Source of the DNA: Liolophura sinensis | Taxonomy: Eukaryota > Mollusca > Polyplacophora > Chitonida > Chitonidae | Direction: 5' to 3' | Assembly (NCBI RefSeq): GCF_032854445.1 | Contig: NC_088295.1 | Location: forward strand, 21,873,385 to 21,937,384 | DNA length: 64,000 bases | Shown here: positions 1-64,000 of the stretch, in pieces | Layout of the letters: each line of letters opens with the position of its first letter | Position numbering within the stretch: position 1 is the first letter of the stretch | Position numbers and translations under genes: made by a program | The notes under the pieces: generated by a model | The model's database searches: none | What the model saw: only the letters and a program-made list of their open reading frames with translations | Told to the model about the DNA's origin: nothing

Positions 1-111
1 AAACTGTTGAGCACGTTATGAAAGTTTCTTACTTGATGCAAAATTATTAAAAGCTATTATATTTGTTATTATTGTTGTTGTTGTTTTTTTTTGTTTTTTT
101 TTGTCATGCAG

Positions 112-8491
<8,380 letters not shown>

Positions 8492-9450
8492 AAGGATCAG
8501 CTCATTAGTTCATGTATATCATTCATTGTACAGCATTTCCATCTATGCTCTTCTGTTGATCCTATTTTACTGATCACATGTATGTGAGAAGTCTCTTTGG
8601 TACTGCTGGCCAGTGTATTGAACTACACATAATGCCAGTGTTTAATTCCTCTCAAAGAACTCAAGACTTTACTGAAAAGTATTTAAAATGGTCGCAGTTT
8701 TGCCATGTTTGTTTAATACACATATGATGATGGCATATAGTGCAGATTTGGTAGACATTGTTATGTTTATGTTAATGTTACCATGAAGCCATATTGATTG
8801 ACACTATCAAAACAGTTTTCATGTTACTGACACAGGTGTCCTGAAGCTAAACCAGATTGTCTCTCAGAAAATCTATAATGGAGGAACAGGAATTCCTAAA
8901 ATCTGATTATTCATCTTTATGGCTATCCCTTACAGGTTAAACCTTAACTTGAATATGTGGAGTGGATATGGTTGATGTATGCGTGTAGTTTTCTTTTCTC
9001 TTTGATGTAGCAAGTCTTTCCCATTATGATCTTCAGAGCAGAGATTATTTGTTTACTTACATAATTATATAAAATAACTTTTTTGCTGAAGTTAGCCAAA
9101 TATTGTCTGTCTAGTTGACATGCAGATAAAGTTTCTGGAACATTTTGGCTCTAGGTATCTTCCACTGTACTTCAGTTATGTTTGATTGGCAAAATATTTG
9201 CCTGCATATCTTTGGACTATTTTTGAAATACAGAATCTATTTTCTGTGAGATAATCATGCAATGTGTAAATGTCCCAGGGCTGTTGCCTGTGCTGGCAAT
9301 TTATGCGTATGAGGGTGTTGTCATCATGGATATATTTCATTTTCAACTACATTTACCTAATAGATATGTTTTTCTTAAGTTAAATGAAAACCTAAGTAGA
9401 ACTCTAATTTATTGTAAATATTTATCCTTGTGCCAGTAGATTTTAGTTTA
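8492..9450 (+). other. Piwi 3' UTR and downstream spacer
   Basis: AT-rich DNA following the Piwi stop. I see no AATAAA in the first kilobase and no conserved ORF, so the 3' end of the transcript is not defined. Confidence 0.5.
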
Positions 9451-9454
9451 ATTT

Positions 9455-9541
9455 CTTAAAATTCCAGAATTCAGTTGATGATTTTAAAATTCTAGAATTC
9501 AATTGATGTTTTTAGAATTCTGGAATTCAGTTGATGTTTTA
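9455..9541. repeat. About 29-bp tandem repeat, three copies
   Basis: Three imperfect copies of a unit of the form 'aattc(c/t)(a/g)gaattca(g/a)ttgatg' plus a T-rich link. Each copy holds an EcoRI-like GAATTC palindrome. Confidence 0.75.
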
Positions 9542-9930
9542 ACTTCATCTTGAACTACAATTTAGGAATTATATGATTTTAAGCGTTGCCTTGTTGTGAG
9601 ATTTTCAGGGGTGTCTTAAGATGTATTTTAAAAAGATTAATATTTCACCTACTGTATCTTACCATAATTATAAATCATGTTGAGTTTTGCCCTGGGCTGA
9701 GTTTGTTCAATATTAGTTGCAGAGATGACATTAGTGTTTGACTGCCAAATATACACCAATTCTCAATGCAACCCTTTAGAACACTACAGTTAGTCTTGTA
9801 AATCATTCTGCCTGTTTGCTTGGTAACTTGTTTGACATTTGCACAATAATCAGCCAGAAAATAGTTTTACAAAAGAACATACACATGTGTAAGCAATTAA
9901 TACTGAGATATCCGAAGATCAGACTGGCAG

Positions 9931-10486
9931 GACATACACGTAGCAGGAACAGTCTACCTTCTCTGCCATACATGTAGTGGGAACAGTCTATATCACTTTC
10001 TACCTTCTCTGCCATACAGGTAGCAGGAACAGTCTATATCAAGTTCAGCCTTCTCTGCAATACACATAGCAGGAACAGTCTATATCACTTTCTACCTTCT
10101 CTGCAATACACATAGCAGGAACAGTCGATATCACATTCTACCTTATCTGTCATACACATAGCAGGAACAGTCGATATCACATTCTACCTTATCTGTCATA
10201 CACGTAGCGGGAACAGTCTATATCACTTTCTACATTCTCTGTCATACACGTAGCAGGAACAGTCTATATCCCTTTCTACATTCTCTGCCATACACATAGC
10301 AGGAACAGTCTTATATCACTTTCTACATTCTCTGTAATACACGTAGCAGTAACAGTCTATATCCCTTTCTACATTCTCTGCCATACACGTAGCAGGAACA
10401 GGCTGTATCACTTCCTGCATTCTCTGCCATACACATAGCAGGAACGGTCTATATCACTTTCTGCCTTCTCTGCCATACATATTTAA
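9931..10486. repeat. 46-bp minisatellite, about 12 copies
   Basis: The anchor 'tagcaggaacagtc' and variants recurs at 9941, 9975, 10021, 10067, 10113, 10159, 10205, 10251, 10297, 10344, 10390 and 10436. The spacing is 46 bp throughout, apart from a shortened first unit (34 bp) and one of 47 bp. Each unit continues with 'tatatcactttctaccttctctgccatacac' variants. Divergence between copies is low to moderate. It lies between the 3' ends of Piwi and C2orf68. Confidence 0.95.
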
Positions 10487-13283
10487 TCTCTGCACCATAC
10501 AGGTCTCTCTGGATATGTTGAATTGATGTCAGAAGCATAAATATATAGAAACCTGCTGCACATTGTTTTCTGTCTGCAAAAGCCTTATAGCGGCACTTTA
10601 GGAATCTGCATGTAACTTCAACACGGTACCTCAAACGTTACATTGTAAGAGTTGATGTGGTTTCTTGTTTCATTAACATGCTTTGGAAGGCTTTGTGTCT
10701 TGCTTGCAAAGACCAACATGTTTATTAATATACCCCGCTTTCTCAAGTTTAGGTGTCTTTTTCTATGAAGAAGGACATAAAAAACAAAATTAGGTCCTGT
10801 AATAGTGGTGGCTGGTGTTTTGAGCATACTTGCAACCACAGTGAAAGTTAATCGTGCAGGATTTCCATACCAAACTTCTGACCCACCCTGCACTGTACAG
10901 TAGTATTTCTCTAGCATTTAGGCATGTATTATGGTTGTACCAGTATTGCCTCCAGTAGATGAAGCAAAAAATGTCATTGTAAGGCTTAAAGTTTCTGCAG
11001 TTAGGTTAGGGAATGAAGGATAATGGAGTGAGAACCCAGAGACATAATTGTGTAATGTTTCTGGTCAGCTGCCTATTAACATACTCTTAGTGAAAAACTA
11101 GATGATTTATGGTGATAGACATTTTATGATGACCTCAAAGTCATTTTGCTTTCTTAGCCCTGGTTAACTAGTCATTATTTCAAATGCTCTTTCATTTTGG
11201 TCAGATTTGACGACAATGATGAATGTGTAGATTCTTTTGTTGTGCAAGGATAGAAATTCATGCCAGATTAGCTTCATTTCATTAGTATTTGCTAATAAAA
11301 CCAACTTTTCACGAAATTGTGCGCAATTACTGTGGGTTATGTGTCTCTTTTCCACCGAGGCAGCGCTAAAACGGCGTGGCCAAAAAAACCTGCAAGGAAA
11401 CAAGTGAAATACATGTACATGTTGTGCTGTAAGCCATGTAAATGACAGCAAAGTTATATTCGGTATACATTCTCAATTTGGGCAGGAAATTCGTATGAGC
11501 AAAATCCTACTTTCAGACCAAGATTTGATGGTATTAGGCAGGACTGACACAAGCGTCATTTTGAAGAAAATTCTGACAAACAGGATTTTGCATTACATAA
11601 GCTGAGTCCCCAATTTGTTCTGTTGAGTCTTTCATTTTAAAGTTAGGAGTGCTTGCCTAGGAAAACCTGTCATACATATTTTCAGATATTATGATTAAAA
11701 CATTTTTAGACCATTGCAAATACTGCATCTAAGTAACACACAACTTCAGGAGTACAAAGACCCAGTAACACCAATGAAATGACATATAACTTGTGTGATT
11801 AGTCGCTATCTTTAAATTGTCATGATCTTGAGAAGTTGTGGTGAATTTACCCTGAATGAAAACACCAAAACTGACAGATTCGTTATCTCTTGAATGACTC
11901 TTCTTCATCCATGGTGGCCATGTGATTGAGTGAAATCAAAGGCACTCCATGGCCAAAATGTATATACAATTTAAGAAGATAATTCGCAATGCTCATACAA
12001 AGTTCATACTACAAGGACAGACTGATAAGATTTGTCAGAATTTACATGTATGTGTGACAACCAACGATAACTTTTGATCGCAGCTGATCTTGTGCATTCA
12101 CAATTCATTGGAACAGATTTTTCCTCTGGTATGGTTGGACTCGTGTTGCGGTCATGTTGGATGGACTTTTTGACAACATACTGACTTTGACCTGTGACTA
12201 ATATAACAGTTATATTCGTCTCAGCTTTGACAAAGTATGCTAATGGAGAAAATGAAGATGGTATGAACCAATAAAACAAAAAATCAAAAACTTGGACAAT
12301 AATGTGGTGTTGTGCACATATTAACAACATATAAAATAGATCCCCACCCCAATAAGATGTGTTAACTGTGCAATCATTACCATATAAACATAAAGGAATG
12401 AGAGCATTTCCTGAAACAGCAGCAGATGCAATTAATTTTATTGGCTTCTGCAGAAATAACTATACAGAAAAACTGTCTATATGAAATGAGATTGTTAAAG
12501 TTGATGCAGATTCATGCAAGCAAAAGGCAGCCATTTAAAATATCCTAACAATGAGAGGCCATCTAAATGATGTCCTTAAATGAACTTCTGCTATTTGTTA
12601 ACAGTGTGTGTTTAATGACAATACAAGATAAGAAGATGGTTTTGCTTGATGGACAAAGTTGGGTGCACTAATGTTGCTTAATTCCAAGATGTCTTACCGA
12701 GCACTGGGAATAGTGGACTCCTTGTTAGCTTATAATGGCAGATCATGTGTTGGTAGATGTAAACTTTCCTAAAATGTTTTGACTTAGCACCTTTTACTAC
12801 GTATTTCAGTCTTTTCTCGTAGCCACTCCTTACATTCTACATAACCAACCACTGAAAAACACTTGGGGGATGGTCCACATTCACTGATAGCAACACAATG
12901 AGCTCAATCACCAGAGTGTATAGTGCTTAACTCCATTCAGACTTCAACAGGTATTAGAAGGATGGCTCTGGCCTAGAGGATGGCATAACCAATCCTTTAT
13001 GGTTCATAAACAGTCTCCTGAGTAAGTGCCTCCATGCTTTTGTTACCTTTTTTTCACCTCACTTTCTATGCTTATTTGATACATTGTATCAGCCCTGTTC
13101 AGTCATTCGTCCTCAATCATAGTAACATGTACCATCACTTGGGTATAATAAACCTTCCTTGAGTGAACTTGGGAGTTACATTGTATGGCAATGATGGGTG
13201 GTAAAGGCAGGTGTCTACTGGATAATACATTGGTCCCGGACTGTTGCCACAGATTATTTATCCGCACAGCAACTCGAAATGTG
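10487..13283. other. Intergenic DNA, may include C2orf68 3' UTR
   Basis: No recognisable protein-coding exon. Minus-strand ORFs of 95-108 codons (for example 10618-10917 and 12004-12330) have no motif I recognise and no supporting splice structure. A minus-strand AATAAA at 12437-12442 could end the C2orf68 transcript. Confidence 0.4.
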
Positions 13284-15041
13284 TCATGACACTCTGCCAT
13301 TTTGTCTTTTATCAACTTCTTCATGAAGCTTGATGGCCAAAGCTTTCACATGTATCTCAGTCATACCAATTTGAAGGCCAAAATCCCTTGCCACATGAGA
13401 AACACTGTCACCCTGCCAATAAAAGTAATGAAGAAGTAAAAATTAACTACCAGTACTGTAAATCTTCAACCTTTCCAATCACTATATAAAGGCACTTTTT
13501 TCAGTGGAATTAATGCATGCAGTTATTATGAAAATTACACTAAAATGATTTGTTTGTTCATTAAAGATGCAAGCTTTATAAAACTGCAAATTATTTCTCT
13601 ACACCCCTTAGTTCTCTCAGAGTGTTTTAAACTATTGATAGCACAGGCAGTTGAAAAGGTTGAAGAATTAGGCTACCACCATTTTCCCATCACAAATTGG
13701 GTTGTGGCATTACCTCATGGCGTTTGTCAAAAATCTAGAGAAATGTGTTGGCTTCCACCAGGCTCTGCCACCCATATAGGTGCACATTTGTGAGTATCAT
13801 GTAAAACACCTACCAAATTATATGGTATAAGATACAATCTAATATACCCTTGCTTGTTAAACACACGACATAGGTTGATATCAACCACTTACTCTGTTTA
13901 TAGAGATTGTATGGAGTTTACCCTTCTGATCTTCATACTCCAAATCAAAGATCACACTGCTCTCAGTTTCTGACGGAAGAAAAGTGTACCTTAATAGTAT
14001 TGGATAATAATTTGTTGTAAATATCATGGGAAGAAGATAAACTTTTCATGAAAACGCAGCTGAATTTAGATATTTGTGTTAAATTACAGATGTACGCTCA
14101 ATGTTTACAACTATAAATAACTTATATCATTTGTAAAAAAAGTTTGAAAAATTATATGGATAAAGCTTAACTTTGTTAACAATTAACACATTTGGATACG
14201 GTCTATTACTGATTTTACAGACAAAATAGAGTACTGAGTGATTAACTGTTCTACCTCAAATATTTTACCTTGTTTAATCTTTGACCTTGGCGGAGGGACA
14301 TAAGTTTTCAACTCAGGTTTCTTCCCTCTATTCTGACCAACAGATTTTGGTTTATCATTCATCTTTGCTTTCACTTCTTTGTCATAGTTGTCTCTGTAAA
14401 TAAAGACATTAAGGTGTACTTATCGGCAACAGTAGCTTATATATCACATGTAAAATTTCTTTACTGAGCTCTTTACCAGGTCACACTGAGCATATGCTAA
14501 CGTCTGCCGGGCCAGGTTTCAGTTCACTGCTCATGGTATTAACATTTGAACATTTGATTTTACCATAAAAAAGATCGAAACGTGGTAGATAAAGGGCACT
14601 GACGCCACTGAGTGTATCGAAAAGCAGCGACACTATCATACACTTACATAGCTCCGTAGGGCTGTGATTACGTATACTATCTCAGTCGAGCTTTGTAGGG
14701 CTGTGATTACGTATACTCTATCAGCCCTGTCTTGTACAGAGCTAACACTAACGGCATATACACATATTCCATGACTACTCACGATTAAAATATGCAAAGT
14801 TAAACACCGTAAATAATGTCGTAAATAACGTACACAGAGGTTTCAAATCCTGTAGCAATGATGGATAGGTGCCTAAATATCTCGCTGGATCTGTGATAAC
14901 ATGCATACCGGCTTGAAGCACACATCAAAAAAACCAAGCGTAGCAAGAGATCGGCGCATTTTACCTTTCCACCTGGTTCTTGATAATGCATTTTATAAAT
15001 CCATGCCCCATATCAAGTCTAGCTTTAGGTTGACTGGCCAT
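13284..15041 (-). CDS. C2orf68: UPF0561 family protein, C2orf68 homologue
   Basis: A conserved small metazoan protein of unknown function. The four exons, in transcript order, are 15041-14965, 14393-14269, 13969-13893 and 13412-13284, giving 135 residues with every junction in phase and canonical splice sites. Exon 1 starts at ATG 15041-15039 and encodes LDMGHGFIKCIIKNQVER, matching the human block LDMSHGFVHHIRRNQIAR. Exon 2 has NYDKEVK and a proline-rich KTYVPPPRSK. Exon 3 has VIFDLEYEDQKGKLHTI. The last exon is predicted helical, KALAIKLHEEVDKRQ. The human protein is somewhat longer (about 166 residues). It is transcribed away from USP39, with 195 bp between the two start codons. I am confident of the family; no biochemical role is known to me. 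Confidence 0.92.
14651..14726. repeat. 39-bp tandem duplication in C2orf68 intron 1
   Basis: Two near-identical copies of a unit starting 'gct(cc/tt)gtagggctgtgattacg' begin at 14651 and 14690. A third, shorter 'cagccctg' follows. No function is evident. Confidence 0.7.
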
Positions 15042-15236
15042 AATTCACATTACAATGGGAAGTTAAGTGTTCGAATTGACTTTCACTTCTTCAGTTGACG
15101 GATGCATGCGAAAAACGTCGTCAATTAATGCGTAAACTCTCTTTAACTCGTACGTTTATGTTTTCGTTAAAGGAAATATACTGGGAAATGTACGAGAGAA
15201 TCAAATCGCTGACGTAGTACGCATGCACATGTGGAA
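15042..15236. promoter_or_regulatory. Bidirectional promoter between C2orf68 and USP39
   Basis: The 195 bp between divergent start codons must hold both core promoters and 5' UTRs unless untranslated exons lie inside the genes. It contains NRF1-like half sites (GCATGCG at 15104-15110 and CGCATGCAC at 15220-15228) and a CRE-like TGACGT at 15210-15215. There is no clear TATA box. This composition is typical of divergent housekeeping pairs. The motif assignments are by eye. Confidence 0.7.
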
Positions 15237-18200
15237 ATGGCGCTGAACGGAAAGAGCCAGGCGAATGTGCAGCCAAAATCAATCTTAAAACGGAAAGCAC
15301 AGAGTGATGATTTAGAAGCTGATGATATTGGTAAATGCTTATGTCTGTGTGCCTCGAATGCATCCGCACATTTGTCGGTAAACTAGAAATTAAGCTTACT
15401 TGACCTAAGTAAAGAGCAAACGTTGCAGTGCTTGAACAATCACATGGGCCCTCGATGTGCTATGAATAGTAAATAGACGCTAGCGTAGTCATGGATCAGT
15501 TCACTTCACCCTGGTAGGATGAATTGTAAAATTTGGGAAAACAGACGATTACTAGCCTATAATGCCTGCCCTGTCACTTCTTTGCAATGCTTAGGGTCCT
15601 AGGGCACCTGACTTAAAATCCTGAGATGTCGATCATGCCAGGGGTAGGCCTAAATATCCATCCATATTTAAGTACAGCATCTCCACTCACTTCTCATTTA
15701 CGAAATGGCCGCCATTTACACTGCCTACATGTGCGGCCAGGCAGCTGGATGCGAAATGGCTGGCCAGTCCTGCCCTCATTTGTGGAGGTCATGCATGTCA
15801 AAACAACAACACATGCTCTAGGTTGGTTCCCTGACATGCCATTTGTACACCTAATGTCAAGGGGACTAAAACCTGTCATCGTGTGATCATGTAACAACAA
15901 AAGGACATCATAACTAGCATTAAAAGGGAGGGATAGCTTTGTATTCAGCTGCTCGACTGCACATGCACGCCGTGTAGATGGCGGCCATTTCGTAAATGAG
16001 AAGTGAGTGGAGATGCTGTACTTAAATATGGATGGATAATTACCCTTGGGATGATTGTCACCTCATGATTTTAACAGTTAAGTGCCCTAGAACACTAAGC
16101 ATTGCAAAGGAGTGACTGGACGGGCGTGGTAGGTTAGTAGTCGAAAGTAGCTTTCCAAATTTTACAATTCATACCAGGGCGAAGGAGACTGATCTATGAC
16201 TATGCAAGCATCTAAAGATATAAAAAAAACATAGCTTATCAGCCAGGGCTACTTAAGGCCATATATAGTAAAGTGTACAAATCTTCCAGCCCTCCCATGT
16301 TGAGAGGGTCTGAAACATAGAAGTAAAAGGAACCAGATCACCTACCACTATGAAGATGAAATATATCAACATTGGGAAGAAAAAGTAACATTTGAATGCC
16401 ATTACCCACCATCTAGATGTAACATCACCATCCACCATACAGCCACATTCTCAACAGTTAGCTATTAAAAATCACCTTAAAAATTTCTTTGATTACTAAT
16501 GTGTGATAGGCGAGCTACTTTTTAAATTTAGGCCCCTGAATTACGTCAGTCAGACTTTCAGTAGCCAGGGGAGATCAGAAATTTTGCTGGAAATCTGCCA
16601 TTAAAAGCACTACTTGTTTCAGACAATTTTGTGAGTATTTGAAATTATAACCTGTGGTAAAAACATGTAGTTGATAAATGAAATAAAAGGCAGTCACTTA
16701 GGGACAGAATGATACTTGACAAAACATATTAATCTGTGTTACATCAACTTATTCTTATAAAGTAAAACTTCCAAGAATGAAGATAATTTTAATTTTAGTA
16801 TCACTCGTTATAAGATAACATTCAACTTGAATCCTGAACTACAAAACTACATGTATTTCCTACTCATTTGCTGAAGTCTCAATTTCTGTATTCTTTGTGA
16901 TAAATGATTCACTGTATACTTAGGAGATGTCTTCGATGAAACTTGCCTTTTAAAATCTATTAATGTCTTCATAATGCCTGGCTTTGTCACCATGTATACT
17001 CCTGTCAAAGTGCAGCCGCATGACTGGCATTTCCTGCACAACTTTTTCTTAGTCCACTTTTGCAGATAGTCTCAATATCGGGCCAAGTGTTCGTGTCATT
17101 AATTTACATGAAATTACTTTCACACTTTTATGGACGCCTTTATAAAATGTAACATAAATAATAAGAATGGAAGAAAGGCAAAGTCAAATTTACCAATGAA
17201 GTGAATAGATCTGAAAACAGTGAGAAGTGATTTCCATCAGACCCTGCTTCCTGGAAATGAAAACAGTGGCTGAATGTTGGTTGATTTTATGAGGCAGTAA
17301 GTTACTTGAGGTGATCGTCATGACAATTTAATTTAATTACTCATAATTTAAGTAATTTAAGAATATACGGCAAGGTTAGTGTGGTGTTCTGGAACTCTTG
17401 AAACTGACATTAAGTGTCACTGAAACCTCTCAGAAAACATGATGTAAATGGCCAAATCCTTGCCTTGTACCCATGGCACACAAACTCACTTACCTCCATT
17501 GCTCATTACTTACTTAGTACCTAACTATTTCTTTCATTTCTTTAATAGAACGTTGATCATACTGACCCACAGGTTCACAGTCATCAAACTTCAAAACTGG
17601 CATCAAGCAAATTGTCCATGTTGGACAATTTTATAAAGCACATTTATCACTATGTCCTCACAGATGCTAACATGACGCCACCAGATTTTATCACTACAGC
17701 ACTAACTTGAATTCAGGCTACATTTGTTCAGTGGATCAGATCACTAAAGCAAATTCATAAATATATGTATATATATATATATTTGTTTCATTTTTTTGTT
17801 TTGTACACTTTTCAGCTCCAGTGAAAGATCCCAAAGTTGATCGTAGTAGAAGTTGTCCTTATTTAGACACCATAAACAGGTAAAAACAGAACGAAATTTC
17901 ATTTCACAAAATAAAGGATATTTTAAATAAATCTCAAACTTCATCATTTTTATTTTTAAATATTGGATGATCTCTATGGTCTTATTGTAGAGGAATAACA
18001 GGGTGAAATCATTGGATGGTAGTTGACAGTTCTTGTTTTGTCTCTCAGTGGCAGTGTAAATATTTAACTATTGACAAAAGCTTATAAATTAAATTAATCA
18101 GATATTTTGATGTAAGCATTGTAAGAACCTATTTTCTTGAAACTCTAGTAGTGATTGTAACTTGCATGAATTAATTATAACTTTATCCTATACAGGTCCG

Positions 18201-21200
18201 TGCTTGATTTTGACTTTGAGAAGCTATGCTCAGTCTCGCTTTCCCACATCAATGTGTATGCCTGCCTGGTTTGTGGAAAATATTTTCAAGGTATGATGTT
18301 TGTCTTGAGTTCTTATGAACAACTCAGCCTAGCAGTCTTTGGCTTGAAAATAAATTTTAAATATTGCCATGCAGTTACAAAAACCAATGCTTCTACTTGT
18401 AATTTGAATAATTTAATTGTAAAAATGAATTTTAAAGGTCAGGTGTGACACACTATTAAAAATTAATAAATTAATGGACTTTTACAGTATTAAAAATTAC
18501 AGACATGATTTTTTTCCGCTTTTTTTCTTTGTTCAGTTTCGATTAATTTACCTGTTTTCCGCAGATTTTTCTAGCTAACGGGGCCTAGGCGGCCCCTGGA
18601 CCCCGGCCTTTTTGGGCTATGATAGTAAATTTCAGCTATTTTCTTGGTTCACCACAATCATGTCTGAAATTAATTTGCTGATTTGTTTTTTTTTAGGCCG
18701 AGGCCAGAAGTCTCATGCTTACACTCACAGTGTACAAGACGGTCACCATGTGTTCCTCAACCTACAGTCCCAGAAATTCTACTGCCTGCCTGATAACTAT
18801 GAGGTCATTGATTCCTCTTTAGATGACATCATTGTAAGTAATTCTATAAGGAGACTGTTGGGGACATTGTTTGATTCATGTTCATTTCTGTTGCCACTAA
18901 GGGGATTCTACTAGTGTGTAAGTTGTAATTGCCTATTTGAATGCTTTTGCAATCTTTCTGTCCCATTGTCAGTTGTAGTTCAAGTTGGGCTGTCTGATGT
19001 TGGTTTCATGCATTCAGCCATAACAAAGATGTTAGAGAACCCACAAATAGGCCATATACATGTTTATTGGTCAATTCTGTGTCTGGTATCTTTGGCGTGG
19101 AAATAGCACATTTTATGTTTGAGGTACCGTGTATGACGTAGAGTTTAGCCGAAAATGTCTGGCCATAAATTTTAGCCTATTTAAATTGCCGGAGAAGAAG
19201 ACGGGAAAGTGATCAGCCCCCAGCTGTGCAGTAATCCCCAGTGACGATCTGGCTGCTGGCCCTCGCCACATAGGGTAAACTCCCCAGGCATGTACAGAGA
19301 GAAGGGTGATTTTACGCCCACTAGTACATCTAGATCCTCAATAAAACCTTGTTTGTTGCATGTAACAAACCATTATTCTTAAGGTTGGGTGCGTTGGTCG
19401 TTTTTTTTACCCTGGAAATTCAAAGGTATTTCAGCAATACAGATCTCATTGGTAAGTATCTGTTGTCAAGCTTTGGTAAAATATCAGTGGAGTTTGCCAC
19501 CTCCCACGCTCATGCCATGTATGAAGAATTACATTTTCGCGCCTTATCAAATCAGGTTTTTAGTTCAGCACAGAAAACACATTTTGGCAAAGTTTCTGAA
19601 ACTAGATATCCCATGTGTTCTAACCTCGTTCTTGCATTGTTTTGACAGCCGATTGCCTTGCACTGGACTGAGATTTCAGAGAATGCAAATGTTTCAGCAC
19701 TGACCAATTAGGTGCATTTATTTTCTTTGACCTACCCCTTGAAATAGTCACAATTGTGAAATCTCCCACCGAATCTAATCTAGGAGGCGGTCTATTTGTT
19801 TGCAAACACCCACATGCCCAGTTAAAATGCATATACATTAATTTTCGTGAGACCACTAAATCTTTTCCACTGAAGCATGAGGGTGTTTATTGATTTTGTC
19901 ATGTGTATGCACTATCCCGTGAACACACTCCCCCCTACCTCACTGTCAAAGTTGTAAAATATCAGAAGAAACAAGAATACATTGTATAGCTTGGACAAAC
20001 AATCTAATAAGGTGGGAGGTGGGTGGGGGCATACATGTAAGGGTTAAATGAAAAACTATTGATAGAATGCCTGTTGATAGATTGTTAATTCTCAGAGAAT
20101 GTTTTCAGTATGTCCTGGACCCAACTTTCACTGATAAACACATAGCCAACCTTGATAACCACACCAAGATGTCTCGGGCCTATGATGGTACAACATACCT
20201 ACCAGGTATGATTTGGATAAGAGATCTTTCCTACATGTATCATTTGCAATGTATGTCTCTGAAAATCACTGTGCGAAAAGTTTTGGTGATCCGCTAGTTA
20301 CACATAAGGTAATTATTATGATTAACTCAGGAATAGAAGGTGGACCTAATTTGGTTTTCATTTTTGTAATAACCCAGCAGAATCATCAGCATCTGAATAA
20401 AAAATAAATTATAACTAGTTGTCTTTCTGTTTTCCAATTAATCACTAAATATCGCATTTTATATTTGCAGGCATTGTAGGTTTGAACAACATCAAAGCTA
20501 ATGACTATTGTAATGTAGTTCTACAGGTGGGTTTGTTTTACCTGTTTAACATGTTTTTTTTGTCGGAGTGAGAAAGTTTTGGCTATTATATGGGCAGTGT
20601 GTGTACTGTATTAATCAGACCTGTTGATGTCCACAGTAACTCAAGCAACAAAGGGAGATAATCCTGTTTCACCTCAAGAGTGGAAATAAATGTGTACTAC
20701 TATTTGTTTCACTATTGATGTTTTTTGTTTGACAAATTTTTAAAAATTTGTGGATGACTATAGTGCTATGAACTAAAAGATTTTAATGATTTATTCTTCA
20801 TTACAGGCTTTATCTCATGTTCATACGTTCAGAAACTATTTCCTTCAAGAGCAAAACTACAAAAACATAAAACGTCCGCCTGGAGACCAAATGTGCCTTC
20901 TGAGCCAGCGTTTTGGCGAGTTGCTACGGAAACTGTGGAATCCACGTAACTTCAAGGCTCATGTGAGTCCTCACGAGATGCTACAGGCTGTGGTTCTCTG
21001 TAGTAAAAAGACATTTCAAATCACAGAGCAAGGTGAGATGTGTTCCCTGTAATACCGATTGATATTTGATATTTTTATGAAGAATAAAACAACCTTCCTG
21101 AGGCCTCCTTGGCTGGTGATTTGCATGCTAGTGCAACACCCAGGAGACACCCACCGGTGCGATTAATGATAGTTCATGTGTAGCTCATGCTGACATCCTC

Positions 21201-24200
21201 TCTGGTCATTTATGGGATGGTCTGTCAGCAACCTGCAAATGGTTATGGATAGTGCTGGGGCTCTGCCCAGTTTCCTCCCACCATATTGCTGGCTGCCATC
21301 ATATGAGTGAAATATTCTTGAGTACGGTGTAACACCAATCAAAAAATTAAATAAATACAATGTAATTAAAAAATTCTTAATCCTGAAATTATAAACTAAG
21401 CTAACCTAAAGAAATGTTGTCACCATTTAAAAGGTAAAAGAATTTCACTGTGGTGAAAGACACAGGTTGCTCATAGTAATTGTGTGATGTTATAATAATG
21501 CAGAAAATCGTACAACTAGTTATATAAGCTATCAGATTGACCTATACAGGTTGCTATTCTCTCACAGCTTTTTCCTCGTGAAATTTTTTGTGTTACTGTG
21601 TATGTGATTTATTTATTTATTTGATTGGTGTTTTACGCTGTACTCAAGAATATTTCACTTATACGACGGCGGCCACCATTATGGTGGGATGAAACCAGGC
21701 AGAGCCCGGGGGAAACCCATGACCATTCACAGGTTGCTGACAGACCTTCTCACTTATGGCCGGAGAGGAAGCCAGCATGGACTTGAACTCACACTGTGTA
21801 TGTGGTGAGGTCATTTACTGTGGCAGTCAGTTAAGTCACCCATTACAATCTGCATGCACAACCTTTTCTCGTTTCAGGGGATGCTATAGATTTCCTGTCA
21901 TGGTTTCTGAATGCTCTTCACACTGCTTTAGGGGGAAATAAGAAGTTGTCCAGCAGCGTTGTAAACAAGACGTTTCGAGGGAAAATGAAAGTCTATTCAA
22001 GAAAGATGCCTCCAGTTGATATGGTACAAAAGAATAACACTAAATAATTGCTGATGTGAGATATGGAAAGTCATTCAATAAATTATTTGTGTTATTTCTT
22101 CTGATAATCATGTAGTTTGTCAGAAGATATTCTAATCTTCATGGAAAGAGCTTAAGGTGTAGCGCTAATACTTCCTCTGGTCATTAATTCAGAGAGTGTG
22201 TAATTTTTTGCTTCAGAAAGAAGAGGAGAAAGAGACATTACTTCTTATGGAAGATTACAAAGGTACTTATTTTTCGATGGGACTTCATATGTCATAAACA
22301 TCAGATGCTGTATAGTTGTCAGTATTAAAATGAAATCTTGATCTTTGTGGGAATTACTGGTTCTTGGAAGATACCTTTACCTCAGGTTTGTTACATGTAT
22401 TCTTCATGATGCTTTGATGTTAGACCGTTCAGTCAGTAAAGTTTTGTATCCAATATCTGAGTGGACTTAAGTTCCTCACTTACAAAATTGTTGAAGATAG
22501 AGGCTGACACCTGTGTGATAAATCTTTCAGAGACGATGGATGACATTCCGTGGTTGTTCCTCACCTGTGACCTGCCACCTCCACCGCTTTATCCAGATGG
22601 ACTGAGAGAAAACATCATCCCACAGGTTCCCCTGGCCACCATCTTGTCTAAATTTAATGGTGTATCAGAGAAGGAATACAAAACCTACAAGGATTCTACC
22701 ATGAAAAGATTTGAAATCACCCACCTTCCCCCATACATCATACTCTATGTCAAAGTAAGTTTCTAGGTTTAAATGTTAATGAAATTTAAGCTAATAGTAA
22801 TATGAAAGTGTTTGTACCTTTTGTGTGTTCATTTAATGATCAAAAGTGTAATACACTCATCAGGATTTTATACCTGTCTTTTCTGTTGTGATTTACATGT
22901 TTTACCATTCATGAATGCATATATAGTCATTTTCAGCTTGATAATGTATGTAAAATTTTTCATTTTAGAGGTTCAACAAAAACTACTTTGTATTGGAGAA
23001 GAATCGAACAATTGTTAATTTCCCTGTTAAGTAAGTATAAACCTAAGTAATATGGTACTTTATCACCTTGAAAATGACAACTGCAACATTACAAAAACAT
23101 GTTGTTTGTGAAGTATATTTTTATATTTGTGGCTGGTGTTGCTATTTTATGCCAAAAAGGGGTTATAAAGAATAAATTAATTTAAGCGCTGTTGTATTTT
23201 TTTTAATTTTTTTTTTTTATATTTTTTCTGGTAGGAATGTAGATTTTGGTGACCTGCTGTCTCCAGAAATCAGAGCCAAGCACAGGTTCACCACTTACGA
23301 TTTGATCAGTAACATTGTACACGAAGGAGAACCAGGCGCTGGACAGGGCTCCTATAAGGTTCACATCCTACATAAGGTGAGTACAGGTGCCTGACCTAGT
23401 CAGTAACATTGTACATGAAGACAAGCCAGGTGCTGGACAGGGCTCCTTTGAGGTTCACATCCTACATAGAGTGAGTACATGTGTCTGACCTAGTCTTTAA
23501 CATTGTACATGAAGGCGAGCCTCCTATAAGGTTCACATCCTACATAAGGTGAGCACAGGTGTCTGACCTAGTCAGTAATATTGTACATGGATGAGAAACA
23601 GGTGTTGGACATAGCACAGTTCACATTTGTGTTAATCAAAAGAATTTGTATTTGTATGCAAAGCTCCTGTCCTAATCCATGTAAAATCTATCATGTTTCA
23701 GGGAACTCAAAAGTGGTATGAGATGCAGGACCTTCATGTGATTGACATCCTTCCTCAAATGATCACTTTATCAGAGAGTTACATCCAGGTGAGATTGCTT
23801 TGTACTTCTGGATAGCTCTGTTGGGCTGATTTGGTTTGTCAGAGAGTTACATCCAGGTGAGATTGCTGTGTACTTCTGAATAACTTTGTCGGGGTGATTT
23901 GTCAGAGAGTTACATCCAGGTGAGATTGCTGTGTAACTGTAATTCGGGGAAGCTCTGTTGGGCTGATTTGTCAGAGAGTTACATCGATGTGAGATTGCTG
24001 TGTACTTCTGGATAACTCTGTCGAGGTGGTTTTGTCGAAGAGTTACATCTAGGTGAGATTGGTGTGTACTTCTGGATAACTCTGTCGGGGTGGTTTGTCG
24101 GAGAGTTACATCCAGGTGAGATTGCTGTGTAACTATATTTCTTGGTAGCTCTGTTGAGCTGGTTTGTCAGAGTTACATTCAGGTGAGATTGTTGTGTAAC

Positions 24201-24533
24201 TAGTGTTTAGGAAGTACTAATGATGCATTCCACTTAAGTATTTGATTGGTTGTTGGGCTCAGCCTTGTAAATAGTGGAAAGATATGAGACAGTTTTCTTA
24301 TAATGAAGCATGTTACAGAAAAATACAGTCACTGACTGATTGGTTTGCCTGATGGTGCTAAACAATTTACTGCTATGTTTTCTTCACAGATCTATGAGTT
24401 AAGGAGGGACATCCCCAATCCAAATTTTGGTGTGGTGCCAGAGAAGACTGGGGAAGACATGGAAGGAGTTGCAGTTACAAAAGAGAGTGGCACAAAAGGG
24501 GAGACAACTTCACAATCTGCCAAAGAAAGCTGA
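15237..24533 (+). CDS. USP39: USP39 (Sad1p/Snu66-complex U4/U6.U5 snRNP protein), inactive ubiquitin protease family
   Basis: USP39 is a spliceosomal tri-snRNP factor. Exons: 15237-15330, 17816-17879, 18196-18290, 18697-18833, 20109-20205, 20471-20526, 20807-21032, 21878-22023, 22217-22262, 22531-22754, 22969-23030, 23235-23376, 23702-23788, 24390-24533. All phases agree and the product is 539 residues (human about 565). A ZnF-UBP domain spans roughly residues 43-130, with C45, C64, C76, C79, H91 and H95 as likely zinc ligands. The USP fold follows. Its Cys box reads GLNNIKANDYCNVVLQ, with D174 where active enzymes have Cys, and the His box reads GSY instead of GHY. It therefore lacks protease residues, as in the human protein. 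The N-terminal RS-rich extension of vertebrates is shortened to a basic segment (SILKRK). The identification rests on near-continuous similarity. Confidence 0.97.
15475..16213. mobile_element. Foldback MITE with about 240-bp inverted repeats in USP39 intron 1
   Basis: The left arm (about 15475-15717) and right arm (about 15974-16213) are imperfect inverted repeats. The inner 55-60 bases around 'atccatccatatttaagtac' and 'gaaatggccgccat' are almost identical, while the outer ends match 'agacgctagcgtagtcat' against a complement in the right arm. The roughly 250-bp centre has no transposase. The inner arm ends carry facing GCCGCCATTT motifs (YY1-like). I could not fix a target duplication. It is probably a non-autonomous DNA transposon. 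Confidence 0.85.
16214..17815 (+). other. Rest of USP39 intron 1
   Basis: Non-coding. It holds a short TA microsatellite at about 17763-17782 directly upstream of the exon 2 acceptor tract. I recognise no other element. Confidence 0.6.
18834..20108 (+). other. USP39 intron 4, 1.27 kb
   Basis: Overlapping ORFs of about 100 codons at 19349-19703 have no recognisable motif and sit between an in-phase exon pair, so I read this as intron. No clear repeat family is visible. Confidence 0.6.
21100..21358 (+). repeat. SINE copy A (plus)
   Basis: Near full-length tRNA-derived SINE in USP39 intron 7. It has a tRNA-like head 'ccttggctggt..gcatgctag', the central 'ctctgcccagtttcctcccacca' domain, and the 3' end 'gaaatattcttgagtacggtg..accaatcaa' followed by an A-rich tail. 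Confidence 0.85.
21607..21842 (-). repeat. SINE copy B (minus)
   Basis: Reverse-oriented copy in the same intron as copy A, starting with 'atttatttatttgattggtg' and including the 'gtgggatgaaaccaggcagagccc' central domain. With copy A it forms an inverted pair about 250 bp apart that ends about 35 bp before USP39 exon 8. Confidence 0.85.
23308..23610 (+). repeat. Tandem copies of the USP39 exon 12/intron junction
   Basis: The last about 70 bases of exon 12, its GTGAGT donor and the first intron bases recur downstream: units begin at about 23308, 23402, 23495 and 23572 (last one partial). Extra donor-like sites sit at 23471 (GTGAGT) and 23549 (GTGAGC). Read-through from the true donor at 23377 meets TGA within six codons, so the copies cannot extend the protein in frame. 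Confidence 0.85.
23771..24210 (+). repeat. Seven-copy tandem array of the USP39 exon 13 end plus splice donor
   Basis: The unit, about 60-68 bp, starts 'tcagagagttacatccag|gtgagattgctgtg' and runs to 'ctctgt(t/c)gggctgatttg'. The first copy holds the true end of exon 13 (donor at 23789); six more follow in the intron. Nearly every copy keeps a GTGAGA donor after a CAG-like exon end. Confidence 0.9.
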
Positions 24534-25335
24534 TACAGACTTTTTTGTCATAAACTTTTTGCTGTAAAAGTCGGGAATTCCTGTAATTTGTGTATTTAGC
24601 AGGGAGGTTTGAAACAGTCACGTAGAAACTTGAAACCTAGCGATTTGGCAGAAAAGTTTTCTTCAAAACTGGTGAAACAAGAAATTTATTGATTTTTTTG
24701 CTATATAAAGTAATTGGTGCATCTTGTTTCTTTACAATTTATTTTTGTTGTATTTCACTAATAATGTCACTTGAACTGTTAAATATCAATCAGTGGACCA
24801 AATACATGTACATGAATGAAATGCTGAGTTTATCTGAACTTCATTTAGTCCTTGGCCTTGCATTTTTAGCTCGCCTGTACAAAGTACAAGAGTAACTTAT
24901 GTCATAACCTAAGCATTCGCGTTTGCTTCCAATACCAGCTAAATGATCTTAAGGTGAATGATATAGGTCATATCTTAAGAAGGTCTGCATGTATTGGGTT
25001 CTGGTTTGGCATACATGTACAGCACAATAATTCTTGGGGGATGTTCCATCAATGATGCTCTCTGTGCATATTAATTACAGTAAACTACAAAATTCAGAAC
25101 ATAGCTTTGTATGCTCTGGAATCAATTTCAAGGTAAGTGTTAGGGATGGTTGATTGAGCTCAGGGTTTGTATACATTCAAATCACAGTAACCTAAGACGG
25201 ATATTCCATCATTTATGCCTAGCATGTGTATGTGTGGATTACTGTAAGTTAAACAGCTGAATTCTTGACTTCTTGTCTCTTTTTCTGTCTTAGCATCCAT
25301 GTTAAAGTAAATGAATAAATTATAAGTTTTGTCAC
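24534..25335 (+). other. USP39 3' UTR with poly(A) signal
   Basis: AT-rich sequence after the stop codon. AATAAA at 25314-25319 is the first good polyadenylation signal downstream. The UTR end is inferred. Confidence 0.6.
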
Positions 25336-28138
25336 TCTGTTTTTAAGCGGTATCCTTGATTATTTATTGAAATGAAAAGAATTATAAAATAATGAAGGAA
25401 AACATTGATCACAGTTGTGGTTTTGTCCCAATTGAGTTTTACAGCACACCCAAAACTGATATTGTGATGTTACTATCATCTATTGCAAATGCGTGGTAAG
25501 AATGCATTCAAAATGTAAGTAAGCAGATCACTATCAGAGCATCAGGACTTTCACTCCGGTTTTAAATAAATGCCATATACATGGCAATAGGGGAGCATTG
25601 CCTCTTAATATCTATGTCACCCTAATCGATGGTTCAGTCCCATTCTCAGACAGAATTTCAAGATGTCTGTTTCTGTTGTCCAGGGGACCTGGGTGGCAAG
25701 AAGTGGTCGACGGCGCGTGGTCTTACATAAAACTGGCTGGAGACCCTTTAACTAATGACCTATGTCGTGTGTTGGAAAGTTTGCCAATGACTTGTCAATA
25801 GTCGGTGACACACTGGTTGGTTAAAATGGTCTGATAGGGTTTCGTATCAAATCACAATTCAGCAGATTTTGACGATCTGGCTGTGCTAGTTTAAGCTGGG
25901 GTTAAATTAGTTGATCCGTCAAAAGTCGGGAAAGCGATTTTCTTCTTACTATTGAAGGAATGAAGCAGCGGACATTTACTTACAACAATCACACCCAATA
26001 TCGTACATTAAACAATTTGACCTTTCTGACTGCTAGCTACCAGCCAGCAGTTGTAAGTCACCGAGCTGAAGAACATGCCATATACGGCCTACCGTTGTTT
26101 AGTGAGGAAACAAACAGGCGTGCCTGTGAAATATTACGCACAACCCTGTTAATAAAACAGATCTTTGAATGACGTATATTGAATAATCCGACAGCAAAGA
26201 TCGAAGGTTATCTGTGGGACACTCAATCAAGTCATGAAAAGCCATGAGCGCATGACGTAGGTCCATGCGATCAAATACGTTGGGGGTCTCGAATTTTGTA
26301 CTTTGTGACTTGGCTATTGGCTTTTGGCAGGAAATTTCTGGATTGGAAGCTTGCACGATGACCTATGATGACCGCAAACCAACAGACGTTTAAATTGTCA
26401 GGCCTCATTTTGGTTTTCCTTGTTTGGCGATAGACGTTTACGCGCCACGGACCCTTAGTCCATTTTTACTGTGAATAGCCGAGCTGTAGGTTAGATCGAC
26501 ACATTTGAAAGTCTAAAACGCCAGCGAGGCGTCGCGTCCATCCCGTTAAGATGCTTGTCTTTCAATCGACAGCAATGATGGATCCGTTGGATACCGCTTG
26601 CCTGCCATTTGAGCTCGTTTTGCAGATGAAAATCTGCAATGAAACACGTATGTGAAAATTCGTTATTTTTTACCAGTAGTTGGTGGTTATACTCAAAGCA
26701 CTTTGGTTTCCTTCATCCATTAAACTGACTTTATAGATTTGTAAAAAACAAATGCTTACAATGACGAAAATCTCTTACATATAAATAATTTTGTTTTGAT
26801 TAAATTTGTGCATGACTATGACCAGCTCCAGTACCTGAAAAAGATCCGCGGCAATGCCAGTTAAAGTATAACTTGCACCAGTTTTGTTATATTCAGTCAC
26901 ATATGGTTACATTTAACTGTATCATTTGTAATCTCTGACAATTTCTTCGTTTGGATGGCGTAATCAATCGTTCGGTCTGAGGTATCTGTCGTCAAATGAT
27001 GAATCAAATCAAGATATACTACTTTGCGCAGCCTATTTAACGTTCATTAAAGACCACTTGTCTTCCACAACCTTTTATCGGATGAAATAATAGACCTTTC
27101 TACTAATTGTTCTCTCCTAGCTTACAAAAAATCCCTCCTTGTAAACCGACTCTCTCCCTCTCTTAACATACAAGGAAGCTCCGTTCCCTTAAAACTGTTC
27201 AACTTGTTACTGAGAATTAGTTTGGCTTTTCATCAACACTATCGTTGATACGCATTCAGTACCCGCCAGTCCCATTTCCGGGTTCATCGGGATTCGAAAA
27301 TTACTTAGGCCTAGAACAAAAAAAGATGTTCAGGTAAGATGTTAAACGAAATCTACGCTGTTAAAGGACTTTAAATGGTTATGTTCCAAAGTCTTTCATA
27401 TATGTTTTACAAGAAGACATATATATAGAACTGTGTTCCATCTTGTGTTAACGTACTTTTCACGTTTACAGAACTGTCTGTCATCTTATACAATGACTGG
27501 TAAAATACAAGTCTGTACTGCTGTTATTAAATATTATCATTATTGCAATATTCTAAATTTTGCATGATGTTTAATGAAACGAATATAGCATAGGCCTACA
27601 AAGTCATATTTACAGAACAACTGAGCTCTTCGTCTGTAGTAAAAGTGTTAATGTGTATGTAGAGAGAGCTTGTTGTCGTGTACGATGAATCAAATGAACA
27701 ATCTGGTCTGAACAGATTATTTCTATATGCCCTATGCTTTAACACAGACTGAGTGCTGGGACGGTTACCTCCCGAGGCGAAGTAGGTATTAGTCCCATTG
27801 TCTAAGGCACAATGGTCGTGTTACGTTCTGCTCTACAGCCGTCAAGCCTGGCTCGCTATCAAAGACCAGGCCTACTGTTCTCGGGGGTGACCGGTACTCC
27901 GGCAATGCCTCAGTAAGATGAGTACTTGTAATTAGCCACGGCTTAGTTACTTAGCAAACGTTGCTACTGACGACCCAACTGTTTGACATATGGAACTGCA
28001 TGGCCCATGAGAGATCGGAACTGGGCAGAAATGAAGGTTTAGAGGGTTGGACTTCTACCACAGGAAGGGAAAAGCTGATAACCTGTGAGGTGTTAGATAG
28101 TCACAGTATATTGTGGTGTACAGGTGTCCGGTGTTAAC
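25336..28138. other. Spacer between USP39 and the EF-hand gene
   Basis: No recognised gene. Around 26575-26647 an ATGATG-led short ORF ends at a GTATGT donor and might be a 5' exon, but its peptide is unrecognised. The last kilobase probably includes 5' UTR or promoter of the EF-hand gene. Confidence 0.35.
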
Positions 28139-31100
28139 ATGTCACAGGTGGGGCTATCTCGACCCGCTACCCAGATGAGTGGGATAAACAGAGTGGGTCA
28201 ATTGCCGAGTATAGAACACCCCATGTCCCGGGTATCAAACCCGGACGATCTGGGTGTAGTACGGGGGCTCTCTCGGGCAGGGGCAGTTGACAGGTCATTC
28301 TCGGCCGGACAGGGCAGACCGCTGGCCAATGAAACAGTGTTTACCCCCAGGAAAAGTTTCAGTGCTGCGGGAAGAGAAAGTCGGCAGAGTCGGCGTTTCC
28401 AAATTAATCCCAACCCTCCCGTCAGTATAGAGGCTATTCCCGAGGGAGTGGAGGTGACATTCGGAGATCCGGACAAACCGAAGATACCTATTTTTGGTAA
28501 GTGGAATGTCTATAATGGCAGATAAATTGACGCTAACACTATTGCCAAGTGAAGTTATGACATAACTCTAGTTTCGTCTAGTTTCGAAAATGACCGCAAT
28601 AGCTCAAGCTGCGCTTTTAATGTATTAAAGTTCGTTGTCAAATATGTTGATTGAAAAAAAGTAGCTGGAACTGAATAAAACACTTTGTACAACGAGGAGA
28701 ATACTTCACATGGATACCTTAAGAATCATATTTTTATTTTATGTATTTATTTTGATCGGTGTTTTACGCGATACACAAGCTGGACCTGAACTCACAGCAC
28801 CGCATTGGCGAGTGGGTCCACCTCAGCCACAGAGGCCCCTTAAGAACTACGTGGTCAGCACAGACTCAAATTCAGTATCTATAGGACATTTACTTTTTTT
28901 ACGTTATGTAACCTTTTCTTTGGTTTCTATCTGGGTGAAAACATTTATTTCCTGAGTAAAATGGGAAGTTGCATGTATGCAACTGAAAATATGAGGGGCA
29001 CCAATGAGAAAGTTCATGATTTATTTGCTGAAGGACGGTGGCTTTATACTCGGGGCTGTTCGGTTTGCTCTGTCTATAAAACTGTTTTCATGGTTTGTAA
29101 AGAACAAAAGCCGGTGAACAACAATGAAAATACCTTCCACAAGGATGTATAGTTAATTCTCCTTTGATTTAATTACTCTTACTTACGCTCTTCATACCAT
29201 CATTGTTACATTTCGAACCACGGGAAGGCATCTGGTATGATGTGAACATCCACAGTCCACCTGGTGCAAAAGTTTCCACCTGCGTGATAACCTTTCCATC
29301 GAGGTGAAAACTTTTTCCACCGTTGGAAAACTTTTCAGCCAGGCGAGAGCTGGTTCCATCCAGTTGAAAATGTTTTCATCAAGCTGAAAACTCCACCCCT
29401 GGATTTGAAAATCTGTTCGCCCATGTGAAAACTCTTCAAACTCTTCAAGTCACAAAACTTGCAAAAATGTGATGTCCTATATAGGTCACCGTATAGATAA
29501 ACCCGCCAAAAACGAAATATCTCTAATTAAGACCTTCATATATACATAATGTATGAATTTATTAATAAGCCATGTTACTATCCGTTAATGATCACCTCGG
29601 CGTTCTATTTTAAATAATATCAGCAGTGGTCAGAATTAAATTGTGCATTTTTAAAATATTAATATGGCTCCGTTGGTTAGCGCGCCTAGGAGCCTCTCAC
29701 CAATGCGGTCGCTGTGAATTCAAGTCCAGCTCATGCTGGCTTCCTCTTCGGACGTACGTGTGAAGGTCTGACAACAACCTGCGGATGGTCGTCGGTTTTC
29801 CCCTGGCTCTGCCCGGTTTCCTCCCACCATAATGTTGGCCGCCGTCGTATAAGTGAAATATTCTTGAGTACGGCGTAAAACACCAATCAATTAAATAAAT
29901 AAAATATGTATAACATTACACTTGAAGTTTCACAGCCATGCTGACGGTGTCGGATAAAACATATACCGTATGCATAAAGCGATCTTTGTGTTTGACAGGA
30001 ATTTAACATGGGGATTAACACGATGTATTTTGGATATATGTAACTGGTAAACATTACTGTAGTTATAAACACTTTAGCGAGCCACTCCCAGTGGGGAATC
30101 CATTATGAATGTTACGCCCCCATGAAAGAATAATAATCATTCAACGACCAAGCTTGAAATACTAAAAACATGGGACACATATGTCAATTTTTTACTGATA
30201 TAAAAGTCAACACTGCCATGCCTGTCTGTCCAGTTCACATTTGTTAAATAGGTCGATGGATATTTATTACCACCGTAATTAAGTAACGCGATCACTTGGT
30301 ATGCACAGGCCTAATGTGTACTCTGGTAATACGTTAATCAGAATTATTGGTCAAGTCTGGGCAGTTCTTGGTTGTGGGGCCATTCCAAGGACACTAACTG
30401 TCAGGGGAACTTCGATCCCAACTCCCCTCAGCACGATAATGGTCGAACTGGGTTTATCTGTCAACACCAGAGTACAAAATAAACAATTGATATCGCTGAA
30501 GTATTGCGAATCGATCTGGTCAGCGCTGGTGTAATATTACTTGTGTGTTTACTTACCTGTGCGAGCAATTCAGCACGTGACCCGTGATATGTTGTGACGC
30601 GGGATTAGGTCGACGTTATCATGACATTTGTAGACACCATGTACATGTTATCTACATAAGTTATAAGGGGGGATCCTTTTTCTATGTGAAAACGTAGCTA
30701 ACGCTATTTATGTTGGCATTAACACAGAGGCCCCCAATCCCACTCTTGCCAATGAAGTTTCATTACTCTTCACTTTTTTTGAGATATAAGACTAAAAAAT
30801 CTTAAACATTTCTTTAAAATCATACATACAGTTGAGTAAGCTTTATTACATATTTAATTCCCCTTTTTCTGTAATTAATATCAGTATGTTTATAAGTAAT
30901 ACTTTTGTCACCATAGCGATTGTTTATCAAAGGCGTTGCCTGGGTAAATTCTGTGGGTTTTAAGGCTATTTAAGGGTTCAGGCTTTGTTACCGGTTCCCA
31001 TTTGAACTGGCTTGAAACAGTGATTGGAGAAGAACAAATAGGACATAATAAATCGTAGCAGATATAAAATGTATATGATTTCCTAATTGTCTTACATCTT

Positions 31101-34100
31101 TCCCATATTGTTATCATGTAAACCTCAGTTAGTAAAAAAGCTTGATTTGACCAAAAGTAATTTCTATGTTGGTAAACTCTAAACGAAATGAAATTTGTTT
31201 TGATTAAAAGAAGAGGAAAAGCACATTTGCCTTTTTAGGGAAGATTGCCCACGACTAGATTGGACCTTTAATGTACTCTGGTAGCATGATAAGGTTTTCT
31301 TCTACTGGCATGGTAGGCATATTTTCTCAAGCCATTTGCACTGGCATTGTCAGTGACACATTGTCATCAACTTTTCTGTGTTGACACAATAATCGGGATT
31401 GTGACACAGGGCCTATATACAAAACACTGTTATGTACACCTGACTAATACTACCCAAATATTATCTGCTCAGTCATCAGCAGTGATGACAAGTCGAGAGG
31501 ACAAATCTGCTCAAAGGTAATGCATAGTACACTTTCGGCTAGGGATAATAACTGATTAGAACTGATGGGACAAGAACTGTAGAGCAATACAAAATGATCA
31601 ACAAACGTCTTTCCCACCAAAAAATGACAAGATAACGTGCATCACATTCAGCATATTGACTGCCAGTGTTCTGTTCAACACTCGAACATCAATCATGAGA
31701 GTGTTTAAGACCTTTGCGTACGTGAAGCTATATTTGAGCATCCAATGGGAGGTTCCAAACCTGGTGCGGGATTGTTTGGGCACCGCTCAGTTTTCACCCT
31801 TAGCTAAGGAAAAATGTTCCAAAACAAAGAAACACGTTTTCACAACTGCATTCTCTCTTTATGTGTTCACTGAATGTTCATTAACACAAATGTCTCTGGA
31901 TCTAAACACTGTACAGCCTCGTTCTCACACAGGCATACAGGTATTAGTATCATTGGTTTCAATGAACGGTTGTTCAAGTTAAAATTACGACAAAAAAAAA
32001 TTAAGCCGCCCACACATGGAAAAATAAATGCAAGTGAACTATACATTTGAAGTAGTATTAGGAAGTGTAGTCGACTATTTGGAACATCACATAGCATTAT
32101 AGTTACTGATCTGATTGCTCACTTGATTGGTGTGAGCTGGTTTAACGTTCCATGTTTATTTATTCGCCAACAAAATGAAACAGGTGTCATGGCCTTGGCA
32201 AGCCACTGGCACCACCGTGACATGCTTAAAACAACCCCGATTTGAGACCTGATGAAGCCTGAAAAACAAAAACAACAAAGTTGATAGGGGTGGGGGTGAT
32301 GCGGATGCGGGCTAGTAATCAATAGCCTCCTCCGGGCCTTCCACATTCATATATTGTATAAAAAGCACCATATTACTTGGTGCTATCTAGATTAGTTCTG
32401 GGATCCGTTTTTTGTTCAAGATATATTGACAAGGAATAGATCAACACACGACTTGTTTATTGTATTGTCATTTCGGTGATCATTCCAGGGTTTTCGTGTT
32501 GCACCACTGGCATTGATGCTAGGGTAATTGTATTCTGTGCATCTGACTGATGGAATAACAGTCATAACGACCTGTCCTTTTACAGGTAACAGGGCTGATC
32601 TTGGTAGCCGGGGAGAGGTTGTGAGCCGAGGGGATGTGGCAAGCCGAGCGTCATCACGCCTGTCCAAGGCCTCCGCCCAAGCCCGATTGGAGATCGACGA
32701 GGTTAGTCAAGTTTGGTCTGGATTCTACAAAACAATTAGTTCAGGACCATTCGATTTTCTTTATATTTCACTTTGTGTACTGCAAACAAACTAAGCTACC
32801 TCAAATGAGTTGCAAGATTTATGAGTAATCATCGGTGTTTGGTATTATTTGTAGCTGGAAATGATGCTCAAAGAAAAGGTTCGGGGTAACTTCTTCGAAG
32901 TGAAGAAGAGGTTCAAAGATAACGATCCCGAAGGGAAAGGCAACGTCACAAGGTAATTTCTTTCCACATGTTTCCTCATACAATAAGTATCCTACACGTT
33001 TTGTGCTATGGCGCGGTGTTGCCACAGTAGTCTGTTTACAGGAAGTGAAAAATGCCTTCGCAAAAGGGATATGCGATAGCGAAACATGTAAAATATTATG
33101 CCTGAGTTTACATTAAATTACTTGTAATTTTTTAATACATTTATCGAATTCCAATATATTGTATTTTGCCATTTTCCATTTCAAGATCTGTTTGCGCACA
33201 GGTGTATATATAGATGCATTAATTAACAACCATTTTTTGCAGGGAGGCATTGTTCCGGATCCTCGTGACTCTGTTGAACCGACCAATGAGTCAGAACATC
33301 TTTATCAGACTCCTCGAGCGACTCGGCTTCAGAGACCGTCATGTGATCAGTGTGTTTGATTTCTACGCGGTATTCCGTGAACCAATGGACACAGAGCATC
33401 CTCGCTGGATGGATCCTATACACAGACACTGGCAAGACAAGGTTTCCATGACAGCCAGCCAGGTACATGCCCAGCTTAAGGAAAAGGCTAGACAGAGGTA
33501 AGTTTACCAATATTTTTACATCGTATATGGAAACAATACAATGGAAATATGTCTGTTAAGGGTCTGATAAATCTCAAGATATTGCACCACAAAAGTCATG
33601 ACTGTTTCAGACTCACTGTATAGCATTTATTGTTCTCAGCGTGAAACCATTATAATTTAGTTTCTGAATGTACTAGATGTTTATGTGCTGAGCCTTGGAG
33701 TGAAAGTTTCCATAGTGAAAGAGATGCGATAAAAAATACATTAATGCGATTATTTATGTATTTGATTGGAGTTTTGCGCCGTACTGAAGAATATTTCACG
33801 TATGCGACGGCGATCAGCATTGTGGTGTGAGGAAACCGGGCAGAGCCCTAAGAAAGCGCACGACCATCCACAGGTTGATGCCAGACCTTCCCACGCAAGG
33901 CCGGAGAGGAAGCCAACATGAACTGAACTTGAACCCACGGCGATGGTGAAGGGCTCCTGGGTCAATGTGCCACGCTAACCAACTCGGCCACCGCGGCACC
34001 CCTAATTCGATTACGGTTAAAACATTATCATGACAATTTCAGCGCGTCATGGGATTTATATCAGTTCAGTGATGGTATCTGATTTTTGGTTGACATCCGA

Positions 34101-37100
34101 TGATGTATAATAACATTAGAACGGTAGCAAAAGGTACCAATTCTACAGGCGGTGACCATGTTTGGCCCAGATTTCTTAGCTTGATTTTTACCATCACCTG
34201 GCCGCAGATTAATTGTCTGATTATAAAGTAAAATAGTACAGAGATTAAACGGTTTCATCATGTTGTTGTATTTTACGGCCAAAAAAGTTTTCATTTTGGG
34301 AAAAGTTGGCAGTGTCGTTATTTCCCATACATGGCCCATATTTATAATAAGATGGACAGCCATATATGGGGTAAAGTTGACTACTCAGTCTTAGCAGAAG
34401 ATACTATTCAACACAAATTTGCTGCTGGTTTGTTTTTAAGATATATGTTTTACCTCACTGATCTGAATGTGAAGAGTTTGTATGACTGAGCTCATAGCAG
34501 GTCGAGGCAGACTTGTTCCGATACCTTGCCTCGGACAGGAAATGCTAGATACTCACCACATACACTGTTTTCAGGGCCCTCGCTGCGATACGGGTTTTTT
34601 TTTTTATTTTTAACTGGTTTTATTTTCATACCAGGTTTTAAAAGCGTCCGTCTCTTTGATTTTTCTTTTGAATGTTAAATTTTTTTATATCGAAAGCCAT
34701 AACTCATTTTTGGTTATAAGATGTTCCCGCTACGATACGCAATACTGCAAATGTGGCGTAAAGTCGTAGTCAATCATTCATTCGTTGCCATAAACGACCA
34801 AGGCGATCGTATCGAGGTGGTCTTTCATGAATTTTGTTGGAGATCACTGGCCTGCTCTTCCACGTATGAAATCGCCCGCAGAGATACATTTTCTGAGAAT
34901 ACGGCGCTAAATCCCAATCAACTGAAAAAATTCCCACTGCCTCAGGTTTTCATGTTGTTAAATAGTTGGAGATAATAACTTAGTTGCCTTTCATGTGACG
35001 ATCTCTCTGTACAGATTCCTGGACGTGGCAGACCTTATACCCCAGATGAACCCGGATGGATCCGGACATATCCTCAAACCGGAACTCCGGAATGTCCTCC
35101 AGAAAATGAGCTTCAAGATGGAAGATGATGAATTTGAAAAACTTTGGCAAAGGTATATTTCTTTAACCATGTTTTAACCTTTAAATTAATACATCATGCA
35201 AGTGGAACATTGTAACTAGAGCCCATTAAAGCTTTTGTTTTCTTAGGTTGAAAATAATGTTTAACTAACGTCTGGTGTTTTCTGTGTTAATATAGATACG
35301 ATACAGAAAATATTGGCACAATCAATGGTGAAAAGTTTCTGAATGCTCTGGGGATAAGTTTAAGGGACGGAAGTGTGCACCAGTCTTCCTCAGGTAAGCT
35401 GAACGACAACGATCGAGTCCACTTGTGGTACTAAAGTATGTTGATCTAATGGTATTGTTACTGAGCTCTGCTAACACTTTCAATGCATATTTGACTTGGA
35501 TAATCTTTATATTACATCGCTTTATTGTTGCAATATAAATATCAAAACAGAACTGCATACATGACGCATACCTTCCGCAGACTGTTGTGCTCGTTTCTTT
35601 CATATATAAACAGAAAAATAAGTTACTACTTTATGTGTCTTTTTAAGGGCGCGTATCAAGAGCTAGACAAATGAAGAAGTCTGAAATGGAAAGAAAACAT
35701 TCATTGGACATTGAAAAGTGGCTGAAGAGCAAATTCCGAGAAGGGTTCATGACAATGAAGACAGCGTTTGAAGAGCTTGACGTTGACAAAGCTGGTGTTG
35801 TGAGTATTGAAATGCATACGTGTCTGTCAGGGTGTTATTGTGCAAGCTCACTTGAACAAATCTACCTATTTCTAGTCAAAATATCAATGTCGCTGGTAGG
35901 CTGTATTAGAAAGTAGGTTTTCTTTATGCAAACTGTGTCAGTAACTTGTAATGACATGTAAAGTATATTCAAAAGTGAATTCAAAAGTGAGTTTTTCAAA
36001 ACAGTAGTACCCAATACTAAATGGCGATTCCCTATAATGTGTTCTCTGGCCAGGTAAACCATGACGGGTTCTTGGATGTACTGGCTAACAATGGGCTGAA
36101 GATGGAGAAGAACATGCTGCCAGCTTTCCTTTCCCGCTGTGCTGTAGAGATCCGCCGCGAAGGCGTACCTTACAGAGAATTCTTACACCGCTTCCAGGAT
36201 AGAGGAGAAGAAGGCATGACTCACAAGATAATGACTGACCGCAAGCACAGGTAACTACATGTACATACGATGACTTTAGGTGAATGTGCCCCTCTGTGGT
36301 TCTTTAGATTGTTTTTAAAAAACGAATAGGATCATTCCACAGCTTCTGGCGAGGTGAATATTCTGTAGGACCTATTAAATTATTCTTTTTGCACCAATTT
36401 CTCCTCTGTTTACGTTTTAATATCGGCTAATTATCTTACTCATGGAATGTTTACAGGTTCAATACAGATATACCGACAAGTGCTGGTGGAAACTCTAGTC
36501 TAAGTGCCATTGAGTCACAGCTGATGAACATGTTTCAGAGGGATTTTTTGGCACTTTTGGGATTTTTCCAGTAAGTGGCTATTAGAAGCAATTTGTTTCA
36601 CTCCAGTTTGTCAAATTTTGAGCACATTGCTTAACAGGTGAATCATCACGATGTACCATAGCACCGTAACAAAAATGCATGCTGGAAATCGTGTCAAGCC
36701 AGTTGATTTGTTGGAAATATTTGATTTCGTCACATGCGGAATAATCACGGTAGCATATACCTAAATAACCCTCGGAATCCTAATATGCAAAGCTCTTGGT
36801 TTCTTTCACTGCGTTGGTCGCACCAAAATGGTTTTGATGAAATTTCATATCTTTCGCAGACGACTGGACAGATTTAACCTTGGTTATGTGAGCCAAGAGG
36901 AATTCCGAGCCGCCATGGAGAGCCGTTTTGGCTTGGAGCTTTCTGAGGTGCAGTTTGACTGCATGAAGGAAAAACTCCCCTTAGACGAAGACGGCAATGT
37001 GAAATACAGAGAATTCATGAAACAGTTTGACACCAAGTAAGTAAAGGCGATTGAATCGAGTTCTGTACAGACAAGACAGGCAATAAAACTTGAAGGTCAT

Positions 37101-39793
37101 GAATGAGAAATACAGCTGTGCTACCCTTTACAAGTTACAATTCTTGGGAAATATTTCTTATTATTCGCCCCTTTTACAACATTAGTGCAGTAACCAATCA
37201 TCACTTTAACATTAATTAGATCATTCAGACACAAAAGTAAACAGCCATGCATGTATTCCTCCCTGAGGCAAATGTCTGTTTGTGTTGTTTGTCAGAGGCG
37301 TCGCTCCAAGCCTGTTTAACAGCCAGCCTGCCAACCCAGACATTCTACCCGAGGAGGACATTCGTGAAGATCCAGAGTTAGAGGCCATTGCCGAGAGCCC
37401 AGAGCCACACCCAGTAGATGAGGACCCCTTACTCGATGAGGTTATCTCGCGACGCACCCCTAGAGAATTGTTCAGGGTTATTAAGGATCTGCTGAGGAGG
37501 AAATTTCAGGAGGTCGAGGAGATGTTTTACCAGATGGATGACCGAAACACCCAGAGAATGTCACAGGAGTCCATGTATCAGCTCCTGAAAAAGTAAATAT
37601 CTCCATTAAAGACAAAGAGTGAAATTCAAAACGTTAATTGAATAACGAATTGTTTCGAAAGTACACAGCTTTGTCTAGAGTTAACAGAAGTGCTTATCCG
37701 CCCTGCCAAGTCTCACAGTAGTTCTGTATTAGCACCAGTAGCGAAATTGGATGATACACTAATCGACGGAAAATCCATTTTACAGGTTTGACATACATCC
37801 AGAAATCACCAGGGGTGAGATTCGAGATTTGTGGAAAACTTTCATCACAAACACAGATAAAACTTTGGATTATCTTCAGTTTATTCGACATTTTGGTTAT
37901 TCCCTGAAATCGGCTGCATTCCCCAATGCCAAGACCCATCCTCCAAAACGAGGTGACGCAGACTACATGCTGAGGTCCAGGAAGTTGAACTGTGCAGCAG
38001 ATATGATTCAAGACACTCTAAGGTCAAAGGTAAGATTGTAAAGAATGGGGAATCATTATATCGCACATATAAGCGTTGCCTTTGGTTTTGGTGTGACACT
38101 TAAAAAAATAATAAAAAAAAAATTTAAAAATAGTGACACAAGGTTAATTATACAGATGTCAGTTTCATGAATCTGTTGTTTCCCCCTTTTTCCTGTGTAG
38201 ATCGAATACATGTGGGAAGATTTGAGGAAGGAATTCGTGGAGATGGATTTGTACGGAACTGGCTTTGTGTCCGAAGAAGAGTTTAGGGATGTCCTTTCAG
38301 AGCTTTGTGTGCACCTGAGTCAGCATGAGCTTAATATGCTAACGCGCAAATTCGACATTAAAAAAGACGGGCGGTAAGTCATCTCTTGTATAGTCATTTC
38401 GTTGATAACTAGTATTAAACGGGAATATCTTTTGCCTTTTTATCAAAAAGAGGGTCACATTGCTCACGTATTTCTATGTGAATCGGACCAAGCCACACAA
38501 AACTTAAAAGTAAACAAGATCTTGCACCTTATAGTCTATTCTTGCTTTAAGTGTTTTAATGCTGTACGGACAGCGCTGTCACGTTTAAGGAGAATACGTG
38601 TCATGAAAGAAGGTTTGTATGCTGAATACATTTTTTATCGAGTTTCATAGATTTTCTACATCTTCAGTCGGCATCAGTTGTGTCTGGAATTTTAAACACC
38701 ATTACATTGGATTCTTTCAGAGTATCTTATATTGACTTCCTGAAACCATTCGCCATAAGAAAACAAACATGGCGGAGCGGAAACGACATGGGATCATTAT
38801 TGCAGCATCCTCAACCTGAATTGCCGATCACAGACATTGTTGAACCGCCACAGAAAGGGCTTCACGGGATAACCTCTAGACTAAGACAGAAGGTTTGTAG
38901 TGCGGATATAGCTCGCGTGTCTTTAACACAAACCACCAAAGAACTGAGAAAGTGTATAAGCACGAAATTTGGACGGAATAATGTAGTGTTTGTTGTAAAC
39001 ATCTGCTGATCGCCTCCAGGTAAATGGAATTAGATGGCGTTTTATTCTGGTGATATCACAGGGCATCGTCGTATCAAATTTTGTAGCTCCCCATTTGTTT
39101 CCAAGATGCATGTAGCTGTTCTAGTATTTAATTCATACATATATTTTCTCGTCTTTCTAATTAAACGCTGTTTCGACATCACATCCTGCCAATCGTCTCG
39201 AAAAGTACTGCATATAAAATATTCTTGTATACATGTGATCGCACGGTTGATTCATAAACCAACTGTTCACACCAAGCCTCTACCTGGACTGGGTGTCATA
39301 ATTATCTGATGGTCTGCATTTTGCAAATGTTCAAAGGTGTTTAACGAAAAGTATAGTGGATGCTCTACGCGTACAATTCTTCAACCGGGAATATCTCGTA
39401 TATATTATAACCGATGTGTATTTGTCAAGAAAGAACTGTGAGATTACACAGAAGCTTTGGGGTAAAAATGTACTTCAATTTTCTGGTAGGCTACTAAACA
39501 TGCATTTGTAAGATTTGAAATATCTCAACACTTTCTATTTCCAGGTGGCAGGAGAATGGAAAAATCTACGGCGAGCTTTCCGGAAACTGGACATAAACAA
39601 TAATGGTTATTTGTCCGTGCCGGAGTTCCGGTCAGTGCTCAAACTGATGAATGTAATCCTGACAGAAGATGACGTCTATCACCTGATGAATGTGTTTGAT
39701 GAAGCTATGAGCGGTACCATTCCCTACGAAAAGTTCATCAACGAAATATTTAAACCAGAGACGAGGCAAAGTGTGAGAATACCTGCGCCCTAG
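28139..39793 (+). CDS. EFCAB6: EF-hand calcium-binding domain protein 6-like (DJBP-like)
   Basis: Large multi-EF-hand protein; in mammals EFCAB6 binds DJ-1 and is linked to testis and cilia. Exons: 28139-28496, 32586-32701, 32855-32952, 33243-33497, 35015-35152, 35296-35393, 35648-35799, 36054-36250, 36457-36570, 36860-37036, 37296-37592, 37786-38029, 38201-38373, 38721-38892, 39545-39793. All phases fit, giving 945 residues. The first 119 residues are low-complexity and basic. Then come repeated EF-hand pairs, mostly degenerate. The best loops are NPDGSGHILKPE (exon 5), DIKKDGRVSYID (exons 13/14) and DINNNGYLSVPE (exon 15). The block FPNAKTHPPKRGDADYMLRS is characteristic. Human EFCAB6 is about 1500 residues, so this protein is shorter or I missed exons. 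The start is the first ATG in the long exon-1 frame; an upstream untranslated exon is possible. Confidence 0.85.
28732..28839 (-). repeat. SINE copy C (minus, internally deleted)
   Basis: The 3' end ('tttgatcggtgttttacgc') is joined directly to the tRNA-like end ('ctggacctgaactcacagc ... agccacagaggcccc'). The conserved centre is missing. Confidence 0.75.
29250..29445. repeat. Decayed about 29-bp minisatellite
   Basis: Six or seven loose copies of a unit of the form 'ccacc(g/a)(a/t)g(t/g)tgaaaacttttt', with substitutions and small length changes. It is too diverged for a clean consensus. Confidence 0.6.
29666..29903 (+). repeat. SINE copy D (plus), best preserved
   Basis: Full-length tRNA-derived SINE. 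Box A-like 'ccgttggttagcgcgc' at about 29669 is followed by box B-like 'gaattcaagtcc'. Next come the central 'ctctgcccggtttcctcccacca' domain and the end 'gaaatattcttgagtacggcg..accaatcaa' with a TAAA-type tail. It serves as the reference copy for the others. Confidence 0.9.
33750..34002 (-). repeat. SINE copy E (minus)
   Basis: Nearly full-length copy in EFCAB6-like intron 4, from 'tatttatgtatttgattgg' to the tRNA-like 'gctaaccaactcggccaccg'. It keeps the 'gaggaaaccgggcagagccc' core. Confidence 0.85.
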
Positions 39794-40465
39794 AGTTGTC
39801 TCCCTGTGTTAGACAACAGGTACTCTAAAACATGAACAAATATTTTGGGTCACCCGGTTATATGTGAAAACGTCACTACTGAGAATTGAAATTGATCTGG
39901 TTACAAAGGCCATAACCCGCAATGGTGAAGTTTCAAGTGCATTCATAGATTGCTTTCATAGATTCGATTTCAATGGCTAATTTTGTGTTATTGACTTCAG
40001 TTAAGAGCGCCGATGTGATATATTAGTTCATACAAATATTCTTAGTTTCGAGGATTTACCACATGTAAACGAAGAACACAGATTTATCCTGCGTCTACAT
40101 TGTGCGTACATTAAGTGTTGGAGATGTTTTGGTTTTTTTTCTTTTTTGGAATATGTAGATCTGTGAACAGATGATTCATTGTAGACAATATATCACAATT
40201 TTCTTTACATTATTTTTGGATGCTAGTACTTTTATAGCTGTATGTGTAATTTATCAACAATGAGCTGCTTACTACGATTAAGTAAGCCCCTAGATAGGGG
40301 TATTATGTTTCGATGTTAACCTACTGTGATATGTGTACTTTACACCTTTTTCTGTGTGATAAGTATATACACTATTGAATGGCGTTAGACTTAATGCTGT
40401 GTTATCTGTGATATAACTGCATGGGTAACTACATCCCTGAATAAAGAAATACCGTGTATTTAAAT
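39794..40465 (+). other. EFCAB6-like 3' UTR with poly(A) signal
   Basis: Follows the TAG at 39791-39793. AATAAA at 40440-40445 is the first strong polyadenylation signal. Confidence 0.65.
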
Positions 40466-41119
40466 ATAGTGATAACGCAGTGTTCACGTGTCAGATTTAT
40501 GGGTGGAGGCAAACTCGAGTGATTGGCGTCAACCAACCCCTTCTCCTCGCCAGATACCTACAAACCTCCTGACGTGAAGCTTCACATTACTAAAGCGAGA
40601 GCTGGAATCGTTTATTGGTCAAGAATCTGACAGTCACTGAGAGCTAGCGCTTTTGAGTCAGGGAAGGCCTTCTTGTGAAAGACATTCAGGATATATTTTA
40701 AGTAAAGGCTACTTTTTGCTAGTTTTCATCAGATGGGCTTTTATTTAAAAAGACATTTGTACCTGGTTATTGTTTAACAAACTTATGATTAGGGTAAAAA
40801 AAAAACAAAATAGACCGGGTAACAATTGTCACTATTAAAAGCACAAGTCTGTTGAACCTTCATGAAGTTTCCTCTGAGTAGATGTAGGATTTTTTTTATC
40901 AGAAAATAAACGTAAATCATCACTGGAATAATCTTGTGTAAAGCGTAAAATGTGGAGCAAACAGTCAATGTCACCTTCAGACATATTTATGCAGCTTCTA
41001 GGTATGTCATTATTTGTTAGTAAAGGTGACAATTTGTTAATTTGTTTTCTCCGTGAATTAAGACTGCCGTCTTTTGTCTTATCAACAACAGTGTCAACAA
41101 CATGCTGTCATGGACAAGA

Positions 41120-41250
41120 CGTGCCGGGTTGCATTATGTGCAAATTGTGAAGGCGCGCCGGATTGCAGCCTGTACCAAACGGCGAATGCACGTAGAATTG
41201 CATCATGCGCCAGACTGCGAACACATGTCGGGTTGCATCATGTGACAGAG
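41120..41250. repeat. Degenerate short tandem repeat
   Basis: Four loose copies of 'g(c/t)cgg(g/a)ttgcat(t/c)atg' with spacers of about 35 bp, containing GC-rich joins such as GGCGCGCC. Confidence 0.5.
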
Positions 41251-41714
41251 GAGTCTGTATTTTATGCTAGGGTATTACTTTTCAAACACAGTAATGTCGA
41301 TATTTTCGAGAAGATTAGACTGATTGCACATTCCCCTACTTTCTACGTTCAGTCTTAGTGAAAGTTCAAAACAGAGCCGCACGAAAGGTATTTAAAATTA
41401 AATGCTACGTCATGCTTTCGTCAGCAAAACTTCAATATGTGTATACGGTGGACCTTCATCTCCTGTTGCTCGGGGGTAAGGTGTCATTTCATTTGCTTGT
41501 AACCAGGTCAAGCTTTTAGCAACATATGTCATGATCACGGCAACACAAAGGCAAACCTAGGCCTATATAACGCGTCGGCCTGATACACTTCACTATTCAT
41601 TTGTTCCGGACACAAAGCTTTCTCATGGTTCACATATCTTGTATACACAGCAGCACCCGTGCGTACACCCACAGGTGAAGCAGATCTGCATATCCAAATT
41701 ATGTGAGAGAACAG

Positions 41715-41828
41715 TATTTATTTGACTTGTTTGATTGGTGTTTTACGCCTTATTTAAGAGTATTTCACTCATCCAACGGCAGTCAGCATTATGTGGTGTG
41801 AGGAAACGTGACAGAGCCCAGGAGAAGG
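41715..41828 (-). repeat. SINE copy F (minus, 3' half)
   Basis: Has the A/T-rich tail and 'tttgattggtgttttacgcc', followed by 'agagtatttcac' and the core 'gtgaggaaacgtgacagagccc'. The tRNA-like end is absent. Confidence 0.8.
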
Positions 41829-43873
41829 TTCCATGGGTGCGGTAAATTATACACAAAATTCGTTCGAGTATATATGTACACATACATACTGCATCTCATT
41901 CCGTAAATCATTCACATATTAGGCATGTGTGATGGAAATCATACTTCTCGTGCAGTTATCTACATTCCATTCATTCGATTCATCTACATACGGATGACGC
42001 GGAGGGGGCGCTAAGCTGGTCCGAAGAGCCATGCATTACCTGTGTCCATGTCACCTTGTCCAAACTGTATCGACACGGTTCACCGAGCGCGGGGCACTTC
42101 GGGGATTTTTATCGAGTTCTGAGCAAGATCAACGATGACGTCATTTCTGAAAAAAATCCGACCGTTGACAAAAAATATGCATAAATATGCGGGGTATAAT
42201 TTTATTCATTTGGCATAAAAACAATTTTTGTTTCATAGTTCCTTTTTATGTATTCTTTAACGAATCTCTCTTAGTTTAGGTCTAATGCCCGTAAATAGTT
42301 TACGAAAACCAGGAAAGTTTTCACAAAGCTCAGCTATCCGGTTTACACCAACGGGAGCCATTATCGCCTGTAAGGAGTCGGTAACGACGATCCTCCTCTA
42401 CCTGTAAAACATCAGTGAAGCGTGATCATTCATCCTCATATCGGAGTTGGAGTGAGGTGGCGAGGTAAAGCGGGGTGGAGAGGTGAGGGAGGGGGCGACC
42501 ATTTGTAATTTTGCCAAGCGAGCATTTACTGCCTTACAGGATGTCAGAAACCCCCTGTTTGTCGTCATATGACAATGGGTCTATTCTATTTGTAGTGTCA
42601 ACTCGTGTATGGGACTTGTCCTGTGTGTGTGCATGCAGAACGCCAGCAACCAGTCATTTTAAGGCGTCATTGTCTGTTCTCTTGCAATTGTAGCATTTTC
42701 TCTCCTGTGTGAGATCATTAGCCATCCATACCTGTCGTACTTAAATGCGAGTTCATTCCTAGACGAAGGGAGTGATGTCAGGTTAGGGGTTTTACCGCCA
42801 GTAGGAAGAATGTAATGAGACTTTTTGACTGCTGCATTTCAAATCCACGTTGCATCGACTGTTGCTCTAGTGCATTGTATTTGATGGACAATCGGTATTT
42901 ACAATCTCAGTTGTGTTGTATGTCTCTTTAGAAACAATGTTACCAATCAGACAGAATCTCACAATTACTATCGGTAATTTTTCACACATTCGATCAGAAC
43001 AACCGATACCAATTAGAAATCGAGAAAAAAAAAATGAAGCACAAGCCGTGTAACTGTTAAAACGTATATAATATATTAGTTATCTGCATGATCTCGACCC
43101 ACGCAATTTTTCAAAGATATTGGACCTGAAACTTTGAATTAATTCTTTGAAACAAAAGTCATGCTAGTCTACCCTGGTTTCTGTGTTATGTCTTTTTCTA
43201 TCCACACTCGATCATTTGTGCGAACACATACAACGCCGCATCGCTAAAACTAATATCCTCCCCCATGTCCCCCATCTGATACAGGATATACCTATCTTAC
43301 CGACTGATAAGACAGTGAGAATATCTTTGAAAATAAGGCGGTGATCATTACGGAACTAGCTACGTGTACATGTATGTTGCAGCCATTTTTGTTCAGCGCA
43401 TGCTGTCATAGCAAACAAGATCATTAGCGTAGTAAAATCCAATATTAACTGACAATTTCAAGCACGAACATAATAGTCATGAGATGACACCCTCTGTAAT
43501 CACCAAACCTTGCTAGTTATCAGGCTTGGGACAGTATACAAAGTAAACAGTGTACCGGTATGTATACAAAGTAAACAAAGTATGCAGGTGCAGTCGTTAT
43601 AAGCAAACAGTTCATTACCTGTGCAGGCATCAAGCTTCGTCGCCACAGTATACGGTTAAAATACTGGCAAACATTCACTTGAGAGTGCTCTCTTCAGTAG
43701 TTACATGAAGATTTCAAAAGGCCGCCTTCCACCAAATTGACGTTTGTCACACGTAGGACAGTTCGCCTGAAACTCTCCAGTATGGCGTAATCGCAGTCAT
43801 TAGACATTACACAGTATGGGAAATAAACGCCATGTTAATCTGCATGTGTGGTCATTATACAGAACCCGCGCAG

Positions 43874-44026
43874 AATTTATTTGTTTGATCTGTATTTTAC
43901 GCTGTTCTCAAGAGTATTTCACTTACATACCACAACGACAGGCATTATGGTGGGAAGAAACGGGGCAGAGCCCGGGGATAACCCACGACCATCCGCAGCT
44001 TGCTGGAGACCTCCCCACGTACGCCT
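43874..44026 (-). repeat. SINE copy G (minus, partial)
   Basis: Retains the tail, the 'tcaagagtatttcactta' end, the 'cagagcccggggataaccca' core and 'ccgcagcttgctgg'. The tRNA-like end is missing. Confidence 0.8.
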
Positions 44027-44946
44027 TATAATTGGCGATGTATAGATAAGCACATGTTGTATACATGTACAAGCACACAACGCTTCAAGTGAGTGTGGTG
44101 TGGTTTAGGAGGAGGTTTCCATAAAAAAAACACAAAGTCTATGTGAACGATTCACATAACCCAAGGAAAATACCACAGACTATCATGCTCCCTTTAGCCC
44201 AGGAGGGCAGTTGTATTGCATCTGAAACTATTTTAAGATTAACATTTAACTAACGGTGCATGTGGTTAAAGAGCAAATGATGTTATATGTCGGTGCACCT
44301 TAAAACTAGTTGCGTTTGTAAGGTCAGCGCGTGAAACATTTACGAAGAACGTCATATTGTGTAAACAATGAAACAATCTCTTCACCAACTTATGCAAAAG
44401 TGTATGAAAATACACATATATACATCTTTACGAAAGTACACCATGATGAACAGAAAACTAAAACATCTTGATGATAGGTTATCAGTTTTTTCTCTAAAAA
44501 CCGCTTCAAACCCATTTTTATCAGTTGAAAATCATGGTCAAATCCAGTTTAAACTGCATACAATTGCTGACACACATGTAGTTATGTTTATCTCTACTAT
44601 TTATAACTCCGAAATAATAATAGGTTATCAGTAATAATAGGTTATTGGTAAACTAGTTAATGTAAATATATTTGACTCAATACTATTCATTGTCAAACGT
44701 GATTCACGTTGATTAATGGTTAGTTTATGCCTCATCTGATATTATGTAATGATCAGAACAAGCTAGTCAATCGTTTGTCAGCTAGTTGTTAAGTAAAGCC
44801 CAGATCATACATAGACATATTTGTCAGCTCGTCTAAAATATGACATATGTTAATATAATTGTATATTAGTACTTCTCCGAAGTTTCTTAAATTCCCAAAA
44901 TGTTCCAAAACATCATTGAAGAGTTAAAGGTGTTAATACACGTTTT

Positions 44947-45046
44947 AAAGGTTCCTCCCAGCATTCATCCAAGTATTTATATGCCCAGTACAGAAGGACT
45001 AACCGTTTTCCCAGAAGGCAAGGGTTCCTGTAAGCTTTAACCACAC
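44947..45046 (+). repeat. Decayed minisatellite, left part
   Basis: Units built on 'aaaggttcct..agc(a/t)ttcatccaagtatttatatgcccagt' run up to the left edge of the Harbinger element. The same motif resumes on the right at 48254. Confidence 0.65.
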
Positions 45047-45328
45047 TAAAGGGCCGTTTCCACCGAGCACGATAATCGCTGCGGTAGCCGCAGACGATCA
45101 CTTCTATGTAAATGTTTACAACCGTCTCCACCAAAACCGCTGCGGGAATCGCGTTGCAAAAAGCCGCTGCGTTTCCCGCATCCAGCCGCTCGCTCGACTG
45201 ATTTCGCTGCGGTTTCTGTTGCGTCATTACGTTGGGTTGGCTGGTAGAGGTTGTAGTGCACTGACCCTTGGTGTGTCTCAGTGCACATCCACTGTAGGCG
45301 AGACGTGGCAATATCACATAACAGAAAC

Positions 45329-47648
45329 ATGGATATAAAGGAGAGAATAATTTTGGAAGTTGAAAAGAATCCGGTATTATTTGATAAGTCGAATCCGAAT
45401 TACAAAAGAGTGGACTTTAACGAAGACATCTGGTCAAGTATTGGGGAAAAGCTGGGAATTTCAGGTGAGTAAAGTCTGTGGAAATCACTTCATCGTTTTA
45501 TAGACAATCCTCGGGGCAAGAAATTAACATATGCCCCCTAGACCCTGTCTAGTAAAATTTGCTGTTGGGCTAGTACATTTTATGGAACACTAGCCCTTCT
45601 GGCTATAGCCATTTTGAATACATAAAATCACTAGTCAGGGTAAAGAATGGACAGTAAACTATCAGAATACTTTCAATATTCTTTATGATCGGCTTTTAAT
45701 CTGTTGGCTATGATCTCCATGATACATCAGAAAAATAAAGACTTGTCACCTGTAATATTGTTCATAAATACCAGTTTGTAAGTTAACATGCATGTACATG
45801 TGTCAGTGATTTCCAACTCCTCAAAGATGTGGGCTAGCTACATGCTCAGTGGGCTAGTTAATTTCTTGTCGCACTAGCCATGCAGTCTAACAATTAAATT
45901 CAAGTCCTGATCCTATAGTGAGAATTTAATTAGCACGACCGAAACCGTATTCTCGCTGCCAAGCGACGGCGCCAGCTGCAGACGAAAAGTACGTTTTGTA
46001 CTTGTTTCTAACTAGTGCGTCGTTAGTTGCATGACATCCACGGTGACTCAAATTCCTCAAAATACTGTTTGGTGTGGGTTCATTTTCATTAACTGCTTGG
46101 GAGTAGCTTTGCTGGTTTTGACTCTGCAACATGTTATGAAGCACACATGTCGCTCGCACAACGGAATCCAAGTTTTCTGGGCTCAATGGTATTTTCCAGT
46201 GGTACATTCGCCATCGACTTGCTAAAATACCGAATGCGTTCTCGGAAATTCGTCGAGCGTACAAAAGGCGATAATTGTAAATCCTGTCTTCATCATTCAG
46301 TCCACGGACGGGTACTGGGCGCATTGTGTGGGTCGTGAGTGGGAAAGCTTCATCGGCAACCAGTGCATAAAGCATTGACCCTAGTTCTGGGGCGTCCGGC
46401 AACGGTTTGTCATTGGGAAGGCCGAGTGTGTCATTTTGAAGCTTTTTACCTAAAGCACTGCTCTTGAACAACCCGCCATCACTGTTCGAACCATACCCAC
46501 CAGCGTCTATTACGCTGAAGCAGTACTTGTCATCCACCAAGGCGAGAAGCACGATTGAAAATGTACCCTTGTAGTTATAATACGTGGATCCTGAAGCTGG
46601 GGGAGCAGTGATTACAACATGCTTCCCATCTAGTGCCCCAAAACAGTTGGGAAAATTCCAACGCTCAGAAAATCCTTTTTCTATATTTTCCCAGTCATCT
46701 GTAGTCGGTTCGCTCATGTAGATGGGTTGCAGCCTACGCCAGATAGCATCACACGTCTCCTTGACAATCTTGCTAACCGTAGATTTCCCAACACGGTAGC
46801 TGAAAGATATTGTTGAATATGAATCTCCAGTCGCCAGGAACCTGAAAAAATATTAAACAAAACTGTATATTTTCATTTCAGGTTCTGATGTTCAAACGAA
46901 ATGGCGAAACATTCGTGACTGCATGGCGATACATGTGAAGAAGAACAAGACCAAGAGTGGCCAGGCAGCTACCGCTAAAAAAACCATACAAGTATGAGCA
47001 TATCCTCGGGTTTCTCATTCCAACTCTGGATGAAAGGGCAACTAGCAGTAACTTAAACGATGACATTGGACCAGAGGACGAGGACGATGGATTTACGCTG
47101 GGCGATACACAAAATACACAGCTTGCCATCGATGAGGAGGTGGAACCGGAAAACGCAGCACAAAGTCCGGCAACAGTGCCTAAACCGAGCACCATTACAC
47201 CCCGACCCCCGCCAAAGAAAAGGCGAAATTCTCTCCCCGTCGAAAGTGTGGATACGGCCATAGTAGATTACATCATGAAAAAACCGATGAGGGCCCAAAA
47301 CGCGCCCCCCAAGTCGACGATGACGATATGATGATGTTTTTGAAGTCTCTGGCGCCTACCATCCGAAAGTTACCACCCCGAGGTCAGGCGGAAGTCCGCT
47401 TTTCTATTTCAAAAATCATTCATGATGCCGAAGTGGAATACCTGTACCCAAAATAGTCGTTCTCTCTAACCCCTATTCAAGTGGCGAACCCTAACCGATC
47501 GCAGAGTGTCAGTTGTCAAATGTACGATTCTCCATATCAGCGCAGTGACACTCCGTCTTCTCAGATCAGCAATCAGTCGTTTGGCAGCGATTCTGTGATG
47601 TTCAGCCCCGAGACGAATGCATACCCGATTAATATGTACAAGCACTAG
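45329..47648 (+). pseudogene. Harbinger ORF1: MADF (Myb/SANT-like) DNA-binding protein with BESS-like tail
   Basis: This accessory protein normally recruits the transposase to DNA. Exon 1 is 45329-45464 (start MDIKERIILEVEKNPVLFDK, a MADF domain) and exon 2 is 46882-47648, joined in phase (ISG|SDVQTKWRNIRDC). In exon 2 the frame shifts at the A7 run 46977-46983, where one A seems extra. It continues in another frame (PYKYEHILGFLIPTLDERA, then an acidic and PPPKKRR stretch). It shifts back at the C6 run 47305-47310, where one C seems missing, into a BESS-like DDMMMFLKSLAPTIRKLPPR. The in-frame TAG at 47454-47456 then precedes a plausible tail to 47648. With two frame changes and one stop it is most likely inactive. 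Its intron contains the antisense transposase exon. Confidence 0.8.
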
Positions 47649-48083
47649 AGCTGAAGGCCTACATGCAAATTAAGTGACGTTTCACATTCTGACATTTATT
47701 TGAGATCAAAACCCATTAAACTGCCGTTTGTGTAAAACCTGTTTTATTTGCGTACACCTGTAAAATCTGAATATAAACTCACCTTAGACATATTGCGAGC
47801 CTTTGTCGTGCTGTGATCGATTCGCGGTAATTTGTGCTTTCTTTGTTGATATCGCTCTCGATCTTAACGAATACATCCTCAAACTGCTGTGGAGTCATCC
47901 TGAAGTATTCGTGAAACTTGTCCTCGTATGAGGACAGCTCTCTCACCAGGTGATGATACTCTCCGTAAATCTTCCGAGCTTTGAATATTTCGTGCACCTA
48001 AATCGATGTTTGCGCTTTCGTTTCACACGAGCGACGGCGTAAAGCAAGACAATATCCTCGAACTCTGAGTCTGAGTTTTCCAT
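45926..48083 (-). pseudogene. Harbinger DDE transposase (HARBI1/PIF type), one frameshift
   Basis: Two exons in transcript order, 48083-47783 and 46841-45926, joined in phase (AICLR|FLATGDSYS). The N-terminal half has a helix-turn-helix region (SYRVGKSTVSKIVKETCDAI). The catalytic DDE_Tnp_4 domain shows FGALDGKHVVITAPP (first D), VIDAGGYGSNSDGGLF (second D) and RRISENAFGILASRWR (E), so the triad is intact. Near 47996-47998 a CCC run on the plus strand is probably one base short: KRKRKHRFR and VHEIFKARK lie in adjacent frames. The upstream Met at 48191 would read through the terminal repeat, so I prefer Met 48083. The intended product is about 405 residues, usual for the family. ORF1 exon 2 lies antisense in its intron. 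Confidence 0.88.
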
Positions 48084-48253
48084 ATCGACTATAAAGTTAG
48101 AGCTCACCGCCGGGTCTTCATTTGCTTTGGGTATTTTTTTTTTCAGCGCTGCGATTTCCCGCCAGAACCGCATTCGGTGGAAACCGTTCACGCTGCGGGA
48201 AACGCGACGGGTCCCGTAGCGGGAATCGCTGTGGTTCTGATGGAAACGGCCCT

Positions 48254-48780
48254 TAAGCCTTTATATACGACCATTTGAGAAGAGCTTCGGTGGGAAGGCT
48301 TCCTACAAACTTTCATTCAAGAGTTTACATCCCCAGTTGATTAGGTTTCCTCTGCGCATTCATGCAAGCATTTACATGCTCTGCCGCAAGAACATTTATC
48401 CAAGCCGTTATATGCCCAGTTGGAAAAGGTTCTTGTCAACATTCAACAACGTGTATATATGACCATTGTAAAAATACATGTATTCTTCTTATTTTTCATC
48501 TTTAGCCTTTAAATGTTCAATTGTAAAAGGTTCGTCTGAGCTTTCAGCCAGTCCTATAAGTATCCACTTTTTACAGGTTCTGCTCATCTTTCATCTATAC
48601 TGTTTATATACTAGGCTGTAAAAGACTCCTCTTAGCTTTCATCCATGCAATGGTATATGTCCATACAGGAAGGGTTCCTCTTTTTCATCAATGGGTTTAA
48701 ATCCTCAGCTGAACGGTTCCTATGTGCTTTCACCTATACAGGTGCTTTGGTTGTGACTGGTTCCTCACTGCGACCAAGCA
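48254..48780 (+). repeat. Decayed minisatellite, right part
   Basis: Units of roughly 45-60 bp built on 'aaggttcctctnagctttcatccaagcatttatatgcccagttg' recur about ten times with heavy divergence. They continue the array seen left of the Harbinger insertion. Confidence 0.65.
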
Positions 48781-51330
48781 CATTTTATATGCCCTGAATC
48801 TCTGTTATATCTTTGTAACCCTGAACACGCCAGAGGAGGAGTGACTTGCATTTTCTACAGGTACATGCCCTTTTCTTCAGCAGGGTGCATGAAGTACAAT
48901 GAGAAATGGTGATTCCTTAATAAAATGTGTAGAAATGTTATCCAAATCATCTTGTCCGATATGGACATATGGACAGCCTGAATGACAGGCATTTCTATTA
49001 AGGTGGCTTGGGGGGAGAGAGAAGGTGGCCAAAAACAATATTGTTGTACATGATTTTGAGTTCAAATATAATCGTCAAGCTCAAAATTAGGGTGCAGATA
49101 ATCATATCTCTTGTTGTCCGGATTCAAAGGTAGACGTAGCCACGAGACAATTTAGATTCCCGCAACAATTTAAACTGGATTGGGGCGGTTTTGTTCTAAA
49201 GTATATCTTAAAAGTTAGCAGGCGTTGTTGATCAGATTTAACCCACTGTTTGTTCCTGTATGAAGTCCCACAGGTAAGCTAGACACATTATGTATGATTG
49301 TGTGGAGTTTCTGCAAGGTTTCCTGCAGGGGGTGGGGGCTTATTTCAGTGCTGTTGTAGTATAATTTTATTTTTCATTGAAAAAAATGTATGAAAAATGC
49401 ATGATTAAAGAAAACACTGCACCCGAATATATACACCATATATGGAACTAATTGCCATTGCATTTAATTTAGCCTACTTCAGCGAATCCATTTTTTAAAT
49501 GATTATTACATAAATTAGTTTTGAAAGAGGTGTCTAGGCAAGGAAATTCAATAATACAAGTTCTATATAGTTTAAATCAAAGAAGTTAATAGCTTGTTTT
49601 GAATTACAAGGATACAGTTCGTGGCTCTTCATTTCACTACATGTGAAAATTGGCGTCAGAAAGCCCGTACATACAAATTGAACATGGGATTCAGTCACCA
49701 CTCAAAGTCGATACTCTAGGCAAGTAACTCTGTCAAAGGTTTCATCATAATTCTCTGTATAAGTCAGATATATAAAGTCAGTTTTCAGGAGTAAATTGAT
49801 GTTGTTGATGTTGTTTTACCTTTCCAAATGTTCATCAAGTCAGCATTTAATGTAACCAGTTATATCCTTTCACATGGAAAGCACTTATATCCCCTGGACT
49901 TAACACTTTATAATTATCTTGACCTGTGGATTTTGCGTCAGAAGTTATCAAGTTATCAAATAACCTGTTTTATAAATTCATTTCTACATGAAATTTCTAC
50001 TCTAAAATTGGGTTCAAGTGCCTTACACGCAGGTTAATATATAAAGTTTTAAATTCACAAGTTATAAAAGCCTGAACTTTGCAAAGCTAACCCTACTGAG
50101 TTAATCTTATAATTGAAGACAGTGTAATGTAGTGTAGGATATTTTATATACATGGTGACCTTGGCCTAAAACAGCTGAGGCATGACCATTTGACGTCTTA
50201 CTTCAATTATAGGATAAAAAAGTAGGTCGTCACCGAGATAACTGAACGGCTAAGACAAGTTCTGTATCGCTTAAATGTGACTTCACTGATTAATTTGATG
50301 TAAAGTAATAGGATTTAATATTTTCACAATGCAATACAATGCGGTATGCTTTCTTCGAGGTTAGTAGCTCTAAGTCTATATAGACACTCCATGTATATCT
50401 CGGTATCGGTGTAATTACTATTGACCCGAAAAGTGAAAGTTAACTGTTTGTCCTAGGATACCGCGTGAGGCTTTCAGGAGTCGTGTGATCATTAGTGCAT
50501 GTCTGTCTATACATAGTTACCGGTATAGTCTGTGCCCTAGTTCTAGTACATAATTTCGCTAATCTACCTCAAGGTTTGCTCGCCTCATTAACATAAATAC
50601 ACATAACAGACAAAAAGCCTGAGAGAGTGTGTGTACAGTGCCAGTCATAATGATATCTGAAAGGACATATTTCCGGAGGTAGCACATGACAGGCGACAGA
50701 ATATGTGTTGCGTGGTGCCCCAACAGATTTCCTCTGACACACCACTGTCTTGTTTGAAGAACTACACATAGCTGTACAACACCTAAAAGTAGTAGCACAT
50801 GAATGCGACCATTCTATTTCCCTGTAGTACACATGTTAACGTTAGATTAAGTACTGGAGCAAGTGCCAGGTTCAACCTATCAGAAAGCAGCTATAAAAGG
50901 ACTGATATACATGTGTAATTTGGTCAACAAATTCGGGGTTGCCTGGCAGTGAGAGAACAAGGACTCTCACCATTACCTGACGAACTATTTCGCTTGCCTC
51001 TACATTACTTATATTGATAACAACGTCTTCGTTTACATTGATGACGACGTTCCGGCGCGTCCTAACACGATTGTCTAGTCTGAAAACTGTTGCTCACTTC
51101 AGCGTATCCCATGCAATTTATTATAATGTTATATGAGTACAACGGTGTTTGAGTCCACACCCAAACGTCTTGATCAATAAATGAAGTTATTCACAATCAA
51201 GTTGTTACGCATTCCCTCACCACCTGACTTATTCTGAGTGCTACGCCATGAAGTTAAACTTCAAACTTCATAATCAGTTGTTTAGAAAAATTAAATAGCA
51301 GTGAATGTTATTTATAATAGCTAATTATAA
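48781..51330. other. Intergenic DNA
   Basis: AT-rich. I see no conserved ORF, repeat family or RNA gene. Confidence 0.5.
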
Positions 51331-51504
51331 TTTGACATCACAAAGTTTGTATATAGAGAACAGCTTCTGATTTTATTTTTACCCACGCTTCCATGTACAT
51401 TCTATCATCACATGCTTGATAACAATGTTAGAATGTACATCAAAATGTCGGTAAAAATAAAGTCAGAAGTTGTTATCCCTATAAAAACTAGTTTGTGATG
51501 TTAC
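51331..51504. mobile_element. 174-bp palindromic MITE
   Basis: Two arms of about 75 bp are inverted repeats of each other: the left arm has 'acatcacaaa', 'cttctgattttatttttac' and 'atgtacattcta'; the right arm has their complements in reverse order. A loop of about 20 bp separates them. It can fold as a near-perfect hairpin. There is no coding capacity. Confidence 0.85.
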
Positions 51505-51570
51505 TCTGTCAACTTCATTATATACAGCTTCTCTATGTCCTTTAAAGAACCTAATTGTAGTTTGATACTT

Positions 51571-51613
51571 GACCCCCCCCCCCCCCCCCCCACCACCACC
51601 ACCACCACCACCA
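51571..51613. repeat. Poly-C tract followed by (CCA)n
   Basis: A run of about 20 C residues is directly followed by about seven CCA/ACC triplets. Such a tract is prone to slippage and to sequencing error. Confidence 0.9.
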
Positions 51614-52295
51614 AATGGTCTGTGCTGATACATGGACTAACATGTATGCACAGTTGTACACTGCGCACGAGGAACTCTACATGTTTCGGTGCATGGATTA
51701 AACTCAGATGTACATCCGTGTACATTTGTTTAGACTATTTGTGCGCAACTTTATTTATTCTTAAATAGAAGAATGTCCTATTTATCATAAAACACCCCTA
51801 TATTAAAACACAGAGTGAGTCGGGTTAACGTTGAGTTAATATTTACCTGCTTTTACGCGTCGATATATCTTAATTAAGGTATATATGGTAGTGTATATGT
51901 ACTTTGAGTAACATGTCCCTCTTCTCGGATTATAACTATTTGGTTTGAGGTCTGGCATCCACCATGACAGCTTTGCCTTAAATGCCAGATAATGTTTTGT
52001 AAATTCTCAACTCAACATTCACTGATAGAAGCAAGAGAGCAAATCTGGGTGAATCATCCTCCTGTCAGAGCTGACAGATAGACACATATATGGTTTAACA
52101 ATAATAAAGAAAGCATATCTATGTCTTTTGTTGAATGTAAACTATGATTATAACATGCAACGCAAACATGTACATGTATGTCCCGAGCTAACCATAGTGT
52201 CAATCAACCTAAGTTAATTTGTTAATCAGAATATCACGTGATCGACAGTGGAAATTCACTTGGACATTCTCTTCAAGTTTGTCCTGAATGCCAAA

Positions 52296-52843
52296 TCAGA
52301 CACTTACGAGTGATTTCCATTCAGAAATATGTACAACAATTATGCCATACAACTTATATGTATCTGGGTCTTGGGAATCAAATGAAAATGGCCATCCATG
52401 CAGGGCCCGGAAGCTCTGATATTCTAGACGTCCGGAGATCGGTTCTAAACGTCCTTTCGACCAATTAAAGTAAACATAAACACTCAGATCTACGGAGCCT
52501 TTAACTTGAAAAATATTGAAAATTTGTGTTCCAAGATGGAGCTCATCTGAACGGGCAGCTAAATAGCTAAAGGGAATTCCTATCAATGCAGCATTGTCAT
52601 AGAAACCAATAGACGTGCATGTTTTCACTCCGTTTGAAAGCCGAGTTACATTGCCCGATTTTGCAAATTGCACAATTTCAAATACAAATTTTCAATAACG
52701 ACATGATGATTGCTTTTCCCCCCGAGGTTAAAATATCGGACAAACAAAGGTACAGTGCATTCATCTGTTTGAAGAAATATTTTAACATAACTTAGGTTGG
52801 CCCCTATCCGCCGTTTCATACGCCACTGTGTATATACATGCAC
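52296..52843 (-). pseudogene. Unrecognised open frames, broken by a frameshift
   Basis: Two overlapping minus-strand ORFs, 52843-52646 (65 codons) and 52673-52296 (125 codons), could be one gene fragment joined by a frame change near 52660-52680. The residues look protein-like: mixed hydrophobic and polar, for example FSYLAARSDELHLGTQIFN and VDLSVYVYFNWSKGRLEPIS. I recognise no domain. It may be an old gene or transposon fragment, or chance. Confidence 0.3.
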
Positions 52844-52844
52844 A

Positions 52845-52946
52845 TATTTATTTACTTATATGATTGGTGTTTTGCGCCATACTCAAGAATATTTCACTTA
52901 TACTATACGGCGACCAGCATTATGGTGGGAGGAAACCTGGCAGAGC
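52845..52946 (-). repeat. SINE copy H (minus, 3' half)
   Basis: Tail plus 'atgattggtgttttgcgcca', 'actcaagaatatttcactta' and the core 'gtgggaggaaacctggcagagc'. Confidence 0.8.
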
Positions 52947-55900
52947 TACATAGACAACTTGACACTTAAAGCTGTCTATTGTTTACCCCCAGCGCCTCAG
53001 TTTCAGCCACTCCCAAAACAGCGGCCATCGTATAAATGACAATTTTTTTTTTAGTTTTACATAGGCTTGAAACAACAATTAAAATAAATATAGATAAATT
53101 TCGGACAGTTATACATGAAAAAGTGATGTTTGTTATTTACAAAAATGTAGTGTATGTGTATGTCACGTATGTATTAAACTTATAACCAATTATCAGGTCA
53201 ATCACTGATTTTATATATGCATCACTATTAAGCTCTAAACAGATGTTGTTGCCCATACCAGTTACGTAAACCATATACGGCTGGTATAATTTTTAATCCA
53301 TGTCCCCAAATTCATCTTTGTATATACATATTTATATACACAGATAGCGCCGCTATGAAATTACTTAATTCGCACAATATGAAGGTAAACTTTATATAGT
53401 TCCAGAGGTTAGATCGCTGTACAGATAAATGGCACCCCTGTAATACTTCAGGTGATAAAAATGTGAGAGATTGAAGGTTAAGCTGTTATATGTACACGTA
53501 TATTATGCACTACATACAGACCTAGAAAATGTTCCCATTACCTGAACTTTCACTCCCGTTACAATGCATTATTATACTCGAGTTGTAGAGTGGTTTAAGT
53601 TTAATCCTAACTTAAAATATCTGTTTTCCACCAATTCCATCCTGAAAGGGGACCTATGTAATACAATTTTGCTGGTATATATACGCTAATCTACATCTGA
53701 TATAAAAACCTTATATATATATCTCACAATAGTCCCGCTGACAACTTGTATATACATGTCATTATAGACAGATAATGTGTGCAATAAATACCGCACTGCA
53801 AGAGCTTGTGTAGTTCACATACATGAACTCCCTGCACCCAGTGTCTCACTGATCCGTATGTCTGGTCTTTGTTTCCCTGTAACGGACGTTATCTCTAACA
53901 TAAATGGCCAAAGCTGGCGCCACATATAAAATTTGGCATCGGTAAGTCCCCGTGCTGGTGAGGGTTCGAATCCACATAGGCCACGCCAAATCGACTCATC
54001 AAAACTTCGTCAAGCTGGTTTCCGATGCAGGTCTGCTAAGGTAGTACATACAGTCAAATCGACGTGTGGAAACTGAGTAGCCAACATCCATATTACCTTT
54101 TTCTGTTCTTTAATATGCATATATAACAAATCAGTGAGTTGCTCTTGCTCCTTTCAACATGACTCAACTCACAATCTTTAACCCCGCATGCTTCACAAAC
54201 TCATCAGTCCAGCCTATTTTACAAAGGGGGTGTAATTTACAATATGTAGGTATATATACCTCCATGGTGACACTAAGCTGTCAGTGACGTCCGCGTGACC
54301 GTTTGCATAGTCTGACGCTCTTTAAAGACAACTTGTCTTCAAGCAATGCATGGTGTGCATATCTGTACGTTACACATATGAGGGAAGAGTTCGGCCGTAA
54401 CTTGCCAAACATCGTTGCATGTTTTACACCCTATTAAGTAATAATATAGGACTAAACGAGTTTTGTAATAAACATTTTCATGTAATGCAATAATATTGAC
54501 TATAACAGATATATGCATTGTTCTGTGTTTATTCAAGCGCTTGAGATTTATTTTTTTACTTGATTGGTGTTATACATGGCATATACTAAATAGTATTTCA
54601 CTTGTACAATGGCTGTCAGCATTATGGTGGGAGGCTCAAGCGATTACATGCCGCCAACATGGCTTTAATCATATCTCAGACAGTCATTTTGATTACAAGC
54701 CATTCCATCACATGGCTGCATGACATAGCCACCTTTTGGCGTTTATTTGTCCGTCTGTCTGTCAGTTAAGAGACCATATTACACCATACCGAAATTTTTT
54801 ATTACGTGTACACACGGTATGTGTTACATTACTGACGTATTCGGAAATATGCCTATCAATAACGTCATTCACGTTCCAACAATATCCCAACAGTTTACAA
54901 CGAAGACAGCATGAATGGCTAACCCTAGCATAATTCATACAATTTGCATATAGTAATATAATTTACTTGCCAAACAAATCAGACTGTTTCACACGATACA
55001 TGTTGTGTACGCGGAGTCACCGTGACACAAGTACATGTGTGCCGGTTTGTGCACAATCAGCCAGACTGGACGCCGTGCTCGCCACAATTAACAAGTATGT
55101 ACCTCGTCGACAATGTTCACTATATTCATACATGCGTAACCTGGAATTGGGTAGACGTCTCTTTAATGTCTCATACGTGTCACCCCCGCTCCACCCATGT
55201 TTCGCGACAGGGTATAGGCCACTACTGAGATTTTTCAGATCACAAAGGCGGCATCCACTAAAAATTCTTTTATGCCCCATTTCCTTACAAACAAACACTT
55301 ATGAATAAGCACTGCTCGAATACAGCCCACAGTGACGGTTTAGGATCCCTAGTATGAGTGGACGATCTATGTTGATTCAATACGTAACAATGTCATCAGC
55401 TTACGTGATTAAGTGTAAAGACCCTCGACCTGGTACGGAGAGGTCAAGTAGCCTATGTAGCTCGCGTGATATTTGAATTGTGTAAATTTCCCCCATCTGG
55501 TTATCATTCACCTGAAAGAGATAGGAGGATAAAGATAACCCTTCATGTACAAATGGACATGGGTTGGCCTAGCTATTTTCAGCAATATGCACGAAATCAT
55601 ACCAAATGTTCCATCAAGCGTATAGAACTTTTCCACAAATGAACGTTATTATTTGTAATCAGTCAACCCTACAGACTCTCGCAGTTTCTTTGACCATAGA
55701 ACTGCGGGGTATGTCCCCGATTATAATTATATACGCAGCCTATATACATGAAGATTGTTTATGTATGTATAGTGCCATGAGAATGACGTCCTCCATCCTG
55801 CAGGAGGACGAACCATAGACGCCCCCACTCAGTGACAGAGCATCCATCTGTACAGCTGACCAATATATAGTCTATCAAAACTGCTCTGAACACGCTGATA

Positions 55901-58080
55901 TGCAACCATCATTCACTGGTCCGAAACCTCATATAACCTTTCCCCTATGTATCTTAACATACATGAATGCAAGTCATGACATGATGTGGAATTGTCAGTG
56001 GTCTTAACTTGTAGGCCTACTGTTAACTTGTACAGTAGAACGCATCGTTTTGTTCTATGACGTTACAGTGCGTGCTACTTTATGTATGTTTTATGAGCAC
56101 ACGTGCACCGATAGCTGTGACGTAATAAAGGACAGAACAAATGAGTTCACAGCTTTGGACCCTCTTGATGCAGAGGTTTGAAAGAGTTTTACAAGTTCAA
56201 CATTCCTCAACCTTTTCGCTCCACAAAAAGTATAATTTTTATCAGGCAACACTGAATACCGGTAATCCCTTCAGAATATGCTTGAATAAACCTGCAAATC
56301 AACATGCGAAAAGGTTGAAGAATTTCAGTAAATATGCCTCCAAATCTCTCAACACATACATGTGCAGGAATAGAGTTGGCTGAATATAAATAGTAGGCCT
56401 ATATGCTACAGATGTATGTGCCTAGTCTCGTGCAGAGACCTATAGGCCCCTACATACAGCCCTAGGTCAGAGCAATGGTTTAGCTTGAAAAATGCGTTTT
56501 AATTTAAAGGAACATTTGAAGCACGTCTTCATTGTTAGTGAAGCATAGATAATAAAAATTTACGCTCGATACACGCTTAAGAAAATAGGGTGTTCCAAAG
56601 GTTCTTTACAGTGGGCATGGTTATTCAAACAACCTTTTCATGAAAATAAAGCAGTTGGCCAGTGTAAAGGTTCTTCGTCGTAGCTTAAGGTTCTTCAGGA
56701 TGAATGAAAACGCGTCTCATTTGATCAAGTTGCTGAGCATGATCGTCTGCAACATAGCCTACCATTTCTGACGAAGACAGCCATTATCGAACGAAATATT
56801 TGAAATGCCGCGCGACTTTTGCCCGCCCCATCTTTAGGAAAGTACACTGTAAAGTTGTGGGCTTAGGAAAGTACACAACTCTCATGCCTTGAGCTTCCAT
56901 GGGATCTTCATATGGTGAAAAAAGAACATCTTTCAGTTGTTATTTCCTTTTTAACACTTGGATACTAGCAGGTAAATATATTACAACTGCTATACAAGCT
57001 ACACATTCAATTATTTCTAGTGATGTGACTTCAGTGCGCTAGAGGCAACATAGGGAAATGTCGCACCCTTTTCACCTATAATCTTACAGGTACATTTACA
57101 TAACACCAACGTGTTAAAGACCCTGGGGGTACCCCTAGAGGGTAACCCAATTTGCTCTTTCATTTTACATCGGAACTATGTAACTCCATGAAAACTGAAC
57201 AGTTTTAAAATGCTTAATTTGAGTATCAAAATAGCCAAATGAACAGGTGGTTGAACACAAACGACAAATGAGTTGCATGAATGTACCCCCTGGTACTGCC
57301 GGACTCGGTACCGTACCACACCAACTAAGGTTCACATGGCTCACAGTGCGTCAAAGAATAGACCGAAACGTCGACGGTCACCGTGTACATCAATGATTCA
57401 TGTCCATAACCACATGAAATTCAAATTACCCGTAATACAACAATATGACGCAGAAAGCACATTATATACTACTAATTATGAAAACAATGAAAATAGTGCT
57501 AACTTCAACATATCTGCAAAGTACTGTTTTATCTAGTATCCAGCTACATGAAAATCATAACATCATGTGATATGAAAGACATTTTCATGCCACTAACTTT
57601 AACTTCACTCTTACGGGTGATTATGACATCAGATAGGAAAACAACAATATTGGCTCGATCGTCGTTTCTGACAAAAAACAGTGTACCGTGACTAGTACGA
57701 AAAATCACCAAAACAGCTGGTGTTACCAACTAAATATGCTCTTCATTCAACAAAGTGATATCATTATGAAGTCGCAAAGGAAAACAAAAACCGTGCCGGT
57801 AACAACAATTTCTGTAGGCCAATAACAACAACCTTTAAATTATCGTCACAATTAACTCTTGCAGGGCTAGCGTGCATCTAAATGCCACTGATAAACACGA
57901 GACATTCACAAAAATCTGTACATATTAAGACAAACTTCTTACTTACATGAAAAATCCGCAAGCTTGACAAACAAATTAGTTCGATCGCCGCTGACCTGAC
58001 TGTCAGACAGTGACTTCGCGGAGCACCACACTTCGGATGATTCCGGTCAACTTCGGGAAAGTAACCCTGGGCACCACATA
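52947..58080. other. Intergenic DNA
   Basis: Apart from a SINE fragment at 54546-54634 and a short duplicated 'ttaggaaagtacac' near 56.83-56.88 kb, I see nothing. The scattered ORFs of up to 113 codons lack motifs and splice context. Confidence 0.45.
54546..54634 (-). repeat. SINE copy I (minus, short fragment)
   Basis: Degenerate tail end: 'ttgattggtgttatac', 'tagtatttcacttgtac' and 'cagcattatggtgggagg'. Confidence 0.65.
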
Positions 58081-60420
58081 ACTGTGCACATTTGTTAGAC
58101 GACATCGGTGGCGACTGATTACTTTCTGGTCGGTAAGTATAATATAATTGTGTTACATCACACAATTCATCATGATCTTTGTTTTAACTGCTTCAGTAAC
58201 GTTGATAAGATAAGTTTCGTGATCAACATTCATCTCTGGTTGTCTGTAGAGTGTTGCAGGTGTTTGAGAATCATATATTATGTGATTCTGCATAAATTCG
58301 CTGTGACCACATTCTGGTTCGTAGAAAGAGATACAATTGTTACTGATTGCGTAAAAATAATTCTATGCTGAGAAAAAATTATTTCACGGTGTGAACGTAC
58401 CTTTGTACATTTATACTTTAATTAAGTTACTTCCCCTGAGCTATTATCTCCCTTTCTGCCTAATGGGATTAAACGCTTTTCACACATTTGCAGAACTTTT
58501 TTTAGGCCGTTTCGTCGGGCTAAAAGGTAAATGTTTTCGTGTAACTTTGCCCTAAGTGGATCATTCCATAGCATTTGCTATTGTTTTAGCATTCTAATTT
58601 TTATCCTGTATCGATGACGCGACTATCTGACTTCGAAAATGAAATGGGATTCGTTCATAAATGCCAAGGGTGGAGGGAGGATATCTTATATGGCATCTTT
58701 ACTGCCTTCGTTGTATGGAAATTGCTCATATAGTTAATAGCCAGCCGTTGCACACAACGAAAAGTAACACAACAAATGCGATTTGATTTGTTGAGGGAAT
58801 GTTCAGTTTTCTGTGTTTAAAGATGTAGACAAAGTGTCTCGTTTTTGAGCAGTTGCGTTGGCATCGAATTAAAATGCCTTTTGCAGAGAACTGTAATTTT
58901 AAGAATATGTATTTCAACATTAATTCCTTAATCTATTTTTTCAGGTACCCGGCAGAACAGACAGGATGAGGCCTTACTGATGTAAATGAAATTCCATATT
59001 ATAAACTAAATCGGAAATAGGTAAACATTTCAGGAAACTTTCCTTTATCTGCCTTAAACACATGACCCAAGAAAAAATTGCCCCTGTGCTACTTTTTTTA
59101 ATACTATAAACTGGTGCATAAATTTTATAGGTGAATTTCAAAGAAATACATTATTCTGATAATGCTTGTGCATTTTCCCTTAGTTCTGTATTTTGTTTGT
59201 TCTCTTTTTTTTGAATTTGTATTTCAGTATTAATTCCTGAATCTATATTTCCAGGTACCTCACAGTGCAAGGCTTTCTAGAATTTGTAACTATTGCAGAA
59301 GTTACAAAGCCTGAAATGAAAATATGTAAATCATTTGAGAGCTGATTTCCTCTGGCTTCCATAAGTTTCAAATAAAGCTGCATACCTTGATGTGCTGCAT
59401 TTGCATGTTCATGCAAAGTCTCGCTGTATTTGCGTCTTCTTATAATAAATGCATTACATAAATCAAAACTGAACATTGTTTGCAGCAGCTGCATTCTTAG
59501 TTATTGTCTAAACGAGACCCTTTATTCTGCATGCTCTCTTCAACCATGACCATTTTACTATCTGTAATTTGGCAACAAATCATAATAAGGAGTTTTCAAT
59601 AATAAAAATTGTTACAGTGATTTAAACATAGTATGGGAAATATTTTGGTGCAGTCACTAAAGGTTGGGCATATTTTTTATTCATTATTGTTCTCAGTCTT
59701 ATTTTGAATCTACTTTGTCGTTTGAATACTACTAACCCACTGTACTGTGTTAAATGCATAGATGTATTCTTGCAGTTGGTATACTTACATGTACCCCTAT
59801 GTGTTTTGGGGTTATAGATATACATGTAGATGTATTGTTGAACTTGGTATTTTGTACATATAATTTTTGTCTGTTTTTTATTTTTTTATTTCAGTATCTC
59901 TTATATCTGATCTGTTCTGACCTGTGCCAATGGACAAAATGCATGCCAACAAGAGCAAACCTTGAATACAGTGGTGAAAGTTGCTCCATGAAGACATCCT
60001 GGAAAATGTTTGATATAACAAATATATGGTGACTGGATTGTGTGTAACTGTAGTTAACATCCTGCAACTTGTTGGTCCACAGAAGTTGCAGAGTTAAGCA
60101 CCTGGTCTGGTGTTAATGACCAACCTCTATTTTGGATTTCAAGACCTTGTCGGAATTAATCACAGTGATAGTAATATATTAAAGATTGAACTGAAATGGG
60201 CCATTTCTTTTAGTCTGCTCAAGCCTCATCGTCAAGTAAAGCCTGTGAAGGACGTTTATGAGTAATCCTTGTGGGGTCACCTTACAAGAGACTTGATGCG
60301 ATGAACTGTTTGATGATTGGCTAAACTGATTTGGTTACAGTGATGTATACATGGGTGTGTGTACATGTACTGCTTTCAATATTTTCTGCATGCAATTAAG
60401 TATATAATAAAAAACAAAAT
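58081..60420 (+). ncRNA. Possible spliced non-coding transcript
   Basis: A strong donor (GTAAGT at 58133) ends a GC-richer stretch. Downstream lie three good acceptors after pyrimidine tracts: 58941-58944, 59251-59254 and 59891-59894. The first two are preceded by near-identical sequence ('attaattcct(t/g)aatctat'), suggesting a duplicated acceptor. Poly(A)-like ATTAAA lies near 60177 and AATAAA near 60405. No conserved ORF is present. Internal donors are weak, so the exon structure is uncertain. Confidence 0.25.
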
Positions 60421-61449
60421 TCCACAAGAAAAATTTGTGTTCATAAAATATTGCTTCATGTGTAATGTTGGTTTTAACACATTTAAATAGTTTCAGAGCT
60501 TTAAATGATATTAGAACAATTTGTCTTCCTAAAATATTGTGACTGCTTCATCTCGCTGAGCAGATAAAAATCGTGTCATGAAGAATGTTTTAGATGGAAA
60601 GTCTATTGCTTATCCGGAACGTCCGGTTTCCTCTACCCACAAAGGTGATTGCAACATATAATTGCAGTGATTTAAACAGTCTTGCATTTACACTGTACAC
60701 TGTGTCAGAGTATTTGTTTGTTTATTAATTTAGTACCAGCAATATAAAATTTCGTTATAAAGTCTTTCCTGAAATAAAACTTGAAATGAATAGAAACACT
60801 CAAGAAACTTTTCTTGCCTGGGACAGAAGCTGGTGTTGCTGTGCTAAGTAACTATTTTAAGGTCTATAAAATTATATAATCTAACTCATGATAAAAGTAT
60901 GTAAAGTTGGGTATGTTTATCTTAAATGCTGGTGATGATGAGTGGAGCATAAAGGTACCCGTATCGGTAGGCCAGTTCGCTGCTTGCCTTATAAAGAGCT
61001 TCACGTATTGAGAGCAGGTACATATAAAATGATATATGCATGAATATAATACGTTCACTCTATATCTCTCTAATGACATTTCAAAAAACTGAATGAGGAA
61101 ATTTTCCATCGACGTGAATTTGTTATCATCCTTCGAAGATATATTTGTCCCAAACTAGTTTCTATGACCTAGAACTATCCTGATCGGGAAAATCCATTTT
61201 AGCAAGTTACAATTTGTAAATTATTCATCCCGTTGCTCAAATTAAGATCAATTTGCCATGAATGTAGCCCTGTGTTCTTTTTTTAACTTTTCACTATGTT
61301 TATTTTCATAACTAGTTATTGTATTTAATTTAATTTCAAAAACCACATGAATCACATATGACTCGTGTTATTGTGATGTCCAGGTATGGTGTGTGAGGAA
61401 GGCTCCCCCATTTCGATAGACGAGTCCAAGCAACGCCATATTTAGCTTA

Positions 61450-61566
61450 GACCAATCAGAATGATGTATTCATCACGTGACCTACAATAGAGTATAAATA
61501 TCGCGCATTACCCTCTGTCGTCCTCTTTTCCATTAGATCTCTATTCGGGCAGGAGAACAGATAACC
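61450..61566 (+). promoter_or_regulatory. S-adenosylmethionine synthetase promoter and 5' UTR
   Basis: In order: a CCAAT box (ACCAATCAG, about 61451-61459), an E-box TCACGTGA (about 61473-61480, USF/Myc type), a TATA box TATAAATA (61493-61500), and a pyrimidine-rich start region. The start codon is at 61567. The spacing puts transcription start near 61525. This is a classical TATA promoter, unlike the NRF1-type C2orf68/USP39 promoter. Confidence 0.75.
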
Positions 61567-63901
61567 ATGTCTAAGCCAATAGTCAACGGTGTGAATGGGG
61601 ACCATTATCAAGAATTCCACCAGCATTATGCAGAAGAATGCAGCCAAGATGACGTTGGGACATTTCTGTTTACGTCAGAATCGGTCGGGGAAGGACATCC
61701 AGGTAATTTATGATTTAGGCCAACATCGCCTGTTTCTGTCCAGTCTAGTAGCAAGGTGCGATCTATAACAAAAACTACAGCAAACATGGCGACCAAAACA
61801 CGTGGGTTTGTTATCGAAAGCCACAGTATCTATCAAAGGAAGACAGGCACTTGAAAAGACAACAAGAGTGTCAGATTTTCCTGTCTATTCTATCAGCAAC
61901 ACATCATCAGATTACTGGATAACAATGATTGTTAACATGAACGAAAAAGAATAACATTAAAAACACTAATGGTCGAGAGACAGTGTCCATTTTCCAGTGA
62001 TCAGAAGAGTGAATGCTTTTGAAATATAAAAATCTAAAAAAAAGTTCATGTAAATCCCGTCAGGAAGGGAAATACAACAGCTTTTAAAGGCGTCTAAAGC
62101 ATCAACACAACTGCCAAACATACAAGTCTGATCGTGCACAGTTATTAGAAATCAATTTTACTCTGTCCTTGTGAACCCTAGCCCTTAATTTAGAATTAAT
62201 AGATCAAAGGGAAATTTTAGAAATAGCTGTGACATGTTGAAACGGATTGATGCAGCTTGGTGTAGGATGTAGCTGGGAAATCTTGATAGGCATGTTTGTA
62301 AGTTGCTTGTTTTTCTGCAGAGTTACAAATTTTGTTCACAAAACAATCCACTGGTGTAAGTCGCTTTCACATTTTAGACGGATGCTAATGTTTTAATAGA
62401 AATGTTGTGAGGTGTCGCTGTGTTGTGGTGAGTGTAGTGGTGCGCATTCTGAAATGAGAATGTGGCTTATTCAACAGCCATTCTGTGAGATGGCCTGGAA
62501 GCATGTGATCTCCCTAGTAACAAATGGCATGGGTGAAGAAAAATTACCTAGTAATATTAGATCGTAAGAAAATGGCTATTTATGAATTGTTGTCAGCGAT
62601 AGTGTATTCGTAGGATTGGTGTAATGTTTAACTTTTCAAATGGTAGAATATTGTTGTAGAGCTTACGCAATATTTTCTTGTACAACCAGGGCTTACTGAT
62701 AGTTGACAAAATGGCAGACATGGGCCTTTTTTCCTAACCTTCAACATCGGGTATTTTGTTTTCAACCATGCTGCTTGACAGAATATTCTGGTAGTGTAAC
62801 TTTTAACGACTTAACCTCTCAAACAATGTGAGAGTTTGGAAACAGGAATAAAGGGAAAGTACCCAAGTAGGTATCCACCTCTGTGGCTAAAGGAACATTG
62901 CCTGGCTTCAGTTTGAAACATATTTTATTCATATATGTGATCAATGGGATCATTTCGTTTTTGACTGTCAATACCCGAGTCTTCCCATCAATTATTTAAA
63001 ACTGAAACTTCAAAAGTCAGACAGGGAATGCCTGTGCTAAAAAAAAATGCAAGGGACTTGGCCTGGAATGCTTAATTAGCGTGTTTTATTGTTGTAGAGT
63101 GACAGTTACACTAACAGATATTGTTACAGAATTTAGCATAACTTATTATACGCATGAAGCATTCAGCAGTGTCGACTGTATTTGAAATTATAGTTACTGT
63201 CATTTTGTAGTAGCTCTATAGTCAAGACCAGTATTTCTATTAAGCGGAAGTGCAATTGTTTTAGTGCGATTCTGTTGTGCTGAGTGGCGATTTGAAGCTG
63301 TGACTTTTGCATATTAAGCCTGCAATTTTATACTAGATCTTTCATAAGGAGCTATATCGGTTCTTTCCTCCATAAATAGCTCAACTGTTTAAAAAATCCT
63401 GTGAGGTATTTGTTTTACAGTGTGGCTTTTGTAGATTGTGTAAACAGGATTGCATGTTTATGTTAAAGACAACTTGCTGAGCATCTTGAGTATGGCATAA
63501 ATGAGCAATCAAAGGAATAAACAGAAGCCAGATGCCACCGCCCATATTCGCTCCATATGTGGGAAATATACTTGTTGAATCTGAAAACAGGAAGAACATG
63601 TTTGCTTAATGATGCTGTGATTTGTTTCTGGTCAGTTGTTGTGACAACCAAAAGCCAAAAGGTTTGTATGAATCCTTTAGGTCTGTAGACAGTATGTAAT
63701 ATTGCTCCAGATAGCTTTTCAACCTCTTTCACACCAAAATCTTGGACAAATTGTGTGTAGGTGAATTTCTTCACATATGTATAGTGTTAATGTTTTTTCT
63801 TTCTTTTTTCTTCTGGCTTTCAGACAAAATGTGTGACCAGATAAGTGATGCTATCTTGGATGCCCACTTGAAACAAGACCCAAATGCAAAGGTTGCCTGT
63901 G
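61567..63901 (+). CDS. MAT2A: S-adenosylmethionine synthetase (methionine adenosyltransferase), first two exons
   Basis: The enzyme makes S-adenosylmethionine from methionine and ATP in the cytosol. Exon 1 is 61567-61702 (start [20 protein letters not shown]) and exon 2 is 63824-63901; the gene continues beyond the window. Exon 1 ends in [15 protein letters not shown] and exon 2 continues [20 protein letters not shown], the family's N-terminal signature. The GHPDK segment contributes to ATP and methionine binding. The junction splits the Asp codon (G|AC). Exon 2 ends in NAKVAC plus one base at a GTAAGA donor. The 21-residue leader before the conserved core differs from vertebrates, as expected. 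MAT2A is preferred over MAT1A only by convention; invertebrates usually have a single orthologue. Confidence 0.95.
61703..63823 (+). other. MAT intron 1, 2.1 kb
   Basis: First intron of the synthetase gene. I see no recognisable repeat or ORF with support. Confidence 0.7.
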
Positions 63902-64000
63902 GTAAGAGCCCACAGTTTTAAGTTCTTTACTTTCCTCTGTCAAATTAGGAAACTTCTTGAGTGTGAATCATTGATTTTAAGTTACTGTTTTTTTGTGCTT

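What the first reader, a model, noticed from the sequence alone, without database searches (positions are those of the whole stretch)
23771..24210. Seven-copy splice-donor minisatellite grown from the USP39 exon 13 end
The next intron shows the same phenomenon independently: a 60-68 bp unit with the exon end and GTGAGA donor is repeated seven times, most copies keeping donor consensus. Two adjacent introns of one splicing factor gene expanding from their 5' splice sites is unusual and may reflect a shared mechanism, or selection for donor arrays that modulate splicing.
Basis: partly seen in the sequence, partly recalled or inferred. Interest (0 to 1): 0.7.

Follow-up and report, generated by a model that had tools for sequence, protein, structure and literature searches.

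The report
Splice-site minisatellite in chiton USP39
A short stretch spanning an exon end and its splice-donor signal is repeated seven times in an intron of the chiton USP39 gene; it is real, but many genes of this genome carry such arrays, and the same kind of array is known from amphioxus and from the human ABCA7 gene.

Summary
At 23767-24198 a 63-69 bp unit (18 bp of exon end plus 45-51 bp of intron) is repeated seven times. The first GT is the real donor of USP39's penultimate coding exon. All seven copies keep GTGAGA and five keep CAG|GTGAGA. The preceding intron has an independent array (23306-23589, 94 bp unit).

The genome is the chiton Liolophura sinensis, and boundary-spanning minisatellites are common in it. 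Of 12 sampled donor-motif arrays whose starts could be read, 7 begin at an exon with a known homologue: ankyrin, antistasin, prominin, Mot1/BTAF1 twice, alpha-L-fucosidase and a CIAO3-like protein. Among 20 kinase exons not chosen for repeats, one has a donor array and one an acceptor array. USP39 is therefore not special. Donor motifs inside arrays are no better kept than other parts of the unit, and use of any downstream donor would add a stop after eight codons. The best reading is tolerated minisatellite growth across a splice boundary, of the amphioxus 'mirage' and human ABCA7 VNTR kind. No earlier mollusc report turned up. What may be new is the prevalence; a boundary-directed mutation process remains possible.

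The parts
23767..24198 (+). Seven-copy donor-anchored minisatellite, 63-69 bp unit, occupying about two thirds of the last USP39 intron (23789-24389)
   Evidence: TRF; unit alignment and donor positions; no other copies in the genome
23702..23788 (+). Penultimate coding exon of USP39 (87 nt, GTQKWYEMQDLHVIDILPQMITLSESYIQ); its last 18 nt are the exonic part of the unit
23789..23794 (+). First donor GTGAGA, taken as the real 5' splice site (CAG|GTGAGA)
   Evidence: protein alignment to human USP39 across the junction; donor score 93.9
23857..24188 (+). Six downstream donor copies, GT at 23857, 23920, 23989, 24053, 24116 and 24183
24390..24535 (+). Last coding exon of USP39 after the acceptor TTCACAG, ending at the stop of ...SQSAKES*
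23306..23589 (+). Independent array in the preceding intron: unit 94 bp (71 nt exon end plus 23 nt intron), donors at 23377, 23471, 23549, decayed fourth copy
   Evidence: TRF

Best explanation
A mirage-type minisatellite. An ancestral tandem duplication took in the end of the exon, its donor and some 50 bp of intron, then grew by unequal exchange or slippage (a three-unit block copied once more, plus an outer decayed unit). The duplication is tolerated because the first donor keeps its place next to the exon and the extra copies lie inside the intron and are removed with it. The downstream copies are at most decoys: their use would append VRLLCTSG and a stop, and most such transcripts would be expected to go to nonsense-mediated decay. 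The genome is rich in minisatellites, so many introns show this. Shown: array structure, coding first donor, frame consequences, recurrence in other genes. Inferred: use of the first donor in RNA, neutrality, mutational route.
For: Array and unit structure with nested three-unit periodicity; unit unique to the locus, so not a dispersed repeat; conserved protein across both junctions; downstream donors lead to a stop 41 nt (donor 2) or 104-367 nt (donors 3-7) before the last junction, and likewise an early stop for the previous intron; outermost copy most diverged, 0.56-0.70 identity, the usual edge effect; seven further exon-anchored donor arrays plus a kinase donor array and a kinase acceptor array; donor motifs not better kept than the rest of the unit (percentiles 0.83 in USP39, 0.45 ankyrin, 0.23 antistasin, 0.29 A323); same phenomenon described in amphioxus genes, with normal splicing by RT-PCR (PMC3087553; PMC3902484), and in human ABCA7 (PMC5954066).
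Against: Donor-motif arrays are about twice as many as those of same-composition control motifs by hits (2582 against 1154-1601) and 18 against 3 and 6 by arrays in the first 5.47 Mb of C1, which simple indifference to position may not explain. GTGAGATTG is invariant in six of seven copies and GTGAGATTG/GAGTTACAT are the best-kept stretches. No RNA data were available.
Confidence: 0.75

Rival explanations
1. Exon boundaries (or donors in particular) are favoured starting points of tandem duplication in this genome, for example through transcription-linked breaks or R-loops, so the arrays reflect a directed mutation process rather than mere tolerance.
For: Triple-donor pattern 2582 hits against 1238, 1154 and 1601 for controls of the same composition; at spacing 18-48, 2027 against 1045; the single donor 8-mer is not commoner than the control in held sequence (13 against 19 in 208 kb); 7 of 12 readable arrays start at a homology-confirmed exon end.
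Against: Acceptor-motif arrays are enriched over their reversal to the same degree (1610 against 724), so nothing points to the donor as such; counts are hits, not independent arrays; the first 5.5 Mb of C1 is an array-rich scaffold end; 2 of 7 arrays at boundaries in the 20 kinase loci is compatible with random placement.
Confidence: 0.17
2. The array is selected: multiple donors tune USP39 splicing, for example as decoys or a switch giving decay-prone transcripts.
For: All seven copies keep GTGAGA, five a strong donor (score 93.9); all extensions give an early stop; human ABCA7 shows that VNTR length can alter splicing.
Against: Donor columns are not better conserved than exonic or other windows of the unit; the same kind of array sits in unrelated genes; array 1 has a weakened second donor (AGAGTGAGT, 77.4) and a lost fourth.
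Confidence: 0.06
3. The array is an assembly error or a piece of a dispersed repeat.
For: Tandem arrays are prone to misassembly (general knowledge).
Against: Copies differ from each other (0.56-0.92 identity); the assembly is from HiFi reads; the unit is unique in the genome.
Confidence: 0.01

Closest known systems
Amphioxus 'mirages' (Adh3, globins BflGb6 and BflGb9, PGBD5, troponin C; PMC3087553, PMC3902484)
   Same: Minisatellite-like tandem copies spanning an exon-intron boundary, donor or acceptor side, units of tens to about 160 bp, many but not all copies keeping splice signals, inner copies more alike than the edge copy
   Different: Here the host is a mollusc; instability and splicing were tested in amphioxus, not here
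Human ABCA7 intron 18 VNTR (PMC5954066)
   Same: The first GT of the tandem repeat is the real donor of the preceding exon; a downstream copy serves as a cryptic donor; retaining one unit gives a premature stop
   Different: 25 bp unit, about 24 copies in the reference; length variation and effects on splicing and disease measured there, unknown here
Intron gain by tandem genomic duplication (PMC4974935, seen as a search result only; model discussed in PMC3087553)
   Same: Tandem duplication carrying an AG|GT splice signal
   Different: Here an intron is lengthened; no sign that a new intron was made

Membership tests
Amphioxus-type mirage | Tandem repeat units span an exon-intron boundary | tested here: met
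   First unit covers the last 18 nt of the exon and the donor
Amphioxus-type mirage | Unit of about 10-160 bp with divergent copies, many but not all retaining splice signals | tested here: met
   63-69 bp; 5 of 7 with full CAG|GTGAGA, all with GT
Amphioxus-type mirage | Regular splicing undisturbed | not testable with these tools
   No RNA data; only the conserved reading frame through the first donor was shown
Amphioxus-type mirage | Length instability between alleles or cells | not testable with these tools
   One collapsed assembly only
ABCA7-type donor-anchored VNTR | First GT of the array is the canonical donor | tested here: met
ABCA7-type donor-anchored VNTR | Copy number varies between individuals and alters splicing | not testable with these tools
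   No population or RNA data
Intron gain by tandem genomic duplication | A new intron lies between duplicated AG|GT signals | not tested
   No related genome was available to show absence of the intron; the array lies within one intron

The most novel reading that the evidence does not exclude
Splice boundaries act as preferred seeds of minisatellites throughout this chiton genome, through a boundary- or transcription-linked duplication process, so that hundreds of introns grow from their ends and present arrays of decoy splice sites.
Probability: 0.2. Interest if true: 0.7.

Novelty: new member of a known kind. Interest (0 to 1): 0.4.

Why it matters
It extends boundary-spanning minisatellites, reported in the papers found here for amphioxus and one human gene, to a mollusc in which they appear to be common. 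A genome with many natural arrays of near-identical donors next to real exons is a ready test bed for how the spliceosome picks one of several equal 5' splice sites, and for whether introns lengthen or arise from such duplications.

Tried and rejected
Amphioxus as the host (suggested by the likeness to mirages): a GFP-family search found nothing but was uninformative; the mitochondrial gene order, recalled as the chiton/ancestral mollusc type, pointed to a mollusc, and assembly size, scaffold number and longest scaffold match the Liolophura assembly, since corrected to L. sinensis. A dispersed repeat was rejected. Selection for donors was looked for by column conservation and not found. The other tandem arrays of the window (9456, 9953, 14656, 29293, 41175) were inspected in six-frame translation and none was recognised as exon-anchored. 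Sampled arrays not found to be exon-anchored: A1936, A2084, L096, L101; starts not reached: A1413, L099; A323 (L050) starts at an open frame without a known homologue.

Full report
Observation. The sequence at 23767-24198 is a tandem array of seven units of 63-69 bp. Each unit starts with TCAGAGAGTTACATCCAG or a variant of it, the last 18 nt of a coding exon, followed by GTGAGATTG and 40-odd bp of intron. All seven copies keep GTGAGA; five keep CAG before it, copy 4 reads GAT and copy 5 TAG. The best periodicity is three units (196 bp), which says that a block of three was copied after the first duplications; the outermost unit is the most diverged (0.56-0.70 identity against 0.81-0.92 among the rest). 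A search of the whole genome with the unit returns only these seven copies, so it is not a dispersed element. The intron before it carries an unrelated array at 23306-23589 with a 94 bp unit (71 nt of exon, 23 nt of intron), donors AAGGTGAGT, AGAGTGAGT and AAGGTGAGC and a decayed fourth copy without a donor.

Gene. The exons encode USP39: E 1e-70 to human USP39/hSad1, and the alignment continues through HILHK|GTQ and YIQ|IYE, which makes the first GT of each array the coding donor. If a downstream donor were used, the last-intron array would add VRLLCTSG and a stop for every choice; the stop would lie 41 nt before the last junction for donor 2 and 104-367 nt for donors 3-7. In the preceding intron the extension is VSTGA and a stop. 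By the usual 50-55 nt rule (general knowledge) most such transcripts would be decay targets.

Host. The assembly has 609,464,459 bases in 632 contigs. Its mitochondrial contig has the gene order I recall for chitons and other conservative molluscs. Size, scaffold number and longest scaffold (96,433,062) match the published Liolophura japonica assembly (PMC11068029), which its authors have since renamed Liolophura sinensis (PMC12441733). The finding is therefore in a mollusc, not in amphioxus, where such arrays were named.

How common. A pattern of three AGGTRAGT 8-mers 53-83 bp apart gives 2582 hits, against 1238 for the reversed motif and 1154 and 1601 for two other motifs of the same composition. 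At shorter spacing the counts are 2027 and 1045. In the first 5.47 Mb of C1, merging hits within 2 kb by hand, I count 18 donor arrays against 3 and 6 control arrays. That region is richer in arrays than the genome average, so the genome-wide ratio is nearer two by hits. The donor 8-mer itself is not commoner than the control (13 against 19 in 208 kb). I read the sequence at the start of 14 of the 18 arrays. In two the start was not reached (A1413, L099). Of the other 12, seven begin at an exon with a known homologue: ankyrin (L051), antistasin (L056), prominin (L094), Mot1/BTAF1 (L095 with DUF3535, L098 matching Mot1-like helicase structures), alpha-L-fucosidase (L097) and a CIAO3-like iron-hydrogenase-family protein (L100); one begins at an open frame without a homologue (A323), four do not begin at an exon I could recognise. 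The names Mot1/BTAF1 and CIAO3 are my reading of the matches. The antistasin case is ambiguous, because its 81 bp unit keeps frame and could be coding. As a sample not chosen for repeats, 20 multi-exon kinase exons gave one donor array (L087, unit about 66 bp, exon end ...FGILLWETVTMG) and one acceptor array (L075, 80 bp x 7, CTGTTTCAG|ATAGTTTCTGC). Acceptor-motif arrays are also about twice their control (1610 against 724). Two adjacent arrays in one gene are thus not remarkable here; the Mot1 gene appears to have two as well.

Mechanism. The most economical account is tolerance: a tandem duplication across a donor leaves the first donor in place and puts the copies inside the intron, where they can grow as any minisatellite does. 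Selection for multiple donors predicts that donor columns are better kept than the rest of the unit. In the USP39 last-intron array they rank at the 0.83 percentile, in the ankyrin, antistasin and A323 arrays at 0.45, 0.23 and 0.29; in USP39 an exonic stretch is as invariant as the donor. There is thus no sign of selection, for or against, though with few arrays the test is weak. A boundary-directed duplication process is not excluded: the excess of splice-motif arrays over control motifs is not explained by tolerance alone, but hits are not independent, and regions were not matched genome-wide.

Known counterparts. Tandem duplications of exon-intron boundaries are described in amphioxus globin, Adh3, troponin C and PGBD5 genes as 'mirages', on both donor and acceptor sides, with normal splicing by RT-PCR and length instability (PMC3087553; PMC3902484). 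The human ABCA7 VNTR starts with the GT of exon 18's donor, shows retention of a single unit and its length goes with exon 19 skipping (PMC5954066). A search for minisatellite, mollusc, intron and splice donor together found no paper, which is weak evidence that a mollusc case has not been reported.

Verdict. Confirmed as a sequence feature; ordinary for this genome; a new member of a known kind. The wider point, that boundary-spanning minisatellites look common in a chiton, deserves an annotated genome-wide scan and RNA data.

Noticed in passing
window 37-7775 (+): Exons of a Piwi-family gene (PAZ at 37-354, Piwi domain at 7470-7775).
   Followed up: partly
window 45929-46852 (-): A 308-aa open frame with a DDE_Tnp_4 domain, i.e. 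a Harbinger-type transposase.
   Followed up: partly
window 9953-10479: A separate 46 bp x 11.4 minisatellite between genes or in an unrecognised intron.
   Followed up: partly
L056 (G000:C1:1310495-1310907 and flanks): An 81 bp (27 codon) unit repeated about 19 times from the end of an antistasin-domain exon stays in frame almost throughout; it could be a donor array or a coding repeat.
   Followed up: partly
L075 172-747: An acceptor-side array: seven 80 bp copies of TTTCAG|ATAGTTTCTGC... ending at the true start of a kinase exon.
   Followed up: partly
G000:C99 8348-102844: Seven COX1 matches about 15.5 kb apart: tandem copies of the mitochondrial genome in one contig, either an assembly concatemer or a nuclear insertion.
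   Followed up: no
G000:C1 4178252-4199451 (-): Three donor-motif arrays within 21 kb on the same strand, two of them at Mot1/BTAF1 exons; the third (4178252-4179798) may belong to the same gene.
   Followed up: no
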